From NCBI RefSeq assembly GCF_018861145.1, contig NZ_JAHKQT010000044.1, positions 1 to 64,000 of the forward strand: a stretch of DNA of 64,000 bases, given 5' to 3'. The DNA comes from Poseidonibacter lekithochrous. GTDB lineage: Bacteria > Campylobacterota > Campylobacteria > Campylobacterales > Arcobacteraceae. The first letter of the stretch is position 1. Each line of letters starts with the position of its first letter. Positions 1 through 64,000 of the stretch are shown one piece after another. The notes beneath the pieces were generated by a model. It ran no database searches and was not told the DNA's origin. It worked only from the letters and a program-made list of their open reading frames with translations. A program made the translations under genes and the position numbers.

Positions 1-990
1 ACAAGAGAAATGTTAGAAAATCTTTTTACTGAAGTTGAAAATGGAGCTGGTTGCGTTTGTACACATACTGGTATTGCTTCAGTTGCCCTACTTTTTGAAA
101 CTACATTACAAGCAAATTCTCATATTTTAGTTGAAGCTGATTGTTATGGTGGAACATTTAGATTACTTAAAATATTTGAAGAGAAATATAATGTTACTGT
201 TCATTTTGCAGATTTCTTAGATTTTGATAATCTTGAGAATATTTTAAAATCAAATCCTATTGATTTAGTTTTATGTGAAAGTCCTACAAATCCTGGCTTA
301 AAAATTATTGATCTTAAAAGAGTTGCTGCATTAGCAAAACAAAATAATGCCTTATTTGCAGTTGACAATTCACTTGCTACATTTATATCTCAACAGCCTT
401 TAAATCTTGGTGCTGATTTTTCACTATTTTCAACTACTAAATATATCTCAGGTCATGGAGCAGTAGTTGCTGGTGCAATAGTTGCAAAGACGGAAGAGTT
501 ATCAGAGCAAATACATTATTATGCAAATGCAGGTGGAAGATCTCAAAATCCTATGGATGTATATTTAATCACATTAGGAATTCCAACATTAAAGGTGAGA
601 ATGGTTGAACATGAAAAGAACTCAATTTTAATTGCACAGTATTTAGAAGATCAAGACTATATAGAAAAAGTTACACATCCAAGTTTGAAATCACATCCTC
701 AATATGATTTAGCAAATGAGCAAATGAAATATATTCCAGGTCTATTTTGTGTTGACTTTGCTAGTATTGAGTTAGCTGAGCAGTTTATTGAAAATACAAA
801 AATATTTGGAGAAAAATGTTCTTTTGGTAGTCCAGATTCTAGAGTAGAAATACCTGCAAAAATTTCTCATGCAACATTTTCTAAAGAAGAATTAGCAGCA
901 ATTGGAATAAGTGACAGTACAGTTAGATTTTCAATTGGTTTAGAAAATGTAGAAGACTTAATCAAAGATATTGAACAAGCCGTAAAATAG
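1..990 (+). CDS. Trans-sulfuration PLP enzyme (cystathionine gamma-synthase/lyase family), 5' partial
   Basis: Cys/Met-metabolism PLP-dependent enzyme of the MetB/MetC/MetY fold, acting in the cytosol on homoserine or cysteine thioethers. The reading frame is open to the left edge (codons T-R-E precede the first ATG at position 10 and match the family motif 'NPTR'), so the true start lies outside the window and about 60-70 residues are missing. Visible motifs, numbered from the ATG at 10: 'DCYGGT' (44-49, the Tyr that stacks on PLP), 'ESPTNP' (90-95), 'VDNSLAT' (118-124, Asp pairing with the pyridine nitrogen) and 'FSTTKYISGH' (140-149, Lys144 as Schiff-base lysine). It lies 23 bp upstream of a second enzyme of the same fold, suggesting an operon for methionine or cystathionine synthesis. 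Synthase, lyase and sulfhydrylase cannot be told apart by eye. Confidence 0.85.
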   Translation, partial: TREMLENLFTEVENGAGCVCTHTGIASVALLFETTLQANSHILVEADCYGGTFRLLKIFEEKYNVTVHFADFLDFDNLENILKSNPIDLVLCESPTNPGLKIIDLKRVAALAKQNNALFAVDNSLATFISQQPLNLGADFSLFSTTKYISGHGAVVAGAIVAKTEELSEQIHYYANAGGRSQNPMDVYLITLGIPTLKVRMVEHEKNSILIAQYLEDQDYIEKVTHPSLKSHPQYDLANEQMKYIPGLFCVDFASIELAEQFIENTKIFGEKCSFGSPDSRVEIPAKISHATFSKEELAAIGISDSTVRFSIGLENVEDLIKDIEQAVK

Positions 991-1013
991 ATTAAAGAAA
1001 GAATAAAAAGTAT

Positions 1014-2507
1014 ATGAATAAAGAGTTTTTTCAAGCAATAAAATGCGGTGAAACATTACCTATAAATAATGTCCATGCAGTATCAGTATCAATGCCTTTA
1101 ATTCAAGATGTAATAGATTATGAAGAGCAAACACCAGAAATCTTAGAAAAGATAAAAAGTGGATATCCTAGGTTTATTCTTCATCCATATTTAAAGAAAC
1201 TTGGACTTTTTATAAAAGAAAAATATAAAGTTTCTGATGATTATGAAGTTGTAGTACTAAGTTCATCAAAAGCAGTTGATCTTATAAGTGATAAATATTT
1301 TATCCATAATAAAATTGAAATAGATGAACCTTTTGGAGTTATTTTAGTTCAAAAAGGAACGTGCCAACTTCAAAAAGTTTTAACTTATATTCAACATGTT
1401 GGTTGTAACTTATCTTCAAGATTAGCAGAAGAGTATTTATATAAAGAAAAACTTATTGATACTCTTCATAAAGAAGATGTAGAGGATAAAGATACATCAA
1501 AAGATATAATTATTCAAACTCTAGCAGACGCATATTCTCAGCCAAAAGAAAACATATGCTTAGCACCTTCAGGTATGAATGCAATTTATTCAATAATCAG
1601 AGGTTTAAACTCAATTCAAAGTCATAATGGAAGAGATATATTAGTTCAATTTGGTTGGTTGTATTTAGACACTATGAATATTGTAAATCATCACTATACT
1701 CAACAAAAAATATTTCCAGATATTACAAATTTAGATTTACTTGAAGAATATTTAAAAACAAATGGTTTAAAAGTAAGTGCTATAGTTACAGAAGTTCCAA
1801 CAAATCCACTTTTAACAAGTGTTGATATAAAAAGATTGAGAAAACTTTGTGATGAGTACAATATTCCTTTAGTAATAGATACAACATTTGCAACACCATA
1901 TAATCTCGATTTAAAAAATTATGCAGATATATTTGTAGAATCTCTTACAAAATTTGCTTGTGGAAATGCTGATGTTTTAATGGGTGCAATTATTTTAAAC
2001 AAAAAGCATAACTTATCTCATATGACAACAGAGTTTTTTAGGTACTGTGAGAGCGTGTATATAAAAGATATACAAAGATTAGCTTTACAAATAAAAGACT
2101 ATAGATCAAGAGTAAAAAAAATATCTTCAAATACAAAACAATTAGTTGAGTATTTAGAAAACTGCTCTTATATAGATGAAGTATTTTACTGTTTTGATAA
2201 AAACAATAAAGAAAACTACTCACAAACAATAATAGATGATAATTCATATACAGGTGTTGTTTCTGTTACTTTTAATAAACCTATAAAAGAAATTTATGAT
2301 AAATTAAATTTTGCAAAGGGGCCTAGTTTAGGTACGGAATTTACTTTACTTATGCCATATACTTATCTTGCTCATTATGATTTAATTCTTACAAAAAAAG
2401 GAAATGAGTTTTTAAAACAAATTTCCTTGCCAATTGATTTAGTTAGAATCTCCGTAGGAATAGAACCTATTGAAGAGATTATAAAAGAGTTTGAAAGAAT
2501 AAAGTAG
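1014..2507 (+). CDS. Divergent cystathionine gamma-synthase-like PLP enzyme with N-terminal extension
   Basis: Second trans-sulfuration family enzyme, 497 residues, about 110 longer than a bacterial MetB. Residues 1-175 form an extra N-terminal part including 'SGYPRFILHP' (49-58). The catalytic part follows with 'APSGMNAIYS' (184-193), 'VPTNPLL' (261-267), 'VIDTTFATP' (287-295) and 'SLTKFACGNAD' (310-320), giving Lys313 as probable PLP lysine and Asp289 as pyridine partner. The usual YGGT stacking motif is replaced by 'FGWLYLDT' (213-220). From memory this long form with an aromatic-G-x-x-Y-x-D-T motif resembles the fungal cystathionine gamma-synthase group rather than E. coli MetB. It follows the preceding enzyme by 23 bp and is probably cotranscribed. 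A catalytic role is inferred from the conserved Lys and Asp; substrate unknown. Confidence 0.75.
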   Translation: MNKEFFQAIKCGETLPINNVHAVSVSMPLIQDVIDYEEQTPEILEKIKSGYPRFILHPYLKKLGLFIKEKYKVSDDYEVVVLSSSKAVDLISDKYFIHNKIEIDEPFGVILVQKGTCQLQKVLTYIQHVGCNLSSRLAEEYLYKEKLIDTLHKEDVEDKDTSKDIIIQTLADAYSQPKENICLAPSGMNAIYSIIRGLNSIQSHNGRDILVQFGWLYLDTMNIVNHHYTQQKIFPDITNLDLLEEYLKTNGLKVSAIVTEVPTNPLLTSVDIKRLRKLCDEYNIPLVIDTTFATPYNLDLKNYADIFVESLTKFACGNADVLMGAIILNKKHNLSHMTTEFFRYCESVYIKDIQRLALQIKDYRSRVKKISSNTKQLVEYLENCSYIDEVFYCFDKNNKENYSQTIIDDNSYTGVVSVTFNKPIKEIYDKLNFAKGPSLGTEFTLLMPYTYLAHYDLILTKKGNEFLKQISLPIDLVRISVGIEPIEEIIKEFERIK

Positions 2508-2562
2508 TATTTATTTTAAATAGCTATTTGAGGGCTATAATAATAAAGTATACTTCTTCTAG

Positions 2563-2596
2563 AAAATATCTACATCTGTCATTTGGAGATATTTTT
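2563..2596 (+). terminator. Candidate AT-rich terminator after the PLP enzyme pair
   Basis: Stem AAAATATCT (2563-2571) pairs with AGATATTTT (2587-2595) around a 15-nt loop and runs into a T stretch. It lies 56 bp after the stop codon of the second PLP enzyme. The AT-only stem makes it weak. Confidence 0.35.
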
Positions 2597-2677
2597 AATG
2601 ACAAAAGACTTAATATTTAAATATTTAGCTTTTTTGCGAATTCCTTAAATACTTAAAGTTAAGAATAAAATTTCCTC

Positions 2678-2716
2678 ATGCAGAGTATAATTCTCCTTAA
2701 TATACTCTGCATTTTA
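2678..2716. terminator. Bidirectional terminator between convergent genes
   Basis: Perfect 12-bp stem ATGCAGAGTATA (2678-2689) with TATACTCTGCAT (2701-2712), loop 11 nt, followed by TTTT on the plus strand. It sits between the stop of the PLP enzyme operon (plus) and the stop of the cytochrome gene (minus) and can serve both. Confidence 0.7.
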
Positions 2717-2725
2717 AATTATAAA

Positions 2726-3322
2726 CTATTTTATATTTTTTATATACTCATAAATACCTTTCATCTCATAAGAAGAAAAACCAACTGCATAGGGTTTCAT
2801 TTCACTTGCATTTCCTAAATCATAAGAACCAATTTTATATCCTTTAAGAGAATCTAAAAAATCATCTAAACTCATGTTATTTAAAACAGCTGAATTACCT
2901 ACTTTTTTATTAGCCTTTATTCCATGACAAGAAGAACATTTAGATAGGTATGTTTTTTTACCAAGTGAGAAAGACTTCTCTTTTTCTATTTTTAAAGTCT
3001 TAGTTAAATCTTCAGTTTTCTTTTCTTCAATTTTCTTCTCAACAATAGATTCAATTGATTCTTTATTTGTAACATTTAAATTTTTATCATCTTTTTTAAA
3101 TATATATAAATAATCACCCTCTTTTATATTAAAGTTTTGTAAAGTCCAACCTTGTTTTAACATTTCATTTTGACTATTAACTCCTAAACATTTTCCTCCA
3201 TCTAATTTTACACTCTCTAAAGTAGAGATATCTGAATGATTTTTCTTAAAACATATAGTAACTTCAGAATAAGCAAAAGTACTTAAACTTGTAATTAATG
3301 CTATTTTTGTAATTATTTTCAT
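2726..3322 (-). CDS. Periplasmic monohaem cytochrome c
   Basis: Exported electron carrier of 198 residues. Signal peptide at 1-19 (basic start, hydrophobic core, cleavage after 'AYS'). A haem c site 'CSSCHG' lies at 129-134 with His133 as proximal ligand, and Met175 ('ASEMKPYA') or Met187 are possible distal ligands, as in class I cytochromes c. Between signal and haem domain is a non-haem region (20-80) with two Cys (24 and 45), possibly a disulfide, then a charged Glu/Lys-rich linker (about 90-118). So it is a two-part protein: an N-terminal domain I do not recognise joined to a C-terminal cytochrome c domain of about 80 residues. No oxidase or dehydrogenase gene is adjacent, so the redox partner is unknown. 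Confidence 0.85.
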   Translation of the reverse strand: MKIITKIALITSLSTFAYSEVTICFKKNHSDISTLESVKLDGGKCLGVNSQNEMLKQGWTLQNFNIKEGDYLYIFKKDDKNLNVTNKESIESIVEKKIEEKKTEDLTKTLKIEKEKSFSLGKKTYLSKCSSCHGIKANKKVGNSAVLNNMSLDDFLDSLKGYKIGSYDLGNASEMKPYAVGFSSYEMKGIYEYIKNIK

Positions 3323-3457
3323 TTTTTTCCTTCAAAATTAATTTTATAAAACTAGAATATCATAAAAAATTTCAAATTTTAATTTTATCAATTTAAAATT
3401 ATAAAATTAATGATTTTTAGGCATTTTTTGAAACAAAATAATAAAAAAACAGGTTTT

Positions 3458-3518
3458 TATAGCTTCAGTATAGCGGCTATATAGCCCCAGTATAGCGTCT
3501 TTGTAGCATGATTATAGC
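3458..3518 (+). repeat. Six-copy 11-bp-period TATAGC array upstream of porin gene
   Basis: The hexamer TATAGC starts at 3458, 3469, 3480, 3491 and 3513, with TGTAGC at 3502 filling the sixth slot: exactly 11 bp between all starts. The five intervening bases differ from unit to unit (TTCAG, GGCTA, CCCAG, GTCTT, ATGAT), so only the hexamer is kept. The array ends 136 bp before the porin ATG in a 331-bp gene-free gap (3323-3653). One helical turn between copies would place all hexamers on one DNA face, which fits a cooperative protein-binding array; this is inference. Confidence 0.8.
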
Positions 3519-3653
3519 ACTAAGTAAAGTTTAAAAAAAGCCAAGTACACTTTCTCAATGTTTCATTAATTTATAGTTATTTTTTTTAATGAATTTAAAT
3601 AAAATCACTCTTTATTAATTAACAAAATAAACCTATTAGACAAGGAATAGAAA

Positions 3654-4754
3654 ATGAAAAAATTAGTAAAAATGAGTTTAGTGGCTGCTGTAACATTAAC
3701 GGGATTAACATCTAATCTTAGTGCAAATACTTTAGCTGAAGTAGCAAATAATTTTGATGTATTTGGTTATGCTCAAGTAAGATATGATGATAGTGATGTT
3801 AATGGTGCTAAATATACACATAAAGAAGTATTAGGAGCTAGTGGTAAATTAACAGATGATATTAGTTACATGTTTGCAGGAGCTAACCTTGAAGTTGATG
3901 ATACTAGTGGTTCTGCACCATATTCAGGCGTGTTAATGGTATATAATTACTTTACTTATACAGGTATTCAGAATACTTCAATTTCTGCTGGTAAAGTTGG
4001 TGTTGATACGCCATTAACTGTTGTTTATGATCCAGCAACGGCTACTTCTGAAGCTAATGGTCTTACATTAACTAGTAAACTTGCTAATATTAATTTTACT
4101 GCCTCTTATTTTGCAAATACTAACTTTGATTATGGTGATACAGTTGGAATATTCCCAGGAACTGCAATTACTGGTGGAGAATCATATATTCAAGCAGGTC
4201 TTAATACAAAAATTGGTGAAGTATCTTTAGATGGGTTATATGCAACAATGGAAGATAAATATAAAACTTATACTCTGGGAGCATCAGCTGGTATTGATGC
4301 AGGAAGTGTAAAAATCACTCCTTCTGTTAGATATACAGCAAGTGATATTGATGGAGTAAATGTTGATCATGAATTATGGAAAGCTGGCGTTAAAGTACAA
4401 GCTGGAATTGTAGGTGCAGAAGTTGCTTATGGTCAAACTGGTGATGGGGGTTGGGTTACTTTTGATACTGATGCAAGTGCAAACTTAAAAGGTTGGAAAG
4501 TAGGATTATTAGGAAATGATGATTCAAAATTAATCAAAGCTGGATTAAATGTAGATGTAGTTCCTAAGTTAAATCTGTCTTTAACTTATGCTGATATGGA
4601 AAGAAAAACAACAGATGTAAATGAAATTTATGCAACAGCAACATATAAAATTACAAAAGGTCTTACAGCTTACGTAAGAATGGCACAAGTTGATGATGAT
4701 TTAAATACTGATAAAGAAACAGTAGGAAGAGCTAATATTCTTTGGTTATTCTAA
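3654..4754 (+). CDS. Campylobacter-type major outer membrane porin
   Basis: Beta-barrel porin of 366 residues in the outer membrane. It has a Sec signal peptide (1-24, cleavage after 'LSA'), an N-terminal segment 'VFGYAQVRYDD' typical of the first porin strand, alternating hydrophobic/polar strands rich in Gly, Thr, Tyr and Asp throughout, and a C-terminal phenylalanine ('ANILWLF') as Bam recognition signal. This pattern fits the Campylo_MOMP family, though it is shorter than the roughly 420 residues of C. jejuni PorA. A ribosome site AAGGA lies 8 bp upstream of the ATG. It is preceded by the 11-bp array and ends at a strong stem-loop, so it is probably a single-gene transcript with its own regulation. 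Confidence 0.85.
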   Translation: MKKLVKMSLVAAVTLTGLTSNLSANTLAEVANNFDVFGYAQVRYDDSDVNGAKYTHKEVLGASGKLTDDISYMFAGANLEVDDTSGSAPYSGVLMVYNYFTYTGIQNTSISAGKVGVDTPLTVVYDPATATSEANGLTLTSKLANINFTASYFANTNFDYGDTVGIFPGTAITGGESYIQAGLNTKIGEVSLDGLYATMEDKYKTYTLGASAGIDAGSVKITPSVRYTASDIDGVNVDHELWKAGVKVQAGIVGAEVAYGQTGDGGWVTFDTDASANLKGWKVGLLGNDDSKLIKAGLNVDVVPKLNLSLTYADMERKTTDVNEIYATATYKITKGLTAYVRMAQVDDDLNTDKETVGRANILWLF

Positions 4755-4780
4755 ACTAAATTAATATAAGCGCAAAATAG

Positions 4781-4812
4781 AAGCTCTGAATTAATAATTC
4801 AGAGCTTTGATT
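4781..4812. terminator. Strong bidirectional terminator, porin / metal operon
   Basis: Perfect 12-bp stem (4781-4792 with 4796-4807, AAGCTCTGAATT and its complement) with a 3-nt loop, followed by TGATTT on the plus strand. It lies 26 bp after the porin stop and 27 bp beyond the stop of the convergent NicO gene. Confidence 0.75.
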
Positions 4813-4834
4813 TAAATTTAGACTTTAAAATTAA

Positions 4835-6331
4835 TTAAAAACTAAAACTACTAGAATTCAATAAAAGTAATAAACCTAGAATAAACATAAAAATAGGTGC
4901 TAGTATTTCTAATATATTAGTAATTTTTCCTGATTTTTGAGATACTTTATGTAAAGAAACACCTAAGAATGAAGAAGCAAAAATCACTAAACCCATACCT
5001 AAACTAATAAAAATACTCGCTAAGAATACAGAAAAATAAGTCTCTAAAATAAATGCATAAACAAATAATATAACCGTTCCAGGACAAGGAATTAAGCCAG
5101 CAGTTAATACAAAAAATAAATTTTCATTTTTGCTCTTTTTATCTTGAATATGTATACTATTAGTATTCTTAAAAACATAATTTGGTTTTTGGCTAAATGT
5201 TGTAAATATTTGATTTTTATCATCTGGAATATTACAAGCGCAGCAAGCACATGATTTATTTTTTAATTTTCTATATAAAATATACATAGATAAAAGCATT
5301 ATTAATACCGCACTAGTCTTTGTAATATATGAAATTGAATCATCTAAAAAACTAGAAAAAATACCTTCTATAATAAAAATAGAAATACTCACTAATACTA
5401 AAGCACCAACTATATGAATAAATGCTGTTAAAAATGATATTAGAAAAGCTTGTGAATAAGTACTTTTTTTAGAAGAAAAATATGAAAATGCTAAAGCCTT
5501 ACCATGTCCAGGCCCTAAAGCATGTATCATTCCATAAACAAATGATGCAAATAATAAAAATACAATTGCATATTTATCTTCTCCTTTTTCAATTTCTAAT
5601 AAAGATTCTTTGATTTTTTGAACAAATTTATCAAGTGGTTTTACTTCACTTTTTCTATCTTCAACTTTAATAAGATTTTCTTCTTTAAAACTCTCAGTTA
5701 TAGAAATCTCTTTTTCTTCTATTGTCTCTTTCTCTTCAATTATCTCTTTTTCTTCTATTTGTGGAGCTTGTTTTAATCCTGGAGCATCAATTGTATATGA
5801 TATATTATCTTCAGAAAAAACTTTTTTTACCTTATAAGGAATAGTAAATGATTGTTTCATTTCATCTAAAAAAATAGAAAAATATTCTGATTCATCATAG
5901 ATTCTTATATAAAGTTCATTTTTATCAAAAATTTTGTAGTTTAAATTTGCTTTATATTCAAAAGATAAAATGCCTTTTTCAAAAAAGAGCTTGTGTTCCT
6001 TTACATCTAAATCTCTGCTTTCTTCTACGATTTTATTTGAATATGATATAAAAGTTAAATAATTTAGTGGTTTGATATACTTTAACAAGGAATCTTTAAT
6101 AGGTCCAAGTTCTTTTTTACTAAATGTTCCATCAAGATTAACATCATAAATTCGCATTAATTCATCACTAAATTCTTTAGAGAAAGTCCATTTAAATTTT
6201 GCATCTTTAATTAGTTGTTCATTAGCATTAATATCTATAGAAATATCAGTTCGAGGAGAATAAATTGAGCATAAAGAGCATCCAAAAAGGATACTCTTAA
6301 ATAGGAGGAATAATACTAAGAATCTTATCAT
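4835..6331 (-). CDS. DUF1007-NicO fusion: inner-membrane nickel/cobalt-type metal exporter
   Basis: 498-residue membrane protein combining two parts. Residues 1-190 form an exported domain resembling DUF1007, with a signal/anchor (1-17), Cys18/Cys21 and an EF-hand-like 'DVNLDGTFSKKE' (63-74). A Glu-rich linker (193-240) with repeated 'IEEKE' follows. Residues 255-495 are a NicO/UreH-type metal permease with signature 'HALGPGHGK' (270-278) and 'GLIPCPG' (412-418) and about six membrane helices; a cysteine cluster 'SCACCACN' (360-367) in the middle loop may bind metal. NicO proteins transport Ni or Co, but the fusion partner and the ZnuA-like neighbour, whose start overlaps by 4 nt (ATGA-type coupling), suggest another divalent metal such as zinc. 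Direction of transport is not decidable from sequence. Confidence 0.8.
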   Translation of the reverse strand: MIRFLVLFLLFKSILFGCSLCSIYSPRTDISIDINANEQLIKDAKFKWTFSKEFSDELMRIYDVNLDGTFSKKELGPIKDSLLKYIKPLNYLTFISYSNKIVEESRDLDVKEHKLFFEKGILSFEYKANLNYKIFDKNELYIRIYDESEYFSIFLDEMKQSFTIPYKVKKVFSEDNISYTIDAPGLKQAPQIEEKEIIEEKETIEEKEISITESFKEENLIKVEDRKSEVKPLDKFVQKIKESLLEIEKGEDKYAIVFLLFASFVYGMIHALGPGHGKALAFSYFSSKKSTYSQAFLISFLTAFIHIVGALVLVSISIFIIEGIFSSFLDDSISYITKTSAVLIMLLSMYILYRKLKNKSCACCACNIPDDKNQIFTTFSQKPNYVFKNTNSIHIQDKKSKNENLFFVLTAGLIPCPGTVILFVYAFILETYFSVFLASIFISLGMGLVIFASSFLGVSLHKVSQKSGKITNILEILAPIFMFILGLLLLLNSSSFSF

Positions 6332-7245
6332 TTATAAGTATCAGCTATTTTTTGCGCAGTTTGAATAAGATTTTCTTCCCAATTTTCGGATAAAGGATCT
6401 ATAACATGAACATAGCCATTTATACTTTTAGCTATAGTTTCCGCACTCCCTTTCGAAAATTGTGGAGATACAAATACTATTTTTATATTATGTTCTTTTG
6501 CATCTTTAATTAGTTCAACAAGCTCTTTTGGTTTTGGCTCTTTACCTTGCGATTCAATAGCAACTTGCTCTAGTGAATATCTTTTTGCAAAATATCCCCA
6601 TGATGGATGAAATACTAAAAATGCTTTATGTTCAAAAGGTTTTAAAATACTTTCTAGTTTCACATCTAATAAATCTAACTCTTTTATAAAATTTTCATAA
6701 TTTTTTTTATAAAAAGAAGCATTTGTATTATCAAGTTTTATAAGAGCATCATAAATATTTTTTGCCTGAACTTTTACAAGTATTGGGTCATTCCAAATAT
6801 GTGGATCTGAAGATTCATGTTCCTCATGTTCCTCATGTTCATGGTGTTCATCATGATCTGCATGCTCTTCATGATCATGATGCTCTTCATGTTTTTCTTC
6901 TTCATGGTGTGAGTGTTTTTCCATTTCAAGTTTTTCTATACTCTTTGATGTGTCTACAATTAACATATTTTTATTAGAATTTTGAAATCTTTTAAGCCAT
7001 GAATTTTCAAAAGGTACACCAATTGCAAAATAAATACTTGAATCAGCTAATTTCTTCATCTGTGATGTTTTTGGTTCATACGTGGCAGGTGAAAAACCTG
7101 GCTTTACAATTACATTCACATTTATCTTCTCACCTGCTATTTTTTCTACAAAATATTTTTGAGGTAAAATACTTACAGTTACATTTTTTACTTGTGCATT
7201 TAATGACGCTATCATTAAAAAAGTTGCTATTAATAATCTTTTCAT
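6328..7245 (-). CDS. ZnuA-like zinc/manganese-binding protein with His-rich loop
   Basis: Periplasmic metal-binding protein of the TroA/ZnuA cluster A-1 family, 305 residues. Signal peptide 1-17; an exceptionally His/Glu/Asp-rich loop at 111-143 (about 15 His); 'DPHIWNDP' (147-154) contributes His149, and 'FHPSWGYFAKRY' supplies another ligand His near 212. The first ligand His of the family ('PHxYEP') is replaced by Ala ('PATYEP', 53-58). Such His loops occur in zinc-type members. No ABC permease or ATPase gene is adjacent; instead the next gene is a NicO-type permease with which it overlaps by 4 nt. It is divergent from a Fur-family regulator and shares a control region with two candidate operators, so repression by metal is likely. 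Confidence 0.85.
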   Translation of the reverse strand: MKRLLIATFLMIASLNAQVKNVTVSILPQKYFVEKIAGEKINVNVIVKPGFSPATYEPKTSQMKKLADSSIYFAIGVPFENSWLKRFQNSNKNMLIVDTSKSIEKLEMEKHSHHEEEKHEEHHDHEEHADHDEHHEHEEHEEHESSDPHIWNDPILVKVQAKNIYDALIKLDNTNASFYKKNYENFIKELDLLDVKLESILKPFEHKAFLVFHPSWGYFAKRYSLEQVAIESQGKEPKPKELVELIKDAKEHNIKIVFVSPQFSKGSAETIAKSINGYVHVIDPLSENWEENLIQTAQKIADTYK

Positions 7246-7266
7246 TTATTTCCTTTTTTCAAATAC

Positions 7267-7280
7267 TGCAACCTAGTTGC
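7267..7280. promoter_or_regulatory. Candidate Fur-family operator, box 1
   Basis: TGCAACCTAGTTGC contains the inverted repeat GCAAC-CTA-GTTGC and lies 22 bp upstream of the znuA-like start codon, in the divergent region with the Fur-family gene. A second copy of the same design is 46 bp away. Confidence 0.55.
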
Positions 7281-7312
7281 GATTAGCGAATTTTAATGAA
7301 TTCTTTCTTTAA

Positions 7313-7326
7313 TGCAACTTAGTTGT
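7313..7326. promoter_or_regulatory. Candidate Fur-family operator, box 2
   Basis: TGCAACTTAGTTGT, 12 of 14 bases identical to box 1, with half sites GCAAC and GTTGT around TTA. It lies 24 bp upstream of the presumed -10 element (7350-7355) of the Fur-family gene, so binding there could control both divergent promoters. Confidence 0.55.
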
Positions 7327-7349
7327 AAATAAATTTAGAGAAAACTCGA

Positions 7350-7355
7350 TATAAT
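7350..7355 (+). promoter_or_regulatory. -10 element of Fur-family gene; suggests leaderless transcript
   Basis: TATAAT ends 6 bp before the ATG at 7362, and no Shine-Dalgarno sequence is present. If the first transcribed base follows the -10 by about 6-7 nt, the mRNA would begin at or next to the start codon. Confidence 0.45.
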
Positions 7356-7361
7356 TGCTTT

Positions 7362-7730
7362 ATGAATATAGAAAACATAGTAAATACAAAAAATATAAAA
7401 TTAACAAGTGCAAGAAAAACTATATTAGAAATATTAATATCTTCTAATAAACCCTTATCTTATGAGGATATAAAAAGTAAATTGTCGATGGATAAAGCAA
7501 CTTTTTATAGAAATATAACAAAATTTGAAGAAGAAAATGTTATAAATTCTTTTGAATCAAATGATAAAAAGAGATATTTTGAAATTCAAAAAACAAAGCA
7601 TTCTCATTTCATTTGTACTTCATGTTCAAAAATAGAATGTATCCATGAAAAGCTTGATTTAAAGCTTTCAAAATATCAAATTGACAATATCATCATTAAG
7701 GGTATTTGCCCTAAATGTTTAGACAAATAG
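7362..7730 (+). CDS. Fur-family metal-responsive repressor (Zur/PerR-like)
   Basis: 122-residue regulator: winged helix at 10-75 ('LTSARKTILEIL', recognition region 'MDKATFYRNITKFEEEN') and C-terminal dimerisation/metal domain with 'HSHFICTSC' (80-88) and 'CPKC' (116-119), the two CxxC pairs that hold structural zinc in Fur proteins. It is short compared with Fur (about 150), closer to Zur or PerR. Divergent orientation to the ZnuA-like/NicO operon and two matching inverted repeats between them make that operon the probable target. Which metal it senses is not shown by the sequence. It is followed at 20 bp by nhaA, so some read-through into nhaA is possible. Confidence 0.85.
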   Translation: MNIENIVNTKNIKLTSARKTILEILISSNKPLSYEDIKSKLSMDKATFYRNITKFEEENVINSFESNDKKRYFEIQKTKHSHFICTSCSKIECIHEKLDLKLSKYQIDNIIIKGICPKCLDK

Positions 7731-7750
7731 AAAATTAAAAGGAAATAAAC

Positions 7751-9031
7751 ATGCTTAAAAATCTGGTTGCATTAAATCAATTTATAAACAAAGAAGCCCT
7801 AAGTGGAATTTTACTTTTTCTAGCAACAGTTGCAGCTGTTATTGTTGCAAACTCTAGTTTAGGACAAGACTATTACGACTTATGGCATTTACCTCTTGGA
7901 ATCAATGTTGGAGAACTTTCAATATCTATGACATTAACGTACTGGATAGATGATGGATTAATGGCCCTATTCTTCCTTATGGTTGGACTTGAAATAAAAA
8001 GAGAAATGATGATAGGTGAATTATCAAGTGTTGCTAAAGCATCATTCCCAATTATTGCTGCAATTGGTGGAATGTTAATTCCAGCACTTATATATGTAGG
8101 CTTTAATCCTGATAATCCACTAGGATTTGGTATTCCAATGGCTACAGATATTGCCTTTGCTCTTGGTATTTTAATGCTTTTAGGAACAAGAGTAAATCCA
8201 GCATTAAAACTATTTTTAGTTGCACTTGCAGTTGTAGATGATTTAGGTGCTGTTTTAGTTGTTGCTACAGTTTATACAAGTGATATTCAAACACAATATT
8301 TTTTACATGCAGCTATTATATATGCAGTAATTTGGGGATTAAATATTAAAGGTGTTACAAAACTTTTACCTTATTTAATTTTAGGTATCGCTTTATGGGT
8401 ATATATTCATGCTATTGGTATACATGCAACTATTGCTGGAGTTTTATTAGCTTTTGCAATTCCAATCAAATCTAAACTTGATGAAAAAAACTTTATTGAA
8501 GAATCAAAAAAAGATATTGATGATTTTGAAAAACATATAGATGAAATTCCTATGTTAAACCATCATCAAATTGATTCACTTGAAAATATTGGATACAACT
8601 ATGATAGGGTTCAAAATCCACTTGTAAGATTAGAGCATCAACTTCATGGTTTATCTGCCTTTTTTATCATGCCATTATTCGCCTTTTCAAATGCAGGTGT
8701 AATTATAGACTTTTCTACAATAGATGCAAACTTAATGATAGTTTTAGGTGTTGTGTTTGGTCTAATTATTGGTAAACCTATTGGTATTTTTGGATTTACA
8801 TATTTAGCTACTAAATTAAAAATAGTTAAAAAACCAGATAATATCTCTTGGGCAGAGGTTATAGCAGTTGGTTTCTTAGGTGGAATAGGATTTACAATGT
8901 CTATTTTTATAACACACCTTGCTTTCTTAGATGAATCAGTAATAGCGGCAGTAAAACTTGGTGTTTTCGCAGCTTCATTTATTGCAGCCATTATTGGTGT
9001 TTTATTAATTCTTAGAGTAAAAAAAGCATAG
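7751..9031 (+). CDS. nhaA: Na+/H+ antiporter NhaA
   Basis: Inner-membrane sodium/proton antiporter, 426 residues, about 12 helices. Family hallmarks: 'WIDDGLMALFFLMVGLEIKREMM' region near 60-85, 'GIPMATDIAFALG' (near 127-139) and 'ALAVVDDLGAVLVV' near 160-172, whose Asp pair is the ion-binding site in E. coli NhaA (D163/D164). A hydrophilic insertion (about 245-290) lies between the two halves. Ribosome site AAAGGAAA lies 7 bp before the ATG. A terminator overlaps the stop codon. Role: sodium export and pH homeostasis, consistent with a saline habitat. Confidence 0.95.
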   Translation: MLKNLVALNQFINKEALSGILLFLATVAAVIVANSSLGQDYYDLWHLPLGINVGELSISMTLTYWIDDGLMALFFLMVGLEIKREMMIGELSSVAKASFPIIAAIGGMLIPALIYVGFNPDNPLGFGIPMATDIAFALGILMLLGTRVNPALKLFLVALAVVDDLGAVLVVATVYTSDIQTQYFLHAAIIYAVIWGLNIKGVTKLLPYLILGIALWVYIHAIGIHATIAGVLLAFAIPIKSKLDEKNFIEESKKDIDDFEKHIDEIPMLNHHQIDSLENIGYNYDRVQNPLVRLEHQLHGLSAFFIMPLFAFSNAGVIIDFSTIDANLMIVLGVVFGLIIGKPIGIFGFTYLATKLKIVKKPDNISWAEVIAVGFLGGIGFTMSIFITHLAFLDESVIAAVKLGVFAASFIAAIIGVLLILRVKKA

Positions 9032-9050
9032 TTAAATCTATGCTTTTTTA
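9020..9050 (+). terminator. Terminator overlapping the nhaA stop codon
   Basis: Stem AAAAGCATAG (9022-9031) pairs with CTATGCTTTT (9038-9047) around a 6-nt loop, ending in a run of T. The 5' arm contains the nhaA stop codon. Confidence 0.75.
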
Positions 9051-9056
9051 TTTAGA

Positions 9057-9062
9057 TATAAT
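9057..9062 (+). promoter_or_regulatory. -10 element of araC-type gene; suggests leaderless transcript
   Basis: TATAAT ends 5 bp before the ATG at 9068 and no ribosome-binding site is seen. This is the same arrangement as in front of the Fur-family regulator. Confidence 0.45.
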
Positions 9063-9067
9063 AATTC

Positions 9068-9859
9068 ATGTCAAAGTTACTTACAAATACTCTTTTTGAA
9101 AATGTTACACATTCAACTGCAGATTTTACTAGACACTACCATGATACATATACTATAGGATTAACATATAGAGGTGTTTTAAAATCTTATAATTCTTATG
9201 AAAGTTATGAGTCTTATGAATATTCAGTACGAATTAACAATCCAGGTGAAGTTCATGCTGGAAAATCTAAAGATTGGTCTCATGTAAATTTCTATCCATC
9301 AGTTGATCTTATGACAGATTTATATCAACAAATATTTTATGATAGAAAAACACCTTTTTTTAAAAGACTTATAATTGAAGATAAAATATTATTTGCAAAA
9401 CTACATAATTTTTTTGATTCATATTTTAAAAATGAAGATGATATAGTAATAGAATCTAATCTAATTGATGCCTTATCTCATCTTATAATTAGTTCTACAA
9501 TTTATACTAAAAAATATAATGATATATTTGAAGATAAAAAAATAATCAAAGATACTTATGAATTTATCAATGATTCAATTGATACTAACTTTACACTAGA
9601 AGCACTTGCATCAAATGTAAACCTTAGTAAATTCCACTTTTTAAGATTATTTAAAAAAAACTTTGGATTAACACCTCATGCTTTTATAGTAAATGAAAGA
9701 TTAAATCGTGCAAATAATCTAATCAAAAATGGATATTCACTTAGTTCTGCAAGTGTACAAGTCGGGTTTAACGATCAATCTCACTTTTCACGTAACTTTA
9801 AAAAATATTTTGGTTACACGCCATCTTATTTACAAAAAAATAGCAATATTATTCTATAA
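9068..9859 (+). CDS. AraC-family transcriptional regulator
   Basis: 263 residues. N-terminal AraC-type sensing domain (about 1-100; begins 'HYHDTYTIGLTYRGVL', a cupin-like start with paired His) and C-terminal double helix-turn-helix (about 165-258) with 'NLSKFHFLRLFKKNFGLTPH' and 'SASVQVGFNDQSHFSRNFKK' followed by 'GYTPSYL', the standard AraC signature. The next two genes encode an EamA exporter and an APC permease in the same direction; AraC proteins of this build often control adjacent amino-acid exporters, which is the likely job here (inference). Confidence 0.85.
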   Translation: MSKLLTNTLFENVTHSTADFTRHYHDTYTIGLTYRGVLKSYNSYESYESYEYSVRINNPGEVHAGKSKDWSHVNFYPSVDLMTDLYQQIFYDRKTPFFKRLIIEDKILFAKLHNFFDSYFKNEDDIVIESNLIDALSHLIISSTIYTKKYNDIFEDKKIIKDTYEFINDSIDTNFTLEALASNVNLSKFHFLRLFKKNFGLTPHAFIVNERLNRANNLIKNGYSLSSASVQVGFNDQSHFSRNFKKYFGYTPSYLQKNSNIIL

Positions 9860-9921
9860 ATTATTTTTATTTTCTACTATACTTCTTCCAGAATAAAAAA
9901 ATCGATAGATAAAAGATACAT

Positions 9922-10824
9922 ATGACACAAGCAAATAAAAACATATTTTATATTTTAATGATTCTAGCAATGGCTGGTTGGGGTGCATCATGGGTTAATG
10001 CAAAAGTATTAAGTTCTTATGTAAATGAATATGAAATGATATTTTTAAGAAACTTCTTTACTATTATAACTTTAGCCCCAGTTCTAATAATAACTAAAAA
10101 ATATTTTTATATAAATAGACATAGCTTATTACTAGCTGTATTGGCATCTGTTATTATGATTGTATATTTAAAGTGCTATTTCTTAGGAACAATGCATGGA
10201 ACAGCATCACTTGGAGGTGCACTTGTAACTACTTTGATTCCTATAAATACTTTTATCTTTATGGCTTTATTTTTTGGTAAAAAAATATTAAGAAAAGATA
10301 TTTTTGCTCTTATAATTGGAGGAGTAGGTGTACTTACAATGCTTAACATTTGGTCTTTTTCATATGAACAAATATTTTCAACACAAAATATGTATTTTTT
10401 AGGGGCAAGTATATTATGGCCTGCCTTAACAATTACAAGTTCAAAAATTACTAAAACTTCTCCTATGGTATTTACCTTGTATATGTATATCATAAGTACA
10501 GCAATGGTTTCTATATTTTTTGTAGATTTTTCTGCAATAAACTATGAAGCATTTGATTCAATATTTTGGATAAATCTTTTAGTTTTATCAATAATTTCAA
10601 CGACTTTTGCAACAAGTGTATATTTTATTGGTATTGAAAAACTAGGAACAAATGAAGTAAGTTCTTTTATCTTTTTAGTTCCATTTTTTGCTATAATTTT
10701 AAGTATAATTTTCTTAGGTGAAACTGTACATCTAACTACAATTATAGGTGTAATTTTAACACTTTTTGCCGTTAAGACCTTAAATAATATTACCATATTT
10801 AAAAAGAAGAAAATTGAGCAATAA
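9922..10824 (+). CDS. EamA/DMT-superfamily transporter
   Basis: 300-residue inner-membrane protein with ten predicted helices in two EamA repeats (about 8-140 and 155-290). Motifs such as 'WGASWVNAKVL' near the N-terminus and 'SVYFIGIEKLGTNEVSSFIFLVPFFAIILS' region late in the second repeat are typical of drug/metabolite exporters of the YdcZ/RhaT-EamA group. Substrate unknown; amino acids or other metabolites are common for this family. It overlaps the next permease gene by 11 nt and follows an AraC regulator, forming a likely regulated transport unit. Confidence 0.85.
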   Translation: MTQANKNIFYILMILAMAGWGASWVNAKVLSSYVNEYEMIFLRNFFTIITLAPVLIITKKYFYINRHSLLLAVLASVIMIVYLKCYFLGTMHGTASLGGALVTTLIPINTFIFMALFFGKKILRKDIFALIIGGVGVLTMLNIWSFSYEQIFSTQNMYFLGASILWPALTITSSKITKTSPMVFTLYMYIISTAMVSIFFVDFSAINYEAFDSIFWINLLVLSIISTTFATSVYFIGIEKLGTNEVSSFIFLVPFFAIILSIIFLGETVHLTTIIGVILTLFAVKTLNNITIFKKKKIEQ

Positions 10825-12037
10825 CATTAACAAAGATACTAAAAAACTAAATACCTTTACCTTATCAGGTTTAATTATTGGACCAATTTTAGGTTCAGGG
10901 TTAATACTTCTTCCTCCACTTTTATATAATATGGTTGGAAACTTTACATTAGTTGTTTGGGCAATTATATTAATTTTAGGTTTTGTTTTTGCACTTATAT
11001 TTGGAAAACTTGCAATTTTATATCCAGGGGATGGTGGTGTGTCTCTTGCAACTAAAGAAGCAATGGGTAAAAAATATCAACTTCTTACATCTTTTTATTT
11101 AATATGCGCAGTTTTCTTTGGTCCAGTTGCTGTTTTAATAATAGCAGCACAATTTATACAGCCTTATTTCCCAAATATTTCGCTTGAACTGCTAGGCTTT
11201 TTTACTTATATTATTACTTATATTCTACTTTTGATAAAGATTGATTCCCTTGGAAAAATCATGCTAGTAGTAAGTTCAGCTATTACACTTATTTTTCTAA
11301 TTTCAAGTATAAATATAATACTACAGATAAATGAGTTTAGTTTTTTAATTCCATCTATATCACTAAATGAACTTGGACATGCTTTGATTATTGTATTTTG
11401 GTCAATCGTGGGATGGGAAGTAATTGGAAATTATTCAACAGAAGTAAAAGATACTAAAATACTTACAAATTCTGTTAAATTATCTGCGATTATAATATCT
11501 TTAGTTTATATCTTAACAACTCTAGCTATTTGTTTTGGAGAGTTTCCAAAAGATGAAGATTTTAAACTTGTATGGATAATAGAACCTATTTTTAAAGAGT
11601 ACTCAAATATCATTTTAGCAAGTGTATCAACAATACTTTGTGTTGGTACTTTGATTCTTTTCGTAGGTGGTGTTTCAAGACTTATTTCATCTTTAAAACT
11701 TACTTCTTATACTTCAAAACATCTGAAAAATAATACTCCTATTGGTGCATTGAATCTTTTATCAATAATATATATTATTACACTTTTATTAGTATATTTT
11801 GATGTTTTAACACTAGAGAATTTAGTTGCCTTTGCAGATGGGTTCTTTATTGCAAATGCAATAATAGGTTTGATTACAGCTATTATTCTTTTTGAAAAAG
11901 GTTTTTTTAAAACTAGTGCAATTATTTTAACTATTTTGTTTGGAGTTATTTTACTTTTCTCTAATATTTTTATTTTAGCTGTAATTATTGGATTATTTAT
12001 TTTCACTTATTTTAAGAAATCTAATTCTTTAAAATAA
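10814..12037 (+). CDS. APC-superfamily amino-acid permease (YjeH-like)
   Basis: 407-residue permease with about 12 helices. The opening 'LSGLIIGPILGSGLILLPPL' fits the unwound first helix of APC transporters (G-x-G motif), and 'IVGWEVIGNYSTEVKD' near 197-212 resembles helix 6. Its shortness and overall look suggest the YjeH amino-acid exporter subgroup, but this is a weak assignment. The start is TTG at 10814, overlapping the end of the exporter gene by 11 nt, preceded by AAAGAAGAAA; no ATG is available early in the frame. A stem-loop (12004-12040) spans its stop codon. Confidence 0.75.
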   Translation: MSNNINKDTKKLNTFTLSGLIIGPILGSGLILLPPLLYNMVGNFTLVVWAIILILGFVFALIFGKLAILYPGDGGVSLATKEAMGKKYQLLTSFYLICAVFFGPVAVLIIAAQFIQPYFPNISLELLGFFTYIITYILLLIKIDSLGKIMLVVSSAITLIFLISSINIILQINEFSFLIPSISLNELGHALIIVFWSIVGWEVIGNYSTEVKDTKILTNSVKLSAIIISLVYILTTLAICFGEFPKDEDFKLVWIIEPIFKEYSNIILASVSTILCVGTLILFVGGVSRLISSLKLTSYTSKHLKNNTPIGALNLLSIIYIITLLLVYFDVLTLENLVAFADGFFIANAIIGLITAIILFEKGFFKTSAIILTILFGVILLFSNIFILAVIIGLFIFTYFKKSNSLK

Positions 12038-12040
12038 GTG
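12004..12040. terminator. Stem-loop across the permease stop codon
   Basis: CACTTATTTTAAGAA (12004-12018) pairs with TTCTTTAAAATAAGTG (12025-12040): 15 bp with one bulged base. It lies between convergent genes (stops at 12037 and 12056). No clear T run follows on either strand, so termination efficiency is uncertain. Confidence 0.5.
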
Positions 12041-12055
12041 ATGTAAAGTTAATAT

Positions 12056-13333
12056 TTACGATTCACTAAGATCACTTACTTTATTAAACGAAGTAAATCT
12101 TTTCATTACTAAAGATGCAGTTAAATCACCTGTAACATTAATAGTTGTTCTACACATATCAAGTATTCTATCAACTCCTAAGATTAAAGCAATTCCCTCA
12201 ACAGGTACTCCAATACCTTGAAGAATTGTTGCAAGTATAACTATACCAACACCAGGGGTACTAGGAGATCCTATTGATGCTCCTACAGTTGTTAATGCTA
12301 AAATTATAATTTCAACAAGTGATAAATCAATACCAAAAAGTTGAGTTAAAAATATTGCTGCAATTACTTGATACAAAGCTGTTCCATCCATATTAATAGT
12401 TGCACCCAAAGGAATAACAAACTTTGAAATAGGAGTTGGAATATGAAGTTTATCTTCTGCTGTTTTCATAGATAAAGGCATAACAGCAGCTGAACTTGAA
12501 GTTGAAAAGGCCATAAGTTGAACTTCTCTAATATCTCTTAAAAAATCCAAAGGTTTTACTCTTCCTATAAAATATGCAACACATAAATAAAAACATAATA
12601 AAACAAAAAGTCCAAATAGAACTGTAAATACATACATAGACATAGAGGAAATTGCATCAAAACCAATTTTAATTGTAATACTACATAATAATCCAAACAC
12701 TGCTATTGGTGCTAATTTCATAGCCCAATCTACTACTTTCATTGAAAAAGCTTGAAAAGACCTTGCTAAATCTTTCATAGGCTGAGCATCTTCTTTATCC
12801 ATATTCATTAAAGCAACACCTACAAAAATAGCTAAAATCACAAATGCTAAAATATTTCCATCAAGCTCAGATTGAGCAGTATTTACAGGAATTAATCCTA
12901 CAATCATATCAGGAATAGAAATACTTGGCATAGGAACTTTATCTTTTACAATAGCTACACTAGAAGTTATATTATTTACAATATCACTTGAAACAAAGTT
13001 TCCAGGTTTAATAGTAAAGGCAATAAAAATACCAATAGTAACAGCAACTATTGTCGTAAATACAAAATATGGAGCGATTTTCATACCTAAACTTTTTAAT
13101 GTTTCAGTATTTTCAGCACTTGTAATACCTAAAATAATTGAACTCATAACTAAAGGAATAACAACCATTTTTATAAGTGCAAGAAAAATATTACCAGCTA
13201 GTGCAACCCAAGGTGCAATTTCAAGTGCTATATGTTCAGGAATTAAAGCAAAGGCACTAGGAGATAACATCAAACCAACGACAACACCTAAAACCATTCC
13301 AATTAAAACTTGAACCCAAAGTTTACTTAACAT
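12056..13333 (-). CDS. Dicarboxylate/amino acid:cation symporter (DAACS, GltP-like)
   Basis: 425-residue inner-membrane symporter of the glutamate/aspartate/C4-dicarboxylate family. Diagnostic segments: 'AFSTSSSAAVMPLSM' (the serine-rich HP1 hairpin), 'GATINMDGTALYQ' (NMDGT cation motif), 'SIGSPSTPGVGIVILATIL' (HP2) and 'ILDMCRTTINVTGD' in the last helix (Asp and Arg for substrate and charge balance). It is the last gene of the tetR-tolC-adaptor-RND operon, and its start overlaps the end of the RND gene by 11 nt, which is an unusual companion for an efflux pump. Confidence 0.9.
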   Translation of the reverse strand: MLSKLWVQVLIGMVLGVVVGLMLSPSAFALIPEHIALEIAPWVALAGNIFLALIKMVVIPLVMSSIILGITSAENTETLKSLGMKIAPYFVFTTIVAVTIGIFIAFTIKPGNFVSSDIVNNITSSVAIVKDKVPMPSISIPDMIVGLIPVNTAQSELDGNILAFVILAIFVGVALMNMDKEDAQPMKDLARSFQAFSMKVVDWAMKLAPIAVFGLLCSITIKIGFDAISSMSMYVFTVLFGLFVLLCFYLCVAYFIGRVKPLDFLRDIREVQLMAFSTSSSAAVMPLSMKTAEDKLHIPTPISKFVIPLGATINMDGTALYQVIAAIFLTQLFGIDLSLVEIIILALTTVGASIGSPSTPGVGIVILATILQGIGVPVEGIALILGVDRILDMCRTTINVTGDLTASLVMKRFTSFNKVSDLSES

Positions 13334-16300
13334 CTTCTACCTTTTCTTTTTTTATTTTAAATAATAGTGAATATAAAACTGGCACAAAGCCAAGTGTTAA
13401 AATAGTTGAAAACATTAAACCAAAAATAATTGCAATTGCCATTGGTTCCCACATAGGTCCTCCACTATACCAAAGAGGAATAAGACCAAAAACAGTTGTT
13501 ATTGTTGTTAAAAATATTGGTCTAAATCTTGAAATACAAGCTTCTATTATTGCATCATATGCATTTCTATTATTATCCTCTTCTTCTGTTTTTATTCGCT
13601 CAAGTAATACAATTGCGTTATTGATTACAATTCCGGCTAAAGAAATAACACCAAGTAGTGTCATAAAGCCAAAATAAGAGTCCATAACATACAATCCAAA
13701 GGAAACTCCAATCATTCCAAGAGGAATTGTACTTAAGATGATTAAGGGCTTTCTAATTGAATTAAACTGTGTAACCATTAAAAGTAAGATAATCATAAAA
13801 GCTATTGGAATATTTACAACAATTGATTCATTCGCTTTTCCAGAAGCTTCATATTCTCCACCAAAAGAATAATAATATCCCAAAGCAAAATCCCTTGAAT
13901 ACTCATCTAACCATGGCTTTATCTCTTCAAATATAGCCATTGCGCTATATCCATCTTTTACATAAGTTCCAATAGTTACAGTTTTAGATCTATCTCGTCT
14001 AATAATTTTTGATTCTTCATAAACAGTTTGAATACTTGCAACTTGTGAAAGTGGAATATTCTTTCCACTACTTTGTGCATATACATTAATAGATTCTAAT
14101 GCATTAATACTATCTTTGCTACTTTGATTTGAACGTAAAACAATTGGAATTAGTTTATCTTCTTTTCTAAAAGTTGTAACTTCAAATCCACTTAATGCAG
14201 TTTGCAAAGAAAGTGCAATATCAAAGTTTGAAACACCCTCTTTTAAAGCTTTTGCTTCATCAATATTTACTATAAGTTTTTTATTTTTTAATCCCCAATC
14301 ATCAGATATATTTTTTACACCTTCAATTTGTGTAAGTTTTTGTTTTATATTTGATGTAATTTCAAATAGTGTATCTATATCTTTTCCACTAATCCGAATT
14401 TCAATTGGCTTACTAATAGGTGGACCATTTGATAAAAACTTTGCATCAATTTGCATATCAGGAAATTTTGATTTTGCAAAAATTTCAATCTCTTCTTTTA
14501 TCCTACTTTTTGATATTGCATCTTTTGCATTAATAAGAATTGTACTATATTCACTACTTGCTAATTGTTGATTATATGCAAGCCAAAATCGAGGAGCACT
14601 CTCACCTATAAATGTTACAAAATTTATAACTTTTTTATTCTCCTCTTTCATATATTTTTCACGTATAAAATCTTCAATTACAGATACATCTTCTATAGTT
14701 GTTTCAATTGCCGTTCCAACTGGAAGTTGTATTTCCACAGTAAGACTATTAGCATCAGAATCTGGGAAAAACTTTTTTGGAACCTTATCTAAAAGAATCA
14801 AAGAACTTATAAAAACAGTAATTACAACAACAATAGTCACTAATCTAAAGTTTAAAATAAAAGCTAAAAATTTTCTATATCCTTTATAAATAAATCCTTC
14901 TTCATGATGTTTATTCATATCTTTTTTCATAAAGTATTTACTTAAAACTGGTGTTAACGTAAGAGCTAAAACCCAAGAAGATAATAATACAATTGTTACT
15001 ACTTTAAATATTGAAGCAGTATATTCTCCAGTAGTTGATTTAGCCAAAAAAATTGGTAAAAAAGCGGCTGAGGTTGTAAGTGCTGAAGTTAAAAGAGGAA
15101 TTCTTAACTCTTTTGCACTTTGAATTGAAGCTTCGACTACACTCTTTCCTCTTTGCATTAAAACCATAATTGATTCACTCATAACAATAGCAGAATCAAC
15201 TAAGAGACCTAAAGATATAATTAAGGCAGCAAGAGAAACTTGATCTAACCAAATATCAAAAGTTGACATAATAATAAAAGAAGTTAAAATTGACATAGGA
15301 ATTAAAACAGCTACTATAAGACCTGATCTTAATCCCAAAGATAAAAGCATAACAATAATAACTAACGCCATTGCTTGTAATAAATTGCTTACGAAATTAC
15401 TAATAATATCATCTACAATTTTTGGTTCATTAAAAAGTCTATCAAGATAAACTCCTAAAGGTAATTTACTTTGAACTTTTTCTTGAAGTTCATCAATTTT
15501 TTTTCCTAGATTAATAATATCACCATCTTTTTTCATTGATATTGCTAAAATCAAGGAGTTCTTACCATCTTTATTTACTAAATAAGTAGTAGGATCTTTA
15601 TATGAATAACTTACAACTGCTACATCTTTTAAATATATACTCTCTCCTGTTTTTAAAGGAATCAAAGTATTTTCTATTTCTTTTAAGTTATTGTAATTCC
15701 CTGATGGCTCTATTGATAATCTAGAAGAATCAACTTTTATACTTCCACCTGATAAAACAATATTTTTACTTTGTAAAATAGATTTCAAGTATGTTGCACT
15801 TAAGTTTAGGTTTGCAAGTTTTGAGTTATCAAACTCAATATGAACTCTTTGAGATTGAACCCCTAAGATATTTATTTTAGCAACCTCATCAAGTCTTAAA
15901 AATACATCTTTTGTATCATCTGCAATATCTTCTAATTCTTTAGGACTTAAACCATCACTTGAAATTGAGATTAAAGTACCATAAACATCGCCAAACTCAT
16001 CATTTACAATAGGAGAGGAAACACCACTTGGCAATTCTCTAGATCCTGCATCAACTTTTCTTCGTAAAGAATCCCAAATTGAACGCATCTCTTTATGTTT
16101 TTCTAATATATTTACAAAGATAATTGAAACACCAGATTTTGAAGTTGATTTTATAAAATCAATTTCAGGCATTTCTTGAATATTTTTTTCTAACTTATCA
16201 GTTACAAGTTGTTCTACTCTTTTTGCACTTGCTCCTGGGAAATAAGTAACTACTGTTGCAGTTCTTATTATAAATCCAGGATCTTTAGCTCGAGGTAAAT

Positions 16301-16391
16301 CCATAAAAGAAATAAGTCCATAAACAAAAAGTAAAAGGGTAAAAACTATCGTTACCTTATCTCTTTTAAGAGCAAATGACGTTATATCCAT
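13323..16391 (-). CDS. RND efflux pump inner-membrane subunit (AcrB-like)
   Basis: 1022-residue RND permease: N-terminal helix, two large periplasmic loops (about 40-330 and 560-850) and two six-helix blocks. The proton-relay helix reads 'LGLLVDSAIVMSE' (near 395-407), keeping the first Asp of the AcrB D407/D408 pair but with Ser in place of the second. 'SLAGIVINNAIVLLER' marks TM10. It works with the adaptor and TolC-type channel encoded just upstream on the same strand (1-bp gap to the adaptor gene). Substrate is not predictable; the single-Asp form is found in several non-AcrB clades. Candidate repression by the TetR protein at the head of the operon. Confidence 0.9.
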   Translation of the reverse strand: MDITSFALKRDKVTIVFTLLLFVYGLISFMDLPRAKDPGFIIRTATVVTYFPGASAKRVEQLVTDKLEKNIQEMPEIDFIKSTSKSGVSIIFVNILEKHKEMRSIWDSLRRKVDAGSRELPSGVSSPIVNDEFGDVYGTLISISSDGLSPKELEDIADDTKDVFLRLDEVAKINILGVQSQRVHIEFDNSKLANLNLSATYLKSILQSKNIVLSGGSIKVDSSRLSIEPSGNYNNLKEIENTLIPLKTGESIYLKDVAVVSYSYKDPTTYLVNKDGKNSLILAISMKKDGDIINLGKKIDELQEKVQSKLPLGVYLDRLFNEPKIVDDIISNFVSNLLQAMALVIIVMLLSLGLRSGLIVAVLIPMSILTSFIIMSTFDIWLDQVSLAALIISLGLLVDSAIVMSESIMVLMQRGKSVVEASIQSAKELRIPLLTSALTTSAAFLPIFLAKSTTGEYTASIFKVVTIVLLSSWVLALTLTPVLSKYFMKKDMNKHHEEGFIYKGYRKFLAFILNFRLVTIVVVITVFISSLILLDKVPKKFFPDSDANSLTVEIQLPVGTAIETTIEDVSVIEDFIREKYMKEENKKVINFVTFIGESAPRFWLAYNQQLASSEYSTILINAKDAISKSRIKEEIEIFAKSKFPDMQIDAKFLSNGPPISKPIEIRISGKDIDTLFEITSNIKQKLTQIEGVKNISDDWGLKNKKLIVNIDEAKALKEGVSNFDIALSLQTALSGFEVTTFRKEDKLIPIVLRSNQSSKDSINALESINVYAQSSGKNIPLSQVASIQTVYEESKIIRRDRSKTVTIGTYVKDGYSAMAIFEEIKPWLDEYSRDFALGYYYSFGGEYEASGKANESIVVNIPIAFMIILLLMVTQFNSIRKPLIILSTIPLGMIGVSFGLYVMDSYFGFMTLLGVISLAGIVINNAIVLLERIKTEEEDNNRNAYDAIIEACISRFRPIFLTTITTVFGLIPLWYSGGPMWEPMAIAIIFGLMFSTILTLGFVPVLYSLLFKIKKEKVEDVK

Positions 16392-16392
16392 T

Positions 16393-17505
16393 TTATAGTC
16401 CTAACTCTTTTTTATTTCCTATAACAACTTCCATATTTTCAAAAACTTGACTCATTCCAGCTTTTAGAATTAAATCATTTTCCTCTAACCCAGATAACAC
16501 TTCAAATCCTTCATCATCAAGCTTTCCAATACTTATATTTCTTCTTTTAATAAAATATTTATTATTCTCTTTTTCAAGGATATATACAAAATATCCTTTA
16601 TTATCATTTAACACAGAAGTAGAAGAAACTTTAAATATTTGTTGTTTATTCTGGTTTAAAACAGAAAAAGAAACATCAGCAGACATTCCTGATTTTATCT
16701 TTGGAGAGCTATTTTTTAGTTTTACAATAACTAAATATGTTTTTGAATTTTTAGATATAAACTTTGATATTTCAGAAATATTACCATCAAATGTTTTCTT
16801 ATCTATAGAAGTGAAAGTAACTTTAACTTCATCACCTTTTTTGATCTTATTTATATAAGACTCCGGAAGATAAACTGTTACTTCATCTACTAATTTATCA
16901 CTTATTAAAACTATTGGTGTTCCTATTGCTATATTCTCATTTTCAGATACAAATTTAGAAGATATATATCCACTAATTGGAGCATATAATTTTGTATATG
17001 ATAACTGTAGGTTTACATATTCTAACTCTTTTGATACATTATTAACTTTTGCTTTAGTCGCATTATAATTAGCACGTGCGTTATCTATATCACTAACACT
17101 TGCATTTTGATTTATATATAACTTTTTTGTTCTATCATATATACTTTTTGCATTTTGTAAAGCAGCTTTTGCTTCACTAAGAGCATAACGAACTTGAGAT
17201 ACTTTTAACTCATAAGGCTTTGAATCTAGCTTTGCAAGTAAGTCACCTTTTTTAACTTCATCACCATTTTTAAGCTTAAAATAGTTTAGATTACCTTGAA
17301 CTTTAAAACTAAGTTTAATTTGATTATTAGAAGATGCAAGTGCGTTAAATATCCTCTTTTCATTATCTTTATTTACTTTTGGAATTGTTACATATACAGA
17401 TTTAACTAAGTCCTTTTTCTCTATTACTTCTTGCTTTTTTTCACAAGAAGTAAAAATTAAAGTAAGAGTAAGCAATATAAGTGAAGCTTTAATATATTTA
17501 ATCAT
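16393..17505 (-). CDS. RND periplasmic adaptor (membrane fusion lipoprotein)
   Basis: 370 residues. Lipoprotein signal (1-21) with lipobox 'IFTSC' giving lipidated Cys21. Then the usual adaptor order: barrel-sandwich half 'LKNGDEVKKGDLLAKLDS' (about 76-93), an alpha-hairpin with coiled-coil character (about 100-160), second half 'SYTKLYAPISGYISSKFV', beta-barrel and membrane-proximal domain. It bridges the RND pump and the outer-membrane channel. The start overlaps the TolC-type gene by 8 nt. Confidence 0.9.
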   Translation of the reverse strand: MIKYIKASLILLTLTLIFTSCEKKQEVIEKKDLVKSVYVTIPKVNKDNEKRIFNALASSNNQIKLSFKVQGNLNYFKLKNGDEVKKGDLLAKLDSKPYELKVSQVRYALSEAKAALQNAKSIYDRTKKLYINQNASVSDIDNARANYNATKAKVNNVSKELEYVNLQLSYTKLYAPISGYISSKFVSENENIAIGTPIVLISDKLVDEVTVYLPESYINKIKKGDEVKVTFTSIDKKTFDGNISEISKFISKNSKTYLVIVKLKNSSPKIKSGMSADVSFSVLNQNKQQIFKVSSTSVLNDNKGYFVYILEKENNKYFIKRRNISIGKLDDEGFEVLSGLEENDLILKAGMSQVFENMEVVIGNKKELGL

Positions 17506-19291
17506 TTTGTGTTCCCTTAGTAATATTTATAATTTTTTCTTCTAATTTTGTTTTTTTATCTTTGTTTACTAAAATATCTATTTTTCCACTAAAGAAATAT
17601 ATAGAACTTAAATCAACTAAATAATCTATAATTGAGATATTCAAGTTTAACTTAGAAACAATATATGAGTTTTGAGCATCAAGCAAAGATATTATATTTT
17701 CTTTTCCATTTTTATATTTATCTTGTATTAACTCAAAGTTTTTTTCTGATGAATTTTCTGAAACCCTTGCAAACTTTATTTTTTCATATGAGCTAGAAAT
17801 AGATTCATAATTTTTCTTTACATTTTGAATTATTAAATTTTTTGTTTCATTATATTTCAATTTTAAATTTATTAATTCTATTGAGTTTTTTTCTATTTTA
17901 TTATTTTTAATTCCACCTTCGTATAATGGAAGATTTAAATTTATTACAGCTTGATATTCTTTATCATCTGTATATCTTTTCGCATCACTTCCTTCTCCAT
18001 ATCTATCTATTATCTTTGTTGCACTTCCTACAAATGCCAATGTTGGTAGATATTTTGAATCTTTATTCATATCCAATTCATAATCTTTTGCAACTTTTAG
18101 TTCTTTTAACTGTTTTAGTCGTGAATGAGTAAAAACAAGTTCATTTATAAAGCTATTTTGTACTTTTTTATCTCTTATATGTACAATCGCATCTTCTTCC
18201 AATATTTTAAAAAGTTCAGAGTTCATTCCATACTCTTTAAAATCTAAATTATTTTCTATTTGTAAAATATTTGCCAATTCAATTTTAAGTGAGTTTAAAT
18301 TTTTCTTTGATTGAGATAGTTCCATATTTACATTTGCTAATTCACTTTCCCATCTATAAATATCACTTCTATCTTGAACTCCAATACTCACTCTTTGTTT
18401 TGAAAAGTTTAAATTTTGTGAAATAAAATCATGTTTAATATTTATAATCTCATTATATTTTTTTGCTTTTATTATATTTAGATAAATAATTGTTAACTTA
18501 TACATAATCTCATCATTTAAAGCTTTTGTTTCTTGTTTGCTTGCTTTAAAAATTGATTTTCTAATATTAATATTTTGAATTACATCATTTGAATAAATTA
18601 ATTGACTTATTTTTAAACCAGCAGTAAAAGTACCTTCTGAATAAATACCACTTGAATATTTTGCACGGTCATCATCTATTTGTGTATAGTTAGAAAAAAG
18701 ACTAATATCTGGCTTATAGTCACTTTTGGCATCATTAATATTTAGCTTATTTAATAATAAACTATTTTTGTTTTGCTGTATTTCAAGATTGTTTTTAAAA
18801 GCTAGGGAAAATACATCTTTTAGATTTAATTTTTTTGCATTTTTTGATATTTCACTTGTTTCTTTTGTTGTATTTACCGTGCTTATAAGTATCTCTTTAT
18901 TTTCAAGATAAATAGATTTACTTTTTATATTTTCTTTTAAGTATTCAAAAATAGCTAAGGCACTAGTTCTTATAAAAATATCTTTTTCATACTTACTTAG
19001 TAAAAAATTGTAAGAAATTATATATAAGTTATTTCTTTTTTCATATTTTTTTCTACTATTAACCAAAATAATTTTATTAGTATACTTATTAAGATTATCT
19101 TTGCAGTTCTTATCACATATTTTTATATTATAATCTATATTATCCTTTGAAGAGAATAAGGTTTTAGCTTGCGTTTTTATTTCATTTATATATTTATTCG
19201 ATGAAGAATCTACAAATAAATCAATTTTAAATGTTTTAGCATTTGCAATATTCAAAAAAAAGGCAAGGATTAATACTATTTTATAATTCAT
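17498..19291 (-). CDS. TolC-family outer-membrane efflux channel with extra N-terminal domain
   Basis: About 597 residues. Signal peptide at the N-terminus (cleavage after 'ANA'). Residues about 20-155 form an additional alpha/beta domain with a Cys pair ('CDKNCKDN') that standard TolC lacks. From 'LNLKDVFSLAFKNNLEIQQNK' on come the two repeats of the outer-membrane efflux protein family with long helices. ATG at 19291 is chosen over the in-frame GTG at 19297 because AAGGG sits 5 bp before the ATG and abuts the GTG. It overlaps tetR by 11 nt and the adaptor gene by 8 nt, so the operon is translationally coupled. Confidence 0.85.
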   Translation of the reverse strand: MNYKIVLILAFFLNIANAKTFKIDLFVDSSSNKYINEIKTQAKTLFSSKDNIDYNIKICDKNCKDNLNKYTNKIILVNSRKKYEKRNNLYIISYNFLLSKYEKDIFIRTSALAIFEYLKENIKSKSIYLENKEILISTVNTTKETSEISKNAKKLNLKDVFSLAFKNNLEIQQNKNSLLLNKLNINDAKSDYKPDISLFSNYTQIDDDRAKYSSGIYSEGTFTAGLKISQLIYSNDVIQNINIRKSIFKASKQETKALNDEIMYKLTIIYLNIIKAKKYNEIINIKHDFISQNLNFSKQRVSIGVQDRSDIYRWESELANVNMELSQSKKNLNSLKIELANILQIENNLDFKEYGMNSELFKILEEDAIVHIRDKKVQNSFINELVFTHSRLKQLKELKVAKDYELDMNKDSKYLPTLAFVGSATKIIDRYGEGSDAKRYTDDKEYQAVINLNLPLYEGGIKNNKIEKNSIELINLKLKYNETKNLIIQNVKKNYESISSSYEKIKFARVSENSSEKNFELIQDKYKNGKENIISLLDAQNSYIVSKLNLNISIIDYLVDLSSIYFFSGKIDILVNKDKKTKLEEKIINITKGTQND

Positions 19292-19925
19292 TATCACCCT
19301 TTAATAATAAGTTTTCTATATTTTTAAGTTTTTCATTATCTAAACTTTTTTGTGTTAAATAAGGTTTAATAAAATAATAAATATTTAAAGAACCATTTTT
19401 TACATTTGAATGTAAATCATTTGATAAAATATTCCAATAAGATAGATTATTTGTAACAATAATCCAAGTATTTGAAACTAAAAAATTCATTTCATTTTCA
19501 CTCATTGGTTTGATATATCCATACAATATTTGATGATCTAAAAGTTTTTTTATTATTTTAATCTCATTTTTAAGTTGTTCTTCCATAATATATTTAAATT
19601 TGGGAAAACTCATAAGTAACAAGTTTAGCTCCAAATGTAAAAATCTATATTGAATATCTGTTTCAAGATTATTTAATAAAAAATCTTTCAATAGAAACAT
19701 TTCATCTTTTTCATAATTTATTGAGTTTACTTCTTTAAATACAATCTTTACATAATTTGTAAAAATATCTATAAGAATATCTTCTTTATTTTTAAAGTGA
19801 TAATATAAATTTCCAACACTAATACCAAGTTTATCTGCAATATGTCTAGTAGAAGTGTTTAAGCAACCTTTCTCATTAAATAGTTTAATAGAAGTTTCTA
19901 TAATCTTTTCTTTTGTTGTAGCCAT
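19281..19925 (-). CDS. TetR-family repressor of the efflux operon
   Basis: 214 residues. N-terminal helix-turn-helix 'RHIADKLGISVGNLYYHFKNKEDIL' region (about 23-48), the classic TetR motif, followed by a helical ligand-binding domain. First gene of the efflux operon. A 20-bp imperfect palindrome lies 30-49 bp upstream of its ATG, so it probably represses itself and the pump genes until a ligand binds. Comparable to CmeR/AcrR in arrangement, except that those are divergent or separate; here the repressor is cotranscribed. Confidence 0.88.
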   Translation of the reverse strand: MATTKEKIIETSIKLFNEKGCLNTSTRHIADKLGISVGNLYYHFKNKEDILIDIFTNYVKIVFKEVNSINYEKDEMFLLKDFLLNNLETDIQYRFLHLELNLLLMSFPKFKYIMEEQLKNEIKIIKKLLDHQILYGYIKPMSENEMNFLVSNTWIIVTNNLSYWNILSNDLHSNVKNGSLNIYYFIKPYLTQKSLDNEKLKNIENLLLKGDNEL

Positions 19926-19954
19926 TTTTAACCTTAGATCATTTATTATATTAT

Positions 19955-19974
19955 TTTAGAACAAATGCTCTAAA
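19955..19974. promoter_or_regulatory. Candidate TetR operator palindrome
   Basis: TTTAGAACA-AA-TGCTCTAAA: 9-bp arms with one mismatched pair, upstream of tetR and in the only regulatory gap of the efflux operon. Size and symmetry fit TetR-family operators. Confidence 0.6.
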
Positions 19975-19982
19975 CAAGAACT

Positions 19983-20014
19983 TAAAAAAAAGCAGTCAAA
20001 AAAAGACTGCTTTT
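19983..20014. terminator. Terminator of the chemoreceptor gene
   Basis: AAAAGCAGTC (19988-19997), loop of seven A, GACTGCTTTT (20005-20014). Read on the minus strand the stem is followed by a run of T, 20 bp after the chemoreceptor stop. It separates that gene from the tetR promoter. Confidence 0.8.
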
Positions 20015-20034
20015 ATAAAACTTGTATTTTAATC

Positions 20035-22062
20035 CTAAAAACTTTCCCACTCATCATCATCTTTTTTATCTGAAGTGATGATTTTTGACTTCTCTTCTAG
20101 CTTTGTAGCTCTTGGTTTTGATTTTAATATTTCATTTTCTTTTGAAACAATTACTTCACTATATGATTTTTTTGTATCTAAATCTTTAGCTTTAACAGTA
20201 TCTTTTCCAATAAAGTTTTTATCATTGGCATTTGTAACAATCGTATTTGCAATAAATTGTGTACTTTCTGCAATATGCTTTGTATCACTTGCTACATTTG
20301 CATTTTGTTGTGTTTGTTGATCTAACTCATTAACAGCACTATTTATTTGCTCAATTCCAGTTAATTGTTCTTTTGATGAGCTTTCAACATCTTTTATTAA
20401 ATCTAATGTTTTAAATATATTATCATTTAAGTCACTATATCCTTTTATCATTTCATCTGCAATATTTTTGCCATTATCAGCTTTTGATGTTGCCGTTTGA
20501 ACTAATACTTTTATTTCTTTAGCAGCTTCGGCTGATCTACTTGCAAGATTTCTAACTTCTTGTGCAACAACTGCAAATCCTTTGCCAGCTTCTCCAGCTG
20601 TTGCTGCTTCAACTGCTGCATTTAATGAAAGAATATTAGTTTGGAATGCTATTTGATCAATTACAGTAATTGCTTCATTAATAGCATTAACTTGCGTATT
20701 TATTTCATCCATAGAAACAGTAGTTTGGCTTGCTAAACTTTGACCGTCTGAAGCTGAAGATGTTAGGTCATTTGCATAGTTTGACATTTGAATTATTTTT
20801 TGATTATTACTAGAAATATTTGAAGTAATTTCTTCTAGAGCTGCTGCTGTTTCTTCTAAAGATGAAGCTGCTTGTGTAGATGAACTACTTAACACTTCTA
20901 CATTATGCATTAAAGAGTCTGAACTTTCTTGAAGTGTTAAACCATTTGATTTATTTTCAACTAACATATCATTGATTAATTTTGTAACATTATTTAAAGC
21001 CATTGGTATTTTATTATTATCATCTTTTATAGAATTAGTAAAGTCTAATTTTGAAAAACTTTCTAATACTTCAATAATCTTATTTATATCTTTACCTATA
21101 GTTTCATTTAAATCTGAAATCATATTATTCATGCTATTTCTAAGTTTTTCAAGGTTTTCTGATTCTACTTTATTATTTAATCTAGTTGTTAAATAACCTT
21201 TATTAATATTTTCAACAAAATCGGCAACCTCACTTAGAAACTTTTCATCACTTTTGATTATTAAATCTGCATTAGTGATATTTTGATTTATAACCTTTGA
21301 CATCATTCCAAATTCATCTTTTGAAGTATCATCTAACATAGATACTTCTTTTGTTTCTTTATTTAAATACCTAAAGAAATTTAATAATCCAGTTTGAAAG
21401 TTAGAAATTGAACCATTTATTCTTTTTATTAACATTCCAAATATCAGAAAGTTTACAATAATTAGAATAATTCCAAATATTAATAAACTACTTTGCATAA
21501 AACTAATAGTTTCAGTAATAAGTACAGATTTATCTTCACTTAATTTCTTTTGGATATCAATCCAAGATGTTAATTTATTTGTTAATTTTTCACTAAAAGG
21601 ATCAAGTTCAGACATAAGTTTATTACCTTCAGTATGTCCATCTTTTACATAACTATCTGCCATTCTAACACCAACTTCATAAAACATTTTAAAGTCAGTT
21701 TTAAAATTTTGCAAATCGGTAACACTCTTAGAATCATTATCCTGTTTAGAAGATGTAATTAACTTATCAAGAAGCTTATTCCCTTCATCAAAATATCCTT
21801 TAGCAATTGCATAACCATCATCATATCCTTCAGCAGCTCTTGTTGCTGAAACATCAGTTAGCCATTGCTGTACTTGAATTACATCTTTTTCAAGAGTTAA
21901 AAAATCAATTACTTTAGGTAAGATATTCTCTTCTTGTTCTTTTACCTCTTTTTCTATAGAATTTAGTTCCACCACATTAAGTGTAAAACTTATTGTAGAG
22001 AATAAAATAATAATAAATCCACTAGAAATCAATACTTTTTTTATAGAAGAATTTTTAAACAT
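20035..22062 (-). CDS. Methyl-accepting chemotaxis protein with C-terminal CheR-tether motif
   Basis: Chemoreceptor of 675 residues from the chosen start. TM1 near 7-30, a periplasmic helical sensor (about 31-185, four-helix-bundle style), TM2 near 190-212, HAMP-like region, then a second HAMP-like stretch and the signalling hairpin with tip '[20 protein letters not shown]'. The extreme C-terminus 'DDEWESF' resembles the NWE(T/S)F pentapeptide that tethers CheR/CheB in high-abundance receptors. The frame extends to an ATG at 22098, but AAGGGG stands 4 bp before the ATG at 22062, so the shorter form is preferred. Ligand unknown. Confidence 0.9.
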
Positions 22063-22169
22063 AATGCCCCTTGTAGCATGAAGTAGCTTTGTATTCACAA
22101 GATAAAAAGCTATTCCGTTTTATTTATTTTATTAAAATTTACATTAAAATAAGATTTTAATAATAATTA

Positions 22170-22874
22170 TTATCTACTATAAGAACAATCATTTATATCA
22201 AGAGTAACTCCATTTATATAAGAAGGACACTCTGTTGCTAACCAAACAATAGCTTTTGCAACTTCTTCAGGTTCTGCAAATCTCCCTGATGAAACAGTTT
22301 TTTTAAACTCTTTTTTTCTCTCTTCTGAATTATCTTTTTGCATATCAGTTTCTGTAGGACTTGGTGCAACACAATTTACTGTAATACCATGTGCCCCTAG
22401 AAGTTTTCCATATATTTTCGTAGCATTAATTAAACCTGCTTTTGCTATTCCATACCAAATATCAGGATGTCCAATTTGTCCTGCTATTGAAGCCACATTT
22501 ACTATTCTTCCAGACTTTTGAGCTTTCATATTTTCACATAATAAATTCATTAATTCTACTGGTGCATGTAAATCAACATTTAATATTTTTTCTTTTGCTT
22601 CTTTTGGATAATTATCATAAGAGTATTTAGGTTGCATAAAACCTGCATTATTAATCAAAATATCAACATTTCCAATCTCTTTTGCTAAATCTTTTAAACC
22701 ATCAATATTTGATAAATCATATTTGATTTCTGTAACATTTGGGAGTCCACCTAATGCAAAATTTTTAAAGTCTCTCGCAACAACAATAATTTTATAATCA
22801 AGCTCTAACATTGCTCGTGAAACTGCTAGCCCTATTCCTTTATTTCCACCTGTAATTAATACTTTTTTTGACAT
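22170..22874 (-). CDS. Short-chain dehydrogenase/reductase (SDR)
   Basis: 234-residue NAD(P)-dependent oxidoreductase of the classical SDR fold. Cofactor motif 'TGGNKGIG' (8-15), 'NNAG' (75-78 region), catalytic Ser in 'VNVASIAG' and the pair Tyr-x-x-x-Lys in 'WYGIAKAG'. Similar to FabG-type reductases, but it sits alone between a chemoreceptor and a small secreted protein, so the substrate is unknown. C-terminal 'YINGVTLDINDC' fits the conserved end of the family ('ING..L.VDGG'). Confidence 0.88.
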   Translation of the reverse strand: MSKKVLITGGNKGIGLAVSRAMLELDYKIIVVARDFKNFALGGLPNVTEIKYDLSNIDGLKDLAKEIGNVDILINNAGFMQPKYSYDNYPKEAKEKILNVDLHAPVELMNLLCENMKAQKSGRIVNVASIAGQIGHPDIWYGIAKAGLINATKIYGKLLGAHGITVNCVAPSPTETDMQKDNSEERKKEFKKTVSSGRFAEPEEVAKAIVWLATECPSYINGVTLDINDCSYSR

Positions 22875-22982
22875 TGTTTAACCTTTGTAAGTTTATATAA
22901 TTTTAATATGAGATTATTTTAGTATTTTTTCTTTTAGATTGGTTTAAAAAGGAGATTAAATTAATATAGAGAGTTAAAAGGA

Positions 22983-23246
22983 TTAACCTTTTTTTATCAT
23001 TTGCATTATTCTTTTATTTTCATCAATTTTACAAGCTGTAATTTCTCTTTTACTTCTTGAGTTCTTAAAGCAGCTAAGAGTTTTATTTAAAACCTTTACT
23101 CTTTTAAAAAATCTATCAAGCCTTGCAACTTCGACTCTAATTTCGTATTTATTAATAAGTCCCAGCTTCTCTTCTTCTAACATTTTAAACTTGTACGTAT
23201 TAGCACTTAATCCGATGGTTATGAATATTAAAAGTAATATTTTGAT
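22983..23246 (-). CDS. Small secreted protein with non-ATG (ATC) or shifted start
   Basis: An ATG at 23183 opens a 66-residue frame, but the same frame continues upstream and encodes a convincing Sec signal peptide 'IKILLLIFITIGLSA' followed by 'NTYKFKM'. No ATG, GTG or TTG precedes it; the codon in the right place, 5 nt after a good AAGGG, is ATC (23246-23244). Alternatively an ATG at 23271 in another frame enters this frame if one A is lost from an (A)8 tract. From ATC the product has 87 residues; the mature part is basic and helical with two Cys ('CFKNSRSKREITAC') in a spacing seen, as I recall, in small periplasmic proteins of Campylobacterota. Function unknown. Confidence 0.5.
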   Translation of the reverse strand: MKILLLIFITIGLSANTYKFKMLEEEKLGLINKYEIRVEVARLDRFFKRVKVLNKTLSCFKNSRSKREITACKIDENKRIMQMIKKG

Positions 23247-23329
23247 GAGAACCCTTTTTTTTAATATACATATATAATACCCGATTAGACTTAATTAAAA
23301 GTAAATAAAACAAGGTTTTACACCTTATT

Positions 23330-25411
23330 TTAGAAAAGCGATTTGAAATTTTTTAATATTTCTTCTGCTCCATCATCACCTAACTTACCTTTTAAAACTT
23401 TATTTAGTTTCTCTTTTATTTTTTCTTTATTTTCATCAATTTGTTTATTAACTTGATTTGATATTAAATCTTTTGAATCAAGTGAGATTTTAGGTTTAGA
23501 AGTATCTCCTTTTATCTTTAAAGCAAATTGTGTTTTTTTGATTTTCGTATCTATAACGGCATCTATTGTACTTTTTTCTAAATCCAAAATAGATTTTGTT
23601 ACATCAATTTGAGTATTTTTACTCTTCATATTAACAGTTGAAGATAAAACTAATTTATCAATATTTGTATTTATATCTACGGTATCGTAAATTTCTCTAG
23701 TAATATCAAACTTAGCAAACTGATTTAATAAAGTTGAAAAATTATTAGGTAAGAAATGACCTTTTACTAAATTACCTTTTAGTTTTCCTTTTTTCATTAG
23801 CATATTATAATCTAAAGTTAAATCGGTAACAGAATCAAAAACATCTGGATAATATAGCATATGAGTAAGTTCTTTTATTTGAACCTTTTTAATATCTGCA
23901 TGTAAGTCATCATTTTTTAAATTAAAATCTAAATCTCCACCAAGAAGCTTTGAGTTTCCAGTTAAAAGAAGTGATTTATTTTTACTTTTCATATTCCCAT
24001 TTATACTTACTTCGCCTCTCATTTTTGTAGATGTAATATCATATAAATTACTTAAACTTGGAATATCAAGTACATAATCAGTATCAAAAGCGGCATCTTT
24101 GAAAGTAAATACCGCTTTTTTAATATCAAGGTTTGCTAATGTTGTAGTAATTTTACTACTTGTTATTGCTTCATTTGGAACTAATGTAGTTGCAGTTTCA
24201 CCCTTAAAAGTAATCTCTTTTTTCAAGTTTTGTTTAAATACTGTATTTGCAACAGGGTTGATTATTTTTCCATTTAATATCTCAGTTTTTATAAAACCAG
24301 CTAAAGACTCAGGCCTTGCATTTGTAATATTTCCATCAATGTTTAAAATACCATCAGCATATACAGGCTCATTTAAAATATGTAATAACTTATCAATTTT
24401 TGCATTTGTAATATTAAATTTTACATATTCAGGATTTGAATCTACTAACTTAAGAGAATACTTTGTTAAACTATCAAAAATATTTGAGCTACCGTCTATA
24501 TTAATAATTCCATTATTTATAGCAATATTTCCACTAGTTATAAAATTACCATAAAGTTTTGTTCCTATAATTCCTTCAAGTTTTTGTAAGTTTTTTACAT
24601 CTAACTTATAATCCGTTAATATTTTTCCACTATCCAAAAAAACTTCAGTTTCATTTGCAAATACATCTGTAATAGAAGTAATTAAATCAGATTTAATACT
24701 TGCTTTATTAGGAGTTAAATTAGCGATAACATCACTTTTAAAATAAATTGGTGAAGATATATTTTGATTGAAATCTTTATTTATTACCTGATTATTTAAC
24801 TTACCTTTAGAAATATTTACAATAACCTTCCCATCTAAACTAGGGATATTAGCATCTTTAATATCACCTTTAATAGTAAGATTACCTGCAGCTAAGTCTT
24901 TTTGATTTAATAGATGTAAAAGTTTTTCAATTCTTGCATCTTCAACAAGAAAGTTAATATTCTTTGCTTCAAAATCTACAAGCTTTAAATCATAAGATGT
25001 TTTACTTTCAGCAATATCTGAGATACCTTTTATAACTGCAAAATTAGCATCACCTTTAAAAGTTCCATTTGTAGAAAAAGGACCATTAAATTTTTGCTTT
25101 ATAAGATTTTCTAACTTTGATAATTCATTTATTTTAATATCATATTTTAGATCAACTTTCTTTTTAAATATTTCTAGATCACCAGCAATATTTATATTTG
25201 AATTATCACTAATTGTTGCATTAAAATTAATTGTATTAAATGTTAATGTAAAATCATTCACTTTTAGTTGAACATCCTTTTGTTCATCATTCACTTTATT
25301 TTCAATATATGACGCTACAAAATTGTTACCTGTTTTTGTAAATAAAACACCATAAACTGTACCAATAATAAGTATAATTAATATCGTTAACCCTATAAAA
25401 AACTTTTTCAT
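23330..25411 (-). CDS. AsmA-like inner-membrane-anchored repeat protein
   Basis: 693 residues with one N-terminal membrane anchor (4-24) and a long periplasmic beta-rich body, resembling the AsmA/TamB-type lipid-transfer group in architecture (N-terminal TM, repetitive strands, Lys/Glu-rich helical tail). It contains three diverged repeats of about 175 residues, marked by 'IEKLLHLLN' (161), 'IDKLLHILN' (339) and 'IKELTHMLY' (512), each followed by a strand such as 'GNLTIKGDI' or 'GILNIDGNI'. No close neighbour suggests a pathway. The family link is by architecture, not by a recognised motif. Confidence 0.6.
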   Translation of the reverse strand: MKKFFIGLTILIILIIGTVYGVLFTKTGNNFVASYIENKVNDEQKDVQLKVNDFTLTFNTINFNATISDNSNINIAGDLEIFKKKVDLKYDIKINELSKLENLIKQKFNGPFSTNGTFKGDANFAVIKGISDIAESKTSYDLKLVDFEAKNINFLVEDARIEKLLHLLNQKDLAAGNLTIKGDIKDANIPSLDGKVIVNISKGKLNNQVINKDFNQNISSPIYFKSDVIANLTPNKASIKSDLITSITDVFANETEVFLDSGKILTDYKLDVKNLQKLEGIIGTKLYGNFITSGNIAINNGIINIDGSSNIFDSLTKYSLKLVDSNPEYVKFNITNAKIDKLLHILNEPVYADGILNIDGNITNARPESLAGFIKTEILNGKIINPVANTVFKQNLKKEITFKGETATTLVPNEAITSSKITTTLANLDIKKAVFTFKDAAFDTDYVLDIPSLSNLYDITSTKMRGEVSINGNMKSKNKSLLLTGNSKLLGGDLDFNLKNDDLHADIKKVQIKELTHMLYYPDVFDSVTDLTLDYNMLMKKGKLKGNLVKGHFLPNNFSTLLNQFAKFDITREIYDTVDINTNIDKLVLSSTVNMKSKNTQIDVTKSILDLEKSTIDAVIDTKIKKTQFALKIKGDTSKPKISLDSKDLISNQVNKQIDENKEKIKEKLNKVLKGKLGDDGAEEILKNFKSLF

Positions 25412-25634
25412 AATAACCCTTGAATTAATAATTAGATTAATTATAGCAAATTTTTAAATAAACTATAGATTAATAATTGTTTTATCTATTTATAATCTAA
25501 TTTTCTATATAATTTTTCCGATTAAAGTAATTAGTAGGGAAATATTTGCATTTATGTGAGTATTGCTAATGTATTTATATATTGGTTACGCTATCCGAAC
25601 AGACTTTTATCAAAATATTTTTTAAGGATTTCAA

Positions 25635-25949
25635 ATGAAAAAAATCGTTTTATTAATGCTTGCTATTGCTGGAGCTGCTTTTGCTGCTGACGGTGCTGTT
25701 GCAAACGAAACATTAAAAGCTTATTCAGTACTTGCTGCTGGTGTAGGTCTTGGTCTTGCTGCTCTTGGTGGAGCTGTTGGTATGGGTAATACTGCTGCTG
25801 CAACTATTGCTGGTACTGCTAGAAACCCAGGTTTAGGTGGAAAATTAATGACTACAATGTTCATTGCTTTAGCGATGATCGAAGCACAAGTTATTTATGC
25901 ACTTGTTATTGCTATGATTGCATTATATGCAAACCCATTTTTAGGGTAA
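25635..25949 (+). CDS. atpE: F0F1 ATP synthase subunit c
   Basis: 104-residue proteolipid forming the membrane ring of ATP synthase. It starts with a signal-like segment (1-18, 'GAAFA'), then two helices (about 28-57 and 70-98) with the polar loop 'ARNPG' (62-66) and the ion-carrying Glu83 in 'ALAMIEAQVIY'. The extended N-terminus is typical of the Campylobacterota form. It stands alone, away from other atp genes, with its own 220-bp upstream gap, ribosome site AAGGA and a strong terminator, which suits the higher copy number needed for this subunit. Codons look highly expressed (GCT, GGT). Confidence 0.93.
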   Translation: MKKIVLLMLAIAGAAFAADGAVANETLKAYSVLAAGVGLGLAALGGAVGMGNTAAATIAGTARNPGLGGKLMTTMFIALAMIEAQVIYALVIAMIALYANPFLG

Positions 25950-25975
25950 GCTATAAGTTTCAACTTATAAACTTT

Positions 25976-26012
25976 AAAAGGGTCAGAAGTTTTACTTCTG
26001 GCCCTTTTTTTT
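25976..26012 (+). terminator. Strong terminator after atpE
   Basis: AAAAGGGTCAGAAGT (25976-25990) pairs with ACTTCTGGCCCTTTT (25994-26008, one G-U pair) around TTT and is followed by further T. A smaller hairpin (25952-25969) precedes it. Confidence 0.85.
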
Positions 26013-26101
26013 ACTTAATTTTTTATTCTTACTTTACCATTCTATAAACTATTTTATTCTCTAAAGTCAAAAAATAACTTCATAAATTTATTAATAGTTA
26101 T

Positions 26102-28054
26102 TTGCAATCTAAAATAGATATCGTTGAAGCAATTGCAAATAAACTACAAAAAGATAATATTAATATTAATATAAATAATATAGAGATCATAAAAGCACTA
26201 AGTTTAGGTAAAAAAGCAGGAAATTTTGTTGATGTATATCTTGGTTTTGAATCGGATGGGGCGTTACTTTTATCTGACAATTCAATCTTAAATGTTGAAA
26301 AAGATAATTTCGATTCAAGAAAAAGACCTTGGTATATAGATGCCATAACAAAAAAGAAATCGGGAGTATCTGAACCTTATGTTGACGTAAGTACAAAGAA
26401 ACTTGTAGTATCTGTGTATACACCCTTAATAATCAACAACAAAGTAACAGGTGTTATTGGATCAGATATTTTTATTACTACCGTTGTAGATACTATTCTA
26501 GATGTAAAAATTGATGGTATGGGAATGTCATATTTGTTGAATGAAAAAGGAAAAATTATCATTCACAAAAATAAAAAAGCAATAAATACAAAAGATGAAC
26601 TTTATAGTCAGATTAAAACTAATAATAAAATAGGTTTTGGAGAAGCTATAAATAATGGAGCTAAAGAACTAGTTTCTTATGCAACAATTTTAACTACAAA
26701 CTGGAAACTTATAATCAAACTTAATAAAGATGAAATCTTCGAGGAGATTGATAATACTATTTTAAAAGAGATCATACTTTATTTAGTTTTACTATTTATA
26801 ATACTAGGAATCATCTTCTTTTCATTAAGAAAAATATTGGCACCTTTATCAACAGTTGAAGATGGTTTAAATTTTTTCTTTAGATATTTGAAAGGTGATG
26901 AAAATGAAATTAAGAAGATAGCTATCAATACTAGTGATGAATTTGGAAATATGGCAAAAGTTATTAACTCAGAAATGCAGTTAATATCTGAAGATATTAA
27001 TCAAGATAGAAAATTAATTAATAATGTGAAAGAAGTTGTTTCTCAAGTAAATAAAGGGAAACTCGATGTAAAAGTTAGAGAATCTGCTTCAAATAAATCT
27101 TTAAATGAACTAAAAGATATATTAAATAAAATGATTACAACAATTAGTAACAATGTTAATAGTGATATAAATCCTATATTATCTCAACTTCAAGAATATT
27201 CAGAATTAAATTTTGTCCATAATATTCAAGATGCAAATGGGAATATTTCTAAAGGTCTAAATAATCTATCTAATATTATTAACAAAATGCTTCAAGAAAA
27301 TAAATCAAATGGTTTAGCACTAGAAGATAGTTCACAAACTTTACTTCAAAATGTCGATATTTTAAATAAATCATCAAATATAACAGCTGTATCCTTAGAG
27401 GAAACAGCAGCTGCAATTGAAGAAATCACAAGTACTATTATAAATAATACTAATCGAATAACAGAAATGTCTAATCATTCAAATGAACTTTCAGCATCTA
27501 TAAAAGAAGGGCAAAAACTTGCTAACTCAACGGTTATTTCTATGGATGAAATTAATGAACAAACACAAGCTATTGCAGATGCAATTACAGTAATTGATCA
27601 AATTGCTTTCCAAACAAATATTCTTTCATTAAATGCAGCTGTTGAAGCAGCAACGGCTGGAGAAGCTGGAAAAGGATTTGCAGTAGTTACAGCAGAAGTT
27701 AGAAACCTAGCTAATAGATCAGCTGATGCGGCTAAAGAGATTAAAGAATTAGTTCTAAATGCCACTTCAAAAACTGATAATGGAAAACAAATTGCTGATA
27801 GTATGATTAAAGGATATGATAAGTTAAATGAAAATATTATCAAAACAACAGATGCCATTGTTGATATATCTGAAGCTTCAAGAGAACAAAGAACTAGTAT
27901 TGAGCAAATAAACGATGTTATAACTAAATTAGACCAACAATCTCAAAATAATGCAGCAGTAGCAACACAGACTCATGATATTGCGCAAAATACCTCAAAG
28001 TTAGCTATCCAAATTTTAGAAACTGTAAATACAAAGAAATTTAGAGAAAAGTAA
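26102..28054 (+). CDS. Methyl-accepting chemotaxis protein lacking TM1 (5'-truncated)
   Basis: 650-residue frame starting with a TTG at 26102 without a ribosome site. It begins inside the first helix of a dCache-type sensor ('QSKIDIVEAIANKL'; upstream in-frame codons read L-H-K-F-I-N-S-Y-L after a stop at 26075), so TM1 and about 20-30 sensor residues are missing. Present: most of a dCache domain with 'RKRPWYIDAITKKK' and 'YVDVSTKKLVVSVYTPL' motifs (about 75-115), TM2 (about 222-243), HAMP-like region and a complete signalling hairpin ('[20 protein letters not shown]'). No CheR-tether at the C-terminus. The space to the atpE terminator (about 90 bp) is too small for the missing part. Either a degraded receptor or one expressed as a soluble/mis-topological form. 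Confidence 0.75.
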   Translation: MQSKIDIVEAIANKLQKDNINININNIEIIKALSLGKKAGNFVDVYLGFESDGALLLSDNSILNVEKDNFDSRKRPWYIDAITKKKSGVSEPYVDVSTKKLVVSVYTPLIINNKVTGVIGSDIFITTVVDTILDVKIDGMGMSYLLNEKGKIIIHKNKKAINTKDELYSQIKTNNKIGFGEAINNGAKELVSYATILTTNWKLIIKLNKDEIFEEIDNTILKEIILYLVLLFIILGIIFFSLRKILAPLSTVEDGLNFFFRYLKGDENEIKKIAINTSDEFGNMAKVINSEMQLISEDINQDRKLINNVKEVVSQVNKGKLDVKVRESASNKSLNELKDILNKMITTISNNVNSDINPILSQLQEYSELNFVHNIQDANGNISKGLNNLSNIINKMLQENKSNGLALEDSSQTLLQNVDILNKSSNITAVSLEETAAAIEEITSTIINNTNRITEMSNHSNELSASIKEGQKLANSTVISMDEINEQTQAIADAITVIDQIAFQTNILSLNAAVEAATAGEAGKGFAVVTAEVRNLANRSADAAKEIKELVLNATSKTDNGKQIADSMIKGYDKLNENIIKTTDAIVDISEASREQRTSIEQINDVITKLDQQSQNNAAVATQTHDIAQNTSKLAIQILETVNTKKFREK

Positions 28055-28064
28055 AATATCTAAT

Positions 28065-28093
28065 AATAATTAAGAGTATACCTCTTAATTATT
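28065..28093. terminator. Bidirectional stem-loop between chemoreceptor and kinase genes
   Basis: AATAATTAAGAG (28065-28076) pairs perfectly with CTCTTAATTATT (28082-28093) over a 5-nt loop, spanning the gap between the convergent stops at 28054 and 28089. Confidence 0.65.
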
Positions 28094-29219
28094 TATCAAT
28101 AGGTAAAATTATTTCAAACAAAGATCCTTTAAAATCATTTCCTTTATATTCATAAGAAACATTTGAAACTTTTATTTTTCCATTCATACTTTCAGTAACA
28201 AGTTTTTGAGACATATATAAACCAATACCCGTACCTTTACTTCCCTTTTTTGTTGTAAAGTTTGCATCGAAAACTTTTTCTATAATATTTTCATCAATAC
28301 CTTTTCCATTATCTTTTATTTTTAAAAAAATGGAATCTTCTTCTTTATCAATATTGCAAAAAATATATTTATCTTTAATTTTATGCTCTTCAAAAGCATC
28401 TTTTGAATTACTTACAATATTAATAATAACTTGAACTAGTTCATTAGGATAGCCTAAAATATTAACTGTATCTAATGATGTAGAAACAATTACCTTTATC
28501 TCATTTTTCTTAATAAAACCATCTAGAAGCCTTAGAGAATATGATAAATTATCAAAAAGATTAAAAACTTTTTTATTATGAGTTCCTTTTATAAAATCTC
28601 TAAAATCATCTATTGTTTGTGATAAATATTTTGTTGTATCAACGATTGAATCTACTGAATCATCTATATATTCATTTGTTAATTCACCAAAATCCTTTTT
28701 AAGTTTAACTCCACTTGCAACACTTGAAATCATGGATAAAGGTTGTCTCCATTGATGTGCAATATTATCTAACATTTCACCCATTGCTGCCATCTTTGAT
28801 TGTTGTGTTAATATTTTATCTTTTTTCTTTAACTCTATTTCTTTTTCTTTTTCTTTTGTCAAATTAACATCAATACAAAACATCTCAGGATATTCACTAT
28901 CTTCACTTAACATAACATGAGAAGAATAAACATAAACATTAGCTCCAGCTTTATTTATTAAAGTTATTTCTCCAGAAGGAATAGGAACGCCATTTTTACA
29001 CCAGTTATAATGTGCATTAATAACATCTTTTTTAATTAGGTCAGGAATAATTAAATCTTCAATCTTTTTTCCAAAAGCTTCATCTTTTGTATATTTATAC
29101 ATATCTTCACTAGCTTTATTCCAATAAATTACATTTCTATCTTTATCATAACCTTGAACAGCTACATTAGGTATTTTTCCAAGTAATTCAACAAATTTAT
29201 TTTCATCTGAATTGTACAT
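28089..29219 (-). CDS. Soluble PAS-domain sensor histidine kinase
   Basis: 376 residues, no membrane helix, so a cytoplasmic sensor. PAS domain about 10-120 ('VIYWNKASEDMYKYTKDEAFG'-type core), short coiled coil 121-142, then a HisKA-like dimerisation helix 'NIAHQWRQPLSMISS' with phospho-accepting His155, and HATPase (about 255-373) with N box 'NIVSNSKDAF', G1 'DNGKGID' and G2 'GSKGTGIGL'. The 'HQWRQPL' variant of the H box is common in Campylobacterota. No response-regulator gene is adjacent, so it is an orphan kinase; partner unknown. Confidence 0.9.
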   Translation of the reverse strand: MYNSDENKFVELLGKIPNVAVQGYDKDRNVIYWNKASEDMYKYTKDEAFGKKIEDLIIPDLIKKDVINAHYNWCKNGVPIPSGEITLINKAGANVYVYSSHVMLSEDSEYPEMFCIDVNLTKEKEKEIELKKKDKILTQQSKMAAMGEMLDNIAHQWRQPLSMISSVASGVKLKKDFGELTNEYIDDSVDSIVDTTKYLSQTIDDFRDFIKGTHNKKVFNLFDNLSYSLRLLDGFIKKNEIKVIVSTSLDTVNILGYPNELVQVIINIVSNSKDAFEEHKIKDKYIFCNIDKEEDSIFLKIKDNGKGIDENIIEKVFDANFTTKKGSKGTGIGLYMSQKLVTESMNGKIKVSNVSYEYKGNDFKGSLFEIILPIDK

Positions 29220-29324
29220 ATTGCACCTGCCCTTTCATACAATAATATTATTATTTTAATTAAATCTTTATTTATCTTAAGCATTATTTATGCAGATAAG
29301 TTGTAAAATCCAAATCTTAAAATA

Positions 29325-29345
29325 CATAAATCATAAATCATAAAT
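29325..29345 (+). repeat. Three tandem CATAAAT units
   Basis: CATAAAT repeated three times without interruption in the gap between the kinase gene and tRNA-Leu. Short and AT-rich; no function seen. The rest of the gap 29220-29386 shows nothing else clear. Confidence 0.5.
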
Positions 29346-29386
29346 CACTAAACATATGGTTTGATTAATATTTTTATTTATTTTGT

Positions 29387-29471
29387 GCAGATATGGTGGA
29401 ATTGGTAGACACGTACGCTTGAGGGGTGTATGGCGCGAGCTGTGGGGGTTCAAATCCCCCTATCTGCACCA
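29387..29471 (+). tRNA. tRNA-Leu (anticodon GAG)
   Basis: Cloverleaf of 85 nt with encoded CCA. Acceptor arm GCAGATA (29387-29393) pairs with TATCTGC (29461-29467). D-loop contains 'TGGTAGACA'. Anticodon stem TACGC/GTGTA encloses loop TTGAGGG with anticodon GAG, reading CUC/CUU. A long variable arm (type II tRNA) and T arm GGGGG-TTCAAAT-CCCCC complete it. It is a single tRNA gene with no neighbours of its kind. Confidence 0.97.
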
Positions 29472-29566
29472 AATTATTTATTTCTCTTTAAAAGTTTATT
29501 ACTCAAAAGTAAGCCTACTCATCGTATAATGATATTTAAATTTAACAATTATCCTATGGAGTAACA

Positions 29567-31510
29567 ATGCATTTAAATATATTATCTAAAATTTTATTTA
29601 TACTTATACTTCCAATTTTTTTATACTCTGAAAATATTGAAAAAGAACCTGTACAACTAATAAAATCTGAACCTACAGAGCAAGTACAAAATACACAAAT
29701 AACTGAGAACTTGGATCTTCCTGAAGAAAGAGCTGTAGAAGCAGTTGAAAAAAGTCCAATAGAAAAACAAATAGAGGAACAAAATAAACTTCTAGAAGAA
29801 GTAATTAAAAATATAAATAGTGAAAAATATTTAAACTCTACAATAGATATACCTGCTTACAAAAAAGAGATAAGTCTTCTTACAAATAAAATTAATATAA
29901 ATAAAATTGAAAAAAATATACTCGCTGTAAAACGAGATCAATTAAAAAGACAATATTTAAAACAAGAATATAATTATGAGCAGACACTAAAAAATATTAT
30001 ATTAGCAAAACAAGAGTATAAAGATAGAAAATATTTTGAAAATCTTATAAAAAATAGTCTTAAAGATTTAAAAATATCAGAAAATATAATTGATGAAAAT
30101 ACAAAACTTTATGAAGAAGAGTTAAAAAACAAAAATTATATCTCAAATGCTTTTACTGACAACTATATTGAATTATATAATCAAACTCACATCCAAATTT
30201 TTATATTAGAGTATTTAATTGACAACATGTCAAGTTTTAGAAAAACAAACTTTTTTATTGATGAATTTAATTTACAATATCTAGTAAATAAAATCGACTC
30301 TATTTATGGAATTTCTTTTATCTCAGGTCTTACATCTTATCATTTAAAGTTTTCAATAGGTGAAATTGTTGTTGTGCTTTTTATAATGGGCTTATTAAGA
30401 CTTTTAAATTTAAGAATTATTAGTATTGTTGCTAATTTAATAGCAAAGTTTTTTGTAAGTAGTGAGCACTCTGATAGTGAAACAATAAGACAATATTTAA
30501 GAATGTCAATTGACACTCCTTTAAAACTTGGTTTATATTTATTAGGTATACAAATATCTGTATTTATCCTTGTAGATGATCCTGAATTAATTGATAAAAT
30601 TATGCCATGGATAAATACTACATATATCGCATTATTAACCTGGGGACTATATGCTATTTTAAATAATAGTATAAGTATTTATGCACATAATTTATTAGAA
30701 AAATATCCTAATGTTAGAAAAGAAATGATTGTATTTATTCTTAGAATTATAAAAATTATTTTAATTTTATTAGTTATTCTATTTTTATTTACTCAATTAG
30801 GAATTGATATAAAAGCAATTGCTGCTTCACTTGGGGTTGGTGGTATTGCTATTGCTTTAGCATCAAAAGATACTCTTGCAAACTTTTTTGGTTCTTTAAA
30901 TATCATGACAGATAACTCTTTTTCGCAAGGCGATTGGATTAAGACAAATGATGTTGAAGGTACTGTAGTAGATATTAGAATGAGAACTACAAGAATTAGA
31001 ACCTTTGATAATGCAATGATTACTGTACCAAATACAGAACTTGCAAACACGCCTATTACAAATTGGTCTAAAAGAAGAATTGGTAGAAGAATAAAAATGA
31101 ATCTAGGTATTACTTATGATAGTAAAATGGAAGATATTGTTCAATTAAAAAAAGATATTTTAAATATGCTTGAAAATCATCCCGGGATTGCATCTTCGGC
31201 AAATACTAAATCAGGTCAAACAAGAATATTTGAAGCTATTAAACAAGAAGACTTAATTGGTATTAAAAAGACTTTATTGGTTTATATTGATGCCTATGGA
31301 GCCTCTTCTATTGATATTTTAATATACTGCTTCTCAAGAAGTCCAGATTGGGAAGAATGGCTAATTACAAAAGAAGATGTTTTGATTAAACTTGAAGCTT
31401 TAGTTAAAAGAAACAATTGTGATTTTGCTTATCCTACACAAACTATTGTATTAAAAAAAGAAGAAGAGGAAATAGATTTAATATCAGAAAAATTATCCTC
31501 TATGAGTTAA
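29567..31510 (+). CDS. MscS-family mechanosensitive channel with long N-terminal periplasmic domain
   Basis: 647 residues. Signal peptide 1-21, Glu-rich segment, then a coiled-coil periplasmic region (about 75-210). Five or so membrane helices follow (about 245-430), ending in the pore helix 'IAASLGVGGIAIALASKDTLANFFGSLNI' region with the Gly/Ala packing typical of MscS TM3, then the cytosolic beta domain 'DNSFSQGDWIKTNDVEGTV' and the alpha/beta C-terminal cage. Larger than MscS (286) and closer to the YbdG/MscM-type group with extra N-terminal parts. Protects against hypo-osmotic shock. Ribosome site TATGGAG lies 6 bp before the ATG. Confidence 0.9.
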   Translation: MHLNILSKILFILILPIFLYSENIEKEPVQLIKSEPTEQVQNTQITENLDLPEERAVEAVEKSPIEKQIEEQNKLLEEVIKNINSEKYLNSTIDIPAYKKEISLLTNKININKIEKNILAVKRDQLKRQYLKQEYNYEQTLKNIILAKQEYKDRKYFENLIKNSLKDLKISENIIDENTKLYEEELKNKNYISNAFTDNYIELYNQTHIQIFILEYLIDNMSSFRKTNFFIDEFNLQYLVNKIDSIYGISFISGLTSYHLKFSIGEIVVVLFIMGLLRLLNLRIISIVANLIAKFFVSSEHSDSETIRQYLRMSIDTPLKLGLYLLGIQISVFILVDDPELIDKIMPWINTTYIALLTWGLYAILNNSISIYAHNLLEKYPNVRKEMIVFILRIIKIILILLVILFLFTQLGIDIKAIAASLGVGGIAIALASKDTLANFFGSLNIMTDNSFSQGDWIKTNDVEGTVVDIRMRTTRIRTFDNAMITVPNTELANTPITNWSKRRIGRRIKMNLGITYDSKMEDIVQLKKDILNMLENHPGIASSANTKSGQTRIFEAIKQEDLIGIKKTLLVYIDAYGASSIDILIYCFSRSPDWEEWLITKEDVLIKLEALVKRNNCDFAYPTQTIVLKKEEEEIDLISEKLSSMS

Positions 31511-31537
31511 GATAAATAGAAGATTTTTCTATTTATC
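31511..31537. terminator. Bidirectional terminator after mscS-like gene
   Basis: GATAAATAGAA (31511-31521) pairs with TTCTATTTATC (31527-31537) over 5 nt, directly after the channel stop codon and covering the stop of the convergent gene. Confidence 0.65.
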
Positions 31538-31948
31538 TACTAACATATCTGCTTCATTCTTTAGTTTCTTTTTATATAAAAACTGTTTTTCTCTATCAGT
31601 AAATTTTTCTCTTGAAGGTTCTTCTTTTTTAGGAGTTTCTTTAAATATTTTATTCTTCTCTTTTTTCTTTTCTTTTTTTCCTGAAACTTCTTTTTCCTCT
31701 TCTTTTTTAAACATTGTTAAAAGTAAATAAATTGAAAAAACAATATTAAATATAATTATAAACCATTTAGCTAATAATACAATTTCAAGAAATTCAAGTT
31801 TCTTCTTTAAGGTCAAATACTCAACAACATCAGAATATATTGCATTTGCAAATAATGCAATAATAAGAAGTAAAACTATTAAAACTATTCTTCTTCTAAA
31901 CTTGATTAAATAATACCAAAAAAGTGCAGATTTTACTTGTTTAAACAT
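31529..31948 (-). CDS. Uncharacterised two-helix membrane protein
   Basis: 139 residues, not recognised. Two membrane helices (about 19-37 and 62-83) and a strongly charged Lys/Glu cytosolic tail (from about 85; 'KEEEKEVSGKKEKKKEKNK'). Last gene of a three-gene unit behind the Y-family polymerase gene; 9 bp separate it from the preceding gene. It could be a small membrane anchor or scaffold; no motif supports a specific role. Confidence 0.6.
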   Translation of the reverse strand: MFKQVKSALFWYYLIKFRRRIVLIVLLLIIALFANAIYSDVVEYLTLKKKLEFLEIVLLAKWFIIIFNIVFSIYLLLTMFKKEEEKEVSGKKEKKKEKNKIFKETPKKEEPSREKFTDREKQFLYKKKLKNEADMLVDK

Positions 31949-31957
31949 GTTTTATCT

Positions 31958-32239
31958 TTATACAAAAAAGTTTAAACCTAAAGCAGCAAGTGCAACTACC
32001 AAAGATTTTGTCTTTAAATCGTCTATTATTTTTCTTTCTTCATCTGCAATAATAACCTCAAGTTGCTCATCAAGATAATCATTAAATGTTTTATGATTTT
32101 CAGCAAGTCTAGCTTTTGTTGCAAGAACTGCTTTTTCTCTTATTTTAGATTTTACTGCATCTTTTAGTTTATTACTTTTTAATTTTGGATAATCAAATGC
32201 TTTATTGGCATTTTCTTTAATAATTTGTTTTAAACTCAT
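31958..32239 (-). CDS. Uncharacterised small helical protein
   Basis: 93 residues from the chosen ATG at 32239 (the frame extends to an ATG at 32281). The start at 32239 is preceded by GGGAAAG at 5 bp spacing and gives 'MSLKQIIKENANKAF'. Highly charged alpha-helical body and a hydrophobic C-terminus ('VVALAALGLNFFV') that may touch a membrane. Not recognised. Sits between the polymerase gene (16-58 bp gap) and the two-helix membrane protein gene. Confidence 0.55.
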   Translation of the reverse strand: MSLKQIIKENANKAFDYPKLKSNKLKDAVKSKIREKAVLATKARLAENHKTFNDYLDEQLEVIIADEERKIIDDLKTKSLVVALAALGLNFFV

Positions 32240-32297
32240 TAACTTTCCCATTAATTTTTTTATCATTATATCATTTAACAATTAACAAAAAATTTCA

Positions 32298-33590
32298 CTA
32301 GCTTTTTTTATCATTTTTTTCATCTTTAATTTCAAAAGCCGTTTTAATAATATCAATACCATATTTATCTCTTAGTTTTTGCATTTGATTGGTTAATTTA
32401 CTTTTTTTACTATCTTGTTCATACTCAAAAAGGTTATAAGTAAACTCATTTGCTCTTGCAAAATTTGAGACAGTAATACTTAATTGTACAACTCCATGAC
32501 TTGGATGAGTATCATTATTTGAAAAAAGTTCCATCATATGATTTTTAAAGTCTAATTCATTAAAAATTGTATTTACATTTATATAGTTTTTTGATTTTTG
32601 ATTTGATTCATATTTAATTTTTAGTGCATAAGTTAAAGGATTTACTTTTGATTTCTTTACTAAAAAGCAAAGATAACGAGAAAGAATTGCAACTCTCCTT
32701 CTTAATTCATTTCTATCATAAATACAATCAAAAGTTCGTCCAATTCCAATAGACTTTTTTTCTCTAAAAGTTGTAAGCTTATTATCTCTAATTCCACAAA
32801 CACGGTTATATAAATCAATTCCTGGTTTTTTCCAAGAATAAAAAAGTTCTCTTTTATTTTTTATATCTCCAAGTGTTTTAACCCCATAGCCTTTAAGCCT
32901 TTCTTGAAAAGCTTTACCAATACCAGGAAATTCAGAGATTGGAATATTTCTTATAAAATTTCCAATATTATCTTTATTTACATATTTAACACCATCAGGT
33001 TTTGCATATTCTGTTATTAGTTTTGAAAGATATTTAGTATTTGCAATACCAATTGAAATTGGAAGTCCTAACTCTTCTTGTATCTTATTTTTAATATTAT
33101 AAGCAAACTCTACAACCTCATCTTCTTCAATATATCCACTTAAGTCACCAAAAAATTCATCTATTGAAAACTGCTCAACTAAAGGTATTTCTTTTATTAA
33201 CAACTCTTTTAGTTTTTGTGATAACTCATGATATAAAGGATAATTTGGTGGAAGCATTTTTAACTCTGGACAAAGTGTTAAAGCTTCGTTTACGCTCATT
33301 GCAGTCTTAACTCCATAAGCTCTTGCTTCATATGAAGATGTAGTTATAATCCCTCTTATTTTTCCATTTTCATCTACAAAATACTCTTTAAAGGTTTTTT
33401 GTCCTTCATTTGTAAGTATTGATGATACAAAAGCACCCTCATTTGAAGATATTTTTCTTATCTCTTTTTTACTAGAAAAGATATTTAAATTACTTCTTCC
33501 TCCAACAGCAACTGGAATATGAAGTAAACTTGAATCAATAGTTCTATGAGCAGAAACAAAAAAGCAATCTAAATCTAAATGTATGAACAA
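32298..33590 (-). CDS. Y-family (DinB/UmuC-type) translesion DNA polymerase
   Basis: 430-residue error-prone polymerase. Palm motifs 'FIHLDLDCFFVSAHR' (2-16, first metal-binding Asp and steric residues) and 'FSIDEFFGDLSGY' (catalytic Asp-Glu), thumb with helix-hairpin-helix 'FPGIGKAFQERLKGYGVKTLGDI', and a C-terminal little-finger domain (about 270-400). The 'SIDEFFGDL' form differs from the usual 'SIDEAYLD', so it is a divergent DinB. Start is TTG with AGGAGA 5 bp upstream; no earlier ATG is present. It probably heads an operon with the two small genes that follow. Confidence 0.9.
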   Translation of the reverse strand: MFIHLDLDCFFVSAHRTIDSSLLHIPVAVGGRSNLNIFSSKKEIRKISSNEGAFVSSILTNEGQKTFKEYFVDENGKIRGIITTSSYEARAYGVKTAMSVNEALTLCPELKMLPPNYPLYHELSQKLKELLIKEIPLVEQFSIDEFFGDLSGYIEEDEVVEFAYNIKNKIQEELGLPISIGIANTKYLSKLITEYAKPDGVKYVNKDNIGNFIRNIPISEFPGIGKAFQERLKGYGVKTLGDIKNKRELFYSWKKPGIDLYNRVCGIRDNKLTTFREKKSIGIGRTFDCIYDRNELRRRVAILSRYLCFLVKKSKVNPLTYALKIKYESNQKSKNYINVNTIFNELDFKNHMMELFSNNDTHPSHGVVQLSITVSNFARANEFTYNLFEYEQDSKKSKLTNQMQKLRDKYGIDIIKTAFEIKDEKNDKKS

Positions 33591-33752
33591 TACAGTCTCC
33601 TATTTTATAAATAATATTATATTGAATATTTTTAAAAGGATGTATTTTTATTACATATTGCAATGAAAATAAAATAAGCTGTTAAATTCTATTAAGTCAG
33701 GATATAGCACTTAAAAGATATTATTTTGAACTTTATTTAAAAAGGATAAAAA

Positions 33753-33908
33753 ATAGTAAAGTGTAAAAATTGTAAAAGAGAAATCGAAGCAAAAAAAAGA
33801 CAATGCCCTTACTGTGGGATACTAAACCCAACAGTAACACTAAGAGATATTTTTATATCTTTAGCAATCGTTTTAGTTGTAATGAGTATAGTAACTTATT
33901 TTATGTAA
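33753..33908 (+). CDS. Zinc-ribbon single-TM micro-protein with ATA start
   Basis: 51-residue frame that starts with ATA-GTA-AAG-TGT ('(M)VKCKNCKREIEAKKRQCPYCG'). It has two CxxC pairs spaced like a zinc ribbon (residues 4-7 and 18-21) followed by a membrane helix ('IFISLAIVLVVMSIVTYF'). A good AAAAAGGA lies 6 bp upstream of the ATA, where ATG would be expected; a stop codon (33747) precedes and no ATG/GTG/TTG exists in frame before the helix. The composition is clearly protein-like. Either initiation is at ATA, or the gene has just lost its start. Such zinc-ribbon plus TM proteins are common in bacteria; role unknown. The remaining gap 33591-33752 holds nothing else clear. Confidence 0.55.
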   Translation: MVKCKNCKREIEAKKRQCPYCGILNPTVTLRDIFISLAIVLVVMSIVTYFM

Positions 33909-33914
33909 ATATTA

Positions 33915-34772
33915 CTAAGCTATTTTTTTCTTAAAACTTTTAGCTATATTTATTACAAATAAAACAATAAATCCAACTACTAAACCAATTATAAATTCAT
34001 TTAAAATTACAGGAATTGCTGAAATAAACAAATGATGAACATATTCGATATTATGAGATAAAATCCCACCACCTACTAAAATCATAGCAATAGTTCCAAC
34101 GATAGATAAGATTTTTATTAGTTTTGGCATTAAGGCAATGAAAAAATTACCTAAACTCACTTTCTCTTTTTTAATTAAGTAAAAACCTAAGTTATCAATT
34201 CTTACAATCAAAGCAACTATTCCATATACACCAAATGTAGCTAACAAAGCAACAATTGTTGTTGATATAATCTGAGTTGTTAAAGGCTGATCTAAAACTG
34301 TTCCTAAAGCAAGTATTACAATCTCAATAGATAGAATAAAATCAGTAATTACGGCTGCTTTAATCTTCTGTTTTTCGACACTAAGAACATCTTCATTTGT
34401 AGAGTTTTTTAATACCTCTTCATCTTTTGTATGTGATTTTTTATGAAAGTATTCTTCTATTTTTTCAGCACCTTCATAAAGAAGGTATAAACCACCAAAT
34501 ACAAGTATTATTGGTATTGTCCAAGGAGCAATTGCACTTAAAATAAAAGAAATAGGCAAAATAATAGCTTTATTTTTTAAAGAACCTTTTGTAATTTCCC
34601 AAATAACTTTTAATTCTCTATCTTGTTTAAAACCAGTAGCCTTTTCAGCATTTACTGCTAAATCATCACCTAAAATACCTGCTGTTTTTTGTGTAGCTAT
34701 TTTTGTACTAAGTGCTATATCATCTGCTAAAATAGCAAGATCATCTAATAATGCAAAAATTCCCGATGCCAT
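33915..34772 (-). CDS. DUF808/YedI-family inner-membrane protein
   Basis: 285 residues with several membrane helices. The N-terminus 'ASGIFALLDDLAILADDIA' and 'KTAGILGDDLAVNAEKATGF' are the conserved opening of the DUF808 (YedI) family. Function of the family is unknown. Last gene of the bamD-lon-rhomboid operon, 15 bp after the rhomboid gene. Confidence 0.88.
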   Translation of the reverse strand: MASGIFALLDDLAILADDIALSTKIATQKTAGILGDDLAVNAEKATGFKQDRELKVIWEITKGSLKNKAIILPISFILSAIAPWTIPIILVFGGLYLLYEGAEKIEEYFHKKSHTKDEEVLKNSTNEDVLSVEKQKIKAAVITDFILSIEIVILALGTVLDQPLTTQIISTTIVALLATFGVYGIVALIVRIDNLGFYLIKKEKVSLGNFFIALMPKLIKILSIVGTIAMILVGGGILSHNIEYVHHLFISAIPVILNEFIIGLVVGFIVLFVINIAKSFKKKIA

Positions 34773-34787
34773 ATAATTTTATTCCTT

Positions 34788-35327
34788 TTATTTTCTAATT
34801 AATGCGTAAACAAAGCCTAAGGCTAAACCAATAAAGTGTGCATACCAAGCAATTGGAAGTCCAATAAGTAGTGGTGCAACAGAGATAAGTAAGACCCAAG
34901 TAATAATCCCACCTCTTTGTGCTTTATCATAGTAAGCTACATATCCTAAAAGTGCAGATATTGCACCTGAAGCTCCTACTATATTTACAGTTTGATCTAA
35001 ATAATAAACATAAGCAAAAGAGCCTAGAGAAGTCAAAATACCACAAATAAAATATACATAAATCAACTCTTTTGCACCACGTCCACGCTCAATTAATGAA
35101 CCAAATTGATACAGTACAAACATATTCATACCTAAGTGTCCTAATCCACCATGAGCAAACATAGAAGAAAGAGGTTGCCACCAAAAATCTGCAATTATCA
35201 TATACATATTAAGACCTAAATATAAGCCACCATTTTGTAAATTTATTTGAAAAATATACATTAAAATTGTGATAATTATAATTATATTCGTAGCTGTGAA
35301 ATCTTTTTTACTAATATTTTTTAGCAT
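34788..35327 (-). CDS. Rhomboid-family intramembrane serine protease
   Basis: 179 residues, six helices. Catalytic Ser120 in 'IVGASGAISALLGY' (GxSG) and His164 in 'WYAHFIGLALGF'; 'HGGLGHLGMNMFVLYQFG' (59-76) is the conserved His-Asn oxyanion helix. A compact rhomboid that cleaves membrane proteins near their helices; its substrates are unknown. It overlaps the upstream anchor protein gene by 17 nt and follows lon, so the operon combines two membrane/cytosol quality-control proteases. Confidence 0.92.
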   Translation of the reverse strand: MLKNISKKDFTATNIIIIITILMYIFQINLQNGGLYLGLNMYMIIADFWWQPLSSMFAHGGLGHLGMNMFVLYQFGSLIERGRGAKELIYVYFICGILTSLGSFAYVYYLDQTVNIVGASGAISALLGYVAYYDKAQRGGIITWVLLISVAPLLIGLPIAWYAHFIGLALGFVYALIRK

Positions 35328-35919
35328 GATTTTTATATACCTTTATTGTGCAATCAATTATAGATTGTATTTCATTTTTATCATAAAATTTAAAATCTTT
35401 TGAAAATATAAAAATCTCTATAGAATTTGCTCTAAAAGAAGTTCTTATTGTTCCAGCTTTAAACTTATTTTCTTTTTTTAAATTTATCTTTTTTTCTTTA
35501 TCATTCTCAATAATCTCATAATTAATAGTCAAAAATTTTTGAATATCTTTTTTTGCAGGAACTTTTATAGCTTTTACAAAATACTCATCAGCTTCTAAAA
35601 CAGGAATAAAATCTTCTATAATAGACTTAGAATTTAAAGCTTTTATATGTCCACCATCAAGTTTATAATAACCTTTATTTAAAGCTTCAAGTGATTTATT
35701 TAAAAGTTTTTGATTAAATAGTTTTGATTTTGAAGTTTCATCTTCACATTCAAGAGGAGTTACTTTTTCTTTTTTCATATATACAGCTTTAGAATCAGGA
35801 TTAGGTTTTTCTACTTGTATATATTTCATATAAACTACTAATGTAATAGTAATCATAATAATAGAAGCCAAAGTAAAAAAATTGTTTATTATTGCACTTT
35901 GTCTTCTATTTCTTTTCAT
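35311..35919 (-). CDS. Uncharacterised single-TM periplasmic protein
   Basis: 202 residues. Basic N-terminus, one membrane helix (about 13-31), then a periplasmic alpha/beta domain with two Cys (near 57 and 191). Not recognised. Between lon (8 bp) and the rhomboid gene (17-nt overlap), so possibly a partner or substrate in membrane protein quality control; that is inferred from position only. Confidence 0.65.
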   Translation of the reverse strand: MKRNRRQSAIINNFFTLASIIMITITLVVYMKYIQVEKPNPDSKAVYMKKEKVTPLECEDETSKSKLFNQKLLNKSLEALNKGYYKLDGGHIKALNSKSIIEDFIPVLEADEYFVKAIKVPAKKDIQKFLTINYEIIENDKEKKINLKKENKFKAGTIRTSFRANSIEIFIFSKDFKFYDKNEIQSIIDCTIKVYKNHAKKY

Positions 35920-35927
35920 TTATTTTC

Positions 35928-38345
35928 TTAAACTAATGCCTCTTTTAAAACATCTTCAATAACATCAACAGGAATAATTTCCATAGCTTTTTTAACTTCT
36001 TCAGGGATATCTTCTAAATCTCTTTCATAGTTCTTTCTAGGAATTAAAGCTTTTGTCATTTTTGCTTTAAACGCAGCAATTAACTTCTCTTTTAATCCAC
36101 CAATAGGTAAAACTTTTCCAGAAAGTGTAAGTTCACCTGTCATTGCAATATCTGATTTAATTTCTCTTTCACATAAAACAGATGCAATAGTTAAAGCCAT
36201 TGTAATACCTGCACTTGGGCCATCTTTTGGCGTTGCCCCTGCTGGAATATGTAAGTGAATATCAAATCTTTTATAAACTTCACTTGCATCTACTTCAGTT
36301 TTATCTTCTTGTTCTTTTGCTGTTTTTGGAATAATTGAATTATCAATTTTTAAAGTTCCATTATCAATTAAAACTTTTACAACTGAATAAGAAATTCTAG
36401 ATGATTCTTTCATAACGTCGCCTAAGTTACCAGTAACAGATAAAAGTCCCTTACCTTTTAATTTAATAGCTTCACTTTTTAAAACATCTCCACCAACAGA
36501 AGTCCATGCTAAACCATTTGCAATACCAATTGAGTTTTTCTTATCAGCTGGATCTATTTCAAAAATAGGATTATCTAAGTATGACTTTAAATTCTTTATA
36601 GAAATTGTTACTTTTGTTAAAGCATCATCATCTAATATCTTTTTAACAGCTTTTCTAAATAATTTAGAAAATACTCTACGTAAATTTCTTACCCCTGCTT
36701 CTCTTGTATATTTAGCAATAATTAATTCAATAGTTGCTTTGCTTAAAGATATTTCAGATTTTTTAAGACCATGTTTTTCTAACTCTTGAGGAATTAAATA
36801 ATCTTTAGCAATATGATATTTTTCATTAGGAGTATAAGAAGAAATTTCAATAAACTCCATTCTATCTCTTAATGGTGCAGGAATTTTTCTAGCATCATTT
36901 GCAGTAGAAACAAAAATAGTTTGAGATAAATCAATTGGGAAATTTAAGTATAAATCTCTAAATTCATTATTTTGTTCAGGATCTAAAATTTCTAACATAA
37001 CAGCTGTTGGATCACCTCTATGATTTGCACCTAGTTTGTCAATTTCATCTAAAACCATAACTGGATTCATAGATTTTGCATCAATTAAACCTTTTACAAG
37101 TCGTCCTGGCATTGCTCCAACATAAGTTCTTCTATGACCTCTTAATTCGTTTACATCTTCCATTCCACCAAGTGCAATTCTTACAAGTGGTCTTTTAAGT
37201 GCTTTTGAAATTGAGTTTGCAAGTGAAGTTTTACCAACACCTGGAGGTCCAACAAAACATAAAACTGTTCCTCTTGTTTTTAAGTTCTCAACTTTTCTTC
37301 TTTCAAGTAATTCTTTTACTGCAAAAAATTCTGAAATTCGCTCTTTTGCTTTAAATAATGAATAATGATCTTTATTTAATTGTTCTTCAACATTTGAAAC
37401 AGAAATCTCTTCATTTGCAAATTGTCCAAATGGAATATCTAATACTTGCTCAATATAAGTTTGTAAAAGTGAAGCATCGGGTGAATCTTGGTGCATTCGT
37501 CCAAGTTTTTCTATTTGTTTTTTAACTTCTTTATATCCATCTTTTGGCATATGTTTTTTGATTTTTTTAAGTCTTTTTGTATATGACTTAATTTCTTCAT
37601 CTTTTTTATTATCAGTACCAAGCTCTTTATTTATCGCTTTGATTTGTTCTTTTAAGAAGTAGTCTTTATGTGTTTTTTCTATTTTAGAGTTTACTTTTTG
37701 TGTAATCTCTTTTTGAATTTTATATGATTCAATCTCTTTTTTTACTACTTCAATAATAGCTAATAGTCTTTGTTCAATATCAGTTTGAGCAAATAAAAGA
37801 TACGCTTCATCTTTTTTTACTTTTAAAACAGAAGAGATTAAATCAGCAATTCTTACGGCATCATCGTTTTCTTCAATTGTTTTAATTAAATCAGCTGGAA
37901 ACTTTGCATTAAGTCTTGAAAGTTTTTTGATTTGATCGACTAAAACTGAAATAATAGATTTAATATTTTCTTCACTAAATTCTTTATTTTCTAAAATATC
38001 AACACTTGCAAAAAGAGAGTTTTCTTCCCTAAAGTCTTTAATACTACCTTTTGCTAAACCTTGGAAAAGTACTTTTATTTTACCATCAGGTAATGATACT
38101 TTTCTCATTATGTTTCCAACAACACCAACATCATAAAAAGAGTCTTTTTCCCTTTTATCTTCGCTACCTTGTTTAGAAACAGCAACTATAACTAATCTGT
38201 TATTTTCAATCGCATATTCAACTGCTTTAATATTATCTTCATTACTTAAAAAAAGTGGTGCAATCATAAATGGGTATAAGAATATTTCATCTTCTATTAT
38301 TAATGGTATATCTTGTGGAAAGTTATCGTAATTTTCTAATTCCAT
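35928..38345 (-). CDS. lon: ATP-dependent protease Lon
   Basis: 805 residues with full Lon architecture: N-terminal substrate domain (1-200) and coiled coil, AAA+ module with Walker A 'GPPGVGKTS' and Walker B 'VMVLDEIDKLG', and C-terminal Ser-Lys protease domain with 'PKDGPSAG' (Ser711) and 'GGLKEKL' (Lys754). Degrades damaged and regulatory proteins in the cytosol. Follows bamD by 28 bp, as I recall from Campylobacter jejuni, and precedes an anchor protein and a rhomboid protease. Confidence 0.97.
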   Translation of the reverse strand: MELENYDNFPQDIPLIIEDEIFLYPFMIAPLFLSNEDNIKAVEYAIENNRLVIVAVSKQGSEDKREKDSFYDVGVVGNIMRKVSLPDGKIKVLFQGLAKGSIKDFREENSLFASVDILENKEFSEENIKSIISVLVDQIKKLSRLNAKFPADLIKTIEENDDAVRIADLISSVLKVKKDEAYLLFAQTDIEQRLLAIIEVVKKEIESYKIQKEITQKVNSKIEKTHKDYFLKEQIKAINKELGTDNKKDEEIKSYTKRLKKIKKHMPKDGYKEVKKQIEKLGRMHQDSPDASLLQTYIEQVLDIPFGQFANEEISVSNVEEQLNKDHYSLFKAKERISEFFAVKELLERRKVENLKTRGTVLCFVGPPGVGKTSLANSISKALKRPLVRIALGGMEDVNELRGHRRTYVGAMPGRLVKGLIDAKSMNPVMVLDEIDKLGANHRGDPTAVMLEILDPEQNNEFRDLYLNFPIDLSQTIFVSTANDARKIPAPLRDRMEFIEISSYTPNEKYHIAKDYLIPQELEKHGLKKSEISLSKATIELIIAKYTREAGVRNLRRVFSKLFRKAVKKILDDDALTKVTISIKNLKSYLDNPIFEIDPADKKNSIGIANGLAWTSVGGDVLKSEAIKLKGKGLLSVTGNLGDVMKESSRISYSVVKVLIDNGTLKIDNSIIPKTAKEQEDKTEVDASEVYKRFDIHLHIPAGATPKDGPSAGITMALTIASVLCEREIKSDIAMTGELTLSGKVLPIGGLKEKLIAAFKAKMTKALIPRKNYERDLEDIPEEVKKAMEIIPVDVIEDVLKEALV

Positions 38346-38373
38346 GTAGTCTGGCTCCTAAAATTTATTATAT

Positions 38374-39030
38374 TTATTCAAATAGTGATCTGTAATATGG
38401 AACATTTACAGCTTCAATTTCTTTTGGATTAATCCAAGATTCTTTTACTTTTTTATTATAAAAAGCTGCCGCTTCTTTTTTGTCTTTTTTCTCATATAGT
38501 TTAGCAATAGATAAGTCTAGTGAAGCTTTTGCCATATATAATCTAGCATTAATTGTATCAACTAAAGGCATATAAGGTGAATTTCTGTATTTCACTTTAA
38601 AATCTGCTACATCTTTAATTGTATTTTCAATTAATTCTTGATCTCGTAATTGATATGTAAAACCTAAAAAGTTTGCTTTAATTTTTAAATATCTAGCATA
38701 ATCAATATTTTTACTAAGTGCAAATCTTTTAATATATTCATCTAAATAAAAGTTTGCTAAAGAGTATTCTTCTTCATCAATATGTGAATTAACTAAAATA
38801 AGTAATGAAGTAGCGATTAATGGTGAGTTTCTATGTTCACTTTCTAATGATGTATAAGTATCATCTGCTTGATCTAAATCACCTCTTGAAATCTGAGTTA
38901 GCATTTTATTATACCAATAAAGTGCTGGCTTATTATACTCTGCAACTTCATTTTTACTTGAGCATGCTGTAAAAACAAATATTGAAGTAATTACTAATAA
39001 TAAACTTTTAATTTTTGAGTTATCAATCAT
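38374..39030 (-). CDS. bamD: Outer-membrane assembly lipoprotein BamD
   Basis: 218 residues. Lipoprotein signal with 'FTAC' lipobox (Cys at 23) and TPR-like helical repeats: 'YWYNKMLTQISRGDLDQADDTY' (about 38-58), 'LLILVNSHIDEEEYSLANFYLDEYIKRF', with the BamD-type 'A.Y....F...YP' spacing. Component of the Bam complex that folds beta-barrel proteins such as the porin in this window. First gene of the lon operon. Divergent from proC with a good extended -10 promoter between them. Confidence 0.88.
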   Translation of the reverse strand: MIDNSKIKSLLLVITSIFVFTACSSKNEVAEYNKPALYWYNKMLTQISRGDLDQADDTYTSLESEHRNSPLIATSLLILVNSHIDEEEYSLANFYLDEYIKRFALSKNIDYARYLKIKANFLGFTYQLRDQELIENTIKDVADFKVKYRNSPYMPLVDTINARLYMAKASLDLSIAKLYEKKDKKEAAAFYNKKVKESWINPKEIEAVNVPYYRSLFE

Positions 39031-39087
39031 CTAAATATCCTTTATTATAAAAATGATATTTTATCTAATACTTGCTTAGGAAATATC

Positions 39088-39096
39088 TGCTATAAT
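39088..39096 (+). promoter_or_regulatory. Extended -10 promoter of proC
   Basis: TGC-TATAAT, a consensus extended -10, 28 bp before the proC ATG; ribosome site AAAAGGCG follows. No clear -35, as usual in Campylobacterota. Confidence 0.55.
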
Positions 39097-39124
39097 TATT
39101 AAAAATAATTTAAAAGGCGATTTT

Positions 39125-39889
39125 ATGAAACTTACTTTAATTGGTAACGGTATTATGGCTCAATCCTTAGCTCGTGGATTAGTTAAAAATCATGATGTAG
39201 AAATAATTGGAAGAGATGAGAATAAACTAAAAGCTATTCAAGTAAAAATACCAGAAATTACATTTAAAACTTTAGATGATCAAGAGAATATCCAAGGTAA
39301 AAATATTATATTTTGTGTGAAACCTTATGCCTTAGAAAGTGTCTCAGCACGACTTACAGGAGAAGCAAATATACTTCTATCAATTTTAGCAGGAACAAAA
39401 CTATCATCGTTAAAGAAACAAATTAAATCTAAATATTATGTAAGAACAATGCCAAATATTGCGGCTTCAGTACAAAATTCAATGACAACACTAACAGGTG
39501 ATAATGAAGCAAAAAATACTGCACTTGATATTTGTTCTTCAATTGGAAAAACATTATGGGTGAATACAGAAAATCAACTTGATATTGCAACTGCAATTGC
39601 TGGCTCTGGTCCTGCTTTTCTAGCACTAGTTGCAGAAGGAATAGCAGATGGTGCGGTAAATGCTGGCTTAGAAAGAAACCTTAGTAAGCAATTAGTACAA
39701 GGATTATTTTCAGGAACTGCTTCACTTTTAGAATATTCAAGCCCTGCTCTTATCAAAGATTCTGTTATGAGTCCAGGAGGAACAACAGCTGCTGGTTATG
39801 CAAAACTTGAAGAACATGCAGTAAGAAGTGCGATGATTGAAGCAATCAATGCAGCATATGACAAAGCTGTTGAACTTGGTAAAAAATAG
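39125..39889 (+). CDS. proC: Pyrroline-5-carboxylate reductase
   Basis: 254 residues; last step of proline synthesis, NAD(P)H reduction of pyrroline-5-carboxylate. Rossmann motif 'IGNGIMAQSLARGL' (6-19), 'VKPYALESV', 'RTMPNIAASVQNSMTTL' (the conserved PN motif) and C-terminal signature 'SPGGTTAAGYAKLEEHAVR'. The end overlaps the start of a pseudopilin gene. In C. jejuni, as I recall, proC is likewise followed by ctsT. Confidence 0.95.
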   Translation: MKLTLIGNGIMAQSLARGLVKNHDVEIIGRDENKLKAIQVKIPEITFKTLDDQENIQGKNIIFCVKPYALESVSARLTGEANILLSILAGTKLSSLKKQIKSKYYVRTMPNIAASVQNSMTTLTGDNEAKNTALDICSSIGKTLWVNTENQLDIATAIAGSGPAFLALVAEGIADGAVNAGLERNLSKQLVQGLFSGTASLLEYSSPALIKDSVMSPGGTTAAGYAKLEEHAVRSAMIEAINAAYDKAVELGKK

Positions 39890-40163
39890 TTTTACACTTT
39901 TTGAAACTTTATTAAGCATTACTATCCTTATAATCATAATAAGTGGTTTTTCAAACTCCTCTTATTATGATGAAAAAGCTATAAACAATTCTAAAATATT
40001 AAATACCTTAGAAAATAAATTTACTACAAATAACTTTGATTCTTTTTCTACAAGTTCAAAGAAAATTACTATTACAAAAAACTATACGAATAAAGAAGAA
40101 ATAATAGTAAAAAAACACATTTTTATAAATGATGAAATAAAGATTTTCAAGTATGAAAAATAG
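39876..40163 (+). CDS. Pseudopilin with class III signal peptide (CtsT-like)
   Basis: 95 residues from a TTG at 39876, chosen because it places the prepilin leader correctly: 'MVKNS' then 'FTLFETLLSITILIIIISGF' as N-terminal pilin helix with Glu5. The usual Gly at -1 is Ser. A longer ATG start at 39837 would add 13 residues inside proC and spoil the leader. First of three such genes overlapping head to tail. By position after proC it corresponds to ctsT of C. jejuni, needed for natural transformation; function here is probably minor pseudopilin of the type II secretion-like DNA-uptake machine (inferred). Confidence 0.7.
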   Translation: MVKNSFTLFETLLSITILIIIISGFSNSSYYDEKAINNSKILNTLENKFTTNNFDSFSTSSKKITITKNYTNKEEIIVKKHIFINDEIKIFKYEK

Positions 40164-40497
40164 TTTTACACTTTTAGAAATAATTCTAAGTATTTTAATC
40201 TCAGCAATAGTAATAATCAATTCTGCTTACTTTTCAAAAGAACTATTTCAAACCAATAAAGATATACAAAATATTGAAATACTAAAACTTGATTTATTAT
40301 CTACAAAGATATTCTTACAAAAAAACAACGAAGATTTGGATAAAAAGCTTAACTATGAAAATAATGTACTTTATTTTGATAAAAATATATTACTTCAAAA
40401 TGTAGATGAATTTACTATATTAAAAAAAGTAACATTTTATGAAATTTCTATAAAAGTTAATAATAGAATAAAAGAAAAATGGAATATTCTTATATGA
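40153..40497 (+). CDS. Minor pseudopilin, second of three
   Basis: 114 residues. Leader 'MKNS' with Ser at -1, then 'FTLLEIILSILISAIVIINSAYF', the type IV pilin-like N-terminal helix with Glu5. The rest is a small alpha/beta domain, Lys/Asn/Asp-rich. It overlaps the previous gene by 11 nt. Probably inserted in the inner membrane and processed by a prepilin peptidase. Confidence 0.75.
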   Translation: MKNSFTLLEIILSILISAIVIINSAYFSKELFQTNKDIQNIEILKLDLLSTKIFLQKNNEDLDKKLNYENNVLYFDKNILLQNVDEFTILKKVTFYEISIKVNNRIKEKWNILI

Positions 40498-40817
40498 AAA
40501 AGTCCTTTTCTTTATTAATTACAATATTTTTAATATCAATTTTTTCATATTTAGCAGTTTCAATTTTAGAAACAAAATCATTAATAAATACAAATCTACA
40601 AAATCAATATTTATATTTACAAGCAAAAAATCATAAAGAGTTTTTAAAGTCATACCTTATATCAATTGATTTAAAAGATATAAATCATGTGAATATTGAA
40701 GATGAATTTTTTGATATATATTCTATTATCAAAGAAGAAGATAAAAAGTACAAGATAGATATATACGTAAAAGCCAAAGAGTTTGATATTTCAATACATG
40801 AGCTTGTATATAAATAA
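40494..40817 (+). CDS. Minor pseudopilin-like, GspK-type without Glu5
   Basis: 107 residues from the ATG at 40494, which forms an ATGA overlap with the preceding stop. (The frame also has an ATG at 40479.) Leader 'MKKS' followed by 'FSLLITIFLISIFSYLAVSIL'; position 5 is Ile instead of Glu. Loss of Glu5 is the hallmark of the GspK-type tip pseudopilin in type II secretion, and being third in the row agrees with the GspI-J-K order. It ends at a strong terminator. Confidence 0.65.
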   Translation: MKKSFSLLITIFLISIFSYLAVSILETKSLINTNLQNQYLYLQAKNHKEFLKSYLISIDLKDINHVNIEDEFFDIYSIIKEEDKKYKIDIYVKAKEFDISIHELVYK

Positions 40818-40840
40818 GAGAAAAACTCTTATTTATATAC
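40806..40840. terminator. Perfect 15-bp bidirectional terminator
   Basis: GTATATAAATAAGAG (40806-40820), loop AAAAA, and the exact complement at 40826-40840. It contains the stop codon of the third pseudopilin gene and lies before the convergent stop at 40844. Confidence 0.75.
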
Positions 40841-40843
40841 TTA

Positions 40844-41434
40844 TTATTTTTCTTTAATTGACGCTAATATATCTAGCGGGATTAATTTTGCTGCGACTAA
40901 ATTATCAATAAAATTATCTGCTAAAAATTTCCATTCAATATTATTTTCATTTATAGCTAATATAAAAGACTCCATATCAATATTAAATACATTCTCTTCT
41001 TTATTATATGTTATTTTAGGTTTTTTATCTGCAAGCATTGTTTTTAAGATTGATTCAAATTGTTTGATTTCCTCTTCTTTTTTACTAGGAGAATCCATTC
41101 TCATTAGTATTTTATAATATGCTCTTGTAAATAAACCTTTTTCATACTTTGCAATTGGCAAAATTTTTATTTTCTTTGCATTGATTAATTTTGGTGTTTT
41201 ATTACTTTCATAAGCAATCTCCATCGCTGCAACTAAATCTTTCTTAGGTGTCAATTTAAATGCTGGTTCATAAATGGAATCTACCATTCCTTTAACGTCA
41301 TTGTTTTTTAGAGCAGTAAAATAGTTATCTAAACTTAGCTCTAAAGATTTCATCTCTTTGTCATTTGCAAATATAGAAGATGATAAACATATCACACTAA
41401 ATAAAACAAATACTATTCTTAATATTTTTTTCAT
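40844..41434 (-). CDS. Secreted protein of unknown function
   Basis: 196 residues. Sec signal peptide (1-23, cleavage after 'IFA'). The mature part begins with 'SLELSLDNYFTALKNNDVKGMVDSIYEPAFKL', a pattern of NTF2-like/SnoaL-like folds (helical start with an 'N..YF.AL...D' motif), which is a tentative comparison. No catalytic residues recognised. It lies 52 bp downstream of the large RDD protein gene on the same strand and may be cotranscribed. Confidence 0.65.
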   Translation of the reverse strand: MKKILRIVFVLFSVICLSSSIFANDKEMKSLELSLDNYFTALKNNDVKGMVDSIYEPAFKLTPKKDLVAAMEIAYESNKTPKLINAKKIKILPIAKYEKGLFTRAYYKILMRMDSPSKKEEEIKQFESILKTMLADKKPKITYNKEENVFNIDMESFILAINENNIEWKFLADNFIDNLVAAKLIPLDILASIKEK

Positions 41435-41486
41435 ATTATTTTCCTTTTTTAATAATTTAACTATTTAATTTTAAGTTTTAATTCTT

Positions 41487-44267
41487 CTATCTTTTATACT
41501 TAGAAAGCATTCTATAAAGTTCTATTTTATATAAATCATTTGCTTCTTTTTGTAACTCCACTATTTTTTTTGGAGTATCCTGCCTTTTCCAATCTTTTAC
41601 AGGTTCTATATTCATTGTATTTTTTAGCCATTTTCTATATTCCATAAAATATTCTCTCCGATAAGCTACTTCACCATCAGCTATATATTGAGAGTATTCT
41701 CCATCCATACCTTCTATACCAAGGCTAAGAATATAAATAAAATCTTTAATATTTTTTGCAACAACATTAATAGCACCTTCACTACCAAATGCAATAATTG
41801 GCGCATTCTCTAAATCTGTATTCCTTCCATCTTTTAACCAAAACCCAGCACTACCACCTGTTCCATCTAAGTTTGACAAAGGTAAAAAGTGTTGTGATAC
41901 TTTTTTATTTATTTCTTCATCTTCTGAAAAGTTTAAATAAAAGAAATCTTCTGTATTTTCTGGATTGAGATAAAAAGAAACTACATAATTATCTGCACCA
42001 AGTTTTTCTTCTATTTCAATAAGTTTTTTTAAAGTATTAGGTACAGAAAAAGGTTTGTAAAGTTCTGTAAATTTTTCCAATAAATTACTTTGTGTTTGAG
42101 AAGTTGACTTAAACTTAAGTGATTCACCATAAGGTAATACTGACCCTACTTCTAATACTTTTGTCGTACTTGTCTCTCTAGGAACATACAATTCAGGTTG
42201 TGTGTAAAGTTCCCAAAATGAATATTTTGGTTTTATGTTTTTGAACTTACTTATCTTTTCTAAATAATCAGAACAATATTCATATTTTTCTTCTTGTATA
42301 TGTTCATATTTATCGCATATATATTTAGTACTATTATAATCTTTAAATTCATAGGAACTTGTAATTAAGTTACGAACAAATATCCAGTAATTGCTATCTT
42401 TTTCTTGTAATTCATCATCACTTGATTGAAAAAAACTATATGCATCATTTTTTAATATGTTATAAGCTTGTTCATAAGATTTTCGTTCTCTATAAATACT
42501 TGCCATTGTTGCTAAACTAAAGACATACGAATTTTCAAGTTCGTGTGCTTTTTTTAAATATTTAAGAGCATCAGTATATTTTTCTATTATCTCATTTTTA
42601 TATATAGCATAGCCTAAGTTATTGTATAAGGCAGCAGTCCCTCTATCATATAATCTATCAGATACTTTTATTAAAGAAAGAGTATCTTCAAGTAATGTAA
42701 TTGATTCTTCATCTAAATCTAATTCATAGGCATAATCAAATAATGCATTTGGATTTAATTCTGAACTTTGAGCTGCTTTTTTATAATAATCTAAAGCTGA
42801 ACAAGAAATATTTTCAGCATCATCACAAAACTCTGCAAGTTCTCTATAAATATTTGAAATTAGATAATCCCTAGAAGAATTTATATCCTCTATTATTTTT
42901 CCATCTTTAGTATAAAGTTTAACTATAGGAACATTTATATCACTATTCTTAATAATTTCTAATTCTTTATCCATCCAATATAAATAAATAAGTGATAATC
43001 TTTTTGATAATAAATTCCATATACTATTTTTACTATTAGTATCTAAATCATCTAATTTACTAAAGAATGGATTAAAGTCATATCTTTCTAACTCTTTAAG
43101 ATTTGAGATATTTATCCATGAATTATCTATATTTTCTAATTGACTTTTTGAAAAAAGTTTATATACTTCTGTGTCATAATTTTTGAAAGTTTCTCTATTG
43201 TTTGAATATTTTTTGTAAGCAAGTATAATCATGTCTATTATATAGATATCATTTTGTGTTACTTGGTTTTTCTTTATTAGCTCAATATATTTATCTATGT
43301 TTGTAGGTACATTGATTTTATCTATTAAAGAAGTATCATTAAGATAAAATAGTTTACCTTTTGTTAAAATATTTATTAAATCAGATATAAAAGCATCTCT
43401 TTTATTTTCATCATAATAATCTAAAAATTCTAAAAACAAATAAGTATCTTCATTATCATAAAATTTGATAAGTTTATTTATCGTATTTAAATACTTACTT
43501 ATCTCTATTTCAAATTTAATATCTTTAAAAGAATATTTTTCTATATTTATATCATTGTTATCATCTGTATCAAAGTTAATGATAGAATCTCTTGTAATTG
43601 CCATTCCAGAAGAAGTATAACCAAAAAAGCTATTTGATTTATAATATAACAACTCATTTTTATTTTTAATTATTTTTTTACTAATCAATTCCTCTTTTAT
43701 GTCTATATCAACTAAACTTGAGGGATGCACTTCCATCTTAACCATATTATTATATGCAAATAATGAACTTATTGCTAAAGCAACAAAAAGCACAATAATA
43801 AATCCAACAAAAATTCGGAGAAAATAGCCAAATAAAGAAATCTTTTTTGATGTTTTGGGCTTGATTAATACTGTATTTGACATCTTGTCATGCCATGTTT
43901 GATTGTTTTTATCCCATAACATCCATAAATATCCTAAAAATATAGGAATTAAGGAAACAATATACCCTAAGTATCGTATGATAAATTGTTTTTTGCTTGG
44001 TTTTTCAAATGTACTAGCATCAACTATTTTTATTTTTAAAAACATTTTTCCAGGAGTAGCACTTTTGTAATTCCAGAATAATAAAACAATTATAACTGGT
44101 AATACATAAGCAACTATAATTTTAAAAGGATCAGATTCCTCAAGTTCAAAATAGCTTTTGTTATATATAAAAAATAAAGGTATTTGAAGTAGCATCAAAA
44201 GAATAGTATCAATTATATTTGCACATAACCTATCCCAAAAACTTGCAAACTGAGTATTCTCTTTCAT
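41487..44267 (-). CDS. RDD membrane protein fused to TPR and SUKH-like domains
   Basis: 926 residues, a multidomain protein. 1-135: RDD domain ('FWDRLCANIIDTILLM', 'SATPGKMFLKIKIVD', 'TWHDKMSNTVLI'), three or four helices; another helix at about 150-170; then a large extra-membrane part. About 500-690: TPR-like helical repeats ('ALFDYAYELDLDEESITLL', 'ALYNNLGYAIYKNEI', 'YVFSLATMASIYRERKSYEQA'). About 735-855: a domain resembling SMI1/KNR4 (SUKH), with 'FLPLSNLDGTGGSAGFWL' and 'GSEGAINVVAKNIKDFIYIL'. SUKH proteins often act as toxin immunity or interaction modules. Neighbours are a secreted protein and a DUF805 protein. Function unknown; domain combination is unusual. Confidence 0.65.
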   Translation of the reverse strand: MKENTQFASFWDRLCANIIDTILLMLLQIPLFFIYNKSYFELEESDPFKIIVAYVLPVIIVLLFWNYKSATPGKMFLKIKIVDASTFEKPSKKQFIIRYLGYIVSLIPIFLGYLWMLWDKNNQTWHDKMSNTVLIKPKTSKKISLFGYFLRIFVGFIIVLFVALAISSLFAYNNMVKMEVHPSSLVDIDIKEELISKKIIKNKNELLYYKSNSFFGYTSSGMAITRDSIINFDTDDNNDINIEKYSFKDIKFEIEISKYLNTINKLIKFYDNEDTYLFLEFLDYYDENKRDAFISDLINILTKGKLFYLNDTSLIDKINVPTNIDKYIELIKKNQVTQNDIYIIDMIILAYKKYSNNRETFKNYDTEVYKLFSKSQLENIDNSWINISNLKELERYDFNPFFSKLDDLDTNSKNSIWNLLSKRLSLIYLYWMDKELEIIKNSDINVPIVKLYTKDGKIIEDINSSRDYLISNIYRELAEFCDDAENISCSALDYYKKAAQSSELNPNALFDYAYELDLDEESITLLEDTLSLIKVSDRLYDRGTAALYNNLGYAIYKNEIIEKYTDALKYLKKAHELENSYVFSLATMASIYRERKSYEQAYNILKNDAYSFFQSSDDELQEKDSNYWIFVRNLITSSYEFKDYNSTKYICDKYEHIQEEKYEYCSDYLEKISKFKNIKPKYSFWELYTQPELYVPRETSTTKVLEVGSVLPYGESLKFKSTSQTQSNLLEKFTELYKPFSVPNTLKKLIEIEEKLGADNYVVSFYLNPENTEDFFYLNFSEDEEINKKVSQHFLPLSNLDGTGGSAGFWLKDGRNTDLENAPIIAFGSEGAINVVAKNIKDFIYILSLGIEGMDGEYSQYIADGEVAYRREYFMEYRKWLKNTMNIEPVKDWKRQDTPKKIVELQKEANDLYKIELYRMLSKYKR

Positions 44268-44295
44268 AAATACTATTTATATTTACATTCGCATA

Positions 44296-44652
44296 TTATG
44301 CGAATGTAGCCTTTGGATTATCTCCATATTTATTAGTTTCATTCATACTATTTTTTGCATACCAAACAATTAAAATTATCAATCCAATAATAGGTATTAA
44401 AATAAGTAATTGCCACCAACCACTTTTATTAATATCATGTAATCTTCTTGCACCCACAGCTAAAGTGGGAAGTAACACAGCAAGAGAATAAACCAAACCA
44501 ATCATACCTATATCACTTCCAATTATATAATCTAAAATTGCACATATTACAGATACTATTGTACTGAATAACATAAAGTACCAAAACTCCGACCTTCTTG
44601 CTCTACCATTAAAAACAGTATATTTTTTTAGTACTTCAAAATACCAATTCAT
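44296..44652 (-). CDS. DUF805 family membrane protein
   Basis: 118 residues. 'FNGRARRSEFWYFMLF' near the N-terminus, 'LPTLAVGARRLHDINKSGWWQLL' in the middle and a C-terminal 'GDNPKA' are the conserved DUF805 (YhaH/YhaI) features; three to four helices. Function of the family is unknown. 28 bp upstream of the RDD-TPR gene on the same strand, so probably the first gene of that unit. Confidence 0.88.
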   Translation of the reverse strand: MNWYFEVLKKYTVFNGRARRSEFWYFMLFSTIVSVICAILDYIIGSDIGMIGLVYSLAVLLPTLAVGARRLHDINKSGWWQLLILIPIIGLIILIVWYAKNSMNETNKYGDNPKATFA

Positions 44653-44693
44653 TCTTTCTCCTAAATTTTTATCATTATTATTAAATAATGTAT

Positions 44694-44746
44694 AAAAAGA
44701 TTATAATTAAATAATATTTAAAGTATTATTTAATTACAATCTTTTT
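44694..44746. repeat. Long AT-rich inverted repeat between divergent genes
   Basis: Arms 44694-44716 and 44724-44746 pair over 22 of 23 positions (one A-C mismatch) around a 7-nt loop, and both ends carry T/A runs. It fills most of the 115-bp region between the DUF805 gene (minus) and the lipoprotein gene (plus), where terminators are not expected. Confidence 0.7.
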
Positions 44747-44767
44747 TTAAAATAAATAAGGAAAGAA

Positions 44768-45154
44768 ATGAAAAAAAAACAAGGAAATAATTTAGGCTTA
44801 GTTTTACTATCTTTATCAATTATAGTATTATTCACATCCTGTACAAGTATTGTAAAAATGGGATTAGGAGAAGGTAAAGAATTTACTTTTGATAATAAAG
44901 AGTTAGAATCAAAAATGACTTTTTACTGTACTGATGAAAAAGAAGGTGAAAATATAAAGTTAAGAGCTAGAAATGCATATGATTATTTTAACAATGAAAA
45001 TGATAAAAACATTGATACCTTAACTGAGAAAATGTTAAAAAAAGAAATATCATCATTAGAATTTGCTTATGAGATAAATAAATTATCTGAAAAGTTAGTT
45101 AGTGATGTTAATAATAAATTTAATTGTACATTAATAGATGTAATTGATTACTAG
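44768..45154 (+). CDS. Small lipoprotein of unknown function
   Basis: 128 residues. Lipoprotein signal with lipobox 'LFTSC' (lipidated Cys at about 25), then a charged helical domain with two further Cys (near 49 and 119) that could form a disulfide. Not recognised. Ribosome site AAGGAAAG lies 5 bp before the ATG. Opposite a DUF805/RDD unit and ending at a terminator, so transcribed alone. Confidence 0.65.
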   Translation: MKKKQGNNLGLVLLSLSIIVLFTSCTSIVKMGLGEGKEFTFDNKELESKMTFYCTDEKEGENIKLRARNAYDYFNNENDKNIDTLTEKMLKKEISSLEFAYEINKLSEKLVSDVNNKFNCTLIDVIDY

Positions 45155-45158
45155 TCAT

Positions 45159-45194
45159 AATAGAGCTTTCTATTTTAAGAGAGCTCTATTTGAC
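45159..45194 (+). terminator. Terminator between lipoprotein gene and rdgB
   Basis: AATAGAGCT (45159-45167) pairs with AGCTCTATT (45182-45190), extended inward by three more pairs, and is followed by TTTG. Located between convergent stops at 45154 and 45246. Confidence 0.6.
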
Positions 45195-45245
45195 AAAATA
45201 TAGTACTAATCAAAATAGTAGGCTATGATTATATGAAATTATTAA

Positions 45246-45845
45246 CTATACAATAACTTCAAGAGCTTTTTTAGCTAAAGATAAAGCTTTTGTTCTATGA
45301 GAAAAATCTTTTTTAGATTCATAACCTAATTCACCCAATGTTTTATCATATCCATTTGCTATGAACATGGGATCATAACCAAAGCCACCTTCTCCTAGCT
45401 CTTTATTTATTACATTTCCATGCATCCAACCATGAACCGTGTAAACTTGGCCCTTATAAACAATTGCAATACAAGCAGTATAATATGCTTTTGTTTTTTC
45501 AATATTTTTTTTATTTAAATTATCAATTAGTTTTGCATTATTTTCTTTATCACTAGCATTAATACCTGCATATCTTGCAGAATAAATACCTGGTTCATTA
45601 TTTAATATTGGTACGGTAATTCCTGAATCATCTGATATTACAATAATATCTTTATGACCTTCGCTTACTAGCTTTTGATAAATAGTTTGTGCTTTTTTAA
45701 TTGCATTTCCTTTAAAACTATCTTGATCTTCAATAATTTCAATATTTCCTAATATTTCCTTAAATGCTACAACGTCATCGTTTGGCATCAATTTTTCAAA
45801 CTCTTTTATTTTTCCCTTGTTTCCTGAAGCTAAAACTATTTTCAC
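45246..45845 (-). CDS. rdgB: XTP/dITP pyrophosphatase (RdgB/HAM1)
   Basis: 199 residues from GTG at 45845; AAAAGGAC stands 6 bp upstream of it, and a TTG five codons earlier (45860) is less likely. House-cleaning enzyme that hydrolyses non-canonical purine NTPs. Motifs: '[18 protein letters not shown]' at the N-terminus, '[10 protein letters not shown]' (general acid/base Asp pair), 'GIYSARYAG' and 'GFGYDPMF' with 'SHRTKAL' near the end, all standard for the family. Confidence 0.93.
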
Positions 45846-45920
45846 TTTTGTCCTTTTCAACCTATTATTAACATTAATTATATATAATCACGGTAAATTA
45901 TATTATCTTTAGGATTACAA

Positions 45921-47234
45921 ATGATTAAATCGGTTTTACCACTTAGTGCAATTATTGCTCTAAGATTCTTAGGTCTTTTTTTAGTTTTACCAGTAATATC
46001 AGTATATGCTATAAACTTAGAAGGAGCATCAACTACTCTTGTAGGTGTTGTTGTTGGGGGATATGCATTAACTCAAATGATTTTTCAAATCCCATTTGGA
46101 GTTATGAGTGATAAATTAGGAAGAAAAGGTACTATTATAACTGGTCTTTTACTTTTTGCTATTGGATCACTTATTTGTGCACTATCAACAGATATTTATA
46201 CTTTACTTGTAGGTAGATTCTTACAAGGTGCAGGTGCAATTGCTGCTGTAATTACTGCAATGATTAGTGACTTAGTAAAAGAAGAACAAAGACCAAAAGC
46301 AATGGCAACAATGGGAATGTTTATTGGTGTATCTTTTGCTGTTTCAATGTTAGCAGGTCCTACTTTAGGTGCTGCATTTGGTATTGAAGTACTATTTATT
46401 ATCACAATGATTTTAGCATTAGCATCTATTTATGTAATTATTAAATTAGTTCCAAATCCTCCACATATTACTCATACATATAATGGTAAAGCAAAACTTT
46501 CTACTGTATTAGGAAATAAAAACTTAATCAAAATGAATATTACAAACTTTTTACAAAAGGGATTAATGACATTTGCATTTATGATTATCCCTATGGTTTT
46601 AATGAAAAACTATGAATGGGTTTTGTCAGACCTTTGGAAAGTTTATCTTCCAGCAATGATATTTGGATTTATTGCAATGGCTCCTGCTGCAATAATCGCT
46701 GAGAAAAAAGGTAAGTTCAAAGAAATTTTAGTTATTGGTATTGCATTATTTGCAATTTCATATTTAATAATTGGATTTGCTACATCTACAACTATTTTTA
46801 TTATTGGAGTTGTAGTATTCTTTATTGGATTTAATATGCATGAACCAATTATGCAGTCACTTGCAACAAAATTTGCAAAAGTGCATCAAAGAGGACTTGT
46901 TCTTGGTATCTTTAACTCTTTTGGTTACTTAGGTACATTCTTAGGTGGATTAATAGGTGGTATATTCTTTGACAGTGCAGACTTTACAAGTATTGTAATA
47001 GCAATTACTATTATTTGTATTTTATGGGCTATTTTAATTTATACTATGCCTAATCCAATAAAGAAAAAGTTTTTATACTTACCTTTAGATAAATATGACC
47101 TTGAAAAAACTTCTATATTAGAAAATAATGATGCTATTGATGAATGGTATATAAATAATACAGAAAATATCATTGCAATTAAATATGATGATGAAAAAAT
47201 TACTGAACACAAAATAAAAGGTTCATTAATATAA
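45921..47234 (+). CDS. Major facilitator superfamily transporter (YajR-like)
   Basis: 437 residues, 12 helices and a soluble C-terminal tail (about 395-437). MFS motif A 'GVMSDKLGRKGTII' after TM2 and 'GRFLQGAGAIAAVITAMISDLV' with motif C-like residues in TM4-5. The combination of a drug-exporter body and a C-terminal extension is like E. coli YajR, but the tail here lacks an obvious ferredoxin-like domain. Substrate unknown. TATAAT at 45883-45888 and AGGA 6-9 bp before ATG give it its own promoter. Confidence 0.85.
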   Translation: MIKSVLPLSAIIALRFLGLFLVLPVISVYAINLEGASTTLVGVVVGGYALTQMIFQIPFGVMSDKLGRKGTIITGLLLFAIGSLICALSTDIYTLLVGRFLQGAGAIAAVITAMISDLVKEEQRPKAMATMGMFIGVSFAVSMLAGPTLGAAFGIEVLFIITMILALASIYVIIKLVPNPPHITHTYNGKAKLSTVLGNKNLIKMNITNFLQKGLMTFAFMIIPMVLMKNYEWVLSDLWKVYLPAMIFGFIAMAPAAIIAEKKGKFKEILVIGIALFAISYLIIGFATSTTIFIIGVVVFFIGFNMHEPIMQSLATKFAKVHQRGLVLGIFNSFGYLGTFLGGLIGGIFFDSADFTSIVIAITIICILWAILIYTMPNPIKKKFLYLPLDKYDLEKTSILENNDAIDEWYINNTENIIAIKYDDEKITEHKIKGSLI

Positions 47235-47303
47235 TTTTTTAAATACCTTATTTTAAACATTTATATTATAAAATAATAAATAAAAATTAAACTAGGAGAT
47301 GAT

Positions 47304-47945
47304 TTGAAGAAAATATTACTTATATCTTTTTTGATTATCTCACTAGTTGCTGTTAGCACAACTGCTAATAAGACTTTCTTTATCTCAAATTCTAAACTAA
47401 ATTCTATTTCTGTAAAATATGGCACTAAAGCAAAGTCTCGTGTAGAATTATGGGATAATATGCTACAAGCATCTAAAAATGAAAAAATACTTAACAAACT
47501 TAAAAATGTAAATGATTTTTTTAATAAAATACAATATAAAACTGATTCAAGACATTGGAAGAAGAAGGACTATTGGGCAACTCCTTATGAATTTATGGGA
47601 ACAGCTGCAGGAGATTGTGAAGATTATGCAATTGCTAAGTATTTTAGTCTTAGAAAAATTGGTGTTCCTGATAGTAAACTTAGAATCACTTATGTAAAAT
47701 ATATAAAAACAAGAAGTAAGTTTGAACAAGCACATATGGTTTTAACTTATTATCATAAACCAGGTGCTACACCAATTGTTCTTGATAATATTAATAAAAA
47801 ACTAAAACTAGCAACAAAAAGAAAAGATTTAAAACCTGTATATAGTTTTAATGCAGGCGGTTTATGGCAAGCTAAGAACAAAGGTTCTGTAAGAGTTGGA
47901 ACAAATAACTTAAGATCTTGGAAAGATCTTATGAGTAGAATTTAA
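47304..47945 (+). CDS. lapG: LapG-type periplasmic transglutaminase-like cysteine protease
   Basis: 213 residues. Signal peptide (1-21), then the bacterial transglutaminase-like fold with Cys105 in 'GDCEDYAIAKYF', His144 in 'AHMVLTYY' and Asp161 in 'IVLDN' as catalytic triad. Trp50 in 'LWDNML' also matches the family. LapG cleaves the N-terminus of large retention-module adhesins and is held inactive by LapD when c-di-GMP is high. Start is TTG with AGGAGA 4 bp upstream (an ATG inside the site runs into a stop at once). 13 bp before lapD. No giant adhesin gene is in the window. Confidence 0.9.
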   Translation: MKKILLISFLIISLVAVSTTANKTFFISNSKLNSISVKYGTKAKSRVELWDNMLQASKNEKILNKLKNVNDFFNKIQYKTDSRHWKKKDYWATPYEFMGTAAGDCEDYAIAKYFSLRKIGVPDSKLRITYVKYIKTRSKFEQAHMVLTYYHKPGATPIVLDNINKKLKLATKRKDLKPVYSFNAGGLWQAKNKGSVRVGTNNLRSWKDLMSRI

Positions 47946-47958
47946 AAAAGGAATAAAA

Positions 47959-50172
47959 ATGTCTTTATCAAAACAGCTATATATAATAATTGCTTTTATA
48001 TTTTTAATGATTTTTACTGGTAATTTTATTATTAGTGTAAAAAATACTAAAGAGTATTTAGAAATTGAGTCAATTACAAAAGCTCAAGATAGTGCAACTG
48101 CTTTAGGAATGGGTTTAAAATCTTTGTTAAAAGATAAAGAAGATCCCGAAATAGAAACAATTATAAAAGCAATTTCTAATAGAGGTTTTTATAAAGAGAT
48201 TAGATTAGTTGATGCTCATTTTACTATAAAAGAAACTCAATTAATTAGAGCAAGTGCTGATTTAGATGATTCTTTATGGAAAATTTCGAACTTAAAAACG
48301 GATTCATCATTTGGAGTAATTGAAAAAATCACATCAGATGATGATATTTCAAAGCAACTATCAGCCTTGGAAAATGAAGAAATAGATATAGGAGAAAGTG
48401 AAGAAATTCAAGAAGATATTTATAGCTATTTACCAAGTGAACAATATAAAAATGGAGGGAAAATTACCTTTAATTTTACTGCAACAAATGAAAATGGTTC
48501 AAAAGTTGATACTAAAGCAAAACTTACAATAAACAAAGTAATCGCAAGAGCAACAAGAGATGTAAAATTTGATTATATTCCAAGTTGGTTTATCGATATG
48601 ATTCCTATAAACCTTAAAGAGCAAAGCAGTGAGATAAGTGATGGATGGAAAACAACAGCAATTATATATGTAAGTGCAAATCCAGGAGATGCGTATGCAA
48701 AATTATATGACCAAGTTAAAGGTGCAATAATTTATGCAATAATTGCTTTTATCATCTCAATGATAATTTTATTTATTTTTGTTCAATATATTTTAAAACC
48801 TTTAAAAAGAATTGAGAAACTTGCAAACAATATTGCAGCTGGTAAATTTGGCACAATTTCAGAACTTCCATGGACAACAGAGATAAAACATGTTGCAATT
48901 GCAATGAATGATATGTCAACAAAAATTGAAGCAATTATTAATAAATTAAATAAAAATTTAGAAAATAGTACAAAAAAATTATCACAAGATGATCTAACAA
49001 AACTTAGTTTAAAACAAAACTTTGAAACAGATATGAAAAATATGTTCATACATAAATCAAGTGGTTATGTATTTGTAATCAAAATATTTGATTTAGGTAC
49101 ATTTGCTAAAGCGCATACAGATAATGAAGTAAATAACTTCATAAAAGAATTTGCTAATATTTTAAGAAATACAACAATTGAAAATAAAAAAACTTTTGCA
49201 TATAGATTTTTTGGTTCTGAATTTACATTAATTGGGGAAAAATTCTCTTATGAAGATGCAGTTCATTATACTAAGCTATTACAAAACAATTTAGAAAACC
49301 TTACTTCAAAATTTGATAAAAAAGATATAGCGCATATTGGAGCAACTCCTTTTAATCCAATTGGAACAACTCCTCAAATGCTTCAATCTGCAAATGAAGC
49401 TTATGAAAAAGCTACATTAATTGGTACAAATGAAGCATATTTAAGAGACTCAAATGACCTTTCAAGAGATATGGAATCATGGAGAGAATTAATTTTTGAT
49501 ATTATTGATAACTCTAAGTTTAATGTTAAGTATATTGGAGATGCAACACTATTAAATCAATCAAATGAATTAATAATGCAAGAAGCTTTTACAAGTGCTT
49601 GCGATAAAGATGGAATTGATATTCCTATTGGAACATTTGTATCAATTGCAGAGAAATATGAAAAAATCATGGACTTTGATAAAAAAGTTATTTCAAGAGT
49701 AATTAATCATATTTTAATTAATAAGATTAATCATGATATTTCAATTAACTTATCACTAGAATCTATTAACAACACTGCATTTATTGCGTGGCTTGAAAGT
49801 AAAATACTTGAAAATAAAAATATCGCTAGCCAATTAGTATTCTCAGTTACAGCTTATGCAGTTGCTAAAGACATGGATACATTTAAATTCTTCGCAGATG
49901 AGATTCATCAATGTGGAGCAAAAATTATTATAAAAAGATTTGAGAGTAAGTTTATTCCACTTAATAATATCAAAGACTTTAATCTTGATTATATTAGATT
50001 AGCTAGAGATTATACATCAAATATCTCTAATGATACTTCAAAACAAAATTTTGTGGAATCTATACAAGAATTAGCAACACTATTAAATATAAAAGTTTTT
50101 GCTGAAAATGTAAAAGATGAAGAAGATTTAGAAATAATAAGAAGTTATAACCTATATGCAGCTAGTAGATAA
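47959..50172 (+). CDS. lapD: LapD-type c-di-GMP effector (degenerate GGDEF-EAL)
   Basis: 737 residues. TM1 (about 7-26), periplasmic LapD/MoxY sensor fold, TM2 (about 255-277), HAMP (about 278-335), degenerate GGDEF (about 345-475; 'RFFGSEFTLI' where GGDEF would be) and degenerate EAL (about 490-735; 'MQEAF' in place of EAL), so it should bind but not make or cut c-di-GMP. Trp210 in 'IPSWFIDMIP' corresponds to the LapG-contacting Trp of LapD. The periplasmic part has an extra acidic stretch (about 112-200) beyond the usual domain. Controls LapG from the inner membrane. Confidence 0.9.
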   Translation: MSLSKQLYIIIAFIFLMIFTGNFIISVKNTKEYLEIESITKAQDSATALGMGLKSLLKDKEDPEIETIIKAISNRGFYKEIRLVDAHFTIKETQLIRASADLDDSLWKISNLKTDSSFGVIEKITSDDDISKQLSALENEEIDIGESEEIQEDIYSYLPSEQYKNGGKITFNFTATNENGSKVDTKAKLTINKVIARATRDVKFDYIPSWFIDMIPINLKEQSSEISDGWKTTAIIYVSANPGDAYAKLYDQVKGAIIYAIIAFIISMIILFIFVQYILKPLKRIEKLANNIAAGKFGTISELPWTTEIKHVAIAMNDMSTKIEAIINKLNKNLENSTKKLSQDDLTKLSLKQNFETDMKNMFIHKSSGYVFVIKIFDLGTFAKAHTDNEVNNFIKEFANILRNTTIENKKTFAYRFFGSEFTLIGEKFSYEDAVHYTKLLQNNLENLTSKFDKKDIAHIGATPFNPIGTTPQMLQSANEAYEKATLIGTNEAYLRDSNDLSRDMESWRELIFDIIDNSKFNVKYIGDATLLNQSNELIMQEAFTSACDKDGIDIPIGTFVSIAEKYEKIMDFDKKVISRVINHILINKINHDISINLSLESINNTAFIAWLESKILENKNIASQLVFSVTAYAVAKDMDTFKFFADEIHQCGAKIIIKRFESKFIPLNNIKDFNLDYIRLARDYTSNISNDTSKQNFVESIQELATLLNIKVFAENVKDEEDLEIIRSYNLYAASR

Positions 50173-50228
50173 TTCCTAGTTTAGTTAATAAACGCAGTAA
50201 TATTAATGCTGCGTTAATAAAGATATAT

Positions 50229-50234
50229 TATAAT
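50229..50234 (+). promoter_or_regulatory. -10 element before solo RND gene
   Basis: TATAAT, 23 bp before the ATG at 50258, followed by GAAGGATA as ribosome site. Suggests that the pump gene has its own promoter and is not only read from lapG-lapD. A weak stem-loop (about 50190-50214) separates them. Confidence 0.5.
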
Positions 50235-50257
50235 TCTTAATCTAAAGAAGGATAATA

Positions 50258-53200
50258 ATGTTTGATAAAATTTTAAAATTTTTTGTAGAAAATGCTAGAG
50301 TAAACTATACTCTATTTATACTAGTTTTTGCAATTGGAATTTGGTCTTATACAAAAACACCAAAAGAAATATTCCCAAGTTTTGATCTTGATATGATTTC
50401 AATAAAAGGCTCATATGCAGGTGCTTCAGTTGATATACTTGATAAAATGGCTGTTGTTGAAATAGAAGATAATGTGAAAAATATTGACAGTGTTGATACA
50501 ATGTCTACTATTATAAGTCCCGGCGCTTTTACAATTGTATTGGAACTAAAAAAGGGTAAGAACAAATATAATGAAGCAGATAAAATCAAGGATGCCATTG
50601 CTTTAATTAAAACCAATCTTCCTTCAGATATGGATGAACCTACGGTTAATGTACTAGAGCGTTCCAAATCATTAATTGATATTACATTAACTTCTGATAA
50701 ATACTCAACTGATGAATTAAAACCTTTTGCTGATACACTTAAAAGTAAAGTATTAGGTATCAATGGTGTTAATGATGTTACTATTTTTGGAGACTCAGAT
50801 AAGTATTTTGAAGTGCTAATCGATGATAAAAAAATTGATGCTTTAGGTTTAAATAAAAGTGAAGTATTTAATGCCATTTCAACTTTATCATATATCTTCC
50901 CTGTTGGGAAAATTGAAGACCCTAAAAAGCACTATTATGTTTCTACTTTTAATGGTGCAAAAAATGCTATAGATTTTGGAAATACTTTAATCAAAGTTTC
51001 AAATACAAATATTTATGTAAAAGATATTGCCTTAATATCTAAAAAATATGAAGACTCTTCAACTCTATATTCTTTTAATGGTAAAAATGCACTTTCTCTT
51101 GCAGTTGAACAATCAGATACAGCTGATGCTATTATAGTTGCACAAAATATCAAAGATTTGTTACCAATAGTAAATAAATCCAATCCAGATATTACAACTA
51201 CAATTGCAGATGATAATAGTGAAAGAATTACAGATAGGTTAAATATTGTAGTTTCTAATATTTTATTAGGAATTATTTTAATTACAGTTTTAGTAATGAT
51301 TTTAATTAACTTTAGAATGTCATTTATTATAGCAATTGGTATTCCTACTTCTTTTGTAATTGCTGCTATTTATATGTATTTTTCTGGTTATACAATAAAT
51401 ATGATTTCTCTAGTTGGAGTTTTAATTGCAATTGGTATCGTTGTTGATGATGCCATTGTTGTAAGCGAAAATATTCAACAACATATTGAAGAAGGAATGG
51501 AACCTAAGGAAGCAGCTGTAAAAGGTGCTAGTGAAATGGTTAAACCTGTAACTGTTGCATCTATTACTACTCTATTCTCTTTCCTTCCAATACTAATGAT
51601 TAGTGGAACTATGGGAGAGGTTATGAAGCTTATTCCTATTGCTCTTAGTGCATTAGTAGTAGCTTCATTAGTTGAGTCTTTTTTATTCTTGCCAATACAT
51701 GCAGCACATACTTTAAAAAATGGTGCAAAAGTTACCTCATGGGAAAAAGCAAATAAAATCTATAATGGAATTATTCACTTTTTTATGAATTGGAAGAAAA
51801 CATTTCTTATCATATTTATTATACTTGTTCCAATTGCAACAGTTACAGCTGTAAAATCATCAAAGTTCCAAATGTTTCCTCAATTTGATGCAACAGATGT
51901 AAAAATTTCTATGAAAGCAAATTCAAATACTACACTTGAAGAGTCTTTTAAAATAGTTCAAGAAATTGAAAAAGATTTAATGCTTAAAAAAGATGACTTC
52001 TTTATACGAAGTATAGATTCAGTTGCAGGATATAGACAAGATACGGGGAATAATACAGAAAGATTTCCTTATGTTATGTATATGACAGTAGAATTACAAA
52101 AACTAAAAGCAGCAAATTTTTTAGATAGATATGTAACTCCCTACTTAAGTTTTTATTATGATGATGAAGGAAGAACAAGAACTTTAAAGTCTAAAGAGAT
52201 TGCAGTAAAGTTGAATAAATTTTTAAATAAAAACAATTATAAAGAAAAGTACAACCTAGAAGAAATTGGAACACTTGAAAGAAAGGTTGGACCGGTAAAA
52301 GCTGATATAAAAATCGGTTTAATTTCTCATAATGATCAAAAAGCTATAAAAGCAATAGATGCATTAACAGAAAAAATCAATACAATAGAAGGAATTAAAA
52401 CAGTTTCAAATTCTTTAAAATTTGGTATTGATGAAATAAAACTTAAAGTAAATCAATATGGAGAATCTTTAGGTATAAGTGAATCTTTTATTGGTTCATA
52501 TCTTTCAAATCTTTACTTATTAAAAAAGAAAGGTGTTTCTTTTGATGATAAAGAAATGTTAGATATTAAAATCAAGTCAAAAAACAAAGATGATTTCGAA
52601 GCTTTTAAAAATACTCAAATACCTTTAAGCAATGGTACTTTTGTAGCATTAGATCAAATAGTTGAATTAAATACAATTAGAGCTTTTGAGCAACTGTTAA
52701 AAGATCAAGGAGAAAAGAACTTCTATATCTTTGCAAATGTTGATGCTGAAATTATTACATCCTCTGAAGTAATTGAGATTTTACAGCCAATTCTTAACCA
52801 AATAAAAGAAGATAGTATTAAATTAGTATTTAAAGGTGAAGCAGAGAAGAAAGCAGATTTATTAAGAGATATGATTTTAGCATCTGCTTTAGCAATTATT
52901 TTAATCATGCTTGCAATGCTTTATTTATTTAACTCTTTTAGAGAAACATTTATTGTAATGAGTATTATTCCATTCTCTATCCTTGGAGTACTTATAGGTC
53001 ATAAGGTTATGGGTCTTAACTTATCAATGCCTTCAATGATTGGAGCGTTAGGACTTGCTGGAGTTGTTATTAATGATGGTATTATCATGATGACTTATCT
53101 TAAAAAGGCAAAAACATTAGAAGAGATATTCCAAAGAGCTACAAAAAGATTTAGACCGATTATTATTACAACAATAACAACAATAATTGGAATGGCTTCT

Positions 53201-53344
53201 TTAATATTTTTCCCAACAGGACAAGCTGTAATATTCCAACCAATTGCAATTGCATTAGGATTTGGACTTGCATGGGGAACAATTCTTAACTTGATTTATC
53301 TACCTGTATTATATACAATCTCACATAAACTTAGAAAATCATAA
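50258..53344 (+). CDS. RND-family transporter without adaptor (AcrB-like)
   Basis: 1028 residues, full RND build with two periplasmic loops and twelve helices. The relay helix 'IAIGIVVDDAIVVSENI' keeps both Asp residues of the AcrB pair, and 'LGLAGVVINDGIIMM' marks TM10. No adaptor or channel gene is adjacent, unlike the 12-20 kb operon. It follows lapD but with its own promoter, and ends at a perfect terminator. Its partners may be supplied elsewhere, or it belongs to an RND group that acts without them. Substrate unknown. Confidence 0.88.
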   Translation: MFDKILKFFVENARVNYTLFILVFAIGIWSYTKTPKEIFPSFDLDMISIKGSYAGASVDILDKMAVVEIEDNVKNIDSVDTMSTIISPGAFTIVLELKKGKNKYNEADKIKDAIALIKTNLPSDMDEPTVNVLERSKSLIDITLTSDKYSTDELKPFADTLKSKVLGINGVNDVTIFGDSDKYFEVLIDDKKIDALGLNKSEVFNAISTLSYIFPVGKIEDPKKHYYVSTFNGAKNAIDFGNTLIKVSNTNIYVKDIALISKKYEDSSTLYSFNGKNALSLAVEQSDTADAIIVAQNIKDLLPIVNKSNPDITTTIADDNSERITDRLNIVVSNILLGIILITVLVMILINFRMSFIIAIGIPTSFVIAAIYMYFSGYTINMISLVGVLIAIGIVVDDAIVVSENIQQHIEEGMEPKEAAVKGASEMVKPVTVASITTLFSFLPILMISGTMGEVMKLIPIALSALVVASLVESFLFLPIHAAHTLKNGAKVTSWEKANKIYNGIIHFFMNWKKTFLIIFIILVPIATVTAVKSSKFQMFPQFDATDVKISMKANSNTTLEESFKIVQEIEKDLMLKKDDFFIRSIDSVAGYRQDTGNNTERFPYVMYMTVELQKLKAANFLDRYVTPYLSFYYDDEGRTRTLKSKEIAVKLNKFLNKNNYKEKYNLEEIGTLERKVGPVKADIKIGLISHNDQKAIKAIDALTEKINTIEGIKTVSNSLKFGIDEIKLKVNQYGESLGISESFIGSYLSNLYLLKKKGVSFDDKEMLDIKIKSKNKDDFEAFKNTQIPLSNGTFVALDQIVELNTIRAFEQLLKDQGEKNFYIFANVDAEIITSSEVIEILQPILNQIKEDSIKLVFKGEAEKKADLLRDMILASALAIILIMLAMLYLFNSFRETFIVMSIIPFSILGVLIGHKVMGLNLSMPSMIGALGLAGVVINDGIIMMTYLKKAKTLEEIFQRATKRFRPIIITTITTIIGMASLIFFPTGQAVIFQPIAIALGFGLAWGTILNLIYLPVLYTISHKLRKS

Positions 53345-53367
53345 GCAAAGCTTTTAAGCTTTGCTTT
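53343..53367. terminator. Terminator after solo RND gene
   Basis: AAGCAAAGCTT (53343-53353) and AAGCTTTGCTT (53356-53366) form a perfect inverted repeat starting within the stop codon, followed by TTTAAAA. Convergent gene stops at 53393. Confidence 0.75.
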
Positions 53368-53392
53368 AAAATATATATATCAAAAAGTACTT

Positions 53393-54157
53393 TTAAAGAA
53401 TAAAAATAAAGCTTTTTATAGCCGAAGTACTCATCTCATAAGGTTCGATATTTATCTTTCTTAATGTATATTCTACATTTAATAAAATTCTTGATAATAA
53501 TACCTCAAAAGAAAAATTAGAGTGAGAGAAGATAGTCTCTTTATTCGCTTTTATATACTCTAAATCTTTTATAATATTTAAGTCATTTCTATCTTTATGT
53601 AAAAGTTCTAGCTGCCAATTATTTTGCCAAGTATTAAAAAGATAATTACCATTTACATCTTTTTGTGTTCTTATCTTCCATCTTAATACTTGCAAATATT
53701 CATAAAGTTTTTGTAATTCATATTTATTATATTCAAGTGCAGTAAATTTATGATTTGTATCTAAACTAAATGCTTTATAAATAAGTTTATAAAGACCAAG
53801 TATTAGAAAATCATTTCTATTTGATATTTCGTCATCTTTAAAAGCATAGTAAAAATATTCATTATAAGTTTCTAGTTTTTTACCATTTTGTGAAATATTA
53901 ATATAATCTTGATTTTTTTGTATCTGAAAACTTATATTCTTTGCTAGTTTTTTATTATAAGAGTTTGGATTTCGTAAGTCTAGTTTCTTTTTATATTTTA
54001 GTAAAGAAGAGGTGATTTCATTTTTGTATTTCACTATTTCAATTGAAGAGTTTGTTTGTGCAAAACTTTGAATACTTTGTTGATTAAAACCACAGCCATC
54101 AAGAAAGAGTACTAAACTTGTAATAATAAAAGTCTTTTTTACTAACTTTATATTCAT
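53393..54157 (-). CDS. Putative lipoprotein of unknown function
   Basis: 254 residues. Signal (1-21) with Cys22 in 'LFLDGCGF' as a possible lipidation site (a D at -2 makes the lipobox imperfect). The body is Lys/Asn/Tyr-rich and mostly helical. Not recognised. Follows valS by 33 bp on the same strand and could be cotranscribed. Confidence 0.6.
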   Translation of the reverse strand: MNIKLVKKTFIITSLVLFLDGCGFNQQSIQSFAQTNSSIEIVKYKNEITSSLLKYKKKLDLRNPNSYNKKLAKNISFQIQKNQDYINISQNGKKLETYNEYFYYAFKDDEISNRNDFLILGLYKLIYKAFSLDTNHKFTALEYNKYELQKLYEYLQVLRWKIRTQKDVNGNYLFNTWQNNWQLELLHKDRNDLNIIKDLEYIKANKETIFSHSNFSFEVLLSRILLNVEYTLRKINIEPYEMSTSAIKSFIFIL

Positions 54158-54190
54158 AGTACTCTCCTTTTAAATCTTTAAACTAAAGTA

Positions 54191-56818
54191 TTAAGAAATC
54201 ACTTTTAGTTCATTTTCTATTTTTTCTAGTTTATTCTTTGCATCTTCTAATGCTTTTCTATTCTCAGCAATAACTGCTTCAGGAGCATTTGCTACAAATC
54301 TTTCATTTGATAACATTCCATTTAGTTTATCAAATTCTTTTTGTGTTTTTTCTTTTTGCTTAGTTAACTTATCAATAATTGGACTCATATCAATTTCACT
54401 TGTTGGTAAGTAAACTTCTAAATTATCAGAAACATCTGTAATTGAGTTTTCAACTTTGGCATCTACAAATTCTATATTTTCAACTTTTCCAAGTTTTTCA
54501 ATAAATGGTTTTGCAAGATTTTTATCAATACTTGAGTCTAATTTAATATAAGCTTTTGCAATTTTAGAGTTACCCATATCAATTACAACTTTAGCACGTC
54601 TAACAGAAATAATAGCTTCTTCAATTACTGCAAACATATCTTCCATCTCTTGATTTTTAGCAATATCTTTAGGGAAGTTAGTAATCATTAAAGACTCACC
54701 CTCTTCTAAAGTAGTTCCTGATAATTTATGATATAAATAATCTGAAATAAATGGCATAAATGGTGAACACATTTTTAATGTTTCCTTGAAAATTGCACCA
54801 AGTTCTAAAATAGAATCTTTTGAACCTTTTGAGTACTCGATACCCCAGTTACAAAATTCATTCCATACAAATTTATAAAGTGTACTAGCAGCTTCGTTAA
54901 ATTTGAAAGATTCTAAGTTATCTCGTAACTCATCAACAGCAGTACTAAGTTTAGATTGCATATATAAACCAAGTGATGTTTTAATCTCAATATCTTTTAA
55001 ATCAGGGAAAGTTTCTATATTTAATTGTAAAAAATTTGTAGCATTGTAAAGTTTATTTGTAAAGTTTCTAAATTGTTCTAAATTCTTTTCACCTAATTTA
55101 ATATCTCTACCTTGAACAGCTAAATATGCAAGTGTAAATCTGATAATATCCGCAGAATGCTCTTCAACCATATCTAAAGGATCAATTACATTACCTTTTG
55201 ATTTAGACATTTTAGCACCCGTTTCATCACGAACAAGTGCATGCATATAAATATCTTTAAATGGTAACTCACCTTTAAAGTGATCACCCATCATCATCAT
55301 ACGAGCTACCCAGAAGAACATAATATCAAAACCAGTAATTAATAGTGAATTTGGATAGAAGTCTTTCATATCTTGTGCTTCATTATATAAATCTTGAAGC
55401 TTTCCATTATTTCCCCAACCTAAAGGAGACATTGCCCATAAAGCAGAAGAGAACCAAGTATCTAATACATCTGGATCTTGTGTATAATGTTTTTCACCAC
55501 ATTTTGGACATTTTTCAGGAACATCACTTTTATCTGCCCATTGATGATTACAAGAATTACAAGTAAATACAGGAATTCTATGCCCCCACCATAATTGTCT
55601 AGAAATACACCAAGGTCTTAATTCGTCCATCCATGCTGTATATGAATTAATCCAATGTTGTGGGTGGAAGTTATTATGAGCTTTTGTTTTTTCAATTGAA
55701 GATTTTGCTATTTTTTCAGATAAGAACCATTGTTGAGAAATAAATGGCTCAACAATATTTTTACATCTATAACAATGCCCTACTTGGTGAACATGGTCTT
55801 CAATTTTTACAATATATCCTGCATTTTCAAGTGCTTTTACAATCACTGGTCGTGCTTCTAGTCTTTCAAGTCCTGCGAATTCTCCACAGTAATCATTTAA
55901 AATACCTTTTTCATCAAATACTTTGATAAATTCTAAATCGTGTCTTTTCCCTACTTCGTAGTCATTTTGATCATGAGCTGGAGTAACTTTTACAACACCT
56001 GTTCCAAATTCCATATCAACATGAGAATCTGTAATTACTTTGATAGTTCTATCAGTTAGCGGTAATAAAACCTCTTTACCAACAATATCAGTGTATCTAG
56101 AATCTTCAGGATGAACCATAATAGCAGTATCACCAAAATATGTTTCAGGTCTAGTTGTTGCTACCTCTAATTGTCCAGAACCATCTGCAAATTTATAAAC
56201 CATAGTATAAAATTTACCATTTACTTCTTCATGTTCAACTTCAATATCAGATAATGCACCATCGTGTGTACACCAGTTAACCATATAATTATTTTGAGTA
56301 ATTTGACCTTCATTGAATAACGATACAAAAGCTTCTTTTACAGCTTCTTTTAAACCTTCATCCATTGTAAATCTTTCACGTTTCCAAGCTGGAGTAACTC
56401 CAAGTTTTCTCATTTGATGAACAATATTTCCACCAGATGTTTCTTTTTGCTGCCAAGCTCTCTCTAGAAACTTTTCTCGTCCTATTTCTTCTTTTGTAGT
56501 ACCTTCTGCAAGTAATTGTTTTTCAACAACATTTTGTGTTGCAATTCCCGCATGGTCAGTTCCTGGTTGCCAAAGTGTTTTAAATCCATCCATTCTTTTA
56601 TATCTAGTAATAATATCTTGAAGTGTGAATGTAAGTGCATGTCCAATATGTAAAGATCCAGTTACATTTGGTGGTGGCATCATAATAGAAAATGTTTTTG
56701 CTTTTCCATTTTCGTCACAATCTTGAATTGATTTATTTCCTTCAATCTCAAAATAGCCTCTATCTTCCCAAATTTTATAATAATCTTCTACTTTTGATGG
56801 TTCGTACTTTTCGCTCAT
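54191..56818 (-). CDS. valS: Valyl-tRNA synthetase
   Basis: 875 residues. Class I signature 'PPPNVTGSLHIGHAL' (49-63 region), 'GAKMSKSKGNVID' (KMSKS loop), a large CP1 editing domain with 'TTRPETYFGDTAIMVHPED' and paired CxxC zinc knuckles ('CNSC', 'CPKC') in the catalytic insertion, anticodon-binding domain and a C-terminal coiled-coil arm (about 808-875) typical of ValRS. Charges tRNA-Val. Standard length for the family. Confidence 0.97.
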   Translation of the reverse strand: MSEKYEPSKVEDYYKIWEDRGYFEIEGNKSIQDCDENGKAKTFSIMMPPPNVTGSLHIGHALTFTLQDIITRYKRMDGFKTLWQPGTDHAGIATQNVVEKQLLAEGTTKEEIGREKFLERAWQQKETSGGNIVHQMRKLGVTPAWKRERFTMDEGLKEAVKEAFVSLFNEGQITQNNYMVNWCTHDGALSDIEVEHEEVNGKFYTMVYKFADGSGQLEVATTRPETYFGDTAIMVHPEDSRYTDIVGKEVLLPLTDRTIKVITDSHVDMEFGTGVVKVTPAHDQNDYEVGKRHDLEFIKVFDEKGILNDYCGEFAGLERLEARPVIVKALENAGYIVKIEDHVHQVGHCYRCKNIVEPFISQQWFLSEKIAKSSIEKTKAHNNFHPQHWINSYTAWMDELRPWCISRQLWWGHRIPVFTCNSCNHQWADKSDVPEKCPKCGEKHYTQDPDVLDTWFSSALWAMSPLGWGNNGKLQDLYNEAQDMKDFYPNSLLITGFDIMFFWVARMMMMGDHFKGELPFKDIYMHALVRDETGAKMSKSKGNVIDPLDMVEEHSADIIRFTLAYLAVQGRDIKLGEKNLEQFRNFTNKLYNATNFLQLNIETFPDLKDIEIKTSLGLYMQSKLSTAVDELRDNLESFKFNEAASTLYKFVWNEFCNWGIEYSKGSKDSILELGAIFKETLKMCSPFMPFISDYLYHKLSGTTLEEGESLMITNFPKDIAKNQEMEDMFAVIEEAIISVRRAKVVIDMGNSKIAKAYIKLDSSIDKNLAKPFIEKLGKVENIEFVDAKVENSITDVSDNLEVYLPTSEIDMSPIIDKLTKQKEKTQKEFDKLNGMLSNERFVANAPEAVIAENRKALEDAKNKLEKIENELKVIS

Positions 56819-56943
56819 TTAAAATCCTATATCTCTTTATTATTCGCGATTATATCAAAATAATTGTTAATATATCAAATTCATTATTGTAATATATAAT
56901 TATTTTGGATACAATCATAAACTAATTGTAAATAAATAATATT

Positions 56944-58437
56944 ATGGATAAAAGAAAAATGAAAAAAAAAATTATGGATAAGAATAAAAAAACACTTATC
57001 ATTTTAATTACTCTTTTTAGTATATTCACATTACTATCATTCATAATAATAACAAATGATTTTAACAAACTAGAAAAAAACATCAACAATTCAAATATTT
57101 CAAATTTAATTTATAAAATTCAATCTAAAATCGAATATAATCATAAAATAGCATTAGAATATTCAAGTTCAGATGAAGTTTACGACTTTGTTAAAAATGC
57201 AAATGAAGATTATATATATAAAAATTTTAGAGAGGGTTCATATACTCTTGAAGATTTAGACTTATCTTATTTTATTCTAAGTGATAAAAAAAGCAATATA
57301 AAATATTCTAAATTTACAAAAGATATTAATAATACAGAGAAAGCAAACTTCAGTTCTTTTATCATAAATAAATTTAAAGATATTAATAAAATCAATAAAA
57401 TTATGATTTATAAAGATGAAGCTTATTATATATCAAAAAATCCTATTTATAAAACTGATTATGAAAATAGTTCTAATGGTTTTGTATACTTAGGTTCAAA
57501 AATTGATACTAAAATTATTGAAGATTTAGCACAAGGCTTTACAAATATAAAATTTATATCAGGTCCTCGAATTAATGTAAAAAAAATCAATCAAAGCAAT
57601 AATCAAACAGTATCTTTAAAAACAAAAAATAAATATAACAAGATAAATAACTTAAATATTAATGAACTATCTTTTTATGATTACAATTCAAATATTTTAT
57701 TTACTGTAAAAGTTGAAAAAGAAATAACTCTTATAGACAAAACAAAAATAAATATACTAATAATATTTATATGTCTAGTATTATTTAGTTTAATATCACT
57801 TCTTTATTTTAGCAATAATTACAAACATCTATTAAAAGAAAAAGAAAAATCTATATATGAAATTATAGAAAATAAAACTTCAGAAATGAAACTTCAAGTA
57901 CGAGAACTTGAGAAATCAAATGAAAACTTATATGAAATTGCTCATACAGATCATTTAACACAAACAATGAATAGAAGAAACTTTTTTATTCACGCACAAA
58001 CAAGTTTTAATCAGGCACAAAAAAACAATGAATTGTTATGTGTTGTTATGATAGATATTGATAACTTCAAAATATTTAATGATAAATATGGCCATAATGT
58101 AGGAGATAAAGTTTTAGTTCTTTTTGCTAAAAATATAAAGAATAACATTAGTGAGAAAACTATTCTAGGACGACTAGGTGGAGAAGAATTTGCATTAATT
58201 ATCAAAAATACAAGTTTAGAAGATGCAATTAAAAAAGCTGAAAAGTTAAAAACAAAAATTGAAGAAATTGAATTAGAAGAAGATGGAAAAATTCTAAAAA
58301 TTACAGCAAGTTTTGGTGTTAGTGATAACCAAAACTGTGAAAATATTGATGAAATGCTCCAAAAAGCTGATAAGTTATTATATTCAGCAAAAGAATCTGG
58401 AAGGAACTTAGTAAGAAGTAGATTAAACCTTTGCTAA
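56944..58437 (+). CDS. Membrane-bound diguanylate cyclase (GGDEF)
   Basis: 497 residues. TM1 (about 16-36), a periplasmic sensor region (about 37-270, Cache-like length), TM2 (about 272-290), a coiled coil and GGDEF domain (about 330-495) with 'DHLTQTMNRRNF', 'DIDNFKIFNDKYGHNVGDKVL' region and active site 'RLGGEEFALI'. So it should make c-di-GMP in response to a periplasmic cue, feeding effectors such as LapD. The RxxD inhibitory site is not seen. The N-terminus has three in-frame ATGs (56944, 56959, 56974) and no good ribosome site. The stop overlaps the convergent helicase stop by 4 nt. Confidence 0.9.
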   Translation: MDKRKMKKKIMDKNKKTLIILITLFSIFTLLSFIIITNDFNKLEKNINNSNISNLIYKIQSKIEYNHKIALEYSSSDEVYDFVKNANEDYIYKNFREGSYTLEDLDLSYFILSDKKSNIKYSKFTKDINNTEKANFSSFIINKFKDINKINKIMIYKDEAYYISKNPIYKTDYENSSNGFVYLGSKIDTKIIEDLAQGFTNIKFISGPRINVKKINQSNNQTVSLKTKNKYNKINNLNINELSFYDYNSNILFTVKVEKEITLIDKTKINILIIFICLVLFSLISLLYFSNNYKHLLKEKEKSIYEIIENKTSEMKLQVRELEKSNENLYEIAHTDHLTQTMNRRNFFIHAQTSFNQAQKNNELLCVVMIDIDNFKIFNDKYGHNVGDKVLVLFAKNIKNNISEKTILGRLGGEEFALIIKNTSLEDAIKKAEKLKTKIEEIELEEDGKILKITASFGVSDNQNCENIDEMLQKADKLLYSAKESGRNLVRSRLNLC

Positions 58438-60485
58438 GCAGAAGTTGTTTCATCGTCTTTTACAAGACCTGCTTCTCTTAAAAAAGGAGATGCAACAAAA
58501 GCCATTTTCTTAATCCTATCAAATTTTGCATAAGATAAATAAAGTATATCTTTAGCTCGTGTAACAGCTACGTAAAATAGACGTCTTTCTTCTTCTAGAC
58601 TTCCACCTTTACTCATAAGTTTTCTATTTGGGAAACGTCCATCCATTAGGTCAATTACATATACTTCTTTAAACTCTAAGCCTTTACTTGCATGAACAGA
58701 TAATAAGTTTACGCCATCACCTTCACTCATTTCTGAACCTCCTAAAATCATCGAGTTAATAAATTTTGATAACTCTTTAAAGTTTTTTGATAAGTTCTTT
58801 AAAATCATACCTTTTCTATTTATCTTAGCTAAGGCTTTTGTTTTTTGCATAGGATTTACAGTACCATCTTTTGCAGTTGCTCTTTTTGTTGATAAGAAAT
58901 CTTTTAACCTAGAATACATCATAGAAGAACTAATACTAGTAACTAAGGATTCTGGATTTTTTGTTCTTTTTAAATGCTTCATAAGTAAAAAGAAATCATA
59001 AATATATTTTCCACCATCAACACCTAATTTAGGATGTTTTAAAATTGGGTTCGATAAAAAGGCTTCTTCAAAACCACAATCTTTAAACTTTGAAATAGAA
59101 CCTAGTTCTAAGAAATCATCAAATAAACCTAATTGTCTATTTTTTACTTTCTTAGTATCATAAGGGTTGTTGATATCTGGATTAGGTTGGAAAAGTCCTC
59201 TTAATATATCTCCATCACCTAGTTTTATAAGGGCATCAAAGATATCTTTTGCAATAGCTTTTCCAATACCTTTACCATGCTCTAAAACATGAATAAAAGC
59301 CATCATATCATTATGAGATAATTGCATAACTAAAATATCTAGAATAAATTTTATTTCAACAGAATCAAAAAAAGACATTCCACCTTTTCTTTTTGCTGGA
59401 ATCTCATATTCACGTAAGTTTGCTTCAATTCCATCTGCACTTGAGTTATTTCTATAAATTATTGCAATATCATTATGTTCTGTTTTACTTTCAGAAATCA
59501 GTTTAGAAATATATTGATATTGTGCAAATAGCTCATTAAAAGCTAAAAGCTTTGGCCTAATCGTTTCATCCGTTCTTATAACTTCTAAGTTTTTATCATA
59601 AATTCTTTCATTATGTTCAATTACTTTTGTAGCCAAATCCAAAATAGGTTTAGTAGAACGATAGTTTTTTCTTAGAGTAAAAACTGTTGCATCATTATAT
59701 CTTGTAGCAAAAGTGGAAATAATACCTATATCAGAGCCATTAAAAGCATAAATACTTTGATCATAATCCCCAACACAAAATAAAGAATTAGGTTTAAACC
59801 CATCCAATAGTCTTCCTTGCAAAGGATTTGTATCTTGGTACTCATCAACTAAAATTTCTTTAAAATCAAAACTCTGAGTTTTTAAAGTATCAAGCATAAT
59901 CGTTAGTAAATCATCAAAGTTTGCATAACCATATTTAACTTTTAAGGCATTAAACTCATCAACAACATCTTCATAGATTAAAGTATAAATTTCGTGAGAA
60001 GAGTTTTTGTCTTTTATCCAAGTTCCAAACTCTTCACCTGTATTTGAGTTAAGATATAAAGAATACATATCATACAAATATCCACCATCATATGGATTTG
60101 CTTCATCATCTCTATCATAAAAAACTCTTTTTTCATAAACCGATTTAAAAAGTGTTTTAAGTTCATTTGGTTGTTTAAGTGAGATATTTATATTTAGTTG
60201 TTTTAATAACTTGTAAGAAACAGAGTGAAATGTCCCCGCCATAACTTTCTTTGCCATGTCTTTTCCAAAGAACTTTGCAATTCTATGAACCATCTCAGCA
60301 GCTGCTTTATTTGTAAAAGTTAATAAAAGAATCTCTTCTGGTTTAACTCCACTATTAATTAAATTAGCAATTCTTCCAACAATAGTAGAAGTTTTACCTG
60401 TTCCAGCACTTGCAATAATTAAATTATATCCCTTAGGACAAGTTGCAGCACTTAATTGTTCTTGATTTAAATTTGATAATGGCAT
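58434..60485 (-). CDS. UvrD/Rep-family superfamily I DNA helicase
   Basis: 683 residues. Q-motif start 'LNQEQLSAATCPKGYNLIIA', Walker A 'ASAGTGKTSTI' (25-35), 'LLTFTNKAAAEM' (motif Ia), 'ILVDEYQDTNPLQ' (motif II), 'VGDYDQSIYAFNGSD' (motif III), 'LRKNYRST' (motif IV), 'VNLLSVHASKGLEFKEVYV' (motif V) and 'EERRLFYVAVTRAKDILYLSY' (motif VI). A 3'-5' helicase for repair or replication restart; closer in size to Rep than to UvrD. ATG start with no clear ribosome site. Confidence 0.92.
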   Translation of the reverse strand: MPLSNLNQEQLSAATCPKGYNLIIASAGTGKTSTIVGRIANLINSGVKPEEILLLTFTNKAAAEMVHRIAKFFGKDMAKKVMAGTFHSVSYKLLKQLNINISLKQPNELKTLFKSVYEKRVFYDRDDEANPYDGGYLYDMYSLYLNSNTGEEFGTWIKDKNSSHEIYTLIYEDVVDEFNALKVKYGYANFDDLLTIMLDTLKTQSFDFKEILVDEYQDTNPLQGRLLDGFKPNSLFCVGDYDQSIYAFNGSDIGIISTFATRYNDATVFTLRKNYRSTKPILDLATKVIEHNERIYDKNLEVIRTDETIRPKLLAFNELFAQYQYISKLISESKTEHNDIAIIYRNNSSADGIEANLREYEIPAKRKGGMSFFDSVEIKFILDILVMQLSHNDMMAFIHVLEHGKGIGKAIAKDIFDALIKLGDGDILRGLFQPNPDINNPYDTKKVKNRQLGLFDDFLELGSISKFKDCGFEEAFLSNPILKHPKLGVDGGKYIYDFFLLMKHLKRTKNPESLVTSISSSMMYSRLKDFLSTKRATAKDGTVNPMQKTKALAKINRKGMILKNLSKNFKELSKFINSMILGGSEMSEGDGVNLLSVHASKGLEFKEVYVIDLMDGRFPNRKLMSKGGSLEEERRLFYVAVTRAKDILYLSYAKFDRIKKMAFVASPFLREAGLVKDDETTSA

Positions 60486-60590
60486 GTATTAGCTGATTCT
60501 TTATAGTAGTTTTTTTCTCGTTTTGAAATAGTAACATAAAAGACTTATCATTTATTTAATAAAGAGAAGAAGTTATTGATTAATTTGAAT

Positions 60591-60621
60591 AAAAAAAAGG
60601 TGCTATCAAAGATAACACCTT
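60591..60621 (-). terminator. Intrinsic terminator, minus strand
   Basis: Stem AAGGTGTTATC/GATAGCACCTT (60597-60621, one mismatch, loop AAA in plus orientation) followed on the minus strand by eight T (60598-60591). It lies 260 bp past the nearest minus-strand gene, which has its own terminator, so it seems to serve another transcript. Confidence 0.7.
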
Positions 60622-60712
60622 CGTACAAGGAAACATAAAAAAATTATTCATATTTAAGAAATCTATCTTAAAATTCTAGTAAATAAATAAGTTGCTGCGT
60701 CAACTTATCTAT
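60591..60712 (-). ncRNA. Candidate small RNA, about 120 nt
   Basis: A consensus TATAAT on the minus strand (60724-60719) would start transcription near 60712. A perfect 8-bp hairpin (60687-60708, loop of six) sits at the 5' end, and the intrinsic terminator at 60621-60591 at the 3' end. No credible ORF lies between (only a 23-codon frame without ribosome site). The gap 60486-60882 holds nothing else apart from the terminator of the PhnD-like gene. Confidence 0.45.
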
Positions 60713-60865
60713 GTAAAAATTATACATGTACACTATTAACTAAATCCTAATAAAGAATTAATGAAGAGTTAACTTGACTATAAAGTTAAAGATTAAGTCA
60801 ATATATTAGACTCGTGCTTTTTATATTTCAATAAGGACAAAGACATTAAAAGTAATATAAATAAA

Positions 60866-60893
60866 ATAACTAGTAGGAATTCCTACCAGTTAT
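60866..60893 (-). terminator. Terminator of the di-iron/flavoprotein/PhnD-like operon
   Basis: 28-nt inverted repeat centred on GGAATTCC, 14 bp arms with one mismatch, containing the stop codon of the PhnD-like gene and followed on the minus strand by TTTATTTATATT. Confidence 0.7.
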
Positions 60894-61710
60894 TCTGCAT
60901 TAAACCTTGTTCTTTCATAGCTTGAGTTAAGACCTCATAACCTTTAAGTTCAGCAGGCCCTGTTTTAACCCATTTATTTAGGCCTTCCATTTGCATCATT
61001 TTTTTAATTATTGGATCTTTTGGATCTTGACCTAATAACATTTCGGTAAATACTTTCTGGATACTTTCATCTAAACTATCAAGTACTGTAAAATTACAAT
61101 GACAATAACCCTCACTTACAAAAAATGATTCTACTTCACCACTTGGGAAGATTCCTTCTTCAAGCATTCTAACCCATGAACTAATTCCAATTGCTCCCGC
61201 ATCAATTTCATTATTCATAAGTGCTTCAAGAATATCAAATTCACTTCTTCCTGTATCTCCATGTTTTCCTAAGTCTGAATTAAATCTTATGATATTTACA
61301 TTGTTATTTTGTCCAAGTTCATCTTCAATGTATTTTAAAGGTAAAATAGCAGCTTGTGCAGAATCTGCACTTCCTAAAGCAAAGTTTTTACCTTCTAAAT
61401 CTTTAATACTTTTGATACCACTATTTGCTTTTGTAATAAAAACAGATTGAAAATCAATATCTGTATCTCTCATAACTAGGGCTTTAGTTTTTCCACCACT
61501 CAATTCATTACTTCTTACCCATGCAACATTTGTATTCCATGCTACATCAATCTTATTTGATAATAAATATTCAACTTGCGCTTCATAGTTTGAAAATAAA
61601 ATATAATCAAGTCTAACACCATTGTCATTAAAATAGTCTCTTATAATATCCCAAATAGGAATAACTTTTGGATCGTAAGCTACGGCTCCAAGCATAATTG
61701 GTTTTTTCAT
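60883..61710 (-). CDS. PhnD-like substrate-binding protein without signal peptide
   Basis: 275 residues with the two-lobed binding-protein fold of the phosphate/phosphite/phosphonate (PhnD) family: 'GAVAYDPKVIPIWDIIRDYF' opening, 'DVAWNTNVAWVRS', 'QSVFITKANSGIKSIKDLEGKNFALGSADSAQA' region and 'NEIDAGAIG'. There is no signal peptide or lipobox, so the protein should stay in the cytosol, and no ABC permease or ATPase is adjacent. It is the last gene of a unit with a flavoprotein and a di-iron protein (8-9 bp gaps). It may bind a small ligand or substrate for these enzymes. Role inferred from position only. Confidence 0.8.
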   Translation of the reverse strand: MKKPIMLGAVAYDPKVIPIWDIIRDYFNDNGVRLDYILFSNYEAQVEYLLSNKIDVAWNTNVAWVRSNELSGGKTKALVMRDTDIDFQSVFITKANSGIKSIKDLEGKNFALGSADSAQAAILPLKYIEDELGQNNNVNIIRFNSDLGKHGDTGRSEFDILEALMNNEIDAGAIGISSWVRMLEEGIFPSGEVESFFVSEGYCHCNFTVLDSLDESIQKVFTEMLLGQDPKDPIIKKMMQMEGLNKWVKTGPAELKGYEVLTQAMKEQGLMQNNW

Positions 61711-61718
61711 AATTTTCC

Positions 61719-62846
61719 TTAAGGTATTGGTTGATTAGTTAAAGCTTTTCCAAGCCAAATAGAAAGTACATCCGTACTAGGCGCCATAACTTGTGCGGCA
61801 TAAGCATCTCTTAGTAGTCTTTCAATAGTAAGTCGTTTAGCATAAGCTGTTCCACCTCCAACTTTCATTGCTTTATTACAAACTTCAACTGCCATATTTG
61901 AAGCATTTAATCTTGCAGATATAATTTGTGCTAAGGCATCAGCATCACCATTTGCTCCACTTTTTGCAGCTGCAAGAGTAAAGTGTTTTGCACTTGTTGC
62001 ATTTGTAAATATTTCAGCTATATGATTTTGAACAGTAGGAATTTCACATAATGCTGATGAATCACTATATTTTCTATTTTGTGAATATTCTATAATAGTA
62101 TTACAAGCATTTAAAGCCACACCAGTGTACACAGCACTCAATCCTATTACGAAAAATGGCGCTACAACATTAAATACTTGCTCCGCTCCACTTCCTGCTG
62201 TTCCTACTCTATTTGAAATATCTACATTCACATTGTTAAATAACATAGGCATAGAAGCATTTCCTCTCATTCCTAAACCATTCCATGCTGATTCTTCAAA
62301 ACTAATACCTGCTAAGTCTTTTTTTATAATCCAGTTATCTAAGCCTTCTGAATCAAAACTATTTGAAAGTACTAAGTAAAAATCTGCATAAAGAGCAGAA
62401 GTAACAAAACTTTTTCTTCCATTCATAAATAATTTATCATTTTCTTTACTTACAGTTATTTCTGGATTATAAAAATGTGTTCCTGTACCTGTTTCACTAA
62501 AAGCAAGGGCTAAAAGCAATTCACCATTTGCTATTTTAGGTAAGTACTCTTTTTTCATTTCATCACTACCAAATGCTACTATACACATAGTTGCAACATT
62601 ATGCATCATATAACATAATCCTGTTGTTGCACAACTTGATGCAAAAGCTAAAACTGTTTGAGTATGTTCTTCAAGTCCAAGTCCTTGTCCTCCATACTCT
62701 TTTGGTACAACTAATCCAGTTATTTTTTCTTTTTTAATAGCTTCAAAACTATCAACTGGGAATGTTGCATCTTCATCAACTTTTTGTGTAAAAGGTTGAA
62801 TATTTGATTGAGCAAATTCCATCATTTTGTTATAAGTATTATCCAT
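61719..62846 (-). CDS. Acyl-CoA-dehydrogenase-fold flavoprotein lacking the usual catalytic Glu
   Basis: 375 residues, full ACAD fold: N-terminal helices, beta domain with 'LALAFSETGTGTHFYNPEI' (FAD-contacting region) and C-terminal helical domain with 'MKVGGGTAYAKRLTIERLLRDAY'. Where classical dehydrogenases have 'YEGT' with the catalytic Glu, this one reads 'VMAPSTDVLSIWLGKAL'. From memory this ending is like flavin-dependent oxygenases of the ACAD fold (DszC-type), so it may be a monooxygenase rather than a fatty-acid enzyme. Between a di-iron protein and a PhnD-like protein in one operon. No acyl-CoA metabolism genes are nearby. Confidence 0.8.
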   Translation of the reverse strand: MDNTYNKMMEFAQSNIQPFTQKVDEDATFPVDSFEAIKKEKITGLVVPKEYGGQGLGLEEHTQTVLAFASSCATTGLCYMMHNVATMCIVAFGSDEMKKEYLPKIANGELLLALAFSETGTGTHFYNPEITVSKENDKLFMNGRKSFVTSALYADFYLVLSNSFDSEGLDNWIIKKDLAGISFEESAWNGLGMRGNASMPMLFNNVNVDISNRVGTAGSGAEQVFNVVAPFFVIGLSAVYTGVALNACNTIIEYSQNRKYSDSSALCEIPTVQNHIAEIFTNATSAKHFTLAAAKSGANGDADALAQIISARLNASNMAVEVCNKAMKVGGGTAYAKRLTIERLLRDAYAAQVMAPSTDVLSIWLGKALTNQPIP

Positions 62847-62854
62847 TCTTTTTC

Positions 62855-64000
62855 CTACATAAAATTTGGTGTATGAACTTTAGAAATATCATGCGCTAAA
62901 TCCTCATCCATACCTATTTGTATTAATCTTTTAATTCTGTTTTCATTCATTGTTTTTTTTAACTCTTCAACTAAATCAAACCCTCTTTTAAAGTCAGTAG
63001 CAGAATCACTTCCTCCTGCTAATATTGATAAGGATTCTAAAAGCATAGAGGATTCAGTATTTACTTCATCCATAAACTCTTTTCTTTGATATGCACTATT
63101 TTTTAAAGCATTTATTCTATTTGGATTTTGTTCAATTGCAGAACGAACATGTTCCATACCATAAGCAACATGACGTATTTCATCTCTTTTTGAAAGTTTT
63201 ATGATTTTTTTAGTTGCATCATCTGGCATATATTTTTCTAAAAAGTTTAAAAGGTCAATAAAAGTACCTTCTCCCATAACATGAAGTAAAAAAGAACTTT
63301 TTAGATAATCATCTTCTTTAAAAAGAGAATAAAGTGATCGTTGTGTAACTTCACTTGAGTACTGAAACCCTCCCCCATTTGCATTAGCTCGTTTTGTAAA
63401 AACTTCTATATGTCTGGCTTCATCATTCATCAAAGAGGATAAAAATAGTGGCACTTCCATATAATAAGGATTAATTTTACTAATAAACTTTCCAGGGATA
63501 TATAAAGCTGAAAACTCATTTTCAACTAGATAAGTCATTATTTGACAAATTGCTTTTTCCATAATTGGATTAAACTCAGGAATTTCATTCCATGCTATAT
63601 CCCTAGTAGCATTCCACTGGGCATGTTTTCCTTCTTCATATAAAGAAGATACAGACTTTGACCAAACTTGCTCTTTATGTGAGAGTTCAAAATCATAACA
63701 TGGCGTGCCATCTTGTCCTACCATTCCTCTTGTCATTAAACCATTTTCATCTGGTGCTTTAGATAATATTTCACTTGAAAGTTCTAAGTCTTTTAGTTTA
63801 GGATTTGAAGTATCAATTCCTTTCATCTTTTTGCCCCAAGATGGTTTTTTAGAAAAACTATCATGACCACTTTTTTTGATTTTATAAGAATAAAGTTGTT
63901 TTAAACTTTCTCGTCCTAAATAAATATGTCCTCGCAATCTTGACCAGCCACGAAGCTCAATTTCAATATTTGACTTTAAGGAAACAATTTCGATTATTTC
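62855..64000 (-). CDS. Ferritin-like di-iron protein, 5' partial
   Basis: The frame is open to the right edge (381 codons visible); a TTG at 63937 is in frame but upstream codons ('IEIELRGWSR') continue the protein, so the start is outside. Numbering from the TTG: four-helix-bundle ligands Glu141 in 'LVENEFSALY', Glu173-x-x-His176 in 'NDEARHIEVF', Glu223 in 'GEGTFIDLL' and Glu253-x-x-His256 in 'KRDEIRHVAYG'. This is the full E, ExxH, E, ExxH set of carboxylate-bridged di-iron oxygenases/oxidases. Reaction unknown. First visible gene of the operon with the ACAD-fold flavoprotein (8 bp gap). Confidence 0.8.
   Translation of the reverse strand, partial: EIIEIVSLKSNIEIELRGWSRLRGHIYLGRESLKQLYSYKIKKSGHDSFSKKPSWGKKMKGIDTSNPKLKDLELSSEILSKAPDENGLMTRGMVGQDGTPCYDFELSHKEQVWSKSVSSLYEEGKHAQWNATRDIAWNEIPEFNPIMEKAICQIMTYLVENEFSALYIPGKFISKINPYYMEVPLFLSSLMNDEARHIEVFTKRANANGGGFQYSSEVTQRSLYSLFKEDDYLKSSFLLHVMGEGTFIDLLNFLEKYMPDDATKKIIKLSKRDEIRHVAYGMEHVRSAIEQNPNRINALKNSAYQRKEFMDEVNTESSMLLESLSILAGGSDSATDFKRGFDLVEELKKTMNENRIKRLIQIGMDEDLAHDISKVHTPNFM

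Follow-up and report, generated by a model that had tools for sequence, protein, structure and literature searches.

A conserved unit of a TusA-like/di-iron protein, an ACAD-fold flavoprotein and a binding-protein homologue in Poseidonibacter lekithochrous

The right end of the 64,000-nucleotide stretch of Poseidonibacter lekithochrous DNA analysed here (the window; contig NZ_JAHKQT010000044.1, positions 1 to 64,000) carries genes for a predicted cytosolic binding protein of the PhnD/PtxB fold (SBP-like), an ACAD-fold flavoprotein that lacks the catalytic Glu, and a TusA-like/di-iron protein. From their sequences we tentatively propose that these genes encode a cytosolic oxidative enzyme module, in which a fixed core of Glu-less ACAD and SBP-fold protein would work with an exchangeable third catalyst. 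In the best reading, its target is probably a small metabolite that is methylated or sulfur-linked, and the di-iron protein would serve as the terminal oxidant. The points that we count for such a module are the co-occurrence of the genes, their permuted order in Myxococcota, the lost ACAD base, the lost oxyanion motif, the intact di-iron site in an oxygenase-like fold, the lack of any other recurring neighbour family, the changes of partner on the SBP tree, the residues kept by a MetE-containing variant, and the genome G183. New in this system are a Cys-less TusA-fold domain and an HTxNFM tail on the di-iron protein, and the swapping of a partner around a constant core.

A constant core and its partners

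All three genes lie on the minus strand. The binding-protein gene (60883..61710, 275 aa) is separated by 8 bp from the flavoprotein gene (61719..62846, 375 aa), and a second 8-bp gap separates the latter from the di-iron gene (62855..64000). The di-iron gene continues for 105 bp beyond the window to a TTG start at G000:C1:64105 and encodes 416 aa, as compared to the 360 aa open reading frame visible inside the window. The region of this TTG start is common to relatives. The initial annotation regarded the three tightly packed genes as a unit and named three possible refutations, all of which turned out in its favour: the neighbourhood proved conserved in other genomes, the flavoprotein has no canonical Glu, and the binding protein cannot gain an export signal. 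The unit does recur in Campylobacterota and, with permuted gene order, in Myxococcota, and either the trio or its core is present in three phyla. Searches of 397 and 237 genomes led us to reject a chance or local neighbourhood.

Among 397 Campylobacterota genomes, 51 contain the binding-protein gene and 46 contain the di-iron gene, all of them within the 51. The remaining five carry a core MetE and an OsmC-like protein as the third component. In Actinobacteria, which were sampled through plasmids, this place is taken by a radical SAM protein whose N-terminus is probably TusA-like; this variant is known from three plasmids. A plasmid search with the di-iron protein gave no match, and no relative of the binding protein was found on viral contigs. 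These homology searches show the flavoprotein and the binding protein as a constant core that travels together in three phyla. On the SBP tree the partner types do not form one clade (p-AU 3e-9), and the tree implies at least three partner changes, or two if the less certain locus L019 is left out. This exchange could also mean that separate pathways use one core.

In the window and in locus L002, the unit is bordered by a UvrD-like helicase gene on one side and, beyond the di-iron gene, by MsrQ/MsrP-like genes on the other (named by eye). We rejected the MsrPQ-like genes as part of the unit, as no genome other than the window's own has them at the loci that we compared. At these loci no further gene family recurs next to the unit. 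The transporter and reductase genes that the initial annotation had proposed to look for do not recur beside conserved copies, and neither does a constant ETF or regulator gene. A search for RNA elements at ten loci returned tRNA and tmRNA only.

The initial annotation knew of no described system of this composition, and this statement needs to be narrowed: NCBIfam already names the ACAD and binding-protein pair as Rv1679/Rv1680, albeit without a function, and the proteins of the window score below the cut-offs of these families. By sequence comparison the core is homologous to Rv1679-Rv1680 of M. tuberculosis. The mycobacterial Rv1678-Rv1681 families (NF049986, NF049984, NF049985, NF049973) contain the ACAD and SBP-like core in the same order, also with a Glu-less ACAD and without an export signal. 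They differ in the partners: in place of the TusA-like/di-iron protein, they include a membrane protein along with a radical SAM protein. Neither an Rv1678-type membrane protein nor an Rv1681-type radical SAM protein, whose adjacency defines the Rv1678-Rv1681 cluster, is found next to the core in the window or in L002. If our proposal is correct, the module offers a way to approach Rv1679-Rv1681 of M. tuberculosis, which are uncharacterised genes.

The flavoprotein and the binding protein

The flavoprotein carries three ACAD Pfam domains and is related to Rv1679/FadE16 (NF049984: 277 bits, E=2.7e-82, below the curated cut-off of 600 bits). Alignment to solved acyl-CoA dehydrogenases places M354-A-P-S-T (61773..61787, minus strand) at the position of the catalytic Glu. 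The aligned residue is Ala in 27 of 29 relatives and Gly in the other two, and the M and P of this motif are invariant (n = 29). The alternative Glu position known from isovaleryl-CoA dehydrogenase shows V, I, N, S, L or Q in the columns counted, the common residues never being acidic. The protein thus lacks the catalytic Glu at either position known for acyl-CoA dehydrogenases, as the initial annotation had maintained, and may work as an oxygenase or oxidase instead of an acyl-CoA dehydrogenase. Flavin monooxygenases of the DszC, HsaA and SfnB types likewise combine the ACAD fold with loss of the dehydrogenase base. In contrast to these enzymes, the flavoprotein scores far below every named monooxygenase model (SfnB 96 of 431 bits, DszC 55 of 850, HsaA 36 of 450), and the unit contains no reductase gene, including one for a flavin reductase, and no ETF gene.

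The binding protein is, by its score against the Rv1680 family NF049985 (323 bits, E=1.5e-96, curated cut-off 400 bits), a close relative that stands outside the curated family. Its predicted structure (pLDDT 95.8) adopts the PhnD/HtxB/PtxB fold with Z about 24 over 250+ residues, and it shares this fold with the phosphonate and phosphite binding proteins along its whole length. Unlike them, it has neither an export signal nor a transporter partner, and the residues of the oxyanion motif and of the cap are replaced. With a stop located 9 codons before the ATG, no choice of start codon could supply an export signal, which rules out a hidden or added signal peptide, in line with the original reading of the gene. 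A strongly hydrophobic N-terminus was found in none of 50 relatives (top 12-residue Kyte-Doolittle mean 1.98), although this index alone is not decisive, since two remotely similar SBPs from the same genome score 3.29 and 1.95.

Our statements on the pocket rest on mapping to solved relatives (profile alignment to 5lq5/7s6g and column counts), with the ligand residues of PhnD1 as a guide (PMC5700983). The site of the PhnD/PtxB STS oxyanion motif is occupied by D116-S117-A-Q119-A (61351..61365, minus strand). Further downstream in the protein, K149-H150-G151-D152 is followed by E157 (61240..61266, minus strand), which takes the position of the phosphite ligand H158 of PhnD1 and is present in 40 of 40 relatives. 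In the motif, S-(A/P)-Q-E hence stands in place of STS-H. Where PhnD1 has its D-Y cap, the binding protein has H204-C205 (61096..61101, minus strand), and stand-alone SBPs show C-R instead of this pair. Because both the oxyanion motif and the cap are lost, binding of phosphonate or phosphite is unlikely, and we demoted this role. The initial annotation had suggested a cytosolic oxidative pathway for a small P-, S- or N-containing compound. An oxidative pathway is still the best reading, and phosphorus is now disfavoured.

The same replacements weigh against the idea that the substrate of the module is a phosphonate, phosphite, sulfonate or selenium oxyanion that is imported by another transporter and kept by the SBP-like protein as a cytosolic holder. 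The PhnD/PtxB fold, sequence matches to phosphonate, sulfonate and putative selenate SBP families, and a SelD-like gene that adjoins the unit in one relative (L080) are consistent with such a function, as is the annotation of Rv1680, by structure modelling, as a putative phosphonate transporter component (PMC8562490). Nevertheless, transporter, C-P lyase and desulfonation genes were not found near the unit at the compared loci, and we consider this explanation very unlikely. A stress- or metal-related redox assembly, in which the SBP-like protein binds a metal or a sensor ligand and helps to assemble or report on its metalloenzyme partner, also seems improbable. Lactoferrin/transferrin-type folds do match the model at Z about 18, all exchanged partners are metalloenzymes, the actinobacterial copies are located among thiol-redox genes, and proximity labelling placed MoeX (Rv1681) near the PacL1 metal effluxosome (PMC13043812). 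However, the likeness to transferrin is at the level of the fold superfamily, no metal-responsive regulator recurs, and the Glu-less ACAD would need a role in such an assembly. In the view that we favour, a small metabolite, and not a PhnD-type oxyanion, would occupy a pocket of the binding protein capped by His and Cys, for oxidation by the module.

The di-iron protein

The di-iron ligands E195/E197, E229-xx-H232, E279 and E309-xx-H312 (63170..63523, minus strand) are unchanged in 31 sequences with identities down to 30%, which substantiates the complete ligand set read initially. Structure prediction of this site and extension of the sequence to the right had both been recommended in the initial annotation. 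The predicted structure (pLDDT 91.3) presents all the carboxylate and His ligands on a four-helix bundle, as in ferritin-like di-iron oxygenases/oxidases, and matches the fold of the azoxy synthase VlmB, R2-like ligand-binding oxidase (R2lox) and aldehyde-deformylating oxygenase (ADO) with Z 21-23. Identity to these enzymes is 12-18%, and the score against the R2-like ligand-binding oxidase family NF006200 is 35.5 bits (curated cut-off 194 bits). The protein also differs from them by an additional TusA-fold domain, the HTxNFM tail and the association with ACAD and SBP-like proteins.

The N-terminal domain and the tail had been either out of sight or not remarked on before. The predicted secondary structure of the domain, E-H-E-H-E-E, corresponds to the TusA topology, and residues about 36-77 fall inside the window (63875..64000, minus strand). 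Pfam TusA matches 9 of 31 relatives (6.8e-07 in one) and not the window protein itself. The aligned N-termini lack the sulfur-carrying Cys of the TusA motif. Profile comparison with the N-terminus of Rv1681 gave a weak match (probability 28), and the TusA match of that N-terminus is no more than suggestive (E=0.013). The C-terminal tail, HTPNFM in the window protein (62858..62875, minus strand), has low confidence in the predicted structure, and HTxNFM terminates 31 of 31 aligned sequences. We surmise that the protein may dock on the core via the TusA-like domain, the tail or both, and that it would activate O2 to oxidise this same metabolite further.

Radical SAM and di-iron partners as well as VlmB-like folds are common in biosynthesis. 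This fact lends some weight to a different scheme, in which the SBP-like protein acts as an enzyme or covalent carrier in its own right, akin to the SBP-fold enzyme Thi5, and the ACAD and di-iron proteins complete the biosynthesis of a small cofactor-like or secondary metabolite instead of a degradation. Thi5 shares the fold, though ranked lower, and acidic, His and Cys residues are invariant or nearly so at pocket positions. On the other hand, conserved biosynthetic neighbours or transporters are missing at the compared loci, Thi5-type sequence families gave nothing specific above cut-off apart from the broad NMT1 domain, and methyl transfer fits the MetE variant more directly. We regard biosynthesis by a Thi5-like protein as rather unlikely, but keep it as a rival explanation.

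The MetE variant and the nature of the metabolite

The MetE of the variant unit in five Campylobacterota is a core MetE that retains the zinc and homocysteine residues and has no folate domain. G183, one of these genomes, contains the homocysteine synthase MetY and no MetE, MetH or MetF. The folate-independent methionine synthase MesD/MesX (PMC7857596) is similarly a core MetE without folate domain, and the variant may share its O2-linked, folate-independent setting. Unlike in MesD/MesX, the neighbours are ACAD, SBP-like and OsmC-like proteins, and the variant found in the window has no MetE. The MetE variant is tied to the di-iron variant by the shared core only.

The presence of MetE together with TusA- and OsmC-like parts points to a methylated or sulfur-linked metabolite. 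A role in sulfur transfer does not follow, since neither the TusA-like nor the OsmC-like part has a reactive Cys. One variant might transfer the methyl group of the metabolite to homocysteine, and the others might oxidise it. In its widest form, which we put forward as speculation, the ACAD and SBP-fold core would represent a novel type of oxidative machinery in the cytosol, which captures a methylated small molecule and either releases its methyl group or passes it on. Transfer to homocysteine by the core MetE would then make up a methionine synthase route that needs no folate and differs from MesA-D, and in the other variants a TusA-like/di-iron or radical SAM oxidant would have taken over this step on more than one occasion. 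If true, a binding-protein fold has been retooled for intracellular work, and oxygen-dependent, radical or zinc-thiol catalysts have been exchanged around one fixed core in an unusual way. The MetE variant of G183 makes this further methionine route testable. As to the di-iron variant, we rejected a role as substitute for MetE or MetH: every di-iron-type genome checked retains one or both of these enzymes.

A recurring three-gene unit

The trio of minus-strand genes at the right edge of the window is real, and the evidence for it is stronger than the initial annotation, made from sequence alone, could have had. The genes lie at the positions first assigned to them, in the order di-iron protein, ACAD-fold flavoprotein (ACAD; 61719-62846, the middle gene) and PhnD-like binding protein (SBP; 60883-61710, the last gene), with 8-bp gaps. 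The window (G000:C1:1-64000) is part of a 95.6-kb contig; rightward extension of the sequence shows that the di-iron gene reaches 64105, beyond the window edge, and encodes 416 aa from a TTG start. Just beyond the right end of the window, about 150 bp upstream of the unit and on its strand, there are an MsrQ-like and an MsrP-like gene (identified by eye; G000:C1:64259-65781; L002:6260-7782 in locus numbering). This neighbour is not common to the compared loci.

Of 397 Campylobacterota genomes searched, 51 encode a member of the SBP family; 46 of these, and no others, also encode the di-iron protein. In the remaining five (G110, G183, G294, G326 and G209) the genes after the ACAD-SBP pair encode a core MetE and an OsmC-like protein; in G294 these genes are split over multiple frames. 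In the phylum of the Myxococcales genome G423 (Myxococcota, 237 genomes), the SBP search matches 27 genomes, including one with an ordinary STS-motif SBP (G648) and five with an SBP alone and no ACAD or di-iron match; full-length TusA-di-iron matches are limited to SBP-positive genomes. The gene order is ACAD-SBP-di-iron in Myxococcota versus di-iron-ACAD-SBP here. Nothing but the module's own genes recurs in more than 4 of 22 Campylobacterota loci, and the Myxococcota loci share no further recurring family, opposite-strand shadow frames of module genes aside. The distances of the three proteins correlate (r 0.95-0.97 over all loci, 0.88-0.96 in Campylobacterota, 0.57-0.66 in Myxococcota), a correlation to which shared species history adds. 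Comparison shows the three genes to be a conserved unit with a constant ACAD-SBP core, and the neighbourhood first proposed from one sequence recurs across both phyla. Split frames are seen in L020 (di-iron), L081 (SBP), L070 (ACAD, SBP, MetE) and L018 (a radical SAM gene downstream of the SBP); they may reflect decay or sequencing errors.

Exchange of the third catalyst

The closest named families are those of M. tuberculosis: NCBIfam NF049985 (Rv1680 family SBP-like) for the SBP (E=1.5e-96, 323 bits, cut-off 400) and NF049984 (Rv1679/FadE16) for ACAD (E=2.7e-82, 277 bits, cut-off 600). Since both proteins score below the family cut-offs, we classify them as relatives, not members. The unit is a variant form of an already named ACAD-SBP gene pair, itself uncharacterised; the literature searched gives no functional account of Rv1678-Rv1681.

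A Mycolicibacterium vanbaalenii plasmid (L017) carries an Rv1678-like membrane protein, ACAD, SBP and an Rv1681-like radical SAM protein, in this order. The sole Pfam match of the radical SAM N-terminus is TusA (E=0.013), which is suggestive of a TusA-like domain but no proof. Thiol-redox genes flank this core (1336-2723 and 8826-10261: carboxymuconolactone decarboxylase family, deiodinase-like, CcdA, disulfide oxidoreductase). In the SBP tree, the di-iron type is found in both deep halves, and constraining it to one clade is rejected (p-AU 3e-9). Comparison shows that the partner of the core is exchangeable. The tree demands three changes of partner type; because the radical SAM gene of Miltoncostaea L019, counted as a radical SAM row, lies several genes distant, two changes are firmer than three. 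On this Miltoncostaea oceani plasmid (L019:1753-9853), the cluster around ACAD-SBP is richer than at other loci and includes a glycosyltransferase gene, a DUF2064 gene and two radical SAM genes.

L034, a Myxococcales locus of the MetE variant, has a core MetE whose alignment to solved MetE shows the zinc-binding residues (H, C, E, C) and those contacting homocysteine (S, E, D) to be retained. G110, G294, G326 and G209 have a full-length MetE in addition. In G183, profile search found no PF01717 match besides the cluster's MetE and none to PF02574 or PF02219. MetY (above cut-off), homoserine-dehydrogenase-like and aspartate-kinase-like matches, from 1.61 of about 1.71 Mb, indicate that G183 probably makes homocysteine. 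The cluster's MetE is the only methionine-synthase candidate visible there; G183 may instead be a methionine auxotroph or use unrecognised enzymes. Methionine synthases of the core type have been described, as has MesD/MesX, a pair that depends on O2 (PMC7857596). MetF-like (PF02219) matches in the window's genome (G000:C23:60084-60965) and a congener (G002:C1:2553091-2553975) contain one in-frame TGA each.

Altered and intact active sites

The di-iron protein has only weak family matches (DUF455, AurF, R2lox). Its AlphaFold2 model (mean pLDDT 91.3) has two parts. The N-terminus, strand-helix-strand-helix-strand-strand, is modelled as a TusA fold, supported by Pfam TusA matches in 9/31 relatives; the sulfur-carrying Cys of TusA is absent from the aligned N-termini. 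The remainder is a ferritin-like bundle. Its nearest structural matches are VlmB, an azoxy synthase, and protein 60 (Z 22.8); Z is about 22 for R2-like ligand-binding oxidases and about 21 for aldehyde-deformylating oxygenases. The predicted ligands E195/E197, E229/H232, E279 and E309/H312 are invariant in 31 sequences; by this comparison the di-iron ligand set is intact, as initially annotated. An invariant tail, HT(P/R/A)NFM, terminates 31/31 sequences and falls in a low-confidence region of the model. A related di-iron family lacking the TusA domain (L130-L133, L138-L140; phylum of G423) occurs in SBP-less genomes, often as tandem paralog pairs beside a small SCP2-like protein (by eye).

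ACAD contains the N-terminal, middle and C-terminal domains of its fold. The position of the catalytic Glu is Ala in 27/29 and Gly in 2/29 sequences within an invariant M-x-P context, and the alternative, isovaleryl-CoA-dehydrogenase-type position is non-acidic among residues counted, so the Glu first reported missing is indeed absent. The flavoprotein may be an oxygenase; it scores under the cut-off of every named flavin-monooxygenase model compared.

A stop codon 9 codons 5' of the SBP ATG closes the reading frame and bars any N-terminal extension; an export signal, whose absence had been noted, is therefore impossible. The SBP model (pLDDT 95.8) matches PhnD, PtxB, HtxB and ArrX over its full length (Z about 24). 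Prochlorococcus PhnD1 binds phosphite through Y46, S126, T127, S128, H158 and D205, capped by Y206 (PMC5700983). Mapped by hand from a profile alignment to the PhnD1 chain, these sites in the window's SBP are Y42, S117, A/P118, Q119, E157, H204 and C205. Among 40 relatives S117 and E157 are invariant, and Q119, H204 and C205 occur in 38/40. Given these replacements, PhnD-type oxyanion binding is unlikely. By comparison, then, the ACAD base and the SBP oxyanion site are lost. Structure modelling had suggested that Rv1680 is a putative phosphonate transporter component (PMC8562490); our pocket analysis argues against this annotation.

We infer oxygenase or oxidase chemistry for the module, the substrate of which may be methylated or sulfur-linked. 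The SBP ligand would be small and non-oxyanionic, and docking could occur via the TusA-like domain or the C-terminal tail of the di-iron protein.

In SBPs without partner genes, H-C is replaced by C-R. Five such stand-alone SBPs (L128:8069-8893, L129:7247-8083, L134:6341-7156, L135:6187-7035, L136:6522-7373), from genomes with no ACAD or di-iron match, read C-R-C at this site and retain the other pocket residues. In one relative the gene immediately 5' of the di-iron gene is SelD-like (by eye; L080:10686-11732); another SelD-like gene (by eye), in the window's genome, adjoins a different, exported PhnD-type SBP (L004:2577-3611).
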